NCBI RefSeq assembly: GCF_900112135.1
Contig: NZ_FOLC01000005.1
Coordinates: 124,001 to 188,000, forward strand
Direction of reading: 5' to 3'
Source of the DNA: Collimonas sp. OK412
GTDB lineage: Bacteria > Pseudomonadota > Gammaproteobacteria > Burkholderiales > Burkholderiaceae_D
DNA length: 64,000 nt
Position numbers and translations under genes: made by a program. The notes below the pieces were generated by a model. The model searched no databases and was not told the DNA's origin. It worked only from the letters and a program-made list of their open reading frames with translations. Below, in pieces: positions 1-64,000 of this stretch (the first letter of the stretch is position 1; every line of letters starts with the position of its first letter).

Positions 1-717
1 ATGCGACATGCTGCGCACGGCGCGGCCGCTGGCGGCGATTTCGATTTCTTCGTAGCCGGTGTTGCCGTGCAGCTGCTGTTCGTAGCTCTTTTCCAGGCCA
101 TCCTTGCCGATGTAGCTGGTCCCTTTGTAGTTGGCGGCGTCCTCGCTGTCGTCGATGCGGTCGGCGTCTTTCTGGTTGATGCGGCCGATGTAGCCGATCA
201 CGTGCGCCGCCACTTCGCCCAGCGGATACTGGCGGAACAGGCGCGCCTGCACGTCGATCCCCGGGAAGCGGTAGCGCTGCGCGGTGAAACGCGCCACTTC
301 TTCGTCGGTCAGGCGGGTGCGGATCGGCAGGCTGGCGAAACTCTTGGAATCTTCCAGCAGCTTCTTGAAACGGCGCCGGTCTTTCGGCGTGATGCTGACT
401 ACCTGCGCCAGCTCGTCGATCACGCCTTCCAGGTCGCCGCGGATCTTGGAGCGGGTGATTTCCAGCGTGTAAGCGGAATAGTTGCGCGCCAGGATGACGC
501 CGTTGCGGTCCATGATCAGGCCGCGGTTGGGCACCACCGGCACCAGCGAAATCCGGTTGTCCTCGGCTTGCGCCGCGTAGGCATCGTGGCGCACCACCTG
601 CAGCCAGATAAAACGCGCGCCGAGCAAGCCGAAGCAGATCAGCACAAAAGCCACGGCCGCGGTAATCCGCAGGCGGAACTTGCGCAGTTCGTGTTCGGTG
701 TTTTTGAATTCAGTCAT
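1..717 (-). CDS. mrdA: Penicillin-binding protein 2 (N-terminal part, cut by window edge)
   Basis: Transpeptidase of the elongasome that cross-links peptidoglycan during lateral wall growth. Only the first 239 codons are present. I translated the minus strand from ATG at 717: a short cytoplasmic tail, one membrane segment at about residues 20-40, then the PBP dimerisation (pedestal) domain with the family motif PNRGLIMDRNG near residue 63 and GEVAAHVIGYIGR near 170. The transpeptidase SxxK, SxN and KTG motifs would lie beyond the window. It starts 8 bases after the mreD stop, so it is the last visible gene of the mreBCD-mrdA operon. The identification is firm; only completeness is unknown. 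Confidence 0.95.
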   Translation of the reverse strand, partial: MTEFKNTEHELRKFRLRITAAVAFVLICFGLLGARFIWLQVVRHDAYAAQAEDNRISLVPVVPNRGLIMDRNGVILARNYSAYTLEITRSKIRGDLEGVIDELAQVVSITPKDRRRFKKLLEDSKSFASLPIRTRLTDEEVARFTAQRYRFPGIDVQARLFRQYPLGEVAAHVIGYIGRINQKDADRIDDSEDAANYKGTSYIGKDGLEKSYEQQLHGNTGYEEIEIAASGRAVRSMSH

Positions 718-725
718 GAATGCGG

Positions 726-1238
726 CTAGATTGGACGGTTATCGTCGCGGTCGACCGCACGCCGTTGCGGCGCCAGCAGCAGCCACACCACGACAGGCCA
801 CAGCGCCACGCAGACGAAACTCTCGGCAAAATACAGCCAGCCCGGAAACTTGCCGCTGACGGACATCCGTATCACCAGCTGTATCAGCTGCGTCAGCAGC
901 ATCAGAGGCAGGACGTGCAGCGCCTGCACGCTGACCGAGAACCACAGCACGCGGCGATGGATCATGATGGCAAAGTAAGACAGCAGCGTGTACGCCAGCG
1001 CATTCTGGCCGAGCAAGGTAGCTTCGTGCACATCCATCAGCAAGCCCATGCAAAAGGCGATGCCGATGCCGATCTTGCGCGGCTGGTGGATGCTCCAGAA
1101 CACCAGCACCAGCGCCACGAAATCCGGCACGCCGGGCCACTGGCCCCAGGGCAGCAGGTTAAGCAGGAATGCCAGCAGCAGCGTCATCGCAATGAACAGC
1201 GGATTGGCCGGCAACAGGATGTAATGTGGACGCATCAT
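726..1238 (-). CDS. mreD: Rod shape-determining protein MreD
   Basis: Integral inner-membrane subunit of the Rod/elongasome complex linking MreB filaments to wall synthesis. The 170-residue protein is hydrophobic with about five membrane segments and the usual MreD pattern, including an acidic residue in GLLMDVHEATLLGQ in the middle. Its ATG overlaps the mreC stop (ATGA), which indicates translational coupling. Two ATG codons are adjacent at the start, so the true start could be one codon later. Length and position between mreC and mrdA match the family. Confidence 0.95.
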   Translation of the reverse strand: MMRPHYILLPANPLFIAMTLLLAFLLNLLPWGQWPGVPDFVALVLVFWSIHQPRKIGIGIAFCMGLLMDVHEATLLGQNALAYTLLSYFAIMIHRRVLWFSVSVQALHVLPLMLLTQLIQLVIRMSVSGKFPGWLYFAESFVCVALWPVVVWLLLAPQRRAVDRDDNRPI

Positions 1239-2233
1239 CGGACGCCGGCTCCTTGCGGATTTTTACGCGCGGCTTCGGCATTGCTTTCTTTCGCCGCTTC
1301 CCTGGTCTTGTCGCGCGTGCTTTCGGTCAGCCGGCGCTTGCTCAATATGTCGGCCTTGCTGTTGGGGATCGCAGCTTCATCATCCGGGCGCGCTACGGGA
1401 TTGGGATCAACCAGCAGGATCAGCAGCTGGGTATGGCGGTCGATGCCGGCCACCGGTTCGCAGACGATATGCGCAAAGGCGTCAGCCGACTTGGTTTCGA
1501 CCTGCACCACCTTGGCTACCGACAGGCCGGCCGGATAAACGCCGTCGATGCCGGAAGTCACCAGCAGGTCGCCCTTCTGGATATCGGCGTTGGAAGACAT
1601 GAAACGCAAGTCCAGGTAGCCCGACTGGCCGCGCCCGTAAGCCACGCTGCGCAAGCCGTTGCGCAGCACCTGCACCGGGATCGCCTGGTCCTTGTCGGTC
1701 AGCAGCGTCACTTCGGAGGTAAACGGGAATACGCGCGTCACCTGGCCGACGATGCCGGCGTCGTCGATCACCGGCTGGCCGGTGGCGACGCCATGCTGGG
1801 AGCCGCGGTCCATGATCACCTTGCGGGCAAACTGGTCGCGCGCGTCGTACAGGATTTCGCTCATCACCGATTTCACGGACAGCCGCTGTTCGACCCCGAG
1901 CAGTTTGCGCAGCTGGGCATTTTCAGCGGCCAGCTGCTGCGCCTGCTGCAATTGCTGGGCGCGTTCGCCTTGCTGGTTGCGCAAGGTCTGGTTTTCTTTT
2001 TCCACCGTCGACAGCGAAGAAAAATAATCGACCACCCTGTTGGCCGCGTCACGCGGCATCAGGGCCACCATCTGCAAAGGATAAAGCGCGGTGCCGACCG
2101 CCTGGCGCAGCAACAGCAAGGCGTGGATACGCGAATCGGCAATCAGCAGGGCCAGCGCCAGCAGCGTGCATATCACCGCCTTGGCGCGGGCCGAAGCGCC
2201 TTGCTTGAAGAGGGGTGGTGGACTGTATTCCAT
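1235..2233 (-). CDS. mreC: Rod shape-determining protein MreC
   Basis: Bitopic inner-membrane protein whose periplasmic domain contacts PBP2 and scaffolds the elongasome. Of 332 residues, the first 10 are cytoplasmic, a membrane helix lies at about 14-35, a Gln/Glu-rich coiled coil at about 65-110 (ENQTLRNQQGERAQQLQ), and the beta-barrel domain follows, with the conserved stretch DRGSQHGVATGQPVI near residue 140. A charged tail rich in Lys, Arg and Glu ends the protein. There is a 156-base non-coding gap (2234-2406 with the mreB stop) back to mreB, in which I see no terminator. Confidence 0.95.
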   Translation of the reverse strand: MEYSPPPLFKQGASARAKAVICTLLALALLIADSRIHALLLLRQAVGTALYPLQMVALMPRDAANRVVDYFSSLSTVEKENQTLRNQQGERAQQLQQAQQLAAENAQLRKLLGVEQRLSVKSVMSEILYDARDQFARKVIMDRGSQHGVATGQPVIDDAGIVGQVTRVFPFTSEVTLLTDKDQAIPVQVLRNGLRSVAYGRGQSGYLDLRFMSSNADIQKGDLLVTSGIDGVYPAGLSVAKVVQVETKSADAFAHIVCEPVAGIDRHTQLLILLVDPNPVARPDDEAAIPNSKADILSKRRLTESTRDKTREAAKESNAEAARKNPQGAGVR

Positions 2234-2406
2234 CAGTAATGGACGGGTTCGGTTTGGTCAATGGCTGGCGGTACAAACACGTTCATGCGCATGTTCATGC
2301 CGTAGATACGAAAGCGGGTCGCATGCATCAATGCACCGACCCGGTTGCCGCTGCCCGACCTCAAGAGCACGCTGGAGAGGCTGGGCAAGCGTCGCATCAA
2401 TCTGGT

Positions 2407-3696
<1,290 letters not shown>

Positions 3697-3999
3697 ATGT
3701 CATTAGCCCTTTCCGACGTTAAGCGCATTGCCAACCTGGCACGCCTCGAACTCACTGAAGACCAGGCCGCTTCCACACTCGATAAACTGAACGGCATTTT
3801 CTCGCTGGTCGAGCAGATGCGCGCGGTAGACACCACCGGCATCGAGCCGCTGAGCCACCCGATTGCAGCGCTGCAGCAGGATTTGTCGCTGCGCTTGCGC
3901 GACGACGTGGTGACCGAATCGAATCATCGCGAGGAATACCAGAAAGTGGCGCCGGCAACCGAAGACGGCCTGTACCTGGTGCCGAAAGTAATTGAATGA
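3697..3999 (+). CDS. gatC: Asp-tRNA(Asn)/Glu-tRNA(Gln) amidotransferase subunit C
   Basis: Small structural subunit that wraps around GatA and stabilises the GatCAB amidotransferase, which converts misacylated Glu-tRNA(Gln) and Asp-tRNA(Asn). 100 residues, with the typical opening [19 protein letters not shown] and the C-terminal [20 protein letters not shown]. The ATG at 3697 was chosen over an upstream in-frame GTG at 3673 because it matches the family N-terminus. The gene is followed by a 189-base spacer containing an intergenic repeat (see 4001-4171) before gatA. Confidence 0.95.
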
Positions 4000-4000
4000 T

Positions 4001-4171
4001 TTGTGGGACAGAGCTGCCCGGGTAGGGTTTAAGAGCCGCCGAAGCGCGGCGAATTACACTTTCCGTGCGACTCTGTCCCCAACTGATCAGATAAAACATC
4101 TAAATTGCAAAGAAAAACATTGTGGGACATTGCTTAGCAACGCAGCTAACTTTGTTCACAAATTAGTCAGC
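4001..4171 (+). repeat. Dispersed intergenic repeat, copy A (gatC/gatA spacer)
   Basis: A sequence starting TTGTGGGACAGAG (4001) and running through a terminal counterpart CTCTGTCCCC (4071-4080) with a GC-rich inner hairpin (GCCGCCGAAGCGCGGC), then an AT-rich tail AACTGATCAGATAAAAC, AAATTGCAAAGAAAA and GTTCACAAAT (4154-4163). Copies with the same order of blocks are at 42690-42784 (inverted) and 40715-40872, and the palindromic core alone recurs at 47050-47082. It lies between two genes of one operon. Confidence 0.8.
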
Positions 4172-4188
4172 AAATTTTAAAGATTCTC

Positions 4189-5655
4189 ATGCATACCAAA
4201 ACACTCAAGCAACTGTCTGTGCTGCTGCACGAAAAGAAGATCTCGGCCGAGGAACTGGCGCAGCTGTACCTGGCCAGGATCCAGCACAGCGACCTGAATG
4301 CGTTCCTGCACGTCGACCAGGAGTTGACGCTGCAACAGGCGCGCGCCGCCGACTCGCGCCTGGCGCAAAACGACAGCACGCCGCTGACCGGGGTGCCGAT
4401 CGCCCACAAGGATATTTTCGTGACGCGCGGCTGGCGCGCCACCGCCGGTTCGAAAATGCTGGAAAACTACATCAGCCCGTTCGACGCCACCGTGGTGGAA
4501 CATTTCAACAACGCCGGCATGGTGACCCTGGGCAAACTGAACTGCGATGAATTCGCCATGGGTTCGTCCAATGAAAATTCGCACTTCGGCCCGGTCAAGA
4601 ATCCTTGGGACAAGACCGCGATTCCTGGCGGTTCATCGGGCGGTTCGGCAGCGGCCGTTGCGGCGCGCCTGACGCCTGCCGCGACCGCCACCGACACCGG
4701 CGGCTCGATCCGCCAGCCAGCCTCGCTGTGCGGCGTCACCGGCATCAAGCCGACTTACGGCAGCGTCTCGCGCTTCGGCATGATCGCCTTCGCCTCGTCG
4801 CTGGACCAGGCTGGCCCGATAGCGCAAACCGCGGAAGACTGCGCCTTGCTGCTGAACGCCATGACCGGTTTCGATGCGCGCGATTCGACCAGCCTGGAAC
4901 GCAAGAAGGAAGACTTCAGCGCCGGCCTCGACCAAGACCTGAAGGGCCTGCGCATCGGCATTCCGCGCGAATATTTCAGCAGCGGCCTGTCGGCCGATGT
5001 CGAACAGGCGGTGCGCGCGGCGCTGCAGGAATATGAAAAGCTGGGCGCCACGCTGGTCGACATATCGCTGCCGAAAACCGAGCTGTCGATCCCGGTCTAC
5101 TACGTGATCGCACCGGCCGAAGCATCGTCCAACCTGAGCCGCTTCGACGGCGTCCGCTACGGCCACCGCGCCGCCGATTACAAGGACCTGGCCGACATGT
5201 ACAAGAAGTCGCGCGCGGAAGGTTTCGGCGAAGAAGTGAAGCGCCGCATCCTGGTCGGCGCCTATGTGCTGTCGCACGGTTATTACGACGCCTACTACCT
5301 GCAGGCGCAAAAGATCCGCCGCCTGATCGCCCAGGATTTCCAGAACGCGCTGACCGGCCCGGACCGCCAGTGCGACGTCATCATGGGGCCGGTCTCGCCG
5401 ACAGTAGCCTGGGACCTGGGCGCCAAGGCGGACGATCCGGTCGCCAACTACCTGGCCGACATCTACACGCTGTCGACCAGCCTGGCCGGCCTGCCCGGCA
5501 TGTCGATACCTTGCGGTTTCGGCCAGGGCGAGAAAAATGCGCGGCGCCCGGTCGGCCTGCAGATCATCGGCAATTATTACGAGGAAGCCAGGCTGCTCAA
5601 CGTCGCGCACCAGTACCAGCGCGTGACCGACTGGCATTTGCGCAGCCCCGAGTAA
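4189..5655 (+). CDS. gatA: Asp-tRNA(Asn)/Glu-tRNA(Gln) amidotransferase subunit A
   Basis: Amidase subunit that releases ammonia from glutamine for transamidation of misacylated tRNA. 488 residues, standard for GatA. The amidase-signature catalytic triad is visible: Lys in [10 protein letters not shown] (about residue 75), Ser in the [15 protein letters not shown] loop (about 150) and the nucleophile Ser in [14 protein letters not shown] (about 175). The C-terminal motif [10 protein letters not shown] is present. An unusual feature is the long spacer and repeat between gatC and gatA, since these are often tightly packed. Confidence 0.97.
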
Positions 5656-5672
5656 AGAGCGATCGCCTCGTG

Positions 5673-6206
5673 ATGTCATCGATCTTGCTTTTTTCCCGGA
5701 ATCGCCGCGCCAGGCTGGCGGCATTGGCTTTGTTCGCCTTTGGCGCCACGCTGTTGACGCCGGCAATCCAGGCGCAGCAATTGCAGACCAAATTCGGCTG
5801 CAACCTGACGCGCGAAACGGATGGTGAAAAAGTGATCTACGGCGACACCGGTGAATTCAAGCTGGACGGCGACCGCATCGAAGCATTGCGCTGGGAATCG
5901 GCGCTGTACCGGCCGACCCACGGTTTCGAATGCAGCATCGACACCGGCGATGACCCGCAAGCCGAAGTCCGGCAGGATGGCGGCAAGGACAACTGGCGCA
6001 TCACCTTGAAAGATGCGGCCGCCGCACGCCGCCAGCGCGGCTACGATTTTTACGATCACGGCATGAATTGCAGCATCCGCCTGCAGCGCGACGGCGACAG
6101 GTTGCACGTGATACCAAGCTGCCCGGCGCTGTGCGGCTCAAGAGCGAATTTTACGGAACTGTCGGTGGATTTGAAAACCGGCGAGTGTAGTTACCAAGAT
6201 AAATAA
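5673..6206 (+). CDS. Conserved hypothetical secreted protein between gatA and gatB
   Basis: I do not recognise a named family. From ATG 5673 the product is 177 residues: a twin-Arg-like charged N-terminus (SRNRRARL), a hydrophobic stretch and an Ala-Gln-Ala cleavage site near residue 34 predict export to the periplasm. The mature part is hydrophilic with about six cysteines ([32 protein letters not shown]), which suggests disulfide bonds. It starts 17 bases after gatA and its stop TAA forms part of the gatB ribosome-binding site (TAAGGAA), so it is almost certainly cotranscribed. Nothing in it suggests an amidotransferase role. Confidence 0.8.
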
Positions 6207-6216
6207 GGAAATCATT

Positions 6217-7677
6217 ATGCAGTGGGAAGTCGTGATCGGTCTGGAAACGCATACGCAACTCTCGACCAAGTCAAAAATCTTCAGCGGCTCGTCGACCCAG
6301 TTCGGCGCCGCTCCCAACACCCAGGCCAGCCCGGTCGACCTCGCGCTGCCTGGCGTGCTGCCGGTGCTCAACCGCGGCGCGGTGGAGCGTGCGATCCAGT
6401 TCGGCCTGGCGGTGAACGCGACGATTGCGCCGCAGTCGATCTTTGCGCGCAAAAACTATTTCTATCCTGACCTGCCGAAGGGCTACCAGATCAGTCAGTT
6501 TGAAATTCCGGTGGTCCAGGGCGGCAAGGTTTCCTTCGTGCTGGAAAAAGACGGCAAAAGCGAACTCAGGACCGTGCAGCTGACGCGCGCCCACCTGGAA
6601 GAAGACGCCGGCAAATCGCTGCATGAAGATTACCAGGGCATGAGCGGCATCGACCTCAACCGCGCCGGCACCCCGCTGCTGGAAATCGTCACGGAACCGG
6701 ACATGCGCAGCGCCGCCGAAGCGGTGGCCTATGCCAAGGCGTTGCACTCGCTGGTGATGTGGCTGGGGATTTGCGACGGCAACATGCAGGAAGGATCGTT
6801 CCGCTGCGACGCCAACGTCTCGGTGCGCCCGGTCGGCCAGGCCGCTTACGGCACCCGCAGCGAAATCAAGAACCTGAACTCCTTCCGCTTCCTGGAAGAG
6901 GCCATCAACTACGAAGTGCGGCGCCAGATCGAAGTGATCGAAGACGGCGGCAAGGTGGTGCAGGAAACCCGCCTCTACGATCCTGACAAGAAGGAAACGC
7001 GCTCGATGCGCAGCAAGGAAGATTCCCAGGATTACCGCTATTTCCCGGATCCCGACCTGCCGCCGCTGGTGATCGGCGCGGAATGGGTTGAGCGCGTGCG
7101 GGCCACCATGCCGGAACTGCCGGGCGCGATGCGCGAGCGTTTCGTGCGCGATTTCGGCCTGTCGGAATACGACGCCGCAGTGCTGACCCAGTCGAAAGCG
7201 ATGGCCGGCTACTTCGAAGCGGTTACCGTGAAAGCCGGCAAGGAGCAAGCCAAACCCGCCGCCAACTGGCTGATGGGCGACCTGTCTTCGGCGCTGAACC
7301 GTGAAAACGTCGAGGTTGCCGATGCGCCTGTCAGTGCGGTCCAGCTGGCAGTGCTGCTGCAGCGCATCGCCGACGGCACGATCTCCAACAAGATCGCCAA
7401 GGAAGTGTTCGGCGCCATGTGGGACGCCCGGTCCGCGCAGGAGAACCTGGCCGACGAGATTATCGAAAGCAAGGGACTGAAGCAGATTTCCGATAGCGGC
7501 GCGCTGGAAAAAATCATCGATGAAGTTTTGGCGGCCAACGCCAAATCGGTCGAGGAATTCCGCGCCGGCAAGGAAAAAGCGTTCAATGCCCTGATCGGCC
7601 AAGCCATGAAAGCCACCAAGGGCAAGGCCAATCCTGCGCAACTGACCGAGCTGCTGAAGCAGAAACTGACTGCTTAA
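6217..7677 (+). CDS. gatB: Asp-tRNA(Asn)/Glu-tRNA(Gln) amidotransferase subunit B
   Basis: Subunit that binds the misacylated tRNA, phosphorylates the acyl group with ATP and performs transamidation. 486 residues, normal length. The start [15 protein letters not shown] and the motif [18 protein letters not shown] are diagnostic; the cradle domain contains EDAGKSLH and [17 protein letters not shown]; the C-terminal YqeY-like tail binds tRNA. AAGGAA precedes the ATG at good spacing. It ends in front of a strong hairpin at 7684-7711. Confidence 0.97.
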
Positions 7678-7683
7678 AAAAAA

Positions 7684-7711
7684 TAGCGGCTGGCGCTATC
7701 GCCAGCCGCTA
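7684..7711 (-). terminator. Intrinsic terminator between convergent gatB and the DUF4124 gene
   Basis: A perfect 12-base-pair stem (TAGCGGCTGGCG / CGCCAGCCGCTA) with a 4-base loop. The run of eight A residues at 7676-7683 becomes a U-tract on the minus strand, so it is best read as the terminator of the leftward gene at 7736-8389. It may also slow transcription leaving gatB. Confidence 0.85.
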
Positions 7712-7735
7712 TGGCTTGACCATCTTCCTTCCTGC

Positions 7736-8389
7736 CTAGCGAGACACCTGCGCCTCCGGCATCGCACCAATCAATTCCCTGTAGTGTTTCAGCGTTTCGT
7801 CGAACTTGCCGTTGATGCGGCCTAGCTCAGCCTGGTGGTCCGCCATGCTTTTCTGGTTGTAGGCGATGTCGCGGTTGGCGTCGTCGATCTTGCTGCGCAG
7901 CGAGGCCGGCAAGGTTTTCCGGCGCTTGTAAAATTCAGCTTCGGTATTGGCGGCTTTCAGCTGGTTCTGCGCATCGTCGATGGCTACCTGGTCGCGTTTG
8001 ATCAGGTCTTGCGACAGCGACAGGTAATAGCGGCGCGAAGCTTCGATGTCGGCTTCGCTGCGATAACGCGACAGCAGCGCGCGGTCCTGCTGGCGCCGCT
8101 GTTCTTCCGCCGCCTGCTCGACGCGGCGCTTGTCGTCCAGCGCCTGCTGCTGGCGCTTTTGCTCGGCCGTCAGCGGTGCCGGGATTTCGCGTTTGACCAC
8201 GCCGGCCTTGCTCAGCTCCAGCACCTTGCTGTTGGAGCATTCCGGCATCGGATGGTCCCCGGTGATGGTGTGGCCGGCCGCATCCTTGCAGGTATAAATC
8301 TGGCCGTGCGCAAGCAACGGCAGCAGCCCAGCCGCACTGAAAAACAAACTCCGCAAAAAAGTTAGATCAATCCGATTCATTCCCATCAT
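7736..8389 (-). CDS. DUF4124 domain-containing periplasmic protein
   Basis: 217 residues with a signal peptide (hydrophobic core FLRSLFFSAAGLLPLLAHG, cleavage near residue 29). Residues 31-55 match the DUF4124 pattern IYTCKDAAGHTITGDHPMPEC, a short beta-rich module with two Cys common in Betaproteobacteria. The rest (about 70-205) is a charged, Gln/Arg/Lys-rich helical region predicted to be coiled coil. Three possible ATG codons (8389, 8386, 8380) lie together; the last begins MNRID. No function is established. It is monocistronic, ending at the terminator 7684-7711. Confidence 0.8.
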   Translation of the reverse strand: MMGMNRIDLTFLRSLFFSAAGLLPLLAHGQIYTCKDAAGHTITGDHPMPECSNSKVLELSKAGVVKREIPAPLTAEQKRQQQALDDKRRVEQAAEEQRRQQDRALLSRYRSEADIEASRRYYLSLSQDLIKRDQVAIDDAQNQLKAANTEAEFYKRRKTLPASLRSKIDDANRDIAYNQKSMADHQAELGRINGKFDETLKHYRELIGAMPEAQVSR

Positions 8390-8441
8390 CCACGACAGCT
8401 ACACATTGATTTGCCATCCGGCGCAGACGACGGGCCTGCCG

Positions 8442-9107
8442 TCATGCTACGCCGTAACGCTCGCGGTAAGCCGCCACTGCTGCCTGGTAGCGGTTCAGTT
8501 CAGCGTCGGCGCCAGCGCCGGAAATATATTCCAGCAAGTCGTTCAGGTTGCCGATCGAAATCACCGGCATGCCATACGCTTGCGTTACTTCTTCTACTGC
8601 CGAGTTGGCCGACAGCGCATCGTCCTTGCCGGATTTCTCCATCCGGTCCAGCGCGATCACCACCGCACATGGCGTGGCGCCGGCCGCGCGGATCATCTCT
8701 ACCGATTCGCGCACCGAAGTGCCGGCCGAAATCACGTCGTCGATGATCAGCACGCGCCCCTTCAACGGCCCGCCGACGATATTGCCGCCCTCGCCGTGAT
8801 CCTTGGCTTCCTTGCGGTTATAGGCAAACTGCACATTGCGTCCTTGCGCCGCCAGCGCCACCGCGGTCGCCGACGCCAGCGTGATGCCTTTATAAGCTGG
8901 CCCGAACAACATGTCAAATTGCAAACCAGAATCAATCAGGGTACGCGCATAAAACTGCGCCAGCTGCCCCAGCGCGGCGCCCTCGTTGAACATGCCCGCA
9001 TTGAAGAAATACGGTGAGGTGCGCCCTGCCTTGGTCACGAACTCGCCGAATTTCAGTACTCCAGCCTTGACCGCAAATTCTATAAATTGTTGACGTAAAT
9101 TGTTCAA
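8442..9107 (-). CDS. pyrE: Orotate phosphoribosyltransferase
   Basis: Transfers phosphoribose from PRPP to orotate giving OMP, the fifth step of UMP synthesis. 221 residues. The PRPP-binding motif VLIIDDVISAGTS is at about 123-135, the substrate region KAGRTSPYFFNAGMFNEG at 26-43, and the flexible catalytic loop RKEAKDHGEGG near 98-108. It is divergent from xth across a 222-base spacer; the pyrE/exonuclease neighbour pair is seen in many Betaproteobacteria. Confidence 0.97.
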   Translation of the reverse strand: MNNLRQQFIEFAVKAGVLKFGEFVTKAGRTSPYFFNAGMFNEGAALGQLAQFYARTLIDSGLQFDMLFGPAYKGITLASATAVALAAQGRNVQFAYNRKEAKDHGEGGNIVGGPLKGRVLIIDDVISAGTSVRESVEMIRAAGATPCAVVIALDRMEKSGKDDALSANSAVEEVTQAYGMPVISIGNLNDLLEYISGAGADAELNRYQAAVAAYRERYGVA

Positions 9108-9329
9108 AATGCACTCCAGACGGTTGAGGCTGACAAATTTTGTCGCTGTTTACGGCACATTAGCGACACCAGACCGCCATTTTAAATGGAGTTCATCCCT
9201 TCCACAGCAGTAAGTGCAAACACCATGCCTGCCCGCAGACCGTTTTTAACCTGCAACCTGCCTCGCGCACGACAACGGGCCTTCGGTTATCCTTAGGCAT
9301 CTCCTTATACCCTTTTTTATCGACCAAAC

Positions 9330-10097
9330 ATGCCAAGAATCATTTCCGCCAATCTCAACGGTATCCGCTCAGCGGCCAGAAAAGGCTTTTTTGAATGGAT
9401 GGCCAAGCAGTCAGCCGATTTCATCTGTGTCCAGGAACTGAAGGCGCAAGCCGCCGACATGACGCCGGAATTCCTGGCGCCGGAAGGCTACGTCGGCCAC
9501 TTCCACTACGCTGAAAAGAAGGGTTATTCGGGCGTCGGCCTGTATAGCAAGCGTAAGCCCAACGCTGTGCGGATAGGCTTCGGCAATCCCGAATTCGACG
9601 CCGAAGGGCGTTATGTGGAGTGCGATTTTGGCGACCTGACGGTGATTTCGCTGTACTGCCCGTCCGGCTCCTCCAGCGAAGAACGGCAGATCGCCAAGTT
9701 CCGCTTCATGGAAGCCTTCCTGCCGCACCTGCAGCAACTCAGGGAAAGCGGCCGCGAAGTCGTCATCTGCGGCGACTGGAATATCGCGCACCAGGAACGC
9801 GACCTGAAAAACTGGAAGGGCAACAAGAAAAATTCCGGCTTCCTGCCGGAAGAACGCGCCTGGCTCACCCACCTGTTTGAACAAGTGGGCCTGGTCGACG
9901 TGTTTCGCCAGGTCGACCAGCGCGACGAACAATACACCTGGTGGAGCAACCGCGGCCAAGCCTGGGCCAAGAACGTCGGCTGGCGCATCGATTACCACAT
10001 CTCCACTCCCGGCATCGCCGCCAATGCGCATGCCGTCGCCATCTACAAGGACGAGCGCTTCTCGGACCACGCGCCGCTGACGATCGACTACACCTGA
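9330..10097 (+). CDS. xth: Exodeoxyribonuclease III (AP endonuclease family)
   Basis: Mg-dependent exonuclease/AP endonuclease acting in base-excision repair. 255 residues. Family motifs are in order: ISANLNGIRSA at the start, catalytic Glu in CVQELKAQ (about residue 36), YSGVGLYSKR, GDWNIAHQERDL near 150, NRGQAWAKNVGWRIDY with the Asp-His dyad region, and the terminal FSDHAPLTID with the catalytic His. It belongs to the exodeoxyribonuclease III / ExoA group. Monocistronic, convergent with the amidotransferase gene. Confidence 0.95.
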   Translation: MPRIISANLNGIRSAARKGFFEWMAKQSADFICVQELKAQAADMTPEFLAPEGYVGHFHYAEKKGYSGVGLYSKRKPNAVRIGFGNPEFDAEGRYVECDFGDLTVISLYCPSGSSSEERQIAKFRFMEAFLPHLQQLRESGREVVICGDWNIAHQERDLKNWKGNKKNSGFLPEERAWLTHLFEQVGLVDVFRQVDQRDEQYTWWSNRGQAWAKNVGWRIDYHISTPGIAANAHAVAIYKDERFSDHAPLTIDYT

Positions 10098-10098
10098 C

Positions 10099-10869
10099 TT
10101 AGGCCTGGACCGGCTGGCCGTCGACAAACACGATCAGCTCGCCTTCGCCGAACTTGGTCCACACTTCGTTGGTGGTGAGCGGTTCGGTGACGATCACCGC
10201 TACCCGGTCTTGCGGCGTCGTCACTTGCGAGAAGTCGACGCTGACGTCTTCGTCCGACAGATGGGCTTCGGCAAACGGAAACTGGCGCACGATGTAATAC
10301 AGATTGGTGGAGCAATGCGTGTACAGGGCCGAGCCATCCGACAACATCACGTTGAAAGTACCGTGGGCGGCGATCTCCTGCGTCAGTTCGCGCACGGCGA
10401 GCGTCAGCTCGGCCTGCGCCGGCGGCGTATCGCCGAAACGGCGCCGCAGCTGCTGCAGCAGGTAGCAGAAAGCCAGTTCGCTGTCGGTATTGCCGACCGG
10501 CCGGTATGGCCCGTCCAGCTGCGGCGCAAATTCCTTGAGATCGCCGTTGTGGGCAAACACCCAGTAGCGGCCCCATAGCTCGCGCACAAACGGATGGCAG
10601 TTTTGCAAGGCGACCTGGCCCTGGGTAGCTTTGCGGATATGGGCGATGACATTTTTCGACTTGATCGGACAGCGCCGGATCAGCTCCGCTACCGGCGATG
10701 CAATTGCTGCCTGGTAATCGACGAAATGGCGCACGCCGCTGCCTTCGAAGAAGGCGATGCCCCAGCCGTCGCTATGATGGCCGGTCTGGCCGCCGCGGGT
10801 GGCGAACCCGGTAAAACTGAACACAATGTCGGTCGGCACATTGCAGTTCATTCCAAGTAACTGACACAT
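10099..10869 (-). CDS. Class II glutamine amidotransferase (YafJ-like)
   Basis: Ntn-type glutaminase domain protein of 256 residues, close in length to E. coli YafJ. The start is set at ATG 10869 because it places the nucleophile Cys at position 2 (MCQLLGMNCNVP), with CAGGA just upstream; a longer in-frame reading would bury that Cys and be inactive. Other class II features: HHSDGWGIAFFEG near residue 32, AHIRKATQG near 76, CHPF and the NGDL motif near 110. No synthetase domain is present and the acceptor is unknown. It is divergent from the BMP-family gene. Confidence 0.88.
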   Translation of the reverse strand: MCQLLGMNCNVPTDIVFSFTGFATRGGQTGHHSDGWGIAFFEGSGVRHFVDYQAAIASPVAELIRRCPIKSKNVIAHIRKATQGQVALQNCHPFVRELWGRYWVFAHNGDLKEFAPQLDGPYRPVGNTDSELAFCYLLQQLRRRFGDTPPAQAELTLAVRELTQEIAAHGTFNVMLSDGSALYTHCSTNLYYIVRQFPFAEAHLSDEDVSVDFSQVTTPQDRVAVIVTEPLTTNEVWTKFGEGELIVFVDGQPVQA

Positions 10870-10983
10870 ATTCCTGAACCAAGTGAGATAAGCCGCTAAT
10901 GACAGATCCTGCCTGTCGCCCGGTAACGTTATCACGCAGCAGCCGTAAGCAAAAGTTAAATATGGTGGCGATATCAGTTCGGC

Positions 10984-11000
10984 GCTATACCTTGTATAGC
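10984..11000. promoter_or_regulatory. Inverted repeat in divergent spacer (possible operator)
   Basis: GCTATAC-CTT-GTATAGC is a perfect 7-base inverted repeat in the 224-base spacer between the leftward amidotransferase and the rightward BMP gene. A second, GC-rich hairpin (GCGCCGG / CCGGCGC, 11052-11073) lies directly before the BMP ribosome-binding site. Either could be regulatory; no regulator is identified. Confidence 0.4.
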
Positions 11001-11093
11001 CTGCCTCAAATGGCCCGCGGCCGCTTTGCCAGCAATATGTACGGAAAATGAGCGCCGGCACCAGATCCGGCGCCTGACAAAGAGGAAGAGACA

Positions 11094-12173
11094 ATGCCGC
11101 CGATCAGTCAAACGCCGCGTGCCGACGCACGCTCCCCCGCACCTTTCCCTATTCCCAGGCCAGAATACCCGCGCACCCGCTGGTGGCTGCTATTGCTGCC
11201 ATTGGCGCTGCTGCTGGCCAGCGTCAGCGTTATCACCGGCGCCGCCGAACTGCCCAAGATCGTCTATGTGCGGCCGGTGCCCAACAATGACGACGTGCTG
11301 CTGCAGCAAGGAACCAGCGGCGTCAACAACGCCGCCAAGCTGTACCGGCTGCAAGCCAGCACCCTGGAAAGCCAGCCGACCCGCGCCGGCCGCCAGCAGC
11401 AGCTGGACAATGCGGTCCAGCAAGGCGCCGGGATCGTGGTGGTGATGGGCATCGAATTCAAGGAAATACTGGACAAGGTTGCGCGCCAGGCGCCGCAAAC
11501 CCGCTTCCTGATCCTGGAACATTGCATCGATAATGCCGCCAGCAACATCACTTGCATCACTTTCCGGGAATCCGAAGCCAGCTACCTGGCCGGCATGCAA
11601 GCGGCACTGGCGTCGAGCAGCGGCAAGATCGGGCTGATCGGCGCCAGCAATACCGCATTGCGCCAAAAGAACAGCGCGGCTTTCGCCAACGGTGCGCGGG
11701 CCGCCAAGCCGGCAATTTCGGTGCATGAACCGCTGTGGGTGGAAGGCGCGCAACCTTTCAACGATCCGCCGCGCGCCGAGGCGCTGACCAAAACCATGCT
11801 GGGCGACGGCGTCGATGTCATCTGGGCCGCCGCCGCCGGCAGCAATCCCGGCATCTTCAAGACGCTGACGCCGCAATCGCGCGCCAAGGCGATCGGCAGC
11901 GGCGTCAACCAATGCATGCAAGCGCCGGGACGGGTGCTCGACAATGTCGAAGTCCATGCCGATACCGCGATTGTCCTGGCGGTGGGCCTGCTGGCGAACG
12001 GTTCGACCGCCTCGCGTTTTGACTTCGGCCTGAAAGAAGGCGCGGTGGCGCTGACCGCGCTGGGCCTGGACGCCGCTTATTCGGAATGCGAAATCCTGCG
12101 CCAGCGGCCGCTGCTGCTGAAGCTGCGCGAGACCGGCAGCGCCATCGCCAGCGGCAAGCTCAAAGTGGATTAG
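11094..12173 (+). CDS. BMP family (PnrA/Med-like) substrate-binding protein, membrane-anchored
   Basis: 359 residues. A proline-rich leader precedes one hydrophobic segment at about 31-52 (WWLLLLPLALLLASVSV), followed by a periplasmic-binding-protein type 1 fold of the basic membrane protein family: QLDNAVQQGAGIVVVMGIEF, SYLAGMQAAL near 165, GKIGLIGASNT, WAAAAGSNPG and GSGVNQCM. Such proteins bind nucleosides or related ligands for ABC importers, but no permease or ATPase gene is adjacent, so this is an orphan receptor. AGAGGAAGAG precedes the ATG. Ligand and role are unknown. Confidence 0.8.
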   Translation: MPPISQTPRADARSPAPFPIPRPEYPRTRWWLLLLPLALLLASVSVITGAAELPKIVYVRPVPNNDDVLLQQGTSGVNNAAKLYRLQASTLESQPTRAGRQQQLDNAVQQGAGIVVVMGIEFKEILDKVARQAPQTRFLILEHCIDNAASNITCITFRESEASYLAGMQAALASSSGKIGLIGASNTALRQKNSAAFANGARAAKPAISVHEPLWVEGAQPFNDPPRAEALTKTMLGDGVDVIWAAAAGSNPGIFKTLTPQSRAKAIGSGVNQCMQAPGRVLDNVEVHADTAIVLAVGLLANGSTASRFDFGLKEGAVALTALGLDAAYSECEILRQRPLLLKLRETGSAIASGKLKVD

Positions 12174-12240
12174 GACCTGTTGACCTGGCAGGCATGGCCC
12201 GATTCTGATAGCGTTGTGGTTTTATTCCGGGCGGAGCGGC

Positions 12241-13143
12241 ATGGATCAACTGGCAGCGATGCGCGCATTCCGGCGCGTAGTCGAAACCGGCAGCTTCACC
12301 GCTGCGGCGGCAGAACTCAACCAGTCGCACACTATCGTCTCGCGCCAGGTGCGCCAGCTGGAGCTGGAGCTGGGCGCGCAGCTGCTGAACCGCACCACGC
12401 GCCGCTTCGCCCTGACCGAGGCCGGCCAGGAATATTATGAGCGCAGCCGCCAGATACTCGACCAGCTGGATGACGCCGCGCAAGCGGTGTCGGCGCACCA
12501 GGCGCGCCCGGCCGGCACCTTGCGGATCAACGCGCCGATGGCGTTCGGCACCCTGGAACTGGCGCAATGGCTGCCGCAGTTCATCCTCGCCAACCCGCAG
12601 CTCAAGGTTGACCTGGTCTGCAACGACCGCTTGGTCGACATCATCGAAGAAGGGTTCGACGTTGCGCTGCGCCTGACGCGCGCCCTGCCCGACTCGACCT
12701 TGGTCGCCAAGCGCCTGGCGACCTGCGGAATCCTGCTGGCGGCGGCGCCGGATTACCTGGAACGGCAAGGCGTGCCGCAGCAGCCGGCCGACCTGGCGCA
12801 GCACAATTGCCTGACTTACACGCTGGCGCAAAAGCCGAATGAATTCCTGTTCCAGGCCGCCGACGGCAGCGAACATGCAGTCAGCGTGCGCGGCAACCTG
12901 CAAGCCAACACCGGCATTGCATTACGCTCTGCAGCCTTGGCCGGCCTGGGCATTGCCGCCACCAGTTCGTTCATCGTGCATGAAGACTTGCGGCGCGGCG
13001 ACCTGCTGCAGGTCTTGCCCGGGTACACGCTGAAACCGCGCGACCTGTATGCAATCTATCCGCAAAACCGGCACCTGTCGCCCAAGGTCAGGGCGTTTGT
13101 CGATTTTGCCGCTGACTGGTATCGCAGCCCGCGCTGGGAGTAA
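12241..13143 (+). CDS. LysR-family transcriptional regulator
   Basis: 300 residues from ATG 12241, chosen over an upstream TTG because GGAG precedes it and it gives the family start MDQLAAMRAFRRVVETGSFT. A winged helix at 1-60 (AAAELNQSHTIVSRQVRQLE), then the PBP2-like effector domain from about 90 (PAGTLRINAPMAFG). This is the CrgA/PP2216-like subgroup. It follows the BMP gene in the same direction at 67 bases. No divergently transcribed target is adjacent, so the regulon cannot be guessed from position. Confidence 0.9.
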   Translation: MDQLAAMRAFRRVVETGSFTAAAAELNQSHTIVSRQVRQLELELGAQLLNRTTRRFALTEAGQEYYERSRQILDQLDDAAQAVSAHQARPAGTLRINAPMAFGTLELAQWLPQFILANPQLKVDLVCNDRLVDIIEEGFDVALRLTRALPDSTLVAKRLATCGILLAAAPDYLERQGVPQQPADLAQHNCLTYTLAQKPNEFLFQAADGSEHAVSVRGNLQANTGIALRSAALAGLGIAATSSFIVHEDLRRGDLLQVLPGYTLKPRDLYAIYPQNRHLSPKVRAFVDFAADWYRSPRWE

Positions 13144-13152
13144 TGGGCCTGC

Positions 13153-13311
13153 TTATAAATGCAGGTGAAAATGGCCGCCGCCGAACAAGCCAATCAGGCC
13201 GATGGCGATCAGGTAGAAAGCGACGATATAGTTCAAGAGTTTCGGCATGACCAGGATCAGGACGCCGGCGAGCAGGGAAACCACGGGTACGAGCGACAAA
13301 TGAAGATTCAT
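13153..13311 (-). CDS. DUF3096 small membrane protein
   Basis: 52 residues starting MNLHLSLVPVVSLLAGVL, with two membrane segments separated by MPKLLNY and a His-rich end (GGGHFHLHL). This matches the DUF3096 family of tiny inner-membrane proteins of unknown function. An ATG two codons upstream (13317) is equally possible. It is convergent with the LysR gene (9 bases apart) and divergent from the 2Fe-2S protein. Confidence 0.8.
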   Translation of the reverse strand: MNLHLSLVPVVSLLAGVLILVMPKLLNYIVAFYLIAIGLIGLFGGGHFHLHL

Positions 13312-13415
13312 AGGCATTCTTTTTATGATGGAAAATGGCAAACACGCCCCGCTTCACAACGGAAACCGAGATTGCTGCCGGGCCGTCGATTTTACAAGAT
13401 GAGCGCCATCATACG

Positions 13416-13724
13416 ATGATTTTCCATACTGAATTCACTGTCCGCATCGAACCGAAGGGGTGGACCTTCACCACGCCGGAGGCCGTCCCTTTGCTGGAAG
13501 CCGCGCGCCGCTCCGCCATCAATTTGCCGAGTTCATGCAGGAACGGCACATGCCGCACCTGCATGTGCCGTCTGCTGAGCGGACAAATACGCTACCAGAT
13601 CGAATGGCCGGGCCTGAGCAGCGATGAAAAGAAGGATGGCTACATCCTGCCCTGCATCGCCTATCCGCAATCCGACCTGGTCATCGAAGAACCCCGCGCC
13701 ACAGCCCTGCCGACATCACGCTAG
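13416..13724 (+). CDS. 2Fe-2S plant-type ferredoxin-like protein
   Basis: 102 residues from ATG 13416; an in-frame ATG at 13335 would add 27 unconserved residues. The cluster ligands are visible as CRNGTCRTCMC followed about 30 residues later by ILPCIAYP, i.e. the C-x4-C-x2-C...C pattern of plant-type ferredoxins. No reductase or oxygenase gene is adjacent, so the electron partner is unknown. Its last 9 bases overlap the convergent tautomerase gene. Confidence 0.85.
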   Translation: MIFHTEFTVRIEPKGWTFTTPEAVPLLEAARRSAINLPSSCRNGTCRTCMCRLLSGQIRYQIEWPGLSSDEKKDGYILPCIAYPQSDLVIEEPRATALPTSR

Positions 13725-14117
13725 GCGCGCCGCCACGGCGCGATGCTGCTGCGTCAGCCCGCCAAAACCGTAAGCCGCGGCGCGTACGTCGTGGACATGG
13801 ACATAACTTTCGTGATGCAGCTCGCCCAGCAATGCGCCGATTTCCTTGAAGACGGCGTCGATATACGCCGCCTTCTCGTCGGCGGTATTGGTCTCGTCGG
13901 TAATCCGGATATCGAGGAAAAAACTGGTTTTTCGCTGCGCCGCCAGGGACGGGCCGCCGACAAACCAGTGGGCCGGATCGACGTGCGAAATGGCGATCGA
14001 AGTCAGCTCCGGTTTCTTGTGCAGGATTGCCGCGGTCAGGCGCGACAGCGTGCTGGCGACCTTGGCGGAAACGACGGTGTCGGGCGTGGTGGATAGCAGT
14101 ACGGTAAGGATAGGCAT
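13716..14117 (-). CDS. Tautomerase/MIF superfamily enzyme
   Basis: 133 residues with the catalytic N-terminal proline exposed after Met removal (MPILTVLLSTTPDT). Other supports: HKKPELTSIAISHVDP and a C-terminal helix YIDAVFKEIGALLG. A much longer in-frame reading exists upstream, but the Pro-1 requirement fixes the start at 14117. It lies 29 bases downstream of the isochorismatase gene on the same strand, suggesting a two-gene unit. The substrate is unknown. Confidence 0.85.
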   Translation of the reverse strand: MPILTVLLSTTPDTVVSAKVASTLSRLTAAILHKKPELTSIAISHVDPAHWFVGGPSLAAQRKTSFFLDIRITDETNTADEKAAYIDAVFKEIGALLGELHHESYVHVHDVRAAAYGFGGLTQQHRAVAARLA

Positions 14118-14146
14118 GATGTCAGCTCCATGTTTGGTTAAAAAAC

Positions 14147-14779
14147 TCAGATGGCCAGTTCGAGGATTTCGCTGGTGGTACGGATTTCTGCGACGGCATC
14201 GGACAACCCGGTCAGCACCGCCTTGTGCAAGTCCTTGTGGCTGACCACGCTGCCGTCCCAGCTTTCGATGTCGCGGGTGGCGCTGGCGTCGCTGGCGATG
14301 ATGACTTGATAGCCGTGGGCGCCGCCGTCGAAAGCGGAGGCCGCCACGCAATTGTTGGTCATCAGGCCGCTGATGATCAGTTTCTTGACACCGCGCGCCT
14401 GCAATTGCTGCTGCAGGTCGGTGCCGGCAAAAGAGCTCGGGAAAGTCTTGCGAATAATTGAATGATGCGCAGCGCGTTGCACCTCCGGATGGATTTCCGC
14501 CATGACGGTGTTTTGCGTAAACAGCGGCCGTTCGGCGGAACCCCATTGCTGGATATGGAATACCGGCATGCCATGCTTGTCGGCGAAGGCAATCAGGCGA
14601 TTGGCGTTGCGCACCACCGCCAGCCCGTCAGGGATCGGCAGTTTTCCGGCGAAATATTCGTTCTGGATATCGATCACCAGCAAAGCCGTCGATTGCGGAT
14701 CCAGGCTGGTGCTGGGAGCTGCGCCAACGATGGCGCGGATGGTCGGGTTGCCGCTTGGTTTTGCAGTCGAGTCAGTCAT
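14147..14779 (-). CDS. Isochorismatase-family cysteine hydrolase
   Basis: 210 residues from ATG 14779, preceded by CAGGAG at ideal spacing. The family triad is present: Asp in ALLVIDIQNEYF (about residue 37), Lys in RKTFPSSF (about 110) and Cys in GLMTNNCVAASAFDGGAHGY (about 142). Family members hydrolyse amide or vinyl-ether bonds, for example nicotinamide, isochorismate or ureidoacrylate; the sequence alone does not choose among them. A 23-base palindrome (14857-14879) lies 78 bases upstream. Confidence 0.88.
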   Translation of the reverse strand: MTDSTAKPSGNPTIRAIVGAAPSTSLDPQSTALLVIDIQNEYFAGKLPIPDGLAVVRNANRLIAFADKHGMPVFHIQQWGSAERPLFTQNTVMAEIHPEVQRAAHHSIIRKTFPSSFAGTDLQQQLQARGVKKLIISGLMTNNCVAASAFDGGAHGYQVIIASDASATRDIESWDGSVVSHKDLHKAVLTGLSDAVAEIRTTSEILELAI

Positions 14780-14856
14780 GTGAACTCCTGGTGGTGATCT
14801 GGAGTACACAGGTTAAGCCAGCGACCTAGCGGAGAACAGCAGGCTGGCGGCACATT

Positions 14857-14879
14857 ATTTGTGCTGGAACAGCACAAAT
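14857..14879. promoter_or_regulatory. 23-base palindrome, likely operator
   Basis: ATTTGTGCT / AGCACAAAT form a perfect 9-base inverted repeat around GGAAC. It lies in the promoter zone of the leftward isochorismatase-tautomerase pair and 111 bases before the rightward toxin-antitoxin genes. The T-N11-A layout (TGTGC...GCACA) fits a LysR-type or other dimeric regulator. Confidence 0.6.
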
Positions 14880-14933
14880 GCCTGAAAATTTAAATTTTCC
14901 GCTTTGCTTCGAGATACAAAGAAGACCAAATTC

Positions 14934-14949
14934 GGACTATAATCAGTCC
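14934..14949 (+). promoter_or_regulatory. Toxin-antitoxin promoter with embedded palindrome
   Basis: A consensus TATAAT (14938-14943) is flanked by the inverted repeat GGACT / AGTCC, 41 bases before the antitoxin start. A regulator bound there would occlude the -10 element, as expected for autorepression by a YefM/Phd antitoxin. A second AT palindrome, GAAAATTTAAATTTTC, is at 14884-14899. Confidence 0.6.
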
Positions 14950-14989
14950 ATCAGTCGTAACAGCAGCTTCCAGCGGAAGGAGACCGGTA

Positions 14990-15262
14990 ATGAAATTCTC
15001 GACTCAAGTCAAACCAATCAGCTACCTCAAGAGCCATGCGGCCGAGATCGTCAAGGACATCACCGAGAGCCGCGAGCCCATGCTTATTACCCAGAACGGC
15101 GAAGCCAAACTTGTCGTGATGGACGTGCGGTCATATGAGGAACACGAAGAAACCTTGTCCTTGCTGAAAATTCTGGCGCTAGGCAACCGCGAAATTGAAC
15201 AAGGGCAGCTTCATTCCGTTGCTGACGTATTTGCGGAACTGGACAAAGAAGACGCGCAATGA
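14990..15262 (+). CDS. Antitoxin of the Phd/YefM family
   Basis: 90 residues: an N-terminal YefM/Phd DNA-binding fold (STQVKPISYLKSHAAEIVKDI, residues about 4-24; EPMLITQNGEAKLVVMDV at 29-46), then an acidic C-terminal tail that would wrap the toxin. AAGGAG is positioned 8 bases before the ATG. Its stop overlaps the toxin start (ATGA), the classical coupled arrangement. Expected to neutralise the RelE/ParE-like partner and repress the operon. Confidence 0.92.
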   Translation: MKFSTQVKPISYLKSHAAEIVKDITESREPMLITQNGEAKLVVMDVRSYEEHEETLSLLKILALGNREIEQGQLHSVADVFAELDKEDAQ

Positions 15263-15585
15263 GTTTTCAAGTCGTTTTCCTTAATTCGGCAAAGCTGGAT
15301 TTGCAGGAACTGAAAACCTACATCACAAAGAATTTTGGCCAGGAAACGTGGCAGGCCAGTTACCGCAAACTGAAAGAAACCGTGCATGGCCTTGAGGATT
15401 TTCCCCTCAAAGGGAAAGTACCCGAAGAAATTCAAAGCCTGAATCTCACGCAATACCGGCAGGTCATCTCTGGCATGAACCGGATCATTTATGAAATCCG
15501 CCAGCAGACCGTCTTTATCCACATCGTCTGCGATACCCGCAAGGACATGAGATCGCTGCTGACTAAACGATTGCTGAGAATCTAG
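15259..15585 (+). CDS. RelE/ParE-superfamily toxin
   Basis: 108 residues with the compact RelE/ParE fold: FLNSAKLDLQELKTYI at the start, FPLKGKVPEEI mid-protein, then YRQVISGMNRIIYEI and the final strand VFIHIVCDTRKDMRSLL. The C-terminal His/Arg-rich segment is typical. The family includes mRNA interferases (RelE) and gyrase poisons (ParE); the sequence does not settle which. It overlaps the antitoxin by 4 bases and converges on the Lrp-type gene, 6 bases away. Confidence 0.9.
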   Translation: MSFQVVFLNSAKLDLQELKTYITKNFGQETWQASYRKLKETVHGLEDFPLKGKVPEEIQSLNLTQYRQVISGMNRIIYEIRQQTVFIHIVCDTRKDMRSLLTKRLLRI

Positions 15586-15591
15586 CTCCGC

Positions 15592-16059
15592 TTAATCTGC
15601 CAGCGGCAACGGACTGGACGGCTTGATCTCCTCCAGGCAAACCATGGACCGCACCCCCGCCACTCCCGGCACTTGCATCAGGCGATCGGTCAGGAACGCC
15701 GACAGCGATTTCAGGTCGCTGGCCGCCACCTTCAGCAAATAATCGAAATCACCCGAGATCGTGTAGCACTCCAGGATTTCCGGGAACAGCCGGATCGCCT
15801 TTTCCAGCTTGCGCACCTGCTTGAACTGTTCGCGCGCGATGTTCAGGTTGACGAAGGCCACCACTCCGAGTCCGATCGCGGCCGGCTCCACCTGCGCCGC
15901 ATAGCCGCGGATGATGCCGTCTTTCTCCAGCCGCTGCACGCGCCGGTAGCACTGCGGCGGCGACAGGTTGACTTGCTCCGACAGCTCCACATTCGATGCG
16001 CGGCCGTTAGCCTGCAGGGTTCGCAGCAAAATACGGTCGTAGCGGTCGAGTTTTTCCAT
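15592..16059 (-). CDS. Lrp/AsnC-family transcriptional regulator
   Basis: 155 residues. A helix-turn-helix at 1-60 (NVELSEQVNLSPPQCYRRVQRLE) and a RAM ligand-binding domain at about 65-150 (ECYTISGDFDYLLKVAASDL). It is divergent from the ornithine aminotransferase operon and so probably controls it in response to an amino acid such as arginine or ornithine. Repeated TGCACA half-sites lie in the shared spacer. Confidence 0.93.
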   Translation of the reverse strand: MEKLDRYDRILLRTLQANGRASNVELSEQVNLSPPQCYRRVQRLEKDGIIRGYAAQVEPAAIGLGVVAFVNLNIAREQFKQVRKLEKAIRLFPEILECYTISGDFDYLLKVAASDLKSLSAFLTDRLMQVPGVAGVRSMVCLEEIKPSSPLPLAD

Positions 16060-16085
16060 CCCAATCTCCTTTTATGCATGATTCG

Positions 16086-16121
16086 TGCACATTACAGTGA
16101 ATTCATGAGCAATTATGCACA
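16086..16121. promoter_or_regulatory. Candidate Lrp-type binding sites in divergent spacer
   Basis: Two TGCACA hexamers (16086-16091 and 16116-16121) are spaced 30 bases apart, about three helical turns, inside AT-rich DNA with further ATGCAT and AATTATGCAC matches. They lie next to the Lrp-type gene start and about 180 bases before rocD, fitting a phased multi-site array used by Lrp-family octamers. Confidence 0.45.
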
Positions 16122-16297
16122 AATATTTCCAGTGCTTGTGATTATCATGTAACCAGATACAGCACACCTATAAAACAGCATTTTGCAGCTACCTCTAAGC
16201 ACCGCAGCCGGCGCCCGCCAGCCGGGACCAGATGCGATTGGCGTTTGCGCCGGTCCATGCGCTAGGTTTTTAGAAGTGGCCTCACCAGGAGCCGACC

Positions 16298-17536
16298 ATG
16301 AAGAACCATGCAATAACTCTCGAAGACCGATACTGCGCCCACAACTATGAACCGCTGCCGGTAGTGCTCAGCAGCGGCAAAGGCATCTGGCTGTGGGACC
16401 AGGACGGCAAGCGTTACATGGACATGATGTCGGCCTATTCCGCAGTCAGTTTCGGCCACAGCCATCCGGCCCTGGTGGCGGCATTGAGCAAGCAGGCCGG
16501 CCAGCTGGCCGTGGTCTCGCGGGCGTTTTACAGCGACCAGCTGGGGCCTTTCCTGCAATTGCTGTGCGAAATGACCGGCATGCCCAAGGCGCTGCCGATG
16601 AACAGCGGCGCCGAGGCCGTCGAAACCGCCATCAAGGCAGCCCGCAAATGGGGCCACAAGGTAAAAGGCATCGCCGACCAGACAGCTGAAATCATCGTCT
16701 GCCGCGGCAATTTCGCCGGCCGCACCACGACCATCGTCGGTTTCTCGTCGGAAGCCCAGTACCGCGACGGCTTCGGCCCGTTTTCCGGCGGCTTCGCCAC
16801 GGTGCCGTTCGGCGACGCCGCGGCGCTGGAAGCCGCCATCACACCGCGCACCGCCGCTTTCCTGGTGGAGCCGATCCAGGGCGAAGCCGGCATCATCGTG
16901 CCGCCCGAAGGCTACCTGGCGAAGTGCCGCGAAATCTGCGACCGCCACAATGTGCTCCTGATCTGCGACGAAGTGCAGACCGGGCTGGGCCGCACCGGCC
17001 GCCTGCTGGCCAGCGACCACGACGGCATCAAGCCGGACGGCCTGATCCTCGGCAAGGCGCTGGGCGGCGGCTTGCTGCCGGTCTCGGCCTTCCTGGCCAG
17101 GGAAGACCTGATGGCTGTATTTACGCCCGGCGACCATGGCAGCACCTTCGGCGGCAATCCGCTGTCGGCCGCGGTCGGCCATGCCGCCTTGCGCCTGTTG
17201 CGCGAAGAAAAGCTGGCAGACAACGCGCAGCGCATGGGTGAGCGCTTGCTCACCGGGCTGCGGGCGATACAGCACCCGGCCATCCGCCAGGTCCGCGGCA
17301 AAGGCTTGCTGATCGGCATGGATCTCGACCCCGGCTTCATTTCCGCGCGCGAATTCTGCGAACGCCTGATGCAGCAAGGGATCCTGTCGAAAGACACGCA
17401 CGACACGGTGGTGCGCTTTGCGCCGCCGCTGATCATTACCGCCAACGATATCGACGCTGCGCTGGAAGCGATCAAGCACACGTTTTCATCTTTACTCACA
17501 CCCCCCGCTCACCTGACCGAAAGGAGCTACGCATGA
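16298..17536 (+). CDS. rocD: Ornithine aminotransferase
   Basis: PLP enzyme converting ornithine and 2-oxoglutarate to glutamate-5-semialdehyde and glutamate. 412 residues. Signature features: HNYEPLPVVLSSGKGIW near the start, SGAEAVETAIKAARKW (about 107-122), EPIQGEAGI, CDEVQTGLGRTG and the PLP lysine in LILGKALGGGLLPVSAF (about residue 252). It is the first gene of a two-gene operon; the next gene overlaps its stop by ATGA and makes the ornithine it would consume, so the pair forms an arginine-degrading route. Confidence 0.93.
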   Translation: MKNHAITLEDRYCAHNYEPLPVVLSSGKGIWLWDQDGKRYMDMMSAYSAVSFGHSHPALVAALSKQAGQLAVVSRAFYSDQLGPFLQLLCEMTGMPKALPMNSGAEAVETAIKAARKWGHKVKGIADQTAEIIVCRGNFAGRTTTIVGFSSEAQYRDGFGPFSGGFATVPFGDAAALEAAITPRTAAFLVEPIQGEAGIIVPPEGYLAKCREICDRHNVLLICDEVQTGLGRTGRLLASDHDGIKPDGLILGKALGGGLLPVSAFLAREDLMAVFTPGDHGSTFGGNPLSAAVGHAALRLLREEKLADNAQRMGERLLTGLRAIQHPAIRQVRGKGLLIGMDLDPGFISAREFCERLMQQGILSKDTHDTVVRFAPPLIITANDIDAALEAIKHTFSSLLTPPAHLTERSYA

Positions 17537-18411
17537 CCAACCACCTGCTGGACCATACCGCGGACGACACATTCCTCATGTGTGCTCCGGACCACTTTGA
17601 AGTGTCCTACGTCATTAATCCGTGGATGGCTGGCAATGTCGCGCATGGCAACCGGAGTCTCGCCATGCAGCAATGGCTGGCGCTGGTGGAAGCCATCGGA
17701 CAGGTAGCGAAGATCAAGATGATGCCGGCCATGCCGGGTGTGCCTGACCTGGTGTTTACCGCCAATGCCGGCGTGGTGCTGGGCAACAAGGTGGTGCTGT
17801 CGCGTTTCCGCCACGTCGAGCGGCAAGCCGAGGAAGTGTATTTCGAGGCGGCGTTTACCGCCCATGGCTTCGAGGTCCTGACCCTGCCGCCGGAACTGCC
17901 TTTCGAAGGCGCCGGCGACGCCTTGATGGACCGCAGCGAAAACCTGCTGTGGTTCGGCCATGGCCACCGTTCCGACGTCGCCTGCGCAACCAGGCTGTCC
18001 GAGCTGCTGGAGATCGAAGTGCAGCCGTTGAAGCTGGTCGATGCCCGCTTCTATCACCTCGATACCTGCTTCTGCCCGTTGGCCGGCGGCTATGTCATGT
18101 ATTTCCCGGAAGCCTTCGACGCTGCCTCGCAAGCGCACATTGCGGCGCGCGTTCCTGCCGACAAGCGGATCATCGTCGGCAGCGAAGACGCCTTGCATTT
18201 TGCTTGCAATACCGTCAATTCCGGCCGCCACATCTTCCTGAACCAGGCATCCGACACCCTGGTGACGCAGTTGCAGGCGCACGGTTTTGTTGTGCATCAG
18301 ACAGCATTGACCGAGTTCCTCAAGGCCGGCGGCGCAGCGAAGTGCCTCACCCTGAAGCTCAATGAACCGCAGCAGACAGTCTCGCCGCAGGTCAGCCAGC
18401 AAGCGGCGTAG
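17533..18411 (+). CDS. Arginine dihydrolase-like guanidino hydrolase (ArgZ/AgrE N-domain type)
   Basis: 292 residues of the amidinotransferase/arginine deiminase fold. The sequence closely follows what I recall of the cyanobacterial ArgZ/AgrE arginine dihydrolase: [52 protein letters not shown] (catalytic His) and [13 protein letters not shown] (catalytic Cys near residue 270). Asn residues in INPW (about 29) and TANAG (78) correspond to the two positions linked to dihydrolase rather than deiminase activity. Generic annotation would be amidinotransferase or DDAH-like. With RocD it implies arginine to ornithine plus CO2 and ammonia, then glutamate semialdehyde. It lacks the ornithine cyclodeaminase-like domain fused in AgrE. 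Confidence 0.78.
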
Positions 18412-18446
18412 CAGCCAAGGAGCGTACGCAAGCCCTTGATTTAACG

Positions 18447-18452
18447 TATAAT
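18447..18452 (+). promoter_or_regulatory. -10 hexamer of a putative metH promoter
   Basis: A consensus TATAAT lies 79 bases before the metH start and 19 bases before the hairpin at 18471-18504. No good -35 at 16-18 bases is visible, so this call is tentative. Confidence 0.35.
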
Positions 18453-18470
18453 TTCTGGCATTGCCGTTGC

Positions 18471-18504
18471 AAAAAACCCGGCGCTATCGGCGACCGGGTT
18501 TTTT
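18471..18504 (+). terminator. Intrinsic terminator between the arginine operon and metH
   Basis: AAAAAACCCGG and CCGGGTTTTTT pair perfectly around a 12-base loop, ending in a T6 run. It terminates the rocD operon; because a TATAAT lies upstream of it, it might also sit in the metH leader. Confidence 0.85.
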
Positions 18505-18530
18505 GCGTCCCCACTGACCAGAGTACGTTA

Positions 18531-22292
<3,762 letters not shown>

Positions 22293-22303
22293 ATCGCACT
22301 TAT

Positions 22304-22337
22304 AAAAAAGGGAGCGTTTTGAAACGCTCCCTTTTTT
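22304..22337. terminator. Bidirectional intrinsic terminator
   Basis: AAAAAAGGGAGCGTTT and AAACGCTCCCTTTTTT form a perfect stem around TG, giving a U-tract on both strands. It serves metH (rightward) and the NCS2 permease gene (leftward). Confidence 0.92.
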
Positions 22338-22372
22338 TCGGCCATTATTTCAACCGGTAAGCAACCCCGTCG

Positions 22373-23674
22373 TCAGTCGCCGCCCAGGTGGATGAACTTG
22401 AACAGGAAGATCGCGGCAATCACCCACACCATCACCGGTACCTGCCTGGCGCGGCCGGTGAACAGTTTCAGCGCGGCGTACGAGATGAAGCCGAAGGCAA
22501 TCCCGTTGGCGATCGAATAGGTGAACGGGATCATCAGCACCGTGATCACGGCAGGTACGCTTTCGGTGCTGTCTTCCCAATCCAGGTGCACCAGTTCGCG
22601 CAGCATCAGGCCGGCGACATAAAACAATGCCGGCGCGGTGGCATAGGCCGGCACCGCGCCAGCCAGCGGCGAAATGAACAGGCAAGCCAGGAACAGGATG
22701 CCGACCGCCAGCGAAGTCAGGCCGGTCCGGCCGCCGGCCTGGACCCCGGCGGCGCTTTCGACATAAGCGGTGGTGCTGGAGGTGCCCAGCAGGGTGCCGG
22801 CTACAATTGCCGTGCTGTCCGCCAGCAAAGCCTTGTTAAGACGCGCCATCTTGCCGTTGACCAGCAGGCCGGCGCGGTTCGCCACGCCCATCATGGTGCC
22901 GGTGGCGTCGAACATCTCGACCAGGAAAAACACCAGCACGATGTTGAGGATGCCCATCGACAAGGCGCCCATGATGTCGAGCTTGAACAGGGTCGGCTCG
23001 ATCGACGGCGGCATCGCAACCACGCCGGTGAAGGTATTGCCGCCCACCAGGAAGCTCAGCACGGTCACGGCCAGGATGCCGATCAGGATCGCGCCCTTGA
23101 CCTTCAGGTGGTCCAGCACCACGATCAGCAGGAAACCGACAATCGACAGGATCACCGGGATCTGGTGCAGGTCGCCGATCTGCACGAAGGTTGCCGGATT
23201 AGCAACTACCAGGCCCGAGCTCTTGAGCGCGATGAAACCGAGGAACAGGCCGATGCCGGAAGTAATCGCAATCCGTATCGTGGGCGGGATGCCATTGACG
23301 ATCATGCCGCGGATGCCGACCAGGCTGACAATGATGAACAGGCAGCCGGAAATGAAGACCGCGCCGAGCGCCACTTCCCACGATACGCCCATGCCCTTCA
23401 CCACGGCGTAGGCAAAGTAGGCGTTGAGGCCCATGCCGGGCGCCAGCGCAATCGGGTAGTTGGCATAGAGCGCCATGATCAGGGTGCCGATGGCGGCGGC
23501 CACGCAGGTGGCAACGAAAACGGCGCCTTTCGGCATGCCGGCGTCGCCCAGGATGGCGGGGTTGACGAAGATGATGTAGGCCATCGTCAGGAAAGTGGTC
23601 AGGCCGGCGATCAGCTCGGTGCGGACATCAGTACCGTTTTCCTTGAGTTTGAAGAAATTTTCTAGCAATTGCAT
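22373..23674 (-). CDS. NCS2 purine permease (AzgA/GhxP-like)
   Basis: Inner-membrane nucleobase:cation symporter, 433 residues, with about 12-14 membrane segments. ATG 23674 is preceded by AAGGAGA and gives the family start MQLLENFFKLKENGTDVRTE; longer in-frame readings lack this. Motifs: TMAYIIFVNP, APGMGLNAYFAY, EMFDATGTMMGV and GTSSTTAYVESAAGV, all typical of the AzgA-like branch that transports hypoxanthine, guanine or adenine. It is divergent from xdhA, supporting import of purines for the xdhABC-guaD pathway. Confidence 0.92.
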   Translation of the reverse strand: MQLLENFFKLKENGTDVRTELIAGLTTFLTMAYIIFVNPAILGDAGMPKGAVFVATCVAAAIGTLIMALYANYPIALAPGMGLNAYFAYAVVKGMGVSWEVALGAVFISGCLFIIVSLVGIRGMIVNGIPPTIRIAITSGIGLFLGFIALKSSGLVVANPATFVQIGDLHQIPVILSIVGFLLIVVLDHLKVKGAILIGILAVTVLSFLVGGNTFTGVVAMPPSIEPTLFKLDIMGALSMGILNIVLVFFLVEMFDATGTMMGVANRAGLLVNGKMARLNKALLADSTAIVAGTLLGTSSTTAYVESAAGVQAGGRTGLTSLAVGILFLACLFISPLAGAVPAYATAPALFYVAGLMLRELVHLDWEDSTESVPAVITVLMIPFTYSIANGIAFGFISYAALKLFTGRARQVPVMVWVIAAIFLFKFIHLGGD

Positions 23675-24171
23675 TACGTGTGTCTCCTTGATTATTGTTG
23701 TTTTTGGTTTTCTGGCTGCCGCGCGGCCCCGCTTGGTGCGGGGTTCCGGCAAAGTAATGTGTTACAGAATGGGGTCACAAGTATGCTCCGGGATAAATAT
23801 CAATTATTCCAGCGAGATGATAACCGCTCCCGCCGCCGTATTGATAGCCCCGGATTTGCGGCCGCCGACGATTTCCTCATTCTCGAAAATTCCGGAAATT
23901 ATCAAATACACCACAAAATGCCAATACCCTGTTTGTGACACCAGTATTTGCTTCCATGAATTACTTATTCATTCCCTATTCCATTTTCCAGATACCTGAC
24001 ATCAGCCGTTTCGCTATATGGCGCGGCGGCGCAAATGCTAATCTGGGCTCATAATTAATAGGCCGTTGCAAAGCCAGCCTAGTCCTACCTAACCCGCACC
24101 CAGGCGATAGCGGCAATACGGTCCAAAGGCATGGTTTTTGCAGCAGCAGCTAAACCAGATTGGAGATTGCC
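23675..24171. other. 497-base divergent spacer between the permease and xdhA
   Basis: No gene is supported here. On the minus strand the permease leader holds a hairpin (ACCCCGC / GCGGGGT-type arms around 23728-23746) about 70 bases before the start. The middle, 23770-24060, is AT-richer than its surroundings. Promoters for both directions must lie here but I cannot place them. A regulatory RNA or a purine-responsive regulator site is possible and unproven. Confidence 0.5.
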
Positions 24172-25701
<1,530 letters not shown>

Positions 25702-25710
25702 GTCGACATC

Positions 25711-28074
25711 ATGAATAAGCAAACTGAAGTTTTTATGAAACCAACGCCGCAAGGCAACAGTTCGGCCTGGGCCGAAGTCGGCCAGTCGCATCCGCACGAA
25801 TCGGCGATATTGCATGTGCTGGGCGAAGCTACCTATACCGACGATATCCCGGAAGCGCAAGGCACTTTGCACGCCGCGCTCGGCATGTCGCAAAAGGCCC
25901 ACGCCCGGATCCGTTCGATCAACTTCGACGCGGTGCGCAGCGCGCCTGGCGTGGTGGCAGTCTTCACCGAGGCCGACATCCCCGGCACCAACGACTGCGG
26001 TCCGATCCTCCACGATGATCCGATCCTGGCCAAGGGCCTGGTCGAATACGTGGGGCAGCCGATCTTCGCGGTGGTCGCGGACAGCCACGACAATGCGCGC
26101 CGCGCGGTGCGCAAGGTGGTCATCGATTATGAAGAGCTGCCAGCCATCCTGACGCCGCAAGCGGCGCATGCGGCGAAATCCTATGTATTGCCGCCTATGC
26201 ACCTGGCGCGCGGCAATGCGCAGCAAGCTTTCGAAACCGCGGCGCACCGCGTCAGCGGCCAGCTGTATGTCGGCGGCCAGGAACAGTTTTACCTGGAAGG
26301 CCAGATTTCCTACGCCATCCCGAAAGAACAGAACGGCATGCTGGTGCTGTGCTCGACCCAGCATCCCACCGAGATGCAGCACGTGGTGGCGCATGCGCTG
26401 GGCGTGCATTCGCATAACATCGTGGTGGAATGCCGGCGCATGGGCGGCGGTTTCGGCGGCAAGGAATCGCAATCCGCCTTGTGGGCGGCAGTGGCGTCGA
26501 TCGCCGCGGCCAAGCTGAAACGTCCGGTCAAGCTGCGCGCCGACCGCGATGACGACATGATGGTGACCGGCAAGCGCCATTGCTTCTATTACGATTACGA
26601 AGTGGGTTACGACGACGCCGGCCGGATTGTCGCCGCAAAAGTCGACATGGTGAGCCGCGCCGGCTTCTCGGCCGACCTGTCGGCGCCGGTGGCTACCCGC
26701 GCGGTCTGCCATTTCGACAATACCTACTACCTGTCCGATGTCGACATCAAAGCGAGCTGCGGCAAGACCAATACCCAGTCGAACACCGCCTTCCGCGGTT
26801 TTGGCGGCCCGCAGGGCGCGATTGCGATCGAATACATCGTCGATGAAATCGCCCGCAACCTGGGCCGCGATCCGCTCGATATCCGCAAACTGAATTTCTA
26901 CGGCCGCAACGATGAAGAAGGCCGCAACGTCACCCAGTACGGCCAGAAAATCGTCGACAACGTGATCCATGAACTGGTGGCCGAACTCGAAGCCAGCAGC
27001 GAATACCGGCAACGGCGCGCTGCCATCGAAACCTTCAACGCCGGCAGCCCGGTGCTGAAAAAAGGCTTGGCGCTGACCCCGGTCAAATTCGGCATCGCCT
27101 TCAACGTCACCCACTTCAACCAGGCCGGCGCGCTGGTCCACGTGTACACCGACGGCTCGGTGCTGGTCAATCACGGCGGCACCGAAATGGGCCAGGGCAT
27201 CAATACCAAGGTGGCGCAGGTCGTGGCGCATGAACTCGGGATCCCGCTGGAACTGGTGCGCGTCAGCGCCACCGACACCAGCAAGGTCGCCAACACGTCG
27301 GCCACTGCGGCGTCCACCGGCGCCGACCTGAACGGCAAGGCCGCGCAGGATGCCGCCCATACGATTCGCCGGCGCCTGGCGGAGTTCTTCGCCAAATTGC
27401 ATGGCGGCGACGCCAAGGCGGTGGTGTTCGCCGCCGGCGCAGTCCATCTCGGCGAACACAGCATGGCTTTCGGCGACCTGGCGCAGAAAGCGTATCTGTC
27501 GCGGGTCCAGCTGTGGTCGGATGGTTTCTACGCCACGCCAGGCTTGCACTGGGATCCGAAAACCATGACCGGACGCCCGTTCTCCTACTTCGCTTACGGC
27601 GCCTCGGTGTCGGAAGTGGTGGTCGACACCTTCACCGGCGAATGGAAGCTGCTGCGCGCCGACGCCTTGTACGATGCCGGCCAGTCGCTCAATCCGGCGC
27701 TGGACATCGGCCAGGTTGAAGGCGCTTTCATCCAGGGCATGGGCTGGCTCACCACCGAAGAACTGTGGTGGAACAAGGACGGCAAGCTGATGACGCACGC
27801 ACCGTCGACTTACAAGATCCCCGGCGTTTCCGACTGTCCCCAGGATTTCCGCGTCAAGCTGTTCAAGAACCGCAATGTCGAAGACAGCATCCATCGCTCC
27901 AAAGCCGTCGGCGAACCGCCTTTGCTGCTGCCGTTCTCGGTCTTTTTCGCGATCCGCGATGCGATCGCCAGCGTCGGCGGCAAGCGCTTCAATCCGCCGC
28001 TGAACGCACCGGCGACCAGCGAAGCGATCCTGAAGTCGGTCGACGCGGTGCGCGCCATGGCGCGCGCTGCCTGA
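25711..28074 (+). CDS. xdhB: Xanthine dehydrogenase large (molybdopterin) subunit
   Basis: Oxidises hypoxanthine to xanthine and xanthine to urate at a molybdenum cofactor. 787 residues. Visible features: HESAILHVLGEATYTDDIP near the start, GGQEQFYLEGQ, MGGGFGGKESQ (about 247), AFRGFGGPQG (about 365), GTEMGQGINTKVAQV (about 490) and the catalytic Glu in AVGEPPLLL (about residue 732). It starts 9 bases after xdhA; the ribosome-binding site before ATG 25711 is weak, and a second ATG at 25735 is possible. Confidence 0.96.
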   Translation: MNKQTEVFMKPTPQGNSSAWAEVGQSHPHESAILHVLGEATYTDDIPEAQGTLHAALGMSQKAHARIRSINFDAVRSAPGVVAVFTEADIPGTNDCGPILHDDPILAKGLVEYVGQPIFAVVADSHDNARRAVRKVVIDYEELPAILTPQAAHAAKSYVLPPMHLARGNAQQAFETAAHRVSGQLYVGGQEQFYLEGQISYAIPKEQNGMLVLCSTQHPTEMQHVVAHALGVHSHNIVVECRRMGGGFGGKESQSALWAAVASIAAAKLKRPVKLRADRDDDMMVTGKRHCFYYDYEVGYDDAGRIVAAKVDMVSRAGFSADLSAPVATRAVCHFDNTYYLSDVDIKASCGKTNTQSNTAFRGFGGPQGAIAIEYIVDEIARNLGRDPLDIRKLNFYGRNDEEGRNVTQYGQKIVDNVIHELVAELEASSEYRQRRAAIETFNAGSPVLKKGLALTPVKFGIAFNVTHFNQAGALVHVYTDGSVLVNHGGTEMGQGINTKVAQVVAHELGIPLELVRVSATDTSKVANTSATAASTGADLNGKAAQDAAHTIRRRLAEFFAKLHGGDAKAVVFAAGAVHLGEHSMAFGDLAQKAYLSRVQLWSDGFYATPGLHWDPKTMTGRPFSYFAYGASVSEVVVDTFTGEWKLLRADALYDAGQSLNPALDIGQVEGAFIQGMGWLTTEELWWNKDGKLMTHAPSTYKIPGVSDCPQDFRVKLFKNRNVEDSIHRSKAVGEPPLLLPFSVFFAIRDAIASVGGKRFNPPLNAPATSEAILKSVDAVRAMARAA

Positions 28075-28088
28075 CCGGGAGGCACATC

Positions 28089-29177
28089 ATGAGCAACTGG
28101 CTGGACGCACTCACCACGCTGATTACGCAACCCGCGCAAACCACCACGGCGATCCTGGTCACCGTGGCCCAGGTCGAAGGTTCCGGTCCGCGCGAGCCGG
28201 GCGCAAAGATGGTGGTGACCGCAGTCGGGCAGTTCGACACCATAGGCGGCGGCCATCTCGAATTGCAGGCGGTCAGGATTGCCCGCGAGATGCTGGACGA
28301 AGGCTTGTCGCTGAGCCGCGAGCGCCGCTTGCAGCGTTTTTCTCTCGGGCCATCGCTGGGCCAATGCTGCGGCGGCGTGGTACACCTGGCGTTTGAACGG
28401 GTGACCCCGGCCGCGGCCGACTATTTCAGTTTCCTGCAGCGCCGCCTGCGCGAAGCAGAGGACAGCTGGCGCCTGGTGGCGCTGGACGACGCCGCGCCGC
28501 CGGCTTTGTGCGACGGCGACGGCGAACGCCTGCACGGACCGGGACGGTTGCCGACCCTGCCCTCTTTGTCGACGCCATCCGTCAACGCCCTCGGCGCCTG
28601 CCTGGTCTTGCGCGACGATAACGGCAAGCGCTGGCTGCTCGATGCCTGCCTGGCGACCCGGCCGCTGCTGTTCCTGTTTGGCGCCGGCCATGTCGGCGCG
28701 GCCATCGTCAGGGCGCTGGGCGACCTGCCGTGCCGGGTAGTCTGGATCGACGAGCGGGAAGAAATGTTCCCGGACGAATTGCCGGCCAATGTCCGCGTGG
28801 AAGCAACCGATACGCCGGAAGCCATCGTGGATGGCGCCCCGGCCGGCTCCAGCTTCCTGGTCATGACGCACAACCATGCGCTCGACCAGCGCTTGTCGGC
28901 GCAGATCTTGCAGCGCGACGGCGTGGTCTGGTTCGGCCTGATCGGTTCGAAAAGCAAACGCATGCAGTTCGAACATCGTCTGCACGAGCGCGGCATTGCT
29001 CTTGAACGGCTGGCCGACATGGTCTGTCCGATCGGCATCCCGGGCATTGTCGGCAAGGAGCCGGCGGTCATCGCCGCCTCGGTCACCGCGCAGCTGCTGC
29101 AGGTCTGGGAACAGATCGCCAGGCAACAGCAGACCGCGGCGCCGCAGTTGCACTCGCAGCTGGTCAGCCCGATATAG
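28089..29177 (+). CDS. xdhC: Xanthine dehydrogenase accessory protein XdhC
   Basis: Binds and sulfurates molybdenum cofactor and inserts it into XdhB. 362 residues from ATG 28089, with GGGAGG just upstream. The N-terminal XdhC/CoxI domain shows TVAQVEGSGPREPGAKM and the conserved GQCCGGVV; the C-terminal Rossmann domain shows FLFGAGHVGAAIVRAL, MTHNHALD and GLIGSKSKR. A somewhat long linker (about residues 120-195) separates the domains. 14 bases after xdhB. Confidence 0.95.
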   Translation: MSNWLDALTTLITQPAQTTTAILVTVAQVEGSGPREPGAKMVVTAVGQFDTIGGGHLELQAVRIAREMLDEGLSLSRERRLQRFSLGPSLGQCCGGVVHLAFERVTPAAADYFSFLQRRLREAEDSWRLVALDDAAPPALCDGDGERLHGPGRLPTLPSLSTPSVNALGACLVLRDDNGKRWLLDACLATRPLLFLFGAGHVGAAIVRALGDLPCRVVWIDEREEMFPDELPANVRVEATDTPEAIVDGAPAGSSFLVMTHNHALDQRLSAQILQRDGVVWFGLIGSKSKRMQFEHRLHERGIALERLADMVCPIGIPGIVGKEPAVIAASVTAQLLQVWEQIARQQQTAAPQLHSQLVSPI

Positions 29178-29233
29178 TTCGCATCAGTTATTCATAGCAG
29201 CGCTTGCACGCGCTTTCATTCAAGGATAGTTTC

Positions 29234-30586
29234 ATGGCAGTCATCAGCTTCAGCAATATCGACCAATCCTCCTTGCAGGCATACCGCGCCGGCGTTCTCC
29301 ATTTCCATGCCGATCCGGCGCACCATGCCGACGCTTATGCATGGCATGAAGACGGCTTGCTGCTGGTGGCCGACGGCAAGGTGGTGGCGGCCGGCGATTA
29401 CCAGCAGCTGTCGGCGCAATTGCGGGCTGAGCTGAAAGGCGAACTGAAGATCCAGGACTACCGCGGCAAGATCATCATGCCCGGCTTCATCGATACCCAC
29501 CTGCACTACCCGCAAACCGACATGATCGCGTCGCCGGCGCCGGGTTTGCTGCCGTGGCTGGAAAAATATACGTTCCCGACCGAGCGCAAGTTCAGCGATC
29601 CGGCCCACGCCAAGGATGTCGCCACCTTCTTCATCGATGAGCTGCTGCGCTGCGGCACCACCACCGCGATGGTGTACTGCACCGTCAATCCGGTTTCGGT
29701 GGATGCCTTCTTCAGCGCCAGCGAAGCACGCAACCTGCGCATGGTGACCGGCAAGGTGCTGATGGACAGGAATTGTCCTGAGTTCCTGCAAGACACCGCC
29801 GAAGGCGGCATCCGCGACAGTGAAGAGCTGCTGAAGAAATGGCACAAGCGCGGCCGCCAGCTGTATGCAATCACGCCGCGTTTTGCGCCGACCTCCAGCA
29901 ACGCCCAGCTGCAACTGGCCGGCGAGCTGGCGCAGGCGCATCCGGACGTCTACCTGCAAACCCACGCTGCGGAAAATATCGATGAAGTTGCCTGGGTTAA
30001 GTCGCTGTTCCCCGAATCGCGCAGCTACATGGATGTTTACGACAAATACGGCATGCTGCGTCCGCGCTCCATGTACGGCCATTGCGTCTGGCTCGACAAC
30101 CATGATCGCCAGCGCATGGCGGAGACGCAATCGGCTATCGCGATCTGTCCGACTTCCAACCTGTTCCTCGGCAGCGGCCTGTTCGATTTCAAAGGCGCCG
30201 ATGCGGCGGCCGTGCCGTTGTCGCTGGCGACCGACGTCGGCGGCGGCACCAGTTTCTCCATGCTGCAAACCATGAACGAAGCCTACAAGGTGGCGCGCAT
30301 GGCGACCACCTACCTGCCGGCAATGCGGATGTTCTACCTGGCGACGCTGGGCGGCGCGCGCAGCATGCAGCTGGAAGGCACGATCGGCAATTTCGCGGCC
30401 GGCGCCGAAGCCGATTTCATCGTGCTCGATCCGCAAGCCACGCCGCTGCTGGCGCGCCGCAGCGAACGTACCGAGAGCCTGGAAGAACTGCTGTTTGCGC
30501 TGGCCTTGCTGGGCGACGACCGGGCGATTGCCGCGACCTATGCCGCCGGCAAGCTGGTGCATAGCCGGGCTGCGGCCAGCCAGTAA
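29234..30586 (+). CDS. guaD: Guanine deaminase
   Basis: Zinc amidohydrolase converting guanine to xanthine, the substrate of XdhAB. 450 residues from ATG 29234 (AAGGATAG upstream). Metal and active-site motifs: PGFIDTHLHYPQTD (about 82-95), CGTTTAMVYCT, LQTHAAENIDEV, YGHCVWLD and LATDVGGGTSFSML. Its place at the end of xdhABC completes a guanine-to-urate route together with the divergent permease. No uricase or allantoin genes are in the window. Confidence 0.95.
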   Translation: MAVISFSNIDQSSLQAYRAGVLHFHADPAHHADAYAWHEDGLLLVADGKVVAAGDYQQLSAQLRAELKGELKIQDYRGKIIMPGFIDTHLHYPQTDMIASPAPGLLPWLEKYTFPTERKFSDPAHAKDVATFFIDELLRCGTTTAMVYCTVNPVSVDAFFSASEARNLRMVTGKVLMDRNCPEFLQDTAEGGIRDSEELLKKWHKRGRQLYAITPRFAPTSSNAQLQLAGELAQAHPDVYLQTHAAENIDEVAWVKSLFPESRSYMDVYDKYGMLRPRSMYGHCVWLDNHDRQRMAETQSAIAICPTSNLFLGSGLFDFKGADAAAVPLSLATDVGGGTSFSMLQTMNEAYKVARMATTYLPAMRMFYLATLGGARSMQLEGTIGNFAAGAEADFIVLDPQATPLLARRSERTESLEELLFALALLGDDRAIAATYAAGKLVHSRAAASQ

Positions 30587-30592
30587 AAAAAC

Positions 30593-30611
30593 AGCCCGGT
30601 TTGACCGGGCT
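30593..30611 (-). terminator. Intrinsic terminator between guaD and spoVR
   Basis: AGCCCGGT / ACCGGGCT stem with a TTG loop. A seven-A run just before it on the plus strand gives a U-tract for leftward transcription, so it mainly ends the yeaG-yeaH-spoVR operon. Confidence 0.85.
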
Positions 30612-30645
30612 GGCTGCTTGTATCAGCGTCGTTGCCAATCGTGTT

Positions 30646-32175
30646 TCATGGCCGCAGCGCATACTTGTTTTCGCTGACGCATTCATAGCGTTGCAAGACA
30701 TTGCCGCTGTCGTCGACGCTCTCCAGGTACACATCAAACTGCCACAGGCGCGCCATATGCCGCAGGATTTCGTCGGTGCCGTCCGCCAGCGGCCGGCCGT
30801 CGCTGCGGAAATGGCGCAGCGTCAGGCTGCGGTCGCCGCGTGTGTTGACCGACCAGACCTGGATGTTCGGTTCGCGGTGGTTGATGTCGTACTGCCGTGA
30901 CAGGGCTTGCCGCACATACTGGTAACCGGCGTCGTTATGGATCGCCGAGACTTCCAGTTCGCTACGGTTCTCGTCGTCCAGTACCGCGAACAGGCGCATG
31001 TCGCGTATCAGCTTCGGCGACAGGTACTGGGCGACAAAACTCTCATCCTTGAAATTGCGCATCGCGTAATGCAAGGTGTCCAGCCAAGGCGTTCCCGCCA
31101 GTTCGGGAAACCATTGCCGGTCTTCGTCGGTGGGCTTTTCGCAGATGCGGCGGATGTCGCTCATCATGCCGAAGCCCAGCGCATACGGATTCATGCCGCT
31201 GTAATACGATTTGGTCACCGGCGGCTGGTACACCACGTTGCTGTGCGAATGCAGGAACTCCATCATGAAGCCGTCGGTCAGCTTGCCCTCGTCGTACAGC
31301 GTGTTGAGGATGGTGTAATGCCAGAACGTGGCCCAGCCTTCGTTCATGACCTGGGTCTGGCGCTGCGGATAGAAATACTGTGCGATCTTGCGCACGATGC
31401 GGATCACTTCGCGCTCCCATGATTCCAGCAGCGGGGAATTCTTTTCGGCGAAATACAGCAGGTTCTCTTGCGTCTCGGGCGGGAAGCGCCCTTCCACCTG
31501 CTCGGCCGCTTCCGATTTTTTCTCCGGCAAGGTGCGCCACAATTCATTGACCTGCGATTGCATGTATTCGGCCCGCTCGCGCCGTTGCGCCCGCTCTTTT
31601 TCCAGCGACAGTTTCTGCGGCCGCTTGTAGCGGTCGACACCGTAATGCATCAAGGCATGGCAGGAATCGAGCAGTTCCTCGACCTTGGAAAAACCGTAGC
31701 GTTCTTCGCATTCGGCAATGTAGGCCTTGGCATAGACCAGGTAATCGATGATGGCGTGGGCGTCGGTCCACAGCTGGAACAGGTAGTTGCCCTTGAAGAA
31801 AGAATTATGCCCATACGCCGCATGCGCCACCACCAGCGCCTGCATGGTCATGGTGTTTTCTTCCATCAGGTAGGCGATGCACGGATTCGAATTGATGACG
31901 ATTTCGTAGGCCAGCCCCATCTGTCCGCGCTTGTAGTCGCGTTCGGTCATCAGGAAATGCTTGCCGAACGACCAGTGCCGGTAATTCACCGGCATGCCGG
32001 CGGAAGCATAGGCATCCATCATCTGTTCGGCGGTGATGATTTCGAGCTGGATGGGATAGATATCCAGCTTGTAATTGGCCGCGACGCGGGCAATCTCATC
32101 GTTGTACAGCTCGATCAGGTCGAAAGTCCAGTCAGACGGACAAGGCAAGGGCTGGCGGATCAGACGGTCGTTCAT
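30646..32175 (-). CDS. spoVR: SpoVR family protein (YcgB-like)
   Basis: 509-residue cytoplasmic protein of the SpoVR/YcgB family, whose biochemical role is unknown; in enterics it is coexpressed with YeaG and YeaH under stress. Conserved stretches include YRHWSFGKHF, YEIVINSNPCIAYLMEENT, HAAYGHNSFFKGN, MNEGWATFWHYTI and NPYALGFGMM. The His/Glu-rich segments hint at a metal site. Its ATG overlaps the yeaH stop by ATGA. Last gene of a three-gene operon. Confidence 0.93.
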   Translation of the reverse strand: MNDRLIRQPLPCPSDWTFDLIELYNDEIARVAANYKLDIYPIQLEIITAEQMMDAYASAGMPVNYRHWSFGKHFLMTERDYKRGQMGLAYEIVINSNPCIAYLMEENTMTMQALVVAHAAYGHNSFFKGNYLFQLWTDAHAIIDYLVYAKAYIAECEERYGFSKVEELLDSCHALMHYGVDRYKRPQKLSLEKERAQRRERAEYMQSQVNELWRTLPEKKSEAAEQVEGRFPPETQENLLYFAEKNSPLLESWEREVIRIVRKIAQYFYPQRQTQVMNEGWATFWHYTILNTLYDEGKLTDGFMMEFLHSHSNVVYQPPVTKSYYSGMNPYALGFGMMSDIRRICEKPTDEDRQWFPELAGTPWLDTLHYAMRNFKDESFVAQYLSPKLIRDMRLFAVLDDENRSELEVSAIHNDAGYQYVRQALSRQYDINHREPNIQVWSVNTRGDRSLTLRHFRSDGRPLADGTDEILRHMARLWQFDVYLESVDDSGNVLQRYECVSENKYALRP

Positions 32176-33437
32176 GACTGCACCTGCTTTTCAAACAGTT
32201 CGCGGAACACCGGATAGATCTCGCTGGCAGCCTGCACTTTTTTCATGGCAAACTGGGGATTGACCGCAGCGATCTGCTGATATTCTGTCCATAGGTTCTG
32301 TTCTTCGACGGTAACCTGGATGTAGGCGAAATAGCGCGAACGCGGCAGTATTTCGAGTTCCAGCAGCTGCCGGCATTTGGGCGAATCGTCATTCCAGTTA
32401 TCGCCGTCGGAGGCTTGCGCGCCGTAGATATTCCAGTCGCCCGGCGGATAACGGTCGTCGATGATCTGCTTCATCAGCTCCAGCGCGCTCGATACTACCG
32501 TGCCGCCGCTTTCCTGGGAATGAAAGAAGGTTTCTTCATCGACCTCGTCGGCGCGCGTGTGATGGCGGATGAAAACCACTTCGATATGTTCATAGTTACG
32601 GGTCAGGAACAGGTAAAGCAGAATAAAGAAACGCTTCGACAAGTCTTTGCGCTGCTCATCCATCGAGCCCGATACGTCCATCACGCAAAACATCACGGCC
32701 CGGCTTGACGGCTGCGGCACCTTGACCCGGTTGACGTAGCGCAGGTCGAAAGGATCGATGAACGGAATGCGCCAGATGCGCCCCTTCAGGTGATGGATAT
32801 CGTCCTCCAGGCGCTTGATTTCATCACGCCGGTCTTGCGGATCGGCCTTGAGCGTCTCCATCAGCAGTTCCAGCTCGCGCAGCTTGACCACCAGCGGCGA
32901 ACCAAGCGCAATCCGGCGTCCCAGCGAGCTGCGCAGGGAACGCACGATGTCGATGTTGTTGGGCGTGCCGTCTGTCGAATAGCCGGCGCGCATGTTTTTC
33001 CAGCTCGGCACCGCCAGCAGGTTGGTCTTGATCAGGCGCGGCAACTCCAGGTCTTCAAAGAAATACTGCATAAATTCTTCGCGCGAGAGCTGGAACACGA
33101 ACTCGTCTTCGCCTTCGCCGTGGTCGCTGGCCGAGCTGCCGCCACCGCCCTGGCCGCCTTCCGGGCGGGCAATGCGGTCGCCTTGCAGGTAATCCTGGTT
33201 GCCGGGATGGACCATCTCGCGCTTGCCGCCGGGGCCGTGGCCGAATACCGGTTCGCTGATGCCCTTGCGCGGGATGCTGATGCTCTTGGCGTTCTCGATT
33301 TCCTTGATGCCGCGGTCGCGCACGGCTTCCGTCACCGAGCGATGGATGGCCGCCCGGAAGCGCCGCAAGAAACGCTCCCGGTTGGCAATGCTTTTGTTCT
33401 TGCCAGACAGTCTACGGTCGATTATCTGATGCAACAC
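32172..33437 (-). CDS. yeaH: YeaH/DUF444 von Willebrand A-like protein
   Basis: 421 residues if started at GTG 33437, which has AGGAG 8 bases upstream and leads into the family N-terminus LHQIIDRRLSGKNKS; an ATG at 33467 lacks such a site. The middle has a Gly/acidic stretch (EGGQGGGGSSASDHGEGEDEF, shown here only by its ends about 93-112). The VWA-like domain carries the MIDAS-type motif MDVSGSMDEQRKDLSKRFF near residue 255. Acts with the YeaG kinase in stress adaptation in enterics; molecular role unknown. Second gene of the operon. Confidence 0.93.
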   Translation of the reverse strand: MLHQIIDRRLSGKNKSIANRERFLRRFRAAIHRSVTEAVRDRGIKEIENAKSISIPRKGISEPVFGHGPGGKREMVHPGNQDYLQGDRIARPEGGQGGGGSSASDHGEGEDEFVFQLSREEFMQYFFEDLELPRLIKTNLLAVPSWKNMRAGYSTDGTPNNIDIVRSLRSSLGRRIALGSPLVVKLRELELLMETLKADPQDRRDEIKRLEDDIHHLKGRIWRIPFIDPFDLRYVNRVKVPQPSSRAVMFCVMDVSGSMDEQRKDLSKRFFILLYLFLTRNYEHIEVVFIRHHTRADEVDEETFFHSQESGGTVVSSALELMKQIIDDRYPPGDWNIYGAQASDGDNWNDDSPKCRQLLELEILPRSRYFAYIQVTVEEQNLWTEYQQIAAVNPQFAMKKVQAASEIYPVFRELFEKQVQS

Positions 33438-33494
33438 GGTCGGCTCTCCTAGGGTGAGTCGCTGCATTTATCCAATGCGTGCCCAATTCCCACC

Positions 33495-35417
33495 TTACGA
33501 CGATTTGCGCACGCGCAGATACCATTCGCACAGCAAGCGCACCTGTTTCGGCGTGTAACCCTTGCTGACCATGCGATTGACGAAATCTTCATGCTTGCGC
33601 AATTCTTCGTTCGAACCTTTGGCGTTGAATGAAATGACCGGTAACAAGTCTTCGGTATTCGAGAACATTTTCTTCTCGATCACCACGCGCAGTTTTTCGT
33701 AACTGGTCCAGAGCGGATTCTTGCCGGCGTTCGAGACCCGTGCGCGCAACACGAAATTAACGATTTCGTTACGGAAATCCTTGGGATTGCTGATGCCGGC
33801 AGGTTTTTCGATTTTTTCCAGCTCGCCGTTCAAGGCCGCGCGGTCAAAGCTTTCGCCGGTGTCATGGTCGCGGAATTCCTGGTCCTGTATCCAGAAATCG
33901 GCATAGGTGACGTAGCGGTCGAAGACGTTCTGGCCGTATTCGGAATACGATTCCAGGTAGGCGGTCTGGATTTCCTTGCCGATGAACTCGGCATAACGCG
34001 TCGCCAGCGTATCTTTCACGTACGACAGGTACTTCTGCTCGACCTCTTGCGGGAACTGCTCGCGTTCGATCTGCTGTTCCAGCACATACATCAGGTGCAC
34101 CGGATTGGCAGCCACTTCGGTCGAATCGAAATTGAATACGCGCGACAGTATCTTAAAAGCGAAGCGGGTCGAGACCCCGGTCATGCCCTCGTCGACACCG
34201 GCATAATCGCGGTATTCCTGGAACGACTTGGCTTTCGGATCGCTGTCCTTCAGGTTCTCGCCGTCATACACCTGCATTTTCGAGAAGATGCTGGAGTTCT
34301 CCGGCTCGCCCAGCCGCGTCAGGATGGAAAACTGCGCCATCATTTTCAGCGTGCCCGGCGCGCAGATCGCCTTGCCCAGCGATGAAGTGCGGATCAGCTT
34401 TTCGTAGATCTTGATTTCTTCCGACACCCGCAGGCAATACGGCACCTTGACGATGTAGATGCGATCCAGCAAGGCTTCGTTGTTCTTGTTGTTGCGGAAC
34501 GCCTTCCATTCCGACTCGTTGGAGTGGGCCAGGATGATGCCGTCGAACGGGATCGCGCCGAAACCTTCGGTGCCCTTGAAATTGCCTTCCTGGGTTGCAG
34601 TCAGCAAAGGATGCAGCACCTTGATCGGCGCCTTGAACATTTCGACGAATTCCAGCAAACCCTGGTTCGACAGGCACAGCCCGCCGGAGTAGCTGTAGGC
34701 GTCGGCATCGTCTTGCGAATATTGCTCCAGCTTGCGGATATCGACCTTGCCGACCAGGGTGGAAATGTCCTGGTTGTTTTCATCGCCCGGCTCTGTCTTG
34801 GAAATCGCGACTTGCCGCAGGATCGACGGATAGCGTTTGACCACGCGGAACTTGCGGATGTCGCCGTTGAACTCATGCAGCCGCTTGACCGCCCACGGGC
34901 TCAGTATCGATTTGAGATAGCGGCGCGGGATGCCGTACTGTTCTTCCAGGATGGCGCCGTCCTCTTCGTAATCGAACAGGCCCAGCGGCGACTCGTTGAC
35001 CGGCGATCCCTTGAGGGAATAGAACGGCACATGCTCCATCAATTGTTTGAGGCGTTCGGCGATCGACGATTTGCCGCCGCCCACCGGACCGAGCAGATAG
35101 AGGATCTGCTTGCGTTCTTCCAGGCCTTGCGCCGCGTGCCGGAAATAAGCGACCACTTGTTCGATCACTTCTTCAGCGCCGTAGAATTCCTTGAACGCCG
35201 GATAGACCTTGAGCACCTTGTTGGCAAAGATCCGCGACAAGGAAGGGTCGTGCCGCGTATCGACCTGATGCGGTTCGCCTATCGCCATCAGCATGCGTTC
35301 CCCGGCTGTTGCATAACAGCTGGGGTCAGTCTTACAAAGCGCAAGATATTCTTCTAAGGAAAATTCTTCTTCTCTGGTTTTGTCGAACCGACTCGCAAAG
35401 CTGCTGTAGATATCCAT
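33495..35417 (-). CDS. yeaG: PrkA/YeaG serine protein kinase (AAA+)
   Basis: 640 residues. An N-terminal AAA+ module with Walker A LLGPVGGGKSS (about 108-118), then a C-terminal PrkA kinase domain with MFSNTEDLLPVISF and KGYTPKQVRLLCEWYL at the end. In E. coli YeaG is a NtrC- and sigma-S-linked kinase important in nitrogen starvation. First gene of yeaG-yeaH-spoVR; the 152-base region upstream (35418-35569) must hold the promoter, but I found no GG-N10-GC sigma-54 element there. Confidence 0.95.
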   Translation of the reverse strand: MDIYSSFASRFDKTREEEFSLEEYLALCKTDPSCYATAGERMLMAIGEPHQVDTRHDPSLSRIFANKVLKVYPAFKEFYGAEEVIEQVVAYFRHAAQGLEERKQILYLLGPVGGGKSSIAERLKQLMEHVPFYSLKGSPVNESPLGLFDYEEDGAILEEQYGIPRRYLKSILSPWAVKRLHEFNGDIRKFRVVKRYPSILRQVAISKTEPGDENNQDISTLVGKVDIRKLEQYSQDDADAYSYSGGLCLSNQGLLEFVEMFKAPIKVLHPLLTATQEGNFKGTEGFGAIPFDGIILAHSNESEWKAFRNNKNNEALLDRIYIVKVPYCLRVSEEIKIYEKLIRTSSLGKAICAPGTLKMMAQFSILTRLGEPENSSIFSKMQVYDGENLKDSDPKAKSFQEYRDYAGVDEGMTGVSTRFAFKILSRVFNFDSTEVAANPVHLMYVLEQQIEREQFPQEVEQKYLSYVKDTLATRYAEFIGKEIQTAYLESYSEYGQNVFDRYVTYADFWIQDQEFRDHDTGESFDRAALNGELEKIEKPAGISNPKDFRNEIVNFVLRARVSNAGKNPLWTSYEKLRVVIEKKMFSNTEDLLPVISFNAKGSNEELRKHEDFVNRMVSKGYTPKQVRLLCEWYLRVRKSS

Positions 35418-35569
35418 ATCACCCCCGCATCAACGATGTTGCGAAAACAAATTGAAGATTATTTCTACCGAATTCGACCTCTTCAGATACGCACAGTTCC
35501 TTGGTCAGCCAGCTTCGTTTTTCGATGCGGCCCAGAAGAGGATTACACGATTTGATTCTAAACCTTTTT

Positions 35570-36826
35570 CTAAGATGCAACAGGGTTTTCTGTTTTTTCA
35601 TTCCACGGTGCGACCTTGAATAAAATCAACATCCCCGGCAGCGCCAGCACAAAACATAAAATGAAAAAATGGAACCAGCCGGTTTCAGCAACAATATAAC
35701 CGACCGAGGAATTGATAAAGGTGCGCGGCACCGCAGCAAGGCTGGTAAACAGGGCGTATTGGGTCGCCGTGTAGCGCGGATCGGTGGTGCGCGCGATATA
35801 GGCCACGAAAGCGGCGGTGCCGAGGCCGACGCCGAACGCCTCGCCGCCGATCACGATGGCCAGCACCAGCGGATCCGGGCCGGCCTGGGCCAGCCAGGCA
35901 AAACCGAGGATGGTCACAGCCTGCACCACGCCGAAGATCCACAAGGCGCGGTTAATCCCGATCTGCACCATCCAGATGCCGCCGACCAGGCCGCCGACCA
36001 AGCTGGCCCACAAGCTGGTGGTCTTGGAAATGACGCCGATCTGGGTCAGCGAAAAACCGAGATCGATATAAAACCTGGTAGCAAGCGCGGTCGCCATGCT
36101 GTCGCCGAGCTTGTACAGGAAGATGAAAGCCAGCACCCACAACGCGCTGCGCCAGCCGTCGCGGGCGATGAATTCCTGGAACGGCAATACCACAGCCTGC
36201 CGCAGGTTCTTGGGCGGCGCGCCGTATACCGCCGGTTCCTTGATCATCAGGGTACAGACCAGGCCCGGCAGCATGAACCCTGCCGTGATCCAGAATACCG
36301 CTTGCCAGCTCATGTGGTCGGCCAGGAACAGCGACAAGGCGCCCGGCACCATGCCCGCTACCTTGTAGGCGTTGACGTTGATCGCCGCACCCAGGCCCTG
36401 CTCGCTGTCGGGCAGGATCTCGCGCCGGTAGGCGTCGATCACGATATCCTGGCTGGCCGACAGGAACGCCACCAGCGACGCCATGAAGGCAATCGCCGCC
36501 ACCTGGGCGTGCGGATCAAGCATGCCCATGCTGCCGATGGCGACGAACAGGCTGGCCTGAGTCAGCATCATCCAGCTGCGCCGGCGGCCCAGCTTGCCGA
36601 AATGAAAGCGGTCCATCAGCGGCGACCACAGGAATTTCCAGGTGTAGGGAAACATCACCAGCGCGAACAGGCCGAGCGCTTTCACATCAAGGCCGGATTT
36701 ACTCAGCCAGGCTTGCAGCAAACTGAGCAGGATGAACAGCGGCAGGCCAGAACTGAAGCCGAGGAAGGCGCAGATCAGCATGCGCCGGTTGAGATAGTGA
36801 TGCCAGGGATTTGAATCTGATGTCAT
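35570..36826 (-). CDS. ampG: AmpG-type muropeptide MFS transporter
   Basis: Inner-membrane permease importing anhydro-muropeptides for wall recycling. 418 residues with 12 predicted membrane segments and the AmpG hallmarks FSSGLPLFILLSLLQAWL, PYTWKFLWSPLMDR, SASQDIVIDAYRREIL and ALFTSLAAVPRTFINSS. It lies 88 bases downstream of metW behind a hairpin (36861-36894), so it is probably an independent unit or reached only by readthrough. Confidence 0.92.
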   Translation of the reverse strand: MTSDSNPWHHYLNRRMLICAFLGFSSGLPLFILLSLLQAWLSKSGLDVKALGLFALVMFPYTWKFLWSPLMDRFHFGKLGRRRSWMMLTQASLFVAIGSMGMLDPHAQVAAIAFMASLVAFLSASQDIVIDAYRREILPDSEQGLGAAINVNAYKVAGMVPGALSLFLADHMSWQAVFWITAGFMLPGLVCTLMIKEPAVYGAPPKNLRQAVVLPFQEFIARDGWRSALWVLAFIFLYKLGDSMATALATRFYIDLGFSLTQIGVISKTTSLWASLVGGLVGGIWMVQIGINRALWIFGVVQAVTILGFAWLAQAGPDPLVLAIVIGGEAFGVGLGTAAFVAYIARTTDPRYTATQYALFTSLAAVPRTFINSSVGYIVAETGWFHFFILCFVLALPGMLILFKVAPWNEKTENPVAS

Positions 36827-36860
36827 GGATGCGCCCGCGGCGGCGGGAGTTCAGGATAAA

Positions 36861-36894
36861 CCGCCAGGCTGCGGCTTCAGCAGCAGCCCGGCGG
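36861..36894 (-). terminator. Hairpin downstream of metW (weak terminator)
   Basis: On the minus strand CCGCCGGGCTGC pairs with GCAGCCTGGCGG (one G-U), a 12-base-pair stem, followed by TTTATCC rather than a clean U-tract. It probably reduces readthrough from metXW into ampG. Confidence 0.5.
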
Positions 36895-36914
36895 CATATC
36901 CTTTATTTTTTAGG

Positions 36915-37517
36915 TTATTTCTTACGAAATCGGAATACCGCAAGACTACCACGCCAGTTTGGCAGCACCGAGATCGGCCGGCCATCGTGCAGGGCGACGC
37001 ATTCGAGCACTTCCAGGCCGACTTCATTGGCCAGCTCTTCAAAATCCTTGATGGTGGCGCAGCGCAGGTTGGGCGTGTCATACCATTCGTAAGGCAAGGA
37101 CTTGGACACCGGCATGCGCCCGCGCAACAGCGCTACCCGGTGCGGCCAGTAGGCAAAGTTGGGGAAGGAGACGATTGCTTCGCGGCCGACGCGGGCGATG
37201 TCGCGTAATACTCCTTCAACATTTTTCATCATCTGCAGCGCCGACAGGCACAGCACCGTGTCGAAGGCGTTGTCGGCGAACAGCGTCAATCCGGCTTCCA
37301 TGTCTTGCTGGATCACCGAAACGCCGCGCGCCACGCAGACCGGAATCTTGGCGTCGTCGATTTCGACGCCATAACCCGCGCATTGCTTGTCGGACTGCAG
37401 GTAATCGAGCATGACGCCGTCGCCGCACCCCAGGTCCAGCACCTGCGACTCGCCGCGCACCCAGTGCGCGATAAAGGCCAGGTCGGGCCGCAAGCTGCTC
37501 AATTGATCAAAATTCAT
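36915..37517 (-). CDS. metW: MetW, methionine biosynthesis protein
   Basis: 200-residue class I methyltransferase-like protein that partners MetX in many Proteobacteria. SAM-fold motif I is [15 protein letters not shown] (about 26-40); other family motifs are [20 protein letters not shown] and the hallmark [11 protein letters not shown]. It overlaps the end of metX by 11 bases, showing coupling. Some MetX enzymes need MetW for full activity. Confidence 0.96.
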
Positions 37518-38703
37518 GTACTGCTCCTGCTGCTTCAGTCACTGCGCTCGGCGCCGCCGGCTGTTCCAGCTCCTGCCAGATCCGGTTGTAATATTCGCCC
37601 ACCACGCTCATGTAACGCGGATCGTCCAGCAAAAATGCATCGTGGCCGTGCGGAGCGTCGATCTCGGCGTAGCTGACGCGGCGCTTGTTGTTGACCAGGG
37701 CCTGCACTATTTCACGGCTGCGTTCCGGCGAAAAACGCCAGTCGGTCATGAACGAGACCAGCAGGAACTGCGCCTGGGTCTTGCTCAAGGCGAGGGTCAG
37801 GTCGCCGCCGTATTCCTTGGCCGGATCGAAATAATCGAGGGCCTTGGTGATCAGCAGATAGGTGTTGGCGTCAAAGTATTCGGAAAATTTGTCGCCCTGG
37901 TAGCGCAGGTAGGATTCGATTTCAAAATCGATGCCGAAGCCGAACTGGTAGGCGCCGGAACGCAGGTCGCGGCCGAATTTCTCGGCCATGTCGTCATCCG
38001 ACAGATAGGTGATGTGGCCCACCATGCGCGCCACCCGCAAACCGTTCTTGGGCACCACGCCATGGGCGTAATAATCGCCGCCATGGAAACCGGGATCGGT
38101 CAGGATAGCCTGGCGCGCGACGTCGTTGAAAGCAATGTTCTGCGCCGACAGCTTGGGGGTCGAGGCAATCACCACGCAATGCCGCAGGCGGGTTGGATAC
38201 GCCAGGCTCCAGGCCAGCGCCTGCATGCCGCCCAGCGAACCGCCCATGACGGCGGCGAACTGCCTGATGCCAAGCGCATCGGCCAGGCGTGCTTGCGCTT
38301 GCACCCAGTCTTCCACGGTCACCACCGGGAATTCCGCGCCGTATGGCTTGCCGGTGGCGGCATTGATGTGCATCGGACCGGTCGAACCGAAACAGGAACC
38401 CAGGTTGTTGACGCCGATGACGAAGAACTTGCTGGTGTCGAGCGCCTTGCCCGGCCCCACCATGTTGTCCCACCAGCCGACATTCTTTTCATCGTCCTGG
38501 TACACGCCGGCGACGTGATGCGAGGCGTTCAGGGCGTGGCAGACCAGCACCGCATTCGACTTGTCGGCGTTGAGGCTGCCGTAGGTTTCATACACCAGCG
38601 TGTAATCCGCCAGCAGCGCGCCGCTTTGCAACTGCAGCGGCGTCGCGAAATGCATGGACTGCGGGGCTACTATTCCTTGGGACATGGCTGGTACGGTAGG
38701 CAT
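37507..38703 (-). CDS. metX: Homoserine O-acyltransferase MetX (probably succinyltransferase)
   Basis: Alpha/beta-hydrolase enzyme activating homoserine for methionine synthesis. 398 residues. Catalytic Ser about 156 in [12 protein letters not shown], Asp in [12 protein letters not shown] and His in [11 protein letters not shown]. Betaproteobacterial MetX proteins with MetW are mostly succinyltransferases, which is my inference for the acyl group. Start at ATG 38703; an ATG six codons on (38685) is also possible. Expression is probably controlled by the riboswitch and terminator just upstream. Confidence 0.95.
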
Positions 38704-38726
38704 GAGAGTTGTATGGAAATAAAAAA

Positions 38727-38753
38727 AGCCCGAGAGCTTTCGCTAATCGGGCT
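38727..38753 (-). terminator. Leader terminator before metX
   Basis: On the minus strand AGCCCGA pairs with TCGGGCT and is followed by a run of seven U, 16 bases before the metX start. It lies just downstream of the SAM-II-type aptamer, the expected position of an expression platform. Confidence 0.82.
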
Positions 38754-38770
38754 AAATTCTGGGCTTGTAC

Positions 38771-38874
38771 GTCAAGCTCGCTTTAGCCGTATTTATTTGG
38801 CATCGCCTGGTCCTTGGACCGGGTGATGCCGCGCGCCCGCAAGCTGAGGTGGTGAAACCATTCAAATCGGCGCG
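38771..38874 (-). ncRNA. SAM-II-type riboswitch candidate with extra helices
   Basis: Read on the minus strand: P1 arm CGCGCC (38874-38869), conserved GATTT, a small loop hairpin TGGT-TTC-ACCA, loop strand AGCTTGC (38845-38839), P1 arm GGCGCG, an inserted hairpin with arms GGCATC / GATGCC (38830-38799) containing GGTCC/GGACC, then AAATAAATACGGCTAAA and GCGAGCT (38781-38775). AGCTTGC pairs with GCGAGCT (one G-U) as the SAM-II pseudoknot P2. GATTT after P1 and GCTAAA at P2 are class hallmarks. A terminator and metX follow. The extra helices resemble long-loop SAM-II variants. Confidence 0.75.
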
Positions 38875-38883
38875 ATAAGCTTA

Positions 38884-38912
38884 AGAATAACCAAGTCGGG
38901 GCCTGGCGTCAA
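38884..38912 (-). promoter_or_regulatory. Sigma-70 promoter of metXW
   Basis: On the minus strand TTGACG (38912-38907) and TATTCT (38889-38884) are separated by exactly 17 bases. The predicted start of transcription, about 38877, falls at the 5' edge of the riboswitch candidate. Confidence 0.75.
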
Positions 38913-38938
38913 ACCTGAACGCATGGAACAGGTAATTA

Positions 38939-40693
38939 TTATGCGGTCATGCGCATCTGGTTGACTGCCGCCGCAATCGCGCTCGGCTCGGTGTTGCGCA
39001 GGATTTTCCGGGTTTGCAGCGTCAGTTCGTCCAGGTCGCTGTTCAGTACTTCCTGCTTCACCGCCAGCAGCTGCGCCGGATGCATGGAAAATTCCAGCAA
39101 ACCCATGCCCAGCAGCAATCGGGTGAACTTGACGTCGCCCGCCATTTCGCCGCAGACCGACACCGGGATGCCGGCCTTGCGCCCCAGCGCGATCACGGTC
39201 GACAGCAGGAACAGGACCGCCGGGTGCAGCGGATTATACAAATGCGCTACTTCGTGGTCGACGCGGTCGATCGCCAGCGTGTACTGGATCAGGTCATTGG
39301 TGCCGATCGACAGGAAATCCATGCGCTTGATGAACATCGGCAAGGCCAGCGCCGCTGCCGGGATTTCGATCATGGCGCCGGTCTGGATCGCCTCGTCGAA
39401 GGCGACGCCTTCATCGCGCAGCTGCTGCTTGGCTTGCGCGATCATGGCCAGGGTCTGGTCGATCTCGAAAGCATGCGCCAGCATCGGGATCAGCAGCTTG
39501 ACCTTGCCAAAGGCCGAAGCGCGCAAGATTGCCCGCAGCTGCGTCAGGAACAGCTGCGGCTCGGCCAGGCAGTAGCGGATCGCGCGCAGGCCCAGCGCCG
39601 GGTTGAGCGCGGTCTGTTCTTCGGTGTTGATGGGCTTGTCGGCGCCGACGTCCAGCGTGCGGATCGTCACCGGCCGGCCCTTCATCGCCGTTACTGCCTG
39701 CCGGTAGGATTCGAACTGCTCATCCTCGGTCGGCAGCTCGTGCTGGGGGCCGATGCGGCCCATGAACAGGAATTCCGAACGGAACAGGCCGACCCCGCTG
39801 GCGCCGGCATCCATCGCCGCCGCGCAATCGCTGGGCAGTTCAATGTTGGCCAGCAGGCTGATTTCCGTGCCGTCCAGGGTCACCGCGCGGGTCTTCTTGA
39901 TCTTGCCGAGTTTCCTGCGCGAACGCAGCAGGTGCACCTGCCGTTCGCGGTATTGTTTGAGTATCACTGTTGCCGGGTCGACAATGACAACACCGGCGTC
40001 GCCGTCGATGATGATCCAGTCGTCCTGCTTGATCAGGCGCGAAGCGTTGTTCATGCCGACCGCGGCCGGGATATCCAGGCTGCGCGCGACGATCGCGGTA
40101 TGCGAATTCTGGCCGCCGAGGTCGGTGACGAAACCGGCGAACGCGCGGTCGCGGAACTGCAGCATGTCGGCCGGGGAAATGTCATAGGCGACCACCACGA
40201 TATTGGCGAACGAAGCGCCGTCGCTGTCGACTTCCGGCAACCGGGTGGAGGTGCCGGTCAGCACTTTCAGCAGGCGTTCGCCCACCTGCAGCACATCCAT
40301 CTTGCGCTCGCGCAGGTAGGTGTCTTCGATTTCATCGAACTGCGCCGACAATTCGTCGATCTGGGTTACCAGCGCCCACTCGGCGTTGTATTGGCGGTTG
40401 CGGATGATATCGAGCGACATCTCGGCCAGCATCGGGTCCGACAGGATCAGCAGGTGGACGTCGACAAAGGCGCCCAGCTCGGGCGGCGATTCTTTCGGCA
40501 GGTCGGCGCGTATGGTCTGCAGCTCGGTACGCACCCTGGTGACGGCGTTCTGCAAGCGCTGGACTTCGGCTTCGACCTCGGTTTCGCCGATCAGGTAATG
40601 TTTGACGTCCATCGCCGCCGGCGCCAGCAGATGGGCGCGGCCGATCGCGATGCCGCGTGAAACCGGGATGCCGTGTAAGGTGAAAGATGCCAT
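38939..40693 (-). CDS. ptsI: Phosphoenolpyruvate-protein phosphotransferase (EI)
   Basis: Enzyme I of the PTS, taking phosphate from PEP to HPr. 584 residues from ATG 40693 (family start MASFTLHGIPVSRGIAIG); a TTG four codons upstream is disfavoured. The phosphorylated His is in GGQNSHTAIVARS (about 190). The PEP-binding barrel shows LFRSEFLFMGR, TIRTLDVGADKP, GTNDLIQYTLAIDR and VCGEMAGD. It follows ptsH after a 183-base spacer that holds intergenic repeat copy C. No EIIB or EIIC gene is present here. Confidence 0.96.
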   Translation of the reverse strand: MASFTLHGIPVSRGIAIGRAHLLAPAAMDVKHYLIGETEVEAEVQRLQNAVTRVRTELQTIRADLPKESPPELGAFVDVHLLILSDPMLAEMSLDIIRNRQYNAEWALVTQIDELSAQFDEIEDTYLRERKMDVLQVGERLLKVLTGTSTRLPEVDSDGASFANIVVVAYDISPADMLQFRDRAFAGFVTDLGGQNSHTAIVARSLDIPAAVGMNNASRLIKQDDWIIIDGDAGVVIVDPATVILKQYRERQVHLLRSRRKLGKIKKTRAVTLDGTEISLLANIELPSDCAAAMDAGASGVGLFRSEFLFMGRIGPQHELPTEDEQFESYRQAVTAMKGRPVTIRTLDVGADKPINTEEQTALNPALGLRAIRYCLAEPQLFLTQLRAILRASAFGKVKLLIPMLAHAFEIDQTLAMIAQAKQQLRDEGVAFDEAIQTGAMIEIPAAALALPMFIKRMDFLSIGTNDLIQYTLAIDRVDHEVAHLYNPLHPAVLFLLSTVIALGRKAGIPVSVCGEMAGDVKFTRLLLGMGLLEFSMHPAQLLAVKQEVLNSDLDELTLQTRKILRNTEPSAIAAAVNQMRMTA

Positions 40694-40714
40694 CTGGTCG
40701 CCCAATTTTATACA

Positions 40715-40872
40715 TTGTGGAGCAGGACCCGGGAGACGCCTGGATCAACCTTGCGGCGAATTGCGCTCCCGGTGCGGCCCTGTCCTCAACTGACTAGATA
40801 AAACGTTTAAATTGCAAAGAAAATAATTGGGCAGTGCCCGGACACGCGTCTCGGCGCGTCCGTTCACAAATC
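40715..40872 (+). repeat. Dispersed intergenic repeat, diverged copy C (ptsH/ptsI spacer)
   Basis: Begins TTGTGGAGCAGGACCCGGG, with an inner GC hairpin, GGCCCTGTCCTCAACTGACTAGATAAAAC (split here as two blocks at 40785-40804), TTTAAATTGCAAAGAAAA and ends GTTCACAAAT (40862-40871). Block order and tail match copy A, but the palindrome ends have several substitutions, so this is an older or degraded copy. Orientation is opposite to the flanking ptsH and ptsI. Confidence 0.7.
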
Positions 40873-40876
40873 AGGA

Positions 40877-41146
40877 TCATTCCCCCTCGCCGAACTTGTC
40901 TTGAATCAGCTGGTATAAGGCATCAAAGCAGGTCTTCTCATCCTCGCCGTCGGCTTCCAGCAATATCGTGCTGCCCTTGCCGGCCGCCAGCATCATCACG
41001 CCCATGATCGACTTGGCGTTGACGCGGCGCTTGTTGCGGGTCATCCAGACTTCACTTTTGAATTTGCTTGCCAGTTGCGTAAATTTGGCTGACGCGCGAG
41101 CGTGCAAGCCGAGTTTGTTGATGATTTCGATTTCTTGTTGAATCAT
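40877..41146 (-). CDS. ptsH: HPr phosphocarrier protein
   Basis: 89 residues. The EI-phosphorylated His is in NKLGLHARASAKF (His about 15) and the regulatory Ser site in NAKSIMGVMML (Ser about 46), the target of HPr kinase in Betaproteobacteria. The start at 41146 is fixed by the family N-terminus MIQQEIEIINKLGLHA. It lies 49 bases after the EIIA gene on the same strand. Confidence 0.96.
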   Translation of the reverse strand: MIQQEIEIINKLGLHARASAKFTQLASKFKSEVWMTRNKRRVNAKSIMGVMMLAAGKGSTILLEADGEDEKTCFDALYQLIQDKFGEGE

Positions 41147-41195
41147 TTGTCTTTTATCTAATATTGGATTTATTGAAAGACCCGGCCCTGGCAAA

Positions 41196-41600
41196 TCAGT
41201 GCGCCACCCGCACCCGGTTATCGACCCTGACCGCCCCGCCCTGGCCGCCGGCCAGCGCCATTTCGGTCACCACGTCCAGCGTGTCGTTGCGATAGGTCAA
41301 GGCGCGCAGCAGCATCGGCAAGCTGATGCCGGCAATCACCTGGGTCTGGTTGCCGGTGCAAAACGGCAGCGTGCAATTGGATGGCGTACCGCCCATGACG
41401 TCGGTAATCACCAGCACCCCCGAACCATCGTCCAGGCGTGCAGCGGCCTGCTTGGCCAGTTTTTGCACTTCGACGGGATTCTGGTCGGCGACCACGTCGA
41501 TCGCTTCAAGCCGCTCCGGCGTCTGGCGAAACACATGAGAGGCAGCCGCGATGAATGCCTGGCCCAGGGGGGCGTGGGTTAAAAGGAGAATGCCAATCAT
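41196..41600 (-). CDS. PTS fructose/mannose-family EIIA component
   Basis: 134 residues of the EIIA-Man fold. The phosphorylated His is in GILLLTHAPLGQAF (His 9); further motif VLVITDVMGGTPSNCTLPF near 62-80. In Betaproteobacteria this protein, HPr and EI form a short regulatory PTS lacking a sugar permease; phosphate flow probably signals carbon or nitrogen status. It lies between gshB and ptsH and may share their transcript. Confidence 0.92.
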   Translation of the reverse strand: MIGILLLTHAPLGQAFIAAASHVFRQTPERLEAIDVVADQNPVEVQKLAKQAAARLDDGSGVLVITDVMGGTPSNCTLPFCTGNQTQVIAGISLPMLLRALTYRNDTLDVVTEMALAGGQGGAVRVDNRVRVAH

Positions 41601-41712
41601 AGTTTCAATTTCAAATCCGGCTTACGGATTCGTCCCGGTTTACAACGGTTTTACAGCAACGACCATCCTGGTCCACAGCTTTGGCTGTCAACAACCAGAA
41701 CAACAAAATAAG

Positions 41713-42651
41713 TTACAGCGCCGCTTCCAGCGCGTCGATAAACATCTCGGCGACATCAAAACCGGCCTGCTGCTTGATTTCCTGGAAGCAAGTCGGGCTG
41801 GTGACGTTGACTTCAGTCAGATAATCGCCAATCACATCTAATCCTACCAGTAACAGGCCGCGCTGTGATAACACCGGCCCAAGTGCTTCGCCGATTTCAC
41901 GGTCGCGCGCCGTCAGCGGCTGCGCCACGCCGACGCCGCCGGCCGCCAGGTTGCCGCGCACCTCGCTGCCTTGCGGAATCCGCGCCAGCGAATAGGGCAC
42001 GACTTTACCGCCAATTACCAGCACGCGCTTGTCGCCGGCGACTATTTCCGGGATGAAGCGCTGGATCATGATGGTGCGATGGCCGTTGTCGGTCAGGGTT
42101 TCGATGATCGAGCCCAGGTTCAGGCCGTCTTGCCGCACCCGGAAAATACCGGTGCCGCCCATGCCGTCGAGCGGCTTCAGGATCACATCCTGGTGTTCTG
42201 CGTGGAAGGCGCGCAAGCGTGCCGCATCGCGCGTCACCAGGGTCGGCGAAGTGTATTTGGAGAATTGGGCAATCGCCAGCTTTTCATTGTGGTCGCGGAT
42301 CGCCTGCGGTTTGTTGAATACCCGGGCGCCTTGTGTTTCCGCCAATTCCAGCAGGTAGGTGGTGTAGATGTACTCCATGTCGAAAGGCGGGTCCTTGCGC
42401 AACAGGATCGCATCGAATTCCGACAGGAACATGGCGGCGGGCGCGCTGGCCCGGTACCAGTCCTTGTCGTCGCCGGTCAGGCTGACGCGCACCACGTTGG
42501 CGGTGACAACCCCGCTTTCCAGCGCCATGTCCTTTTGCTCGAACGCATAGATGGTGTGGCCGCGCTTGACGGCTTCGACCATCATGGCGTAAGTCGAATC
42601 CTTGTACGTCTTGAAGGTATCCAGCGGATCGGCGAGGAAAGCTATTTTCAT
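41713..42651 (-). CDS. gshB: Glutathione synthetase
   Basis: ATP-grasp ligase joining gamma-glutamylcysteine and glycine. 312 residues. Family start MKIAFLADPLDTFKTYKDST, then RKDPPFDMEYIYTTYLL (about 85), ILKPLDGMGGTGIFR (about 157) and DVIGDYLTEVNVTSPTCFQEI near the end. A 133-base spacer with repeat copy B separates it from gshA upstream. Confidence 0.96.
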   Translation of the reverse strand: MKIAFLADPLDTFKTYKDSTYAMMVEAVKRGHTIYAFEQKDMALESGVVTANVVRVSLTGDDKDWYRASAPAAMFLSEFDAILLRKDPPFDMEYIYTTYLLELAETQGARVFNKPQAIRDHNEKLAIAQFSKYTSPTLVTRDAARLRAFHAEHQDVILKPLDGMGGTGIFRVRQDGLNLGSIIETLTDNGHRTIMIQRFIPEIVAGDKRVLVIGGKVVPYSLARIPQGSEVRGNLAAGGVGVAQPLTARDREIGEALGPVLSQRGLLLVGLDVIGDYLTEVNVTSPTCFQEIKQQAGFDVAEMFIDALEAAL

Positions 42652-42689
42652 TTTCTATCCTGTATTAGTATTCTTTGCACATCAATCGT

Positions 42690-42784
42690 TTTATCTGATC
42701 AGTTGGGGACAGAGTCGCACAGACCGTGTAATTCGCCACGCTGCGGTGGCTCTTAAACCCTACCCGGGCAGCTCTGTCCCACAA
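42690..42784 (-). repeat. Dispersed intergenic repeat, copy B (gshA/gshB spacer)
   Basis: Read on the minus strand: TTGTGGGACAGAGCTGCCCG, GGGTAGGGTTTAAGAGCC, an inner hairpin, GAATTACAC, GTGCGACTCTGTCCCC, AACTGATCAGATAAAAC. It is nearly identical to copy A over about 95 bases, with substitutions chiefly in the inner hairpin where both arms change together (CCACCGCAGCGTGG against CCGCCGAAGCGCGG). Oriented with gshB, as copy A is with gatA. Confidence 0.85.
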
Positions 42785-44083
42785 TCAGTATTCCTCTGGA
42801 TTGGGATCGGTCTTTTCCATTTCAAGCGAAGCCGCCAGCAAACCGAGACGTGCGACCACGCCATACATATAGAAGCGGTTCGGCGCGGTAGTGCCCGGCT
42901 TGGCCAGCATGTCCGGCAGCGCATGCTGCTGGGCGAACGCCAGCGGCACGAAATGGGCGCCCGGCGCATTCAGGTTTTCATTGATGCCGCGTTCGGCATG
43001 CACGCGGTAAAAGCCGCCGACCACGTAACGGTCGATCATGTACACCACCGGTTCCGCCACCGCATCATTGATATGCTCGAAAGTATGGACGCCTTCCTGG
43101 ATGATCAGGTCGTGGATTTCGCCGCCGGCCTTGCCCAGCGACAGCTTCTCGCGCTGCTTGCGGCTCAGCTCCTTGATCTGGCTGACGTCGGTCACGCTCA
43201 TCACGCCCATGCCGTCGGTGCCGGCGTCGGCCTTGACGATCACGAACGGTTTTTCCGTGATGCCGTATTCCTTGTATTTCTTGCGGATCTTGGCCAGCAG
43301 CGAGCTGACGGCGGCCGCCAGCTTGTCGTCGCCGTCCGCCGCGTCGAAATCGACCTGGTCGACCTTGGCGAAGAACGGATTCAGCATCCACGGATCGACA
43401 TCCACCAGCTTCGAAAACTTCTTCACCACTTCGTCGTAGGCCATGAAATGGTTGCTCTTGCGGCGCACGGTCCAGCCGGCGTGCAGCGGCGGCAGCACAT
43501 TTTGTTCGTTCAGGTTCTCCAGTATCGACGGCGTACCGGAAGACAGGTCGTTATTCAGCAAAATGGTGCACGGGTCGAAATTCTTCAAACCCAGCCGGCG
43601 GCCGTTGGCGGAGCGCTCCATCGGCTCCAGCGTAATGGTGCTGCCGTCCGGCAATTCGATCGTCTGTGCTTCTTTCACGCTTTCATCGAGCGTACCCAGC
43701 CGCACATGCAAGCCGGTCTGGCGGAAAATCTGCATCAGCCGCGCCACGTTCTGCAGATAAAAGGTATTGCGCGTGTTCAGTTCCGGCAGCAGCAGCAGGT
43801 TCTTGGCGTCCGGACAATATTTTTCGATGGCGGCCATGGCCGCCTGTATCGCCAGCGGCAACATTTCGGGCGAAAGATTGCTGAATCCGCCCGGGAACAG
43901 GTTGGTATCCACCGGGGCCAGCTTGTAGCCCGAGTTGCGCAGGTCGACCGAGCAATAGAACGGCGGCGTATGCTCTTGCCATTCCATCCGGAACCAGCGC
44001 TCGATAGCCGGGGTGGCTGCGAGGATTTTCTTTTCCAGATCGAGCAAAGGGCCGTTCAGGGCGGTGACAAGGTGCGGAACCAT
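42785..44083 (-). CDS. gshA: Glutamate-cysteine ligase (T. ferrooxidans type)
   Basis: First enzyme of glutathione synthesis. 432 residues of the class found in Betaproteobacteria and acidithiobacilli, unrelated in length to E. coli GshA. Recognised by VTALNGPLLDLEKKIL, PPFYCSVDLRNSGYKLAPVD, NLFPGGFNL-like NLFPGGFSNLSPE, LLLPELNTRNTFYL, KADAGTDGMGVM and MIDRYVVGGFYRVH. The GTDGMGVM stretch resembles an ATP-grasp loop. Upstream of gshB on the same strand. Confidence 0.93.
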   Translation of the reverse strand: MVPHLVTALNGPLLDLEKKILAATPAIERWFRMEWQEHTPPFYCSVDLRNSGYKLAPVDTNLFPGGFSNLSPEMLPLAIQAAMAAIEKYCPDAKNLLLLPELNTRNTFYLQNVARLMQIFRQTGLHVRLGTLDESVKEAQTIELPDGSTITLEPMERSANGRRLGLKNFDPCTILLNNDLSSGTPSILENLNEQNVLPPLHAGWTVRRKSNHFMAYDEVVKKFSKLVDVDPWMLNPFFAKVDQVDFDAADGDDKLAAAVSSLLAKIRKKYKEYGITEKPFVIVKADAGTDGMGVMSVTDVSQIKELSRKQREKLSLGKAGGEIHDLIIQEGVHTFEHINDAVAEPVVYMIDRYVVGGFYRVHAERGINENLNAPGAHFVPLAFAQQHALPDMLAKPGTTAPNRFYMYGVVARLGLLAASLEMEKTDPNPEEY

Positions 44084-44387
44084 ATAAAACTTTCTTTTGG
44101 GAACTATGCAGCGAACTTGCGCAACTGCCCATGACAGGAATGTCTTTCAGGACTCCCATGACAGGCAAGAGACGCAGATTCTAACGGGAAATGCATTATT
44201 TCGCCGGTCTACCGCCGGGATGCCATCCACGGCGACGCTCCGGCAGGTGCGTCTATGAGCCAAGTTTACATCGGGCCGGTCGCGGATTTTTAAAGTCCCG
44301 GAAAAACAAAAAAGCGCCGTCAGGCGCCTTGTAAATCGTGTCACATTGTTATCGGATTCGAGCGTAATTGCCGCTAACCCCTCAGGA
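44084..44387. other. 304-base spacer between the GNAT gene end and gshA start
   Basis: Contains the GNAT-gene terminator (44311-44330) and presumably the gshA promoter nearer 44100-44200. Two copies of CCCATGACAGG (44128 and 44155 region: CCCATGACAGGAATG, CCCATGACAGGCAAG) form a direct repeat 27 bases apart just upstream of gshA. No gene is supported. Confidence 0.5.
44311..44330 (-). terminator. Intrinsic terminator of the GNAT gene
   Basis: On the minus strand AAGGCGCC-TGAC-GGCGCTTT makes an 8-base-pair stem (one G-U) followed by TTTTTTG. Confidence 0.75.
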
Positions 44388-44936
44388 TCAGATCCGTTTA
44401 TACATGAAGCTGCTGTCGCTCAGCTTGCCGGTGGTCGAGCGGGCATAGGCGGGAACGATGCCGGCCAGTTCAAATCCGAGCGAGCTATACAGGGATTCCG
44501 CCGCGTCGCCGGTGCGTGTCTCCAGGAACAGCAGCGAGCGGCCGTCGGCGCGCGCAATCGTCTCTGTCTTTTGCATCAGCACGCGCGCCACGCCTTTGCG
44601 CCGCACGTCGGGATGCACCAGCAGCTTGGAAATCTCGGCGCGGTGACGGCCGTTGGCCGGCGCCGCCAGCACCAGCTGCACGGTGCCGACGATCTGGCCG
44701 GCAAAGCGCGCCACCAGCAAGCGCCGGCCGCCGCTCACCAGCGAGCCGCTGACGCCGTACCAGAATGAAAAAGCATCTTCGGTATTCGGCGTATCCAGGA
44801 ATCCGATGCTGGCGCCCTGCTCCACGCACGCCATCAGGATATCGGTGAGCGGCCCCACCACCTGATCGAACTGGTTCGCCTTGACGTCTTCAACCGTGCA
44901 TGCGGTCAGGCGTTGCGGGGTGATGGTCGGGTCCAA
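44388..44936 (-). CDS. GNAT-family N-acetyltransferase
   Basis: 182 residues from TTG 44936, chosen because AGGAGA lies 7 bases upstream; the longer in-frame reading to 45080 runs through the amtB terminator and is rejected. The acetyl-CoA loop is HPDVRRKGVARVLMQ (about 113-127), preceded by GTVQLVLAAPANGRHRAEISKLLV and followed by LFLETRTGDAAESLYSSLGF. Substrate unknown. It lies just downstream of amtB on the same strand but is separated by a terminator. Confidence 0.85.
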   Translation of the reverse strand: MDPTITPQRLTACTVEDVKANQFDQVVGPLTDILMACVEQGASIGFLDTPNTEDAFSFWYGVSGSLVSGGRRLLVARFAGQIVGTVQLVLAAPANGRHRAEISKLLVHPDVRRKGVARVLMQKTETIARADGRSLLFLETRTGDAAESLYSSLGFELAGIVPAYARSTTGKLSDSSFMYKRI

Positions 44937-44964
44937 GCTGGAATCTCCTGAAACGGCTACGTCA

Positions 44965-44995
44965 AAAAAACAAATCCCAGGACGAGCCCGGGATT
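44965..44995 (-). terminator. Intrinsic terminator of the porin-glnK-amtB cluster
   Basis: On the minus strand AATCCCGGG pairs with CCTGGGATT (one G-U) around a 5-base loop, followed by TGTTTTTTTG. It lies 60 bases after the amtB stop. Confidence 0.85.
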
Positions 44996-45054
44996 GCATC
45001 GAACATCGCACCGGATAGCCAATGCTGCAGCTATCCAGCGCAATCAGGCAAGAC

Positions 45055-46614
45055 TCAGTCGTGATAAGCAGATTCGCCATGGCTGGAGATGTCCAGGCCT
45101 TCGCGTTCTTCTTCTTCGGTCACGCGCAAGCCCATGACGATGTCGACCAGCTTGAATGCGATCAGCGACACCACGCCCGACCAGACCAGGGTCGTCAGCA
45201 CGCCTTCAAACTGGATCCACAGCTGGCCAGTGATCGAATAGTCTGGCAGCACTGCATTGGTGACATAGTCATAGATGCCGACGCCGCCCAGGCTAGGCGC
45301 CGCAAACACGCCGGTCAGCAATGCGCCCAGGATACCGCCGACGCCATGCACGCCGAACACGTCCAGCGCATCGTCCGCACCAAGCAGGCGTTTCAGGCCG
45401 GTGACACCCCACAGGCAGATGAAGCCAGCCAGCAAGCCCATGATCAGAGCGCCCATCGGGCCGACGAAACCGGCGGCAGGCGTAATCGCCACCAGGCCGG
45501 CGACCGCACCCGAAGCGCCGCCCAGCATCGACGGCTTGCCCTTGCCGATCCATTCACCGGCGCTCCAGCTCAACACCGCAGCGGCAGTCGCCAGCAAGGT
45601 ATTGATGAAAGCCAGTGCGGCGCTGCCGTTGGCTTCCAGCGCGGAGCCGGCGTTGAAACCGAACCAGCCGAACCACAGCAGCGAAGCGCCGACCATGGTC
45701 AGGGTCAGGCTATGCGGCTTGAATGCTTCCTTGCCGAAGCCGACGCGCTTGCCGATCACGTACGAACCAACCAGGCCCGCGATAGCGGCATTGATATGCA
45801 CCACGGTGCCGCCGGCGAAATCGAGCGCGCCCTTCTGGAACAGCCAGCCGCCGGTAGCGGTCAGTTTTTCCGCGGCAGCGGCATCGGTAAAGCCATCAGG
45901 ACCAGGCCAGAACCAGACCATGTGCGCCATCGGCAGGTAAGCGAACGTGAACCACAGGACCGTGAACACCAGGATCGCGGAGAACTTTGCGCGCTCGGCG
46001 AAGGCGCCGATGATCAGCGCACAGGTGATCGCGGCAAACGCCCCCTGGAACACCACGTAGGCAAACTCAGGCACTACCACGCCTTTGCTGAAAGTGGCGG
46101 CAACCGAATCCGGCGTCATGCCGTGCAAGAACAGGCGGCTGAATCCGCCGAAGAAGGCATTGCCCTCGGTGAACGCAATGCTGTAACCGTAAAGTATCCA
46201 CAGTACGATGATCAGCGAGAACACCGTGAAGCATTGCATCAGCACCGACAGCATGTTCTTGCTGCGCACCAGGCCGCCGTAGAACAGGCCCAGGCCCGGC
46301 AAAGTCATCAGGATCACGAACGCGGTCGATACCAGCAGCCAGGCAGTATCGCCCTTGTTCGGCACCGGCGCCGCAGGCGCGGCGGCAGCCGGAGCGCTGG
46401 CGGCCGGAGCGGCCGCTGCCGGCGCCGCAGCAACCGATGCCGCAGGCGCGGCAGCCGGAGCTGCGGTGGAAGCATCCGCACTGGCAGCCGCCACGCTTGC
46501 GCTTGCGCTAGCGCTTGCCGATGCCTCGTCGGCGGCACGGGCCGGCAACATGGAAGTAGCCGCGATCAGCGTGCAAGCCGCCAAAATCGTAGCAAACGTA
46601 CTTTTGATGTTCAT
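45055..46614 (-). CDS. amtB: Ammonium transporter AmtB with Ala/Pro-rich N-terminal linker
   Basis: Inner-membrane ammonium channel gated by GlnK. 519 residues: a signal peptide (about 1-26), then an unusual Ala/Ser/Pro-rich low-complexity stretch (about 27-82), then 11 membrane helices. Amt motifs: GLGLFYGGLVRSKNML, FAFVVFQ-type YVVFQGAFAAITCALI, the pore His pair in GGTVVHINAAIAG and DVFGVHGVGGILGALL, and the C-terminal GlnK-interaction tail RVTEEEEREGLD. ATG 46614 has AAGGGG upstream. It lies 13 bases after glnK. Confidence 0.95.
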   Translation of the reverse strand: MNIKSTFATILAACTLIAATSMLPARAADEASASASASASVAAASADASTAAPAAAPAASVAAAPAAAAPAASAPAAAAPAAPVPNKGDTAWLLVSTAFVILMTLPGLGLFYGGLVRSKNMLSVLMQCFTVFSLIIVLWILYGYSIAFTEGNAFFGGFSRLFLHGMTPDSVAATFSKGVVVPEFAYVVFQGAFAAITCALIIGAFAERAKFSAILVFTVLWFTFAYLPMAHMVWFWPGPDGFTDAAAAEKLTATGGWLFQKGALDFAGGTVVHINAAIAGLVGSYVIGKRVGFGKEAFKPHSLTLTMVGASLLWFGWFGFNAGSALEANGSAALAFINTLLATAAAVLSWSAGEWIGKGKPSMLGGASGAVAGLVAITPAAGFVGPMGALIMGLLAGFICLWGVTGLKRLLGADDALDVFGVHGVGGILGALLTGVFAAPSLGGVGIYDYVTNAVLPDYSITGQLWIQFEGVLTTLVWSGVVSLIAFKLVDIVMGLRVTEEEEREGLDISSHGESAYHD

Positions 46615-46627
46615 ATTTTTTATCCCC

Positions 46628-46981
<354 letters not shown>

Positions 46982-47049
46982 TTATCGAATTTAGGAATTC
47001 AGCTCACTCAGGTTTTGCGTAATCCAGCTTTGCTTTAAGCTCATGTCCT

Positions 47050-47082
47050 GGTCAGTTGGGGACAGAGTAATTCTGTCCCCAA
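47050..47082 (-). repeat. Dispersed intergenic repeat core, copy D (porin/glnK spacer)
   Basis: TTGGGGACAGA (47056-47066) and TCTGTCCCCAA (47072-47082) make a perfect 11-base inverted repeat around GTAAT, followed on the minus strand by CTGACCAGG, the counterpart of CTGATCAG in copies A and B. This is the palindromic ends of the longer repeat without its middle, as in an internally deleted unit. It begins 4 bases after the porin stop. Confidence 0.8.
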
Positions 47083-47086
47083 TGCG

Positions 47087-47860
47087 TCAGAAGGTCTTCG
47101 CTACCGAAAACACTACCCCGTTGCGGCCCAGGTTCTTGCCGCTCGGGCTGACGTACGCGCCATCCTTGGCGTCGGTGCCGACATAGGCAAGTCCCAGCGT
47201 CACGCCGGCCAGCTGGTCAAAGGTCTTGGTGGCGCCGATTTTCCAGTCGGTGTAGCTGCCGAAGCTGAAATGCTCCACGGTCTGGTGGCCGAGGTGCAGC
47301 CCCAGCGTGACGCCCGCGCCGACATCGAAATTGGCGCCGGCATCGTAATAAGCGCTGTTCTTGCTGTCGACCGTGCCGAACAGGTTGGTCAGCGCATGCG
47401 AGTACTTGAAATAAGCCGGGCCGTAGCCGATCTGGCCATACAGCTCGAAAGTGTTGGCGTTGCGGCCGATCTGGCTGTAGTTGTTGGTCGGGTAGTAGTA
47501 GTACAGGCCGCCGACGTCATAGGTGAAGCCGCCAGGCAGTTCGCCGCGCTTGCCGCCGTAGATGTCCCATTCAACCGGGCCCTTGCCGCCGGTGCCGGTA
47601 TGGGCGCTGTCGACCGCATCCTTGATCCACTTGATATTCGACAGCCAGGTGCCCGCATACAGGCCGGTAGGGTTGTTGGTGTAGTCCGCGCCGCCCTGTA
47701 TCGCCGGGTCAAAACGCGTTTGCGAAATGCCGCGGAAGCGGTAGTCGTTGACCGCGCCAATGTTGTAACTGATCTCGTTATCCGGCTTGGCGTCTTCGGC
47801 GTGAGCGAGACCTGCGGAGAAACTTGCTGCTATTGCTGCGGCTAAAATCAGCTTTTTCAT
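47087..47860 (-). CDS. TorF-family putative porin (NlmA-like), nitrogen-regulated
   Basis: 257 residues: signal peptide MKKLILAAAIAASFSAGLAHA, then an outer-membrane barrel with alternating aromatic strands (YNIGAVNDYRFRGISQT, DVGGLYYYYP, YGPAYFKYSHAL) and a C-terminal Phe, as in barrel substrates of BamA. It matches the gcw_chp/TorF putative porin family. In Herbaspirillum seropedicae a gene in this position is, from memory, called nlmA in an NtrC-dependent nlmA-glnK-amtB operon. Here a sigma-54 site and two NtrC-like sites lie upstream. Confidence 0.88.
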   Translation of the reverse strand: MKKLILAAAIAASFSAGLAHAEDAKPDNEISYNIGAVNDYRFRGISQTRFDPAIQGGADYTNNPTGLYAGTWLSNIKWIKDAVDSAHTGTGGKGPVEWDIYGGKRGELPGGFTYDVGGLYYYYPTNNYSQIGRNANTFELYGQIGYGPAYFKYSHALTNLFGTVDSKNSAYYDAGANFDVGAGVTLGLHLGHQTVEHFSFGSYTDWKIGATKTFDQLAGVTLGLAYVGTDAKDGAYVSPSGKNLGRNGVVFSVAKTF

Positions 47861-47922
47861 GGATGTCCCTGTTGGTATGTTGAATGAAAAACCGCTAAAT
47901 CAGTACTCCTCGGACTTTCCAT

Positions 47923-47938
47923 AGCAGAACCCATGCCA
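47923..47938 (-). promoter_or_regulatory. Sigma-54 promoter of the porin-glnK-amtB cluster
   Basis: The minus strand reads TGGCATGGGTTCTGCT, with GG and GC separated by exactly 10 bases as in -24/-12 promoters. The predicted start is about 50 bases before the porin ATG. Confidence 0.7.
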
Positions 47939-48052
47939 ACTGCGCCGATCTCTCCTTTTCCATGACTGCAGCCCCTTGTGGGGCGTTTTACTCACTGCTT
48001 TTACTGATTGTTAACTGCGGGATGTTCTTGCACAAAAAAATCGGCAAGGAAA

Positions 48053-48098
48053 TGCACCACAATAATGCACGCATTTAATTGAGCATTATTTTGGTGCA
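48053..48098. promoter_or_regulatory. Two NtrC-like enhancer sites
   Basis: TGCACCACAATAATGCA (48053-48069) and, inverted, TGCACCAAAATAATGCT (48098-48082) each match the NtrC consensus TGCACC-N5-GGTGCA at most positions, and match each other at 15 of 17. They lie about 130-170 bases upstream of the sigma-54 element, the usual enhancer distance. Confidence 0.72.
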
Positions 48099-48144
48099 AA
48101 AACATGAGGGAGAGACTACATGACGTCCTGTAGTCGGCTACAAA

Positions 48145-49605
48145 TCAAGTCCAGGCTTGCTGCAGGGATAACAGTGCGCGCCCGATGGCCACTTCGTCGA
48201 CACCGGCAAAACCCAGCGCCAGGCCGGCTCGATGCTGCGGATTGACTGCTTGCCCAGGCAGGCAGAACCGGCTCATGGGATTGAGCTCAACGCCGGCGGC
48301 GATGGCCTTGGCCACCAGGTCAGCCTCCTGTCCGGCGCTCGCCAATGGCAGGCTCAGGTGCAAACCGGCGGCGACCTTGGGCAAAGGCAGCTGCTGTCCG
48401 AACAATGGCGCCCAGCCTTCCAGCAAGGCGTCACGGCGCGCGCGGCTGGCGCGCCGCATGCGCCGGATGTGGCGTTGGAAATGACCGGCCGCGATGAATT
48501 CGGCCATCACCGCCTGGTCCGCGGCCGGCGGATGGCGGTCGCCCATGGCGTGCAGCGCGGTCAGCGCCGGCACCAGCTTGGGCGGCAGCACCAGGTAGCC
48601 CAGCCGCAAACCGGGAAAGGCGATTTTTGAAAAGGTGCCGACATACAGCACGCGCCCGCTGCGATCGAGCGCCGCCAGCGGCGCCAATGGCGTGCCGTCG
48701 TAACGATATTCGCCGTCGTAATCGTCTTCGACGACCCAGGTGTTGTGGCGCTCGGCCCAGGCTAGCAGTTCGAGCCGGCGCGCCAGCGACAGCGTGACCC
48801 CGAGCGGATACTGGTGCGACGGCGTCACATACGCCATCCGGCAATCAGCGTGCTGCGCAAGTTGCGACGTGTCCATCCCATCCTGGTCCAGGGCAATCCC
48901 CACCAGCTGCGCGCCAACCACCGCCAGCGCTGCAGCTGCAGCCGGATAACAAGGATTTTCGATAGCGACCTTGTCGCCGGCATCGAGCAGCAATTGCGCG
49001 CACAGGGCAATCCCGTGCTGCGCTCCGGCCGTGATGACGATTTGCGACGGTTCGCAAGCCAGCCCGCGCGCCTGCCGCAGGTAGGCCGCAATCAGTTCGC
49101 GCAGCCGCAGGTTGCCGGCGGCGTCGCCGTAACCCATTTCCGCCAGCGGCGCACGACGCCAGAACTGGCTTTGCAGACGGCCCCAGATCTGGTTCGGAAA
49201 CAAGTCATAGGCGGGAATCCCGAGCCGGAACGCGCGCGCCGGCCCGGCCGACATGCGGCGCCGTGTCTCATATCCGCTCAAGCGCCCCTGCATGGCCGAT
49301 TGCCGCATGGCGGGCGCTGCCGCGGCCTGCGCATCCGGCTCGGCAACAACTGCCGCCGCCAGGCCATCGGCATAGGTGCCGTCGCCCACCCTGCTGCTGA
49401 TGTAACCCTCGGCGTACAGCTGCTCGTACGCCCGCACCACGGTATTGCGCGACACCTGCAAAGCCAGCGCCAGGTTGCGCGAAGTGGGCAGCTTGATGCG
49501 GTAAGTGCCGGGCGTGGCCAGGATCCGTTGGCGCAGCGCCAGGTAGAGCTGCTTGGCCAGGCCGTTGCCGCCGTCCAGCGTAATGCCGGCTGGATCGAGG
49601 TTCAT
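48145..49605 (-). CDS. MocR-type regulator (GntR HTH fused to aminotransferase domain)
   Basis: 486 residues from ATG 49605; a GTG at 49632 with AGG upstream is an alternative. A GntR winged helix at about 15-80 (PTSRNLALALQVSRNTVVRAYEQL) is joined by a linker to a fold-type I aminotransferase-like domain that would bind PLP (YVTPSHQYPLGVTLS, VVEDDYDGEYRYDG, the PLP Lys in VGTFSKIAFPGLRLGY). It is PdxR-like, but no pyridoxal genes are adjacent. It is divergent from a GNAT gene, its likely target. Confidence 0.9.
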   Translation of the reverse strand: MNLDPAGITLDGGNGLAKQLYLALRQRILATPGTYRIKLPTSRNLALALQVSRNTVVRAYEQLYAEGYISSRVGDGTYADGLAAAVVAEPDAQAAAAPAMRQSAMQGRLSGYETRRRMSAGPARAFRLGIPAYDLFPNQIWGRLQSQFWRRAPLAEMGYGDAAGNLRLRELIAAYLRQARGLACEPSQIVITAGAQHGIALCAQLLLDAGDKVAIENPCYPAAAAALAVVGAQLVGIALDQDGMDTSQLAQHADCRMAYVTPSHQYPLGVTLSLARRLELLAWAERHNTWVVEDDYDGEYRYDGTPLAPLAALDRSGRVLYVGTFSKIAFPGLRLGYLVLPPKLVPALTALHAMGDRHPPAADQAVMAEFIAAGHFQRHIRRMRRASRARRDALLEGWAPLFGQQLPLPKVAAGLHLSLPLASAGQEADLVAKAIAAGVELNPMSRFCLPGQAVNPQHRAGLALGFAGVDEVAIGRALLSLQQAWT

Positions 49606-49633
49606 CAACAGGAGCGGAGGCGCAATCTTCACA

Positions 49634-49678
49634 TTGGACCTATAAATATAATCAATCTTGGATCTTTGATGATACCAA
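49634..49678. promoter_or_regulatory. Overlapping divergent promoters with direct repeats (MocR operator)
   Basis: TTGGACCT (49634) and TTGGATCT (49658) are direct repeats 24 bases apart, with an inverted ATACCAA at 49672. A TATAAT for rightward transcription (49647-49652) lies between them. Paired direct repeats plus an inverted half-site are typical of MocR/PdxR binding regions. Confidence 0.6.
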
Positions 49679-49752
49679 CTTGCGGCGCTACGATAAACGC
49701 TGTTGTGCACCCGCAGGCATTTATCGTCATCGTATTTCCACAGGAGGTTATC

Positions 49753-50214
49753 TTGGCATCCGCACCACGTTCATCGATTCAGATCAAGGCGCTCAGCGAG
49801 CAGGATTTCGCCATCTGGCAGCCGCAATGGCAGGGCTACCAGGATTTTTATGAAGTCGATATTCCGCAAGCCACGCGCCTGGTCACCTGGCAGCGCCTGC
49901 TGGATCCGAAGGAACCGGCGTTCGGCGCGCTGGCGATGGCAGGCGGCGAGGCGGTCGGCCTGGTCCACTGGATTTTCCATCGTTCCTGCTGGACAGTGGA
50001 AGATTCCTGCTACCTGCAAGATTTGTACGTCTCGCCGCAACAGCGCGGCGCCGGCGTCGGCCGCCGGCTGATCGAGCATGTCTATGCGCAGGCCAAGGCG
50101 GCCGGCAGCACCCGCGTGCATTGGCTGACGCACGAAACCAACAGCACCGCGATGCAGCTGTACGACCGCATCGCGCAACGTTCCGGTTTCGTGCAATACC
50201 GCAAGCAGCTCTAG
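49753..50214 (+). CDS. GNAT-family N-acetyltransferase
   Basis: 153 residues from TTG 49753, which has CAGGAGG 5 bases upstream; no ATG with a usable site exists. The acetyl-CoA binding loop is YVSPQQRGAGVGRRLIEHV (about 95-113); strand motif YLQDLY precedes it and LYDRIAQRSGFVQYRK ends the fold. Substrate unknown. Divergent from the MocR regulator, which probably controls it. Confidence 0.88.
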   Translation: MASAPRSSIQIKALSEQDFAIWQPQWQGYQDFYEVDIPQATRLVTWQRLLDPKEPAFGALAMAGGEAVGLVHWIFHRSCWTVEDSCYLQDLYVSPQQRGAGVGRRLIEHVYAQAKAAGSTRVHWLTHETNSTAMQLYDRIAQRSGFVQYRKQL

Positions 50215-50325
50215 CGGCGGAAGGATGGGTGGTTATGGCTTAAACTGCCCCGCCGGACCAGAATTCCGATGTCGGGTTTGCCTGTATCGGTTATCATTTT
50301 TCTTATTTACCTTGAAGGGCCGATC

Positions 50326-50568
50326 ATGAACAAACCCAACTTTTTTGACGACATCCAGGCCAAGATCAACCAGGCCATCGAAAACTCTCCCGCCAAGGAT
50401 ATCGAGAAAAACGTCAAGGCCATGCTGGGCCAGGGATTCTCCAAGCTGGACCTGGTCACGCGTGAAGAATTCGACGTGCAGGCCCAGGTGCTGGCAAGCA
50501 CCCGCGCCAAGCTCGAAGCGCTTGAGGCTCGCGTGACCGAGCTTGAAGCGCAATTGAAACGCCCTTGA
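50326..50568 (+). CDS. ubiK: Ubiquinone biosynthesis accessory factor UbiK
   Basis: 80-residue coiled-coil protein of the UbiK/YqiC (BMFP) family that supports aerobic ubiquinone synthesis with UbiJ. Opening MNKPNFFDDIQAKINQAI, then DLVTREEFDVQAQVL and a leucine-rich helix KLEALEARVTELEAQL. An upstream in-frame ATG would add 19 residues not seen in the family. Followed by comM after 10 bases. Confidence 0.9.
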   Translation: MNKPNFFDDIQAKINQAIENSPAKDIEKNVKAMLGQGFSKLDLVTREEFDVQAQVLASTRAKLEALEARVTELEAQLKRP

Positions 50569-50578
50569 TGCCGAGCCA

Positions 50579-52093
50579 GTGACGCTGGCGGTACTGAGAA
50601 GCCGGGCGCTGGCAGGCATGCAGGCGCCCGCGGTCACGGTCGAAGTCCACCTGGCCAACGGCCTGCCATCTTTTACCATCGTCGGCCTGCCCGAAACCGA
50701 GGTCAAGGAATCCAAAGACCGGGTCCGCGCAGCGCTGCAAAATGCGCGTTTCGAATTTCCCTCGCGCCGCATCACGGTCAACCTGGCGCCAGCCGATCTG
50801 CCGAAAGAATCGGGCCGTTTCGATTTGCCGATTGCGCTCGGCATCCTGGCGGCTTCGGGACAAATGCCGTCCGACCAGCTCGATCAATATGAATTTGCCG
50901 GGGAACTGTCGCTGTCTGGCGAATTGAGGCCGATACGCGGCGCGCTGGCGATGACTTTCGCCATGACCGCGGACAGCGGCGAACGCCGTGCTTTCATCCT
51001 GCCGCGCGGCAATGCCGATGAGGCGGCGCTGGTTGGCGATGCTTGCATTTTCCCGGCTGACAGTTTGTTGCAGGTATGCGCTCACTTTTCCTCTCTGCAA
51101 CAGGAAACAAAACTGTCGCGCCACACAGCGGAGCCGCAACGGCGGCTGCCTCCCTACCTCGATTTCAGCGACGTCAAAGGACAGGCGCAGGCCAAACGCG
51201 CGCTGGAAGTGGCGGCGGCCGGCAACCATAGCGTGCTGCTGGTTGGCCCTCCGGGCACCGGAAAATCCATGCTGGCGGCGCGTTTTCCGGGAATCCTGCC
51301 GCCTATGAGCGATCGTGAAGCGCTGGAATCGGCCGCAGTGCAGTCGCTCACCAGCGGTTTTTCCGGCGCGCGCTGGAAGGTGCGGCCATACAGGGCGCCG
51401 CACCACACTGCGTCCGGCGTGGCGCTGGTGGGCGGCGGCAGCCCGCCGCGTCCGGGTGAAATTTCCCTGGCGCATCGCGGCGTCTTGTTCCTCGACGAAC
51501 TGCCCGAGTTCGACAGGCGTGTGCTGGAAGTATTGCGCGAGCCGCTCGAATCCGGCCACATCACGATTTCGCGGGCCGCGCGCCAGGCCGATTTTCCCGC
51601 GCAGTTCCAGCTGCTGGCGGCGATGAATCCCTGTCCTTGCGGCTACCTCGGCCATGCGGCCAAGCCATGCCGCTGCACGCCCGATAATATCCTGCGTTAC
51701 CAAAACAGGATTTCGGGGCCGCTGCTGGATCGCATCGACATGCAGATCCAGGTGGCGGCCGTGCCCCACGATCAGCTGCTCAAACAAGCCGATGGCGAAT
51801 CTTCCACCGCGATCGCGGCCCGGGTGGCGCAGGTGCATGGGTTGCAGATGGTCCGCCAGGGCAAGCAAAACAATGGCTTGTCGGCCAATGAAATCGACCG
51901 CTTCTGCAAACCCGACAAGGCCGGTGAAAAACTGCTGAGCGGCGCGATGGCGCACCTGCACTGGTCGGCGCGTGCTTACCATCGGGTATTGAAAGTGGCG
52001 CGCACCATCGCCGACCTGGCCGCGGCCGATATCATCGGCGCAGCCCATGTGGCGGAGGCGATCCAGTACCGGCGCGCGCTGCAGGATAAATGA
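50579..52093 (+). CDS. comM: ComM/YifB family AAA+ helicase (Mg chelatase-like)
   Basis: Hexameric helicase that promotes branch migration during natural transformation in competent species. 504 residues with a GTG start fixed by the family N-terminus TLAVLRSRALAGM. An N-terminal Lon-protease-like fold (1-190) is followed by AAA+ with Walker A LLVGPPGTGKSM (about 220), Walker B GVLFLDELPEF (about 302), the zinc-like motif NPCPCGYLGH...CRCT and arginine finger region SGPLLDRIDM. Probably cotranscribed with ubiK. Confidence 0.95.
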   Translation: MTLAVLRSRALAGMQAPAVTVEVHLANGLPSFTIVGLPETEVKESKDRVRAALQNARFEFPSRRITVNLAPADLPKESGRFDLPIALGILAASGQMPSDQLDQYEFAGELSLSGELRPIRGALAMTFAMTADSGERRAFILPRGNADEAALVGDACIFPADSLLQVCAHFSSLQQETKLSRHTAEPQRRLPPYLDFSDVKGQAQAKRALEVAAAGNHSVLLVGPPGTGKSMLAARFPGILPPMSDREALESAAVQSLTSGFSGARWKVRPYRAPHHTASGVALVGGGSPPRPGEISLAHRGVLFLDELPEFDRRVLEVLREPLESGHITISRAARQADFPAQFQLLAAMNPCPCGYLGHAAKPCRCTPDNILRYQNRISGPLLDRIDMQIQVAAVPHDQLLKQADGESSTAIAARVAQVHGLQMVRQGKQNNGLSANEIDRFCKPDKAGEKLLSGAMAHLHWSARAYHRVLKVARTIADLAAADIIGAAHVAEAIQYRRALQDK

Positions 52094-52096
52094 ATC

Positions 52097-52702
52097 TTAT
52101 GCCCGCTCAAAAAGACGCGGCGCTGCGTTCTTCGCCTGGTTCAGCAGCAGTTCCGCCGCCTGCCAGGCTCGCTCCGCGGCCGACGGATCGTTGAACGCAC
52201 GAGCGTCAATCGTGGCGCCATCGAGCAGCATCACAAACACGCCGGCCAGCTGTTTTGCGGCCTTGTCTGGCACTATCTCCAATAATAATTCTTCAAACCA
52301 CCCGAACAATTTCACCCTGTAACCGATTGCCACTTCCGACACGCCAGGATAGGCAGTGCCAAATTCGGCAAGCGCCCTCTCGAATAAGCATCCTGCGAAT
52401 TCAGGACTGCGAAACCAGGCTCCGTACCAGTCAAAAATGGCTTTGATGCGGGCGCCGGCATCTTCCATCGGCGCCAGCTGCCGAGCGATGCTGTCGACGA
52501 TGAAAGTGAAGCGCTGCCCCAGGACCTCCCCGATCAGGTCGTTTTTTCCTGCGAAATGACGATACATGGTCATTCTCGCCACGTTTGATTCGTCAATGAT
52601 CCGATCCACGCCGACAGGATGGAAACCATGCGCGGAAAACAGCTCAGTCGCCTTATCCACTATTTGCTGGCGCTTGCCAGCCCCTCTTGTAATGTTGCCC
52701 AC
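52097..52702 (-). CDS. TetR-family transcriptional regulator
   Basis: 201 residues. The N-terminal helix-turn-helix is RQQIVDKATELFSAHGFHPVGVDRI plus SNVARMTMYRHFAGKNDLI; the C-terminal domain contains GCLFERALAEF and resembles the AcrR/TetR_C_33 group. It converges on comM (3 bases apart). There is no adjacent transporter or oxidoreductase, so its ligand and target are unknown. Confidence 0.9.
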   Translation of the reverse strand: MGNITRGAGKRQQIVDKATELFSAHGFHPVGVDRIIDESNVARMTMYRHFAGKNDLIGEVLGQRFTFIVDSIARQLAPMEDAGARIKAIFDWYGAWFRSPEFAGCLFERALAEFGTAYPGVSEVAIGYRVKLFGWFEELLLEIVPDKAAKQLAGVFVMLLDGATIDARAFNDPSAAERAWQAAELLLNQAKNAAPRLFERA

Positions 52703-53029
52703 TAACTATCTCCAATGGAAATACCACAACGTCTCCACACGCCATCAATCATCTGAATAACATTTTGACAACCGACGTTTTCTGACGATAACGGGTGCAG
52801 CCTATCATTGGGCAGCTCTAGCAACGTTCAAGATTGCCAGATGGATATGACGAAATACTGCTACATGCACGTAGAACGGACTATATCTTTTAGTTTTCAT
52901 TTGAAATATTTCTATACTTCCAGGCAATTTCCCACGGTGTTGCAAGCTGCATGCTTGCGCCATTAAATACAGGAGCAGGAAACTCGAGACGCGGCTGGAA
53001 GTCCAAAAATCATCAGGACTGGAGGCCAT
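52703..53029. other. 327-base AT-richer spacer upstream of TetR and DUF3460 genes
   Basis: Holds the divergent promoters for the leftward TetR gene and the rightward DUF3460 gene. One clear inverted repeat, GCAAGC-TGCAT-GCTTGC (52942-52958), lies 72 bases before the DUF3460 start. I see no gene and no well-formed -35/-10 pair. Confidence 0.45.
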
Positions 53030-53242
53030 ATGTTTAGCAAACCGAAAACCTACAAGGCCGGACATGATGGTTACGTTTCGGAAATCACGCTGTTCCTGGA
53101 CAAGTTTCTGGAAGAGCACCCTGAAGTGATTGATGAGCAAAGCCGGGGCTGGCACATATTCTGGGATCGCGACGTCGACCTGGACGAACAGAAAAGGGCC
53201 GGCAAGGACAGCGTGCCGACCAAATCTTATTACTACAGCTGA
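53030..53242 (+). CDS. DUF3460 family protein
   Basis: 70-residue soluble protein opening MFSKPKTYKAGHDGYVSEIT and containing FLDKFLEEHPEVIDEQSRG and WDRDVDLDEQ, the pattern of DUF3460, a small family confined largely to Burkholderiales. GGAGG lies directly upstream of the ATG. Function unknown. Probably monocistronic. Confidence 0.82.
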   Translation: MFSKPKTYKAGHDGYVSEITLFLDKFLEEHPEVIDEQSRGWHIFWDRDVDLDEQKRAGKDSVPTKSYYYS

Positions 53243-53399
53243 ATGCGCAGATAGCAATCCGGTTTAAGCTGATTTTAATTTGCGGCCGCTAAGATGGTTT
53301 CCGTAGGCGCGCCAGATCCATCTCTTCACCGTCGCGCCGACTTCTTTTCCTCATTCCGCCATCGCCCGTGCCGGGAGATGCATTTTTGGAGGAAGCATC

Positions 53400-53822
53400 A
53401 TGAACAAGCGCTCTCTTTTTGCCGTATCAGTATTGCTGGCGGCCAATCTGGCCTTTGCGGCCGATGCCGTGCCGGGCCGGCTGCAACCGGTCACCAGCGG
53501 CGCCGTCACTTACTTGTCCGGCGGTATCGGACAAGACGAATCGACCGCCATACAACAAATGGCCAAAAATTATTCGCTGGAGCTCGAGTTTGTCATCAAC
53601 GCCTCGCCCCGCGCCGAATTTACTTCTGACGTGCAGGTGAAGATCAGCGACGCCAGCCACAACGCAGTCCTGGATACCGTATCAAAAGGGCCTTTCCTGC
53701 TGGCGCAGCTGCCGGCAGGCCGTTACCGCCTTGAAGCAACCAAGGACGGCAAGAGCAAGGCTCAGGATGTGACAATCAAACAGGGATCGCATCAACACAT
53801 CATGTTCGAATGGACCGAGTAG
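53400..53822 (+). CDS. Periplasmic carboxypeptidase-regulatory-like protein
   Basis: 140 residues: signal peptide MNKRSLFAVSVLLAANLAFA, then a beta-sandwich resembling the carboxypeptidase regulatory-like (CarboxypepD_reg/transthyretin) fold, with DVQVKISDASHNAVLDTVSKG, FLLAQLPAGRYRLEAT and a terminal strand. GGAGGAAG precedes the ATG. Such domains often bind partners or carbohydrates, but no function is established. Stand-alone gene. Confidence 0.78.
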   Translation: MNKRSLFAVSVLLAANLAFAADAVPGRLQPVTSGAVTYLSGGIGQDESTAIQQMAKNYSLELEFVINASPRAEFTSDVQVKISDASHNAVLDTVSKGPFLLAQLPAGRYRLEATKDGKSKAQDVTIKQGSHQHIMFEWTE

Positions 53823-54124
53823 CGGATCTGCAACATCGCCGGCAAGGCCCGGCAACGGCAATTCAGGACTGCGGTGCAATGGGATCTGGCGATTTTGGAT
53901 GGCTGTTAAGAAAAATGCATAGCCTTGATCAACATTTAGTTCGTGACAAACAGGAGTGCTGGCGTAGTATATAAATGAAATGAATGCTTAAGTTCTTCAC
54001 CAGATAAATATGTCTCATCAGAAACATGTCTCTCGGAAAAGGAGTTAACAATAATATTTTCATTGGCTGGCTTGAAAACTGCTTACTCGATCATTACCTT
54101 CTGTCTTAACTACCGGGAGCGCAT
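53823..54124. other. 302-base spacer before the DUF3567 gene
   Basis: AT-rich from about 53910. GTGACA (about 53944) and TAGTAT (about 53966) at 16 bases form a weak promoter candidate for the DUF3567 gene. A 27-codon frame starting ATG 54025 is not supported by a ribosome-binding site. Nothing else is recognisable. Confidence 0.4.
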
Positions 54125-54382
54125 ATGAACCTGATTTATAACAGTGACCAATACAGCGTCGTCGAATTTGGTGCCGATGAACAACGCGAAGCCTTGCGCT
54201 TCGGCGGCTATGAAATCGTCGATAAATCATTCAAGCGTGAGATTTTCATTGCTGGTGCCTTGGCCGAGTTTTTCCGTAAAGGAGTCGAAGATCTGATCGC
54301 GACCGAGCCAAGCATCGAAGATATCGATGCCTTTTTAGGCAATTATGACTCGATGATGAGTCAGCCCGTAACCTTGCAGTAA
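54125..54382 (+). CDS. DUF3567 family protein
   Basis: 85 residues beginning MNLIYNSDQYSVVEFGADEQ and continuing LRFGGYEIVDKSFKREIFI, with an acidic C-terminal half (EDIDAFLGNYDSMM). This is the DUF3567 pattern, a short soluble protein highly conserved in Betaproteobacteria and of unknown function. GGGAG precedes the ATG. Confidence 0.87.
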   Translation: MNLIYNSDQYSVVEFGADEQREALRFGGYEIVDKSFKREIFIAGALAEFFRKGVEDLIATEPSIEDIDAFLGNYDSMMSQPVTLQ

Positions 54383-54508
54383 TTTCTTTTCCGATCCACT
54401 TCGTTTCAGTCAACCTGCGGTTGCCGGCGCCGCCGGCTTCATCGGGAAGACTGGGGCGGCCTCGCCGTCTCCGCGGTTTCATCGCAGTCCGCTTCCTTTC
54501 GTCCCTTC

Positions 54509-55189
54509 ATGTACGCCAATTCCAGTCCGATCCACAGTGCCCAGAGCGGCGTCCATGACCAGCTTGCGGCCACCGTCGCCAAACACGCGGCGCATGTTTT
54601 TCAAAAACCGGTCAGCATCTACAACCAGCGCGCTTTCGATGAGAGCATGGCGGCCTGGCGCGCTGCCGGCAGCTTGCCGCTGATCCTCGATGCGGGTTGC
54701 GGCGTCGGCCTGTCAACCATGCACCTGGCGGCGCAATATCCCGATCATTTCGTGATCGGCGTCGACCAGTCGGCGGACCGGGTCGGCCGCAATACCCTGT
54801 GGCAGGGAACGGCGCCGCTGCCCGGCAATTTCATGCGGATTCGTGCCGACCTGGTGGATTACTGGCGCCTGCTGTTGGCCGCTCGCGTTTTCCCGGCGCG
54901 GCATTATTTGCTGTACCCGAATCCATGGCCGAAGATTGGCCAGCTAAGCCGCCGCTGGCACGGCCATCCGGTATTTCCTGATATCGTCGCGCTCGGCGGC
55001 ATCCTGGAATGCCGCAGCAACTGGCAGATTTATGTGGAGGAATGCGCCAGCGCCCTGAGCCAGCTCAGCGGCAAGGAAGTTGGCTGCGAAGCATATCTGC
55101 CGCAACAGCCGATCACTCCGTTCGAGAGCAAATACCTGGCGTCCGGCCATCGTTTGTGGCGTTGCCAGGTTAACCTCGGCAAGCATTGA
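54509..55189 (+). CDS. TrmB-like SAM-dependent methyltransferase
   Basis: 226 residues. SAM-binding motif ILDAGCGVGLSTMHLA (about 59-74) and VIGVDQSADRV follow the tRNA (guanine-N7) methyltransferase pattern; LYPNPWPK replaces the usual FPDPWPK and the C-terminal ITPFESKYL matches the family T-x-F-E-x-K-Y motif. The Arg-rich segment after the PNPWPK is shorter than in canonical TrmB, so this may be a paralogue acting on another RNA. Convergent with kup. Confidence 0.82.
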   Translation: MYANSSPIHSAQSGVHDQLAATVAKHAAHVFQKPVSIYNQRAFDESMAAWRAAGSLPLILDAGCGVGLSTMHLAAQYPDHFVIGVDQSADRVGRNTLWQGTAPLPGNFMRIRADLVDYWRLLLAARVFPARHYLLYPNPWPKIGQLSRRWHGHPVFPDIVALGGILECRSNWQIYVEECASALSQLSGKEVGCEAYLPQQPITPFESKYLASGHRLWRCQVNLGKH

Positions 55190-55198
55190 ATCCCGCCG

Positions 55199-55227
55199 GC
55201 CGGAGCGGCTAGCGGGGGTACTCCGGC
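55199..55227. terminator. Hairpin between convergent trmB-like and kup genes
   Basis: GCCGGAG / CTCCGGC, a 7-base-pair stem with a 15-base loop, lies in the 41-base convergent spacer. It lacks a U-tract on either strand, so termination is uncertain. Confidence 0.4.
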
Positions 55228-55230
55228 AGC

Positions 55231-57132
55231 TCAGATTTCGACTTTGGTGCCCAGTTCAACTACCCGGTTTACCGGGATATGGAAAAAGTCAGACGGCTTG
55301 GCGGCGTTCTGGTACATCCAGGCGAACAGTTTCTCGCGCCACAGCTGCATGCCAGGAATCTTGCTCGGGATCACGGTGTCGCGCGCCAGGAAGAACGACG
55401 TGTCCATGACATCGAACTCCAGGCCGAACTGGCTGCTGGCCAGGGCCATCACGGTGTGGACATCAGGCGCTTCCTTGAAACCGAAAGCGGTGCGCAGGAT
55501 GTACACATCGTTGCCCAGCTCCTTCAAGGTAAGGCGCTTGTCGTCTTCGACGAAAGGCACGTCCCAGATACTGATCTTCAGGAAAAACACGCGCTTGTGC
55601 AAGATGCGGTTGTGCTTCAGGTTGTGCAGCAGCGCCACCGGAACCGTGGCCACATTGCCGGTCATGAATACCGCCGTGCCTTCCACCCGGTGCGGCGGAT
55701 GGGCCAGCAAGCCTTCGACGAAAGGTTCCAGCGGAATGCCTTCGTCCTTGGTGCGCTCGCGCAGCAGCATGCGGCCGGAGTACCAGGTCATCAGCAGGAA
55801 GAAGGCAAAACCGCCCAGCAGCAGAGGGAACCAGCCACCGTCGACGATCTTCAGCAGGTTGGCCGCAAAGAAAGCGAAATCGACGATGAAGAAGGCGCTG
55901 ATGACCAGCGCCACCAGGAACGGGTTCCACTTCCAGACCGTGCGCATGACGACTGCCGCCAGCACCGTGGTGATCAGCATGGTAGTGGTCACCGCAACGC
56001 CGTAAGCGGCGGCCAGGTTGTCGGATTTCTTGAACGCCAGCACCACCGCCACCACCAGTATCAGCAGCATCCAGTTGATCACCGGCACATAGATCTGGCC
56101 GCGTTCGTCTTCGGAAGTGTGCAGGATGCGCATGCGCGGCACGAAGCCCAGCAAGATGGCCTGGCTGGTGAGCGAGAACGCGCCGGAAATCACGGCTTGC
56201 GATGCAATCACGGTGGCAGCCGTGGCCAGGATCACCATCGGCAGCAGCAAGGCGTCAGGCACCATCAGGTAAAACGGATTCTGGATCGCGCTCGGATTGG
56301 TCAACAGGTTTGCGCCCTGGCCAAAATAATTCAGCATCAGGCAAGGCATCACGGTAAACAGCCAGGCAAAGCGGATCGGCCGGATGCCGAAGTGTCCCAT
56401 GTCGGCGTACAGGGCTTCGGCGCCGGTCAGCACCAGCACCACCGAACCCAGCACGATGAAGGCTTGCAGCGCATGCTGCTGCATGAAGGCAAAAGCATAA
56501 TAAGGATTGATCGCGGCCAGGATTTCAGGCGCCTTGATGACGTTGTAGACGCCCAGCAGGCCGAGCGACAGGAACCAGACGAACATCACCGGCCCGAACA
56601 GTTTGCCGACCACCGTGGTGCCGTGTTTCTGGATCAGGAACAACGCGATCAGGATCACCAGCGACAGCGGCACCACATAGCGGCTTAGCCCCGGCGTGGC
56701 GATTTCCAGCCCTTCCACCGCCGACAGCACCGAGATGGCAGGCGTGATCACGACGTCGCCGTAAAACATGCAGGCCCCGAACACACCCAGCATCATCAGC
56801 AGCTTGGCGCGGCCGGAACCGTTTTTTGCGGTGCGCAGCGACAGCGCCATCAACGCCAGCACCCCGCCTTCGCCGTTATTGTCGGCGCGCATCACGAACA
56901 AGACATATTTCAGCGAAACCACGATCGTGATGGCCCAGAACAGCATCGAGATAATCCCCAGCACTCCGGCCGGCGTGAACGGGATGCCATGTTCCGTGCT
57001 GAAGCACTCTTTCAGCGCATACAGCGGACTGGTGCCGATATCGCCAAACACGATGCCCAAAGCAGCCAGCGTAATGATGTGGAAACGGGATGACTTGAAT
57101 CCGGCGCTATTGCTGTTTTGCGTATTGCTCAT
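55231..57132 (-). CDS. kup: Kup potassium uptake permease
   Basis: Low-affinity K+:H+ symporter of the inner membrane. 633 residues, 12 predicted membrane segments plus a cytoplasmic C-terminal domain. Family motifs: [19 protein letters not shown] (about 26-44), [55 protein letters not shown] and the C-terminal [12 protein letters not shown]. Monocistronic, with a 250-base upstream spacer to rsmI. Confidence 0.96.
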
Positions 57133-57382
57133 GTTCTCTCTCTTATTGGTAAGGGCAAGTCTGGCTATGGCCCGCTTACTTCAATTTGATATTTGCTTGA
57201 AACTTTTTGCGGCATTGCACAAGGAGGCGGATTTTACTCTCGAACCCGGGACCGGCACTAATTTGGAATGCTGCCGCCGTTGCTAAAATACATCCCCGCG
57301 CCCATCAATTTGTGCATATTTATGGTCAAGTTTAGCGAATCAGAGCGGTATTTATTGATAACAAAAGGCTATCATATTTGTG

Positions 57383-58288
57383 TTAACCGGCATTTTTCAA
57401 CGCCAGCGCCCGCTCATACAGGGCGTTTTTCTTTTGCCCGGTAATTTGCGCCGCCAAGGCGGAAGCTTGCTTGATCGACAATTCCGCCAGCAGGATCTGC
57501 AAAACCCGCTCGCCTTCCGCACTATCGTCGAGCACGGCCGGCGCCGCTTCGACCAGCAGCACGAATTCGCCCTTCTGCCGGTTGCCGTCGGCCGCCAGCC
57601 AGGCCGGTGCGTCACCCAGGGGGCAGCGGTGCACGCTCTCGAACAGCTTGGTCAACTCGCGCGCCAGCACGATTTGACGATCCGGGCCGAAAGCCTGCAG
57701 CAAGGCATCGATGGTTTCCAGGATCCGGTGCGGCGCCTCGTACAGCACCAGGGTCGCAGCCGCGCCGGTCAGGCCGGCCAGCACGATTTCGCGCTGCCGG
57801 GCCTTGCTCGGCAGGAATCCGACGAACTGGAACTGGTCGTTGACCAGGCCGCTGACCGACAGCGCGGTGACCGCCGCCGACGGCCCCGGCAGCGGCAAGG
57901 CGCGCAAACCGGCGCGCAGCACGGCGTCGACGATGCGCGCGCCAGGATCGGAGACTGCCGGCGTGCCGGCGTCCGACACCAGCGCGATGCGCTCGCCGGC
58001 CTGCAGCCGGGCCACGATTTTTTCCGCAACTTCCCGTTCGTTATGTTCGTGCGCCGCCAGCAAGGTCTTGGATAAACCGTAGCGGCCCAGCAAATGGGCG
58101 GTATTGCGCGTGTCCTCGCATGCCACCGCGTCGACCATGGACAATACGTGCAAGGCGCGCAGGCTGATATCGCAGACATTTCCGATCGGTGTGGCCAGCA
58201 CATATAATGTCGACGCGGGATACGCTTGCTGCGCCACCTCATCCAAAATTGCTGGGTTGATGAGGTTGCTGGCAGATTGATGAGTCAT
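57383..58288 (-). CDS. rsmI: 16S rRNA (cytidine-1402 2'-O) methyltransferase
   Basis: SAM enzyme modifying C1402 in the ribosomal P site. 301 residues. Tetrapyrrole-methylase fold: LYVLATPIGNVCDISLRAL (about 28-46), ACEDTRNTAHLL, SDAGTPAVSDPG (about 105-116), PLPGPSAAVTALSVSGL and YEAPHRILETIDAL. Divergent from lpoA with 12 bases between starts, so the promoters must overlap the coding starts. This neighbour pair is conserved in many Proteobacteria. Confidence 0.96.
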   Translation of the reverse strand: MTHQSASNLINPAILDEVAQQAYPASTLYVLATPIGNVCDISLRALHVLSMVDAVACEDTRNTAHLLGRYGLSKTLLAAHEHNEREVAEKIVARLQAGERIALVSDAGTPAVSDPGARIVDAVLRAGLRALPLPGPSAAVTALSVSGLVNDQFQFVGFLPSKARQREIVLAGLTGAAATLVLYEAPHRILETIDALLQAFGPDRQIVLARELTKLFESVHRCPLGDAPAWLAADGNRQKGEFVLLVEAAPAVLDDSAEGERVLQILLAELSIKQASALAAQITGQKKNALYERALALKNAG

Positions 58289-58300
58289 GGGGAGTAATGA

Positions 58301-59452
58301 ATGTTATATAAATGGGCCAGGCTGGCTTTGGCGATGTGTATCCTGTTCAACGGATTGTGCCCGCCTGCGCTGGCAAACACAACCACCGCGGGCGCCGCTG
58401 ACCCCGATGGCGGCGCCGACACCATTCCGCTGGCCAGCATCGCCTTGCTGCTGCCCCTGCGCTCAGGTCCTCTGGGCGCGGCGGCCGACGCCGTGCGCGG
58501 CGGCTTCCTGAACGCCTATGAACGCGACAAGAATGGCCTGGCCGTGACCGTGATCGAAGCGGCCGACACGCCTGGCGACATGCTGGCGGCCTACCTGACC
58601 GCCAGCAAGAAATACGATATCGTGGTCGGCCCCTTGTCGCGCACCGGCCTCACCGCCATCATCCAGAACGGCAAGATAGAAAAACCGACCATCGCCCTGA
58701 CCCAGCCGGATTTTTCCGGCGGCAAGGAAATCGCCCTGCCGGCGCAGCTGCTGCCGGTCGGCTTGTCGATCGAAGCTGAAGCGCGGCAGGTGGCGAGCTG
58801 GGTCGGCGCCGACTATGCGCCCGGCACGGTGTTCGTGCTGAGCACCAGCACCACCTGGCAAAAACGCGTCGCCAATGCCTTCATACAGCAGATCCAGGGC
58901 AGCGGACTGCATGCCGACCTGATGACCTTGAACCTTGAAGACGGCACGTTCAACGCCGGCGCGCTGGCGCAGCTGCAGCAACGGATCGAAAGCGAAAAAC
59001 CGCGCCTGCTGTTCGCCGCCCTCAACGCCGACCAGGCCCGGCAGATTCGCAGCGCAGTCGGCCAGGAAACGCCGATCTTCGGCATTTCCCAGCTCAATCC
59101 GCTGACCCTCAACGACAACAATCCAGAACACCAGATCCCTGAACTGAACGGCGTACGGCTGCTCGACATTCCCTGGCAAGTGGAAGCCGACCATCCTGCC
59201 GTGATGGTGTATCCGCACCAGCCGGTGGCCGCCGACCAGCGCCGCAATGCCGACCTGGAACGGCTATATGCATTGGGCATCGACGCCTTCCGCATCGCGC
59301 ATGAAATCGCCGCGCGCAATACGGTATTCCAGATCGACGGCGTGACCGGCCAGCTGAACATCAGCTTCGGCGTCGGCATGCCCAGTTTTGAGCGCATAGA
59401 ACCGGCCGCGGCCTATCAGAACGGCGTCGTCACGCCGCTGGGTGCGCCCTGA
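58301..59452 (+). CDS. lpoA: LpoA/LppC-type penicillin-binding protein activator
   Basis: 383 residues. A short N-terminal secretion signal (LALAMCILFNGLCPPALA) contains LFNGLC, close to but not a canonical lipobox, then the periplasmic-binding fold of the LppC/LpoA C-terminal domain: SIALLLPLRSGPLGAAADAVRGGFLNAY (ends shown; about 46-73), VVGPLSRTG, LSTSTTWQKRVANAF and YALGIDAFRIA. It lacks the N-terminal TPR part of E. coli LpoA, as usual in Betaproteobacteria. In E. coli LpoA activates PBP1A. Genomic order supports the call. Confidence 0.88.
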   Translation: MLYKWARLALAMCILFNGLCPPALANTTTAGAADPDGGADTIPLASIALLLPLRSGPLGAAADAVRGGFLNAYERDKNGLAVTVIEAADTPGDMLAAYLTASKKYDIVVGPLSRTGLTAIIQNGKIEKPTIALTQPDFSGGKEIALPAQLLPVGLSIEAEARQVASWVGADYAPGTVFVLSTSTTWQKRVANAFIQQIQGSGLHADLMTLNLEDGTFNAGALAQLQQRIESEKPRLLFAALNADQARQIRSAVGQETPIFGISQLNPLTLNDNNPEHQIPELNGVRLLDIPWQVEADHPAVMVYPHQPVAADQRRNADLERLYALGIDAFRIAHEIAARNTVFQIDGVTGQLNISFGVGMPSFERIEPAAAYQNGVVTPLGAP

Positions 59453-59468
59453 TCCGGCCCCGCGCCTG

Positions 59469-59837
59469 ATGAAACCGTTGAAAGCGCCGACGCCGCGCCA
59501 GGCCAGCGGCCGGATGGCGGAAGACCGCGCGCTGGCCTACCTGCAGCAACGCGGATTAAAACTGGTCGAAAGGAATTTTCGCTGCAAGGGCGGTGAAATC
59601 GACCTGGTCCTGGCCGAGCCGGTTTCCGGCCTGCTGGTTTTTGTCGAAGTCAGGCAGCGCAACAGCCGGCGCTACGGCGGCGCCGCAGCCAGCGTCACGC
59701 GCAGCAAACAAGCCAAGCTGATCATCGCCGCCGAAGTGTTCCTGCAGCGCTACGCCCAGCCGCCGGCCTGCCGCTTCGATGTGGTCGCCATCGACGATGA
59801 CGTGATCGAATGGATCAGGCAGGCGTTCGAAACATGA
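59469..59837 (+). CDS. yraN: YraN family endonuclease-like protein
   Basis: 122 residues from ATG 59469; a GTG at 59442 overlapping lpoA is an alternative. The UPF0102 nuclease-like core is clear: ASGRMAEDRALAYLQQRG, RNFRCKGGEIDLVL (the E-I-D of a restriction-endonuclease-like site), FVEVRQRNSRRYGGA and the terminal CRFDVVAID. Function is unproven in the family, with suggested links to DNA processing. Between lpoA and diaA as in E. coli. Confidence 0.92.
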   Translation: MKPLKAPTPRQASGRMAEDRALAYLQQRGLKLVERNFRCKGGEIDLVLAEPVSGLLVFVEVRQRNSRRYGGAAASVTRSKQAKLIIAAEVFLQRYAQPPACRFDVVAIDDDVIEWIRQAFET

Positions 59838-59907
59838 TTAAGCTGCCGGCTTGACCGCTATAATCAGGCCACGATAACCATGGCAAGCATATCAGGCAGG
59901 AAACTAA

Positions 59908-61228
<1,321 letters not shown>

Positions 61229-61283
61229 TCGGCCTGCCTTTAGGGGCTGGATGGAATCCGGCTTGCTTTTCCGCTTCTTGTCA

Positions 61284-61289
61284 TATAAC
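61284..61289 (+). promoter_or_regulatory. Putative lemA promoter -10 element
   Basis: TATAAC lies 15 bases after TTGCTT (61263-61268), a short but possible spacing. Predicted transcription would start inside the 5' arm of the terminator at 61292-61325. Confidence 0.35.
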
Positions 61290-61291
61290 GT

Positions 61292-61325
61292 TGCCGCTGG
61301 ACAAATTGTCCGGCGGCTTTTTTTT
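61292..61325 (+). terminator. Intrinsic terminator of the dolP operon, abutting lemA
   Basis: GCCGCTGGACAA pairs with TTGTCCGGCGGC (one G-U) and is followed by eight T residues. The T-run ends only 10 bases before the lemA start. Confidence 0.9.
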
Positions 61326-61335
61326 GGGGAAAACC

Positions 61336-61926
61336 ATGATCGGCTTCATCATTTTTCTGGCAATCGTGCTCGCCATCGTGTTTTGGGCGGTCGGTATCTA
61401 CAACCGCCTGGTGAGCTTCCGCAACCGGTTCAAGAACTCGTTCGCCCAGATCGACGTGCAGCTCAAGCGCCGTTACGACCTGATCCCCAACCTGGTGGAA
61501 ACCGCCAAGGGCTACATGAAGCATGAACGCGAGACGCTGGAAGCGGTGATCGCGGCGCGCAACCAGGCCGTCAGCGCCAATGCCAAGGTCGGCGGCAACG
61601 CCACCGACGCGGCCGCGGTACAACAGATGGCGGCCAGCGAAGGCGCGCTCAGCGCCAGCCTGGGCAAGCTGTTTGCGTTGTCGGAAGCCTATCCGGACCT
61701 GAAAGCCAACCAGAACATGATGCAGCTGACGGAAGAGCTGACCGGCACTGAAAACAAGATCGGCTTTTCGCGCCAGGCATATAACGATAGCGTGATGGAA
61801 TACAACACCGCGATCGAACAATTCCCCGGCTCGATCTTCGCCAACATGTTTGCTTTCAAGCCGGCCGAATTGCTGCAGGCAACCGAAGCGCCTGAAGAAC
61901 GCAAGGCGGTCAAGGTGACGTTCTAA
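61336..61926 (+). CDS. lemA: LemA family protein
   Basis: 196 residues. One N-terminal membrane helix (about 2-22), then a helical LemA bundle with VSFRNRFKNSFAQIDVQLKR, RYDLIPNLVETAKGYM (about 46-61), ETLEAVIAARNQAV and GFSRQAYNDSVMEYNTAIE, ending with FPGSIFANMFAF. The gene precedes an M48-type peptidase by 33 bases, a widespread pairing whose mechanism is unknown. GGGGA ahead of the ATG overlaps the tail of the terminator. Confidence 0.95.
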   Translation: MIGFIIFLAIVLAIVFWAVGIYNRLVSFRNRFKNSFAQIDVQLKRRYDLIPNLVETAKGYMKHERETLEAVIAARNQAVSANAKVGGNATDAAAVQQMAASEGALSASLGKLFALSEAYPDLKANQNMMQLTEELTGTENKIGFSRQAYNDSVMEYNTAIEQFPGSIFANMFAFKPAELLQATEAPEERKAVKVTF

Positions 61927-61959
61927 GCCCGGCACGCAAGCGTAGCTGAAGCAGCGCGC

Positions 61960-63933
<1,974 letters not shown>

Positions 63934-63975
63934 CCGTTAATTTCGGGGCTTTCGGCAGAGCCGCTCCCAGATAGT

Positions 63976-63981
63976 TATAAT
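63976..63981 (+). promoter_or_regulatory. -10 hexamer near window end
   Basis: A consensus TATAAT 43 bases after the peptidase stop probably starts transcription of a gene beyond the window. A GGCTTTCGGCAGAGCC hairpin (63947-63962 region) lies between. Confidence 0.35.
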
Positions 63982-64000
63982 GGGTCTTTCCGGGTTTCGC

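Follow-up and report, generated by a model that had tools for sequence, protein, structure and literature searches.

The leader upstream of metX in Collimonas sp. OK412 is very likely a SAM-II riboswitch variant that carries a P3 hairpin and controls metXW by transcription termination, which we consider the best explanation of the element. The window, by which we mean the whole 64,000-nucleotide stretch of DNA that was analyzed, contains a 235-base minus-strand gap that separates metX from a ptsI-type gene (end at 38939; assigned by NCBIfam PTS_I_fam), and inside this gap lie a promoter, a leader that folds, and a terminator. The downstream gene encodes homoserine O-succinyltransferase MetX (NCBIfam MetX_succinyl NF047916, 683.6 bits against a cut-off of 560), for which we collected 80 protein relatives at 72-97% identity, the nearest named ones belonging to Collimonas fungivorans (97%) and C. 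humicola (95%). In two of the related loci (L001 and L002), the sole ATG corresponds to the second one in the window, at 38685. The features of the locus are as follows, with RNA letters used for the transcript.

36915 to 37517, minus strand: metW, directly after metX (Pfam MetW PF07021, E 4.8e-59)
37507 to 38703, minus strand: metX, open reading frame beginning at ATG 38703, although ATG 38685 is the likelier start
38721 to 38753, minus strand: intrinsic terminator AGCCCGA..UCGGGCU plus U-tract, read from the sequence (-15.0 kcal/mol isolated)
38750 to 38756, minus strand: antiterminator 3' arm UUUAGCC, complement of GGCUAAA at 38788-38782, overlapping the terminator 5' arm
38777 to 38779, minus strand: P2a 3' strand GAG (covariation)
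38782 to 38787, minus strand: GCUAAA, the P2b 3' strand plus SAM contacts (U47, A48, A49, and A50 in SAM-V numbering)
38789 to 38798, minus strand: A-rich linker AAAUAAAUAC, expected in the P1 minor groove
38799 to 38830, minus strand: P3 insert hairpin GGCAUC...GAUGCC, after P1 and before the A-rich linker
38832 to 38837, minus strand: P1 3' strand GGCGCG (sequence reading and covariation)
38839 to 38842, minus strand: P2b 5' strand UUGC, pairing with G, C, A, and A of GCUAA at 38787-38783
38846 to 38848, minus strand: P2a 5' strand CUC, partner of 38777-38779 (covariation and shuffle test)
38850 to 38860, minus strand: P1-loop insert hairpin TGGT/ACCA
38863 to 38868, minus strand: triple-helix third strand GAUUUG (6-11 in SAM-V numbering, extrapolated from U8-U10; contacts as given in PMC6061858)
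38869 to 38874, minus strand: P1 5' strand CGCGCC (covariation, 109 elements)
38884 to 38912, minus strand: sigma-70-type promoter, TTGACG at 38912-38907, 17 bases, TATTCT at 38889-38884, read from the sequence

An earlier note on this DNA had described the promoter (38912-38884), P1 (38874-38869 with 38837-38832), GATTT immediately 3' of P1, and GGCTAAA near the 3' end (38788-38782), and we found each of these in place, the second-to-last as GATTTG at 38868-38863. Both promoter hexamers and the 17-base spacing are identical in four related loci (L001, L002, L008, and L012), and transcription would start near 38877. The order P1, L1, P2, with the P2 5' strand directly before the P1 3' strand, is that of an H-type pseudoknot. 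The SAM-V structure paper names U8, U9, U10, U19, U20, G21, U47, A48, A49, and A50 as contacting or framing SAM, and its available text calls SAM binding "virtually identical" in SAM-II and SAM-V (PMC6061858); every one of these bases matches in the window. We examined conservation in a wide alignment of 109 elements from 100 sources, picked by hand for spread. U9, U10, UUGC, and U47 to A50 are present in all 109 elements, U8 in 102, and the G and C preceding U47 in 108 (with one gap), an invariance that is partly built in, as a model of the same core was used to find the elements. Each base of the linker AAAU is kept in 107 to 108 of the 109, and the A-minor role we assign to the A-rich linker is taken from SAM-V (PMC6061858). 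Position 18, the partner of A50, is A in SAM-V, whereas it is C in the window, in 102 of the 109 elements, and likewise in the Rfam SAM-II consensus.

The earlier note took the lack of both a covariance-model hit and compensatory changes in the P1 and pseudoknot arms as refuting its reading; Rfam had no hit in the window itself, but such changes were found. Across the 109 elements, which are related by descent so that covariation counts overstate independent events, double changes occurred in five of six P1 pairs (95.4% of cells paired; 30 elements lack the outermost pair) and in two of three P2a pairs in the SAM-II register (75.8% of cells paired). P2b, UUGC/GCUAA, pairs in 100% of cells and is invariant, and it therefore provides no covariation evidence. 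P1 and P2a together gave 91 double-change cells versus 34.0 in shuffled alignments, a value reached by none of 500 shuffles, and slid controls gave 1 to 48.

The pseudoknot had been proposed as AGCTTGC pairing with GCGAGCT. Both strands are there and complementary, but across the 109 elements, UUGC/GCUAA plus CUC/GAG, the SAM-II register, gives the better fit, and we rejected the proposed register on these grounds, even though the separation of the two in the wider set is incomplete. AGCTTGC/GCGAGCT is complete only in some sequences, with 71.2% of cells paired and double changes in three of seven pairs. The shuffle test of P2a covered 95 of the 109 elements, rows that its text patterns failed to place having been dropped; in these 95, the SAM-II register paired at 0.668 versus 0.571 shuffled (0 of 2,000 shuffles reached it), and AGCTTGC/GCGAGCT paired at 0.701 versus 0.685 (3 of 2,000), a much smaller excess. 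Pairing of P2a had z values of 4.4 to 5.6 on the diagonal of the SAM-II register and of -2.3 to 1.9 off it, the latter not clearly above shuffles. Taken as a whole structure with the same P1, AGCTTGC/GCGAGCT was also above all 500 shuffles. In our first alignment (31 of 37 sequences, with the near-duplicates L012, L014, L044, L060, L075, and L078 left out), it performed about as well as the SAM-II register, with 91.7% of cells paired and double changes in two of seven pairs, all in five Burkholderia/Paraburkholderia rows, compared to 79.6% and two of three pairs for P2a. The pseudoknot strands were correctly identified, and the register was most likely wrong. Given that AGCTTGC/GCGAGCT keeps a small excess over shuffles, this pairing may still form without ligand in Oxalobacteraceae.

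Two hairpins are inserted into the core, as the earlier note had described. The nested hairpin GGCATC/GATGCC was recovered at 38830-38799 (P3), and its insert region of 38 bases folds at -21.6 kcal/mol (z -6.1). Inserts of at least 12 bases at the P3 place were present in 28 of the 106 elements measured (rows of the 109 not placed by text patterns were dropped), and all 28 had z values below -1 versus mononucleotide shuffles, with a mean of -3.66. The small hairpin TGGT/ACCA in the P1 loop is also present, at 38860-38850, but it is weak in the window (-1.8 kcal/mol); P1-loop inserts that fold also occur in L003, L140, L007, and L181 (-5.3 kcal/mol in the last), and stronger forms occur in L095 (-6.1 kcal/mol) and L043 (-17.0 kcal/mol). 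According to the available text of PMC6061858, SAM-II usually lacks P3, and SAM-V has in common with the window its core as well as a P3 stem-loop placed after P1 and before the A-rich linker; this stem-loop has 3 base pairs in SAM-V and is much longer, at the same place, in the window. The two differ in that the window has a terminator, whereas SAM-V masks the ribosome site; P2a lies 73 bases (ATG 38703) or 91 bases (ATG 38685) before metX and is followed by the terminator, an arrangement unlike the translational one of SAM-V. P3 is present here, and it is variable at metX among relatives, being absent in L009, L016, and L018, for example; we therefore treat the lack of P3 as a non-essential mark of SAM-II and file the element as a SAM-II variant. 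We infer that both hairpins, P3 and the one in the P1 loop, lie outside the binding site and are inserts that the aptamer tolerates. It is rather unlikely, in our estimation, that the P3-bearing Burkholderiales metX leaders form a distinct SAM-II subclass, with the SAM-II core, P2a, and a much larger SAM-V-style P3, in which the two hairpins would act as a second input (a protein, a partner RNA, or folding-rate control) that tunes the speed of GCUAAA capture before the terminator is made.

The U-tract terminator proposed before metX is present at 38753-38721, although it ends 17 rather than 16 bases before ATG 38703. Given that UUUAGCC overlaps the terminator 5' arm, the antiterminator and terminator states are mutually exclusive, and the isolated antiterminator is predicted at -12.6 kcal/mol compared to -15.0 for the terminator. 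The 7-base complement of GGCUAAA is unexceptional in the window alone, where 5 of 20 shuffles reached it. Among 36 metX leaders, a complement of the GGCUAAA type was found in 27, compared to 3.7 expected from dinucleotide shuffles, and no complement of the tested kind was found in the other nine; a run of at least five T occurs in 25 of the 36. When we searched more generally for the longest complement of the GCTAAA core, the excess was modest (mean of 7.2 versus 6.1), with the longest complement shorter than 7 in 47 of the 109 elements, and the metX-leader test was clearer. The base just before GCTAAA pairs with the downstream partner in 32 of 54 cases versus 22.7 shuffled (18 of 5,000 shuffles reached this), and the second base out had no covariation (13 of 54 versus 13.2 shuffled). 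In the mechanism we propose, GGCUAAA would pair with the downstream UUUAGCC when SAM is scarce, which would block the terminator stem and allow metXW to be transcribed. When SAM is present, P1 and P2 would form the H-type pseudoknot, with SAM held in a major-groove triple helix between GAUUUG and UUGC/GCUAA; GCUAAA would then be locked in the aptamer, UUUAGCC would be free, and the terminator would be built, stopping transcription. In the seven leaders from Burkholderia and Paraburkholderia, the complement is present without a U-run, and its arm lies close to the ribosome site, suggesting that translational control is likely in these leaders.

Both SAM as the ligand and the direction of control are what we infer from these features, and the leader very probably shuts metX off when S-adenosylmethionine is sufficient. 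Riboswitch classes can switch ligand through point changes, and the U8 place is G in 6 of the 109 elements, indicating that variation near the adenine exists. Even so, it is very unlikely that this aptamer has kept its fold and drifted to SAH or another adenosyl compound, given that the window has SAM-type contact bases, among them the two uridines close to the sulfonium that the SAM-V paper credits with rejecting SAH (PMC6061858), and that metX encodes an early pathway step, which would fit feedback by SAM.

Standard model searches did not detect the element. The Rfam search of the window returned no family at gathering, and at E values up to 10 over 601 bases, SAM-II was unlisted and the sole match was anti-hemB (E 6.1). 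The covariance-model check suggested by the earlier note was run with RF00521 (SAM-II, SAM_alpha), SAM-V RF01826, and the SAM-II long loops RF01726, and none of these, nor any other Rfam SAM-family model, matched the window or its genome, the RF00521 cut-off being a detection threshold and not a structural feature. The element shares with RF00521 the H-type pseudoknot, the GAUUUG third strand, the UUGC/GCUAA P2b, P2a, a methionine gene downstream, and a terminator; it differs in its extra P3 and P1-loop hairpins and in going unlisted by the model even at an E value of 10. Of 50 loci that we scanned, 23 have a short loop and 27 a long one (a segment of at least 12 bases); at E up to 1, SAM_alpha was listed in 22 of the former and in none of the latter, the single short-loop miss being L189, whose element precedes metK and belongs to a divergent subtype. 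The SAM_alpha cut-off of 36 was exceeded by four metX leaders from the same order that lack P3 (L164, 42.2 bits; L168, 38.9; L172, 37.3; L130, 36.2), each with metX downstream. Most simply, the Rfam SAM-II model misses the window due to the inserted P3 hairpin, and these two results together indicate that the element is best read as a missed SAM-II, in support of the proposal of a SAM-II-type aptamer with two inserted hairpins before metXW. In the wider class, SAM_alpha matched 105 of 274 genomes at E up to 0.01 (24 over the cut-off) and none of 14 controls, and the sequence GCGCCGATTTGA..CAGCTTGCGGGCGC..ATAAATACNGCTAAAGCG, which is the core of the element in the window, recurs exactly or almost exactly in many of the matches. 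A separate methionine-responsive RNA class that merely resembles SAM-II would account for the failure of the Rfam model to list any of the 27 long-loop members, and a 2014 paper gave the orphan metXZ element as novel, with another second conformation and no class (PMC4239095, available text); this reading is highly improbable, however, given that relatives at the same gene occur with and without P3 and that some of those without it exceed the SAM-II cut-off.

The other proposal, a long-loop SAM-II variant, holds only literally, as the window's genome has no match to RF01726 or RF01826 at E up to 1. RF01726 is described as a SAM-II variant with longer loops from Bacteroidetes and marine sequences (PMC2864571, available text). 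It was over its cut-off in none of 12 genomes, and none of its three weak matches lay at a place matched by our model R1 (described below); at E up to 1, it matched 8 of 14 controls, so its weak matches are noise. SAM-V RF01826 matched none of the 12 genomes at E up to 1, a level at which 3 of 14 controls matched.

The element is widespread. A relative of the 167-base leader is found in another genus (73% identity, E 2.2e-19), and the core GCGCCGATTT..GGGCGC..GCTAAA lies before metX in 36 of the 80 metX loci, which were collected by protein similarity and include one (L015) truncated before any leader. Our covariance model R1, built from 31 sequences including the window with P1 as its only structure, matched 285 of 399 genomes and 129 of 164 genera of the order, which we take to be the Burkholderiales, at E up to 0.01; in the family of the window, it matched 65 of 79 genomes and 35 of 40 genera, and the window's genome has one copy. 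In the window, the position before metXW links the element to a methionine/SAM gene, the regulation of which is predicted. Among the 109 elements, metX is downstream in 34, some of them selected via metX. For ten other elements, whose downstream regions were scanned as 300-residue pieces, the genes following six were metZ, metK (two), metH, metN, and one for a cystathionine-gamma-synthase family protein, three of the six over the curated cut-off.

Several observations were made at other loci. Genomes of the Duganella/Janthinobacterium/Pseudoduganella/Rugamonas type lack the SAM-II element at metX, and another conserved motif, of two hairpins, occurs in 21 of the 80 metX loci (L021, L023, L027, L029, L030, L031, L032, L033, L036, L045, L048, L049, L052, L053, L056, L058, L062, L067, L069, L070, and L071). 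It spans about 100 bases directly before metX and consists of a covarying stem with a loop around CATCCTCGC, then GGCCCGYGGGGCC. Double changes occurred in six of nine pairs of the first stem (18 of the 21 rows aligned; L027, L029, and L031 left out), and Rfam had no match in 16 of these loci. We consider this motif a candidate replacement regulator of metX. A model of it, R2 (Massilia-type leaders), gave weak matches scattered over 59 of 300 genomes, the best at 25.7 bits, and none in three genomes of the same family (G350, G542, and G568). Neither the SAM-II element nor the two-hairpin motif was found in 23 of the 80 metX loci, many of them Massilia and one of them the truncated L015. Divergent SAM-II-type elements precede metK in L189 (by scan) and L190 (by the look of the open reading frame), and a SAH riboswitch lies on the same strand about 1.3 to 1.4 kb downstream of each (55.4 and 53.7 bits, respectively).

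Tandem SAM-II-type elements were observed in nine loci (L162, L169, L176, L177, L184, L175, L155, L210, and L111), in which the first copy has an apparent terminator and a divergent second copy, mostly reading ..TTAA..ACAACTTGC..GCTAAAGCGT, follows at a distance of 18 to 99 bases. Seven of these tandems precede a small open reading frame starting MYDC or MFDC (95 to 112 amino acids, no Pfam match), and a MATE transporter gene comes after this frame in both loci scanned (L162 and L176). Four of the six elements with G at the U8 place are second tandem copies (L176:1639-1710, L155:1393-1463, L177:1358-1432, and L184:1336-1406), and the others are single copies (L123 and L188). In SAM-V, U8 pairs with U47, the partner of the SAM adenine (PMC6061858), and a changed ligand preference or a decoy function is possible for these elements.

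Elements of this type have very probably been seen before under other names. The first author of the 2014 study of metXZ is, we believe, Leyn. The available text of that study reports metXZ from 35 genomes of beta-proteobacteria, in which it lies before metXW or metZ, and proposes a terminator-antiterminator mechanism without a ligand or class; its table scores SAM_alpha only in alpha-proteobacteria (PMC4239095). As published, metXZ has six conserved regions, and its site, host group, and described architecture, including a pseudoknot of conserved regions and a downstream terminator, agree with our element in a comparison by description and not by alignment; what differs is the absence of a ligand or class and another proposed switch (PMC4239095). 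The element type in the window is almost certainly the published orphan metXZ element. Likewise, a Burkholderia small RNA candidate reported in 2012 (Bp2_287, now RF02424) lies upstream of methionine genes in most genomes (PMC3521395), at the same kind of locus and on the opposite strand. In L232, RF02424 scored 107.5 bits on the minus strand (1554-1756; cut-off 70) versus 44.0 bits for R1 on the plus strand, and in 12 genomes, 7 of its 24 places were opposite an R1 place, including the five best, of which the highest scored 107.5 bits; at E up to 1, it matched 6 of 14 controls, never over the cut-off. The strand modeled by RF02424 is probably the wrong one of a riboswitch. That the element is instead a small RNA from the opposite strand is barely credible. 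In its favor, RF02424 was opposite to elements in 16 of 16 matches listed, RT-PCR in Burkholderia detected its founding candidate (PMC3521395), and Bp2_287 is given as expressed in a table of PMC10987360. Against it, the metX strand carries the promoter, the terminator U-tract, and the contact residues alike, the RF02424 model opens with AAAA followed by a GC-rich hairpin, which mirrors a terminator, and RF02424 has no match at the window's own element.

SAM-II in beta-proteobacteria is already mentioned in print (PMC2258182 and PMC2704228), and the class is thus not new there. The excerpts of the Bp2_287 papers PMC6337395 and PMC10987360 contained nothing on SAM-II or methionine, and in the open-licence literature we found neither metXZ nor RF02424 equated with SAM-II, nor a P3-bearing form. 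As far as our searches of that literature reach, the identification of metXZ and of the target of RF02424 as SAM-II, and the P3-bearing variant, are new.

In summary, the outcome is a useful reclassification and not a new kind of system. The orphan metXZ element gains a class and a likely ligand, and our results explain how standard annotation can overlook SAM-II in the Burkholderiales. Given that P3 comes and goes among the metX leaders of related genera, SAM-II and SAM-V are drawn closer together.
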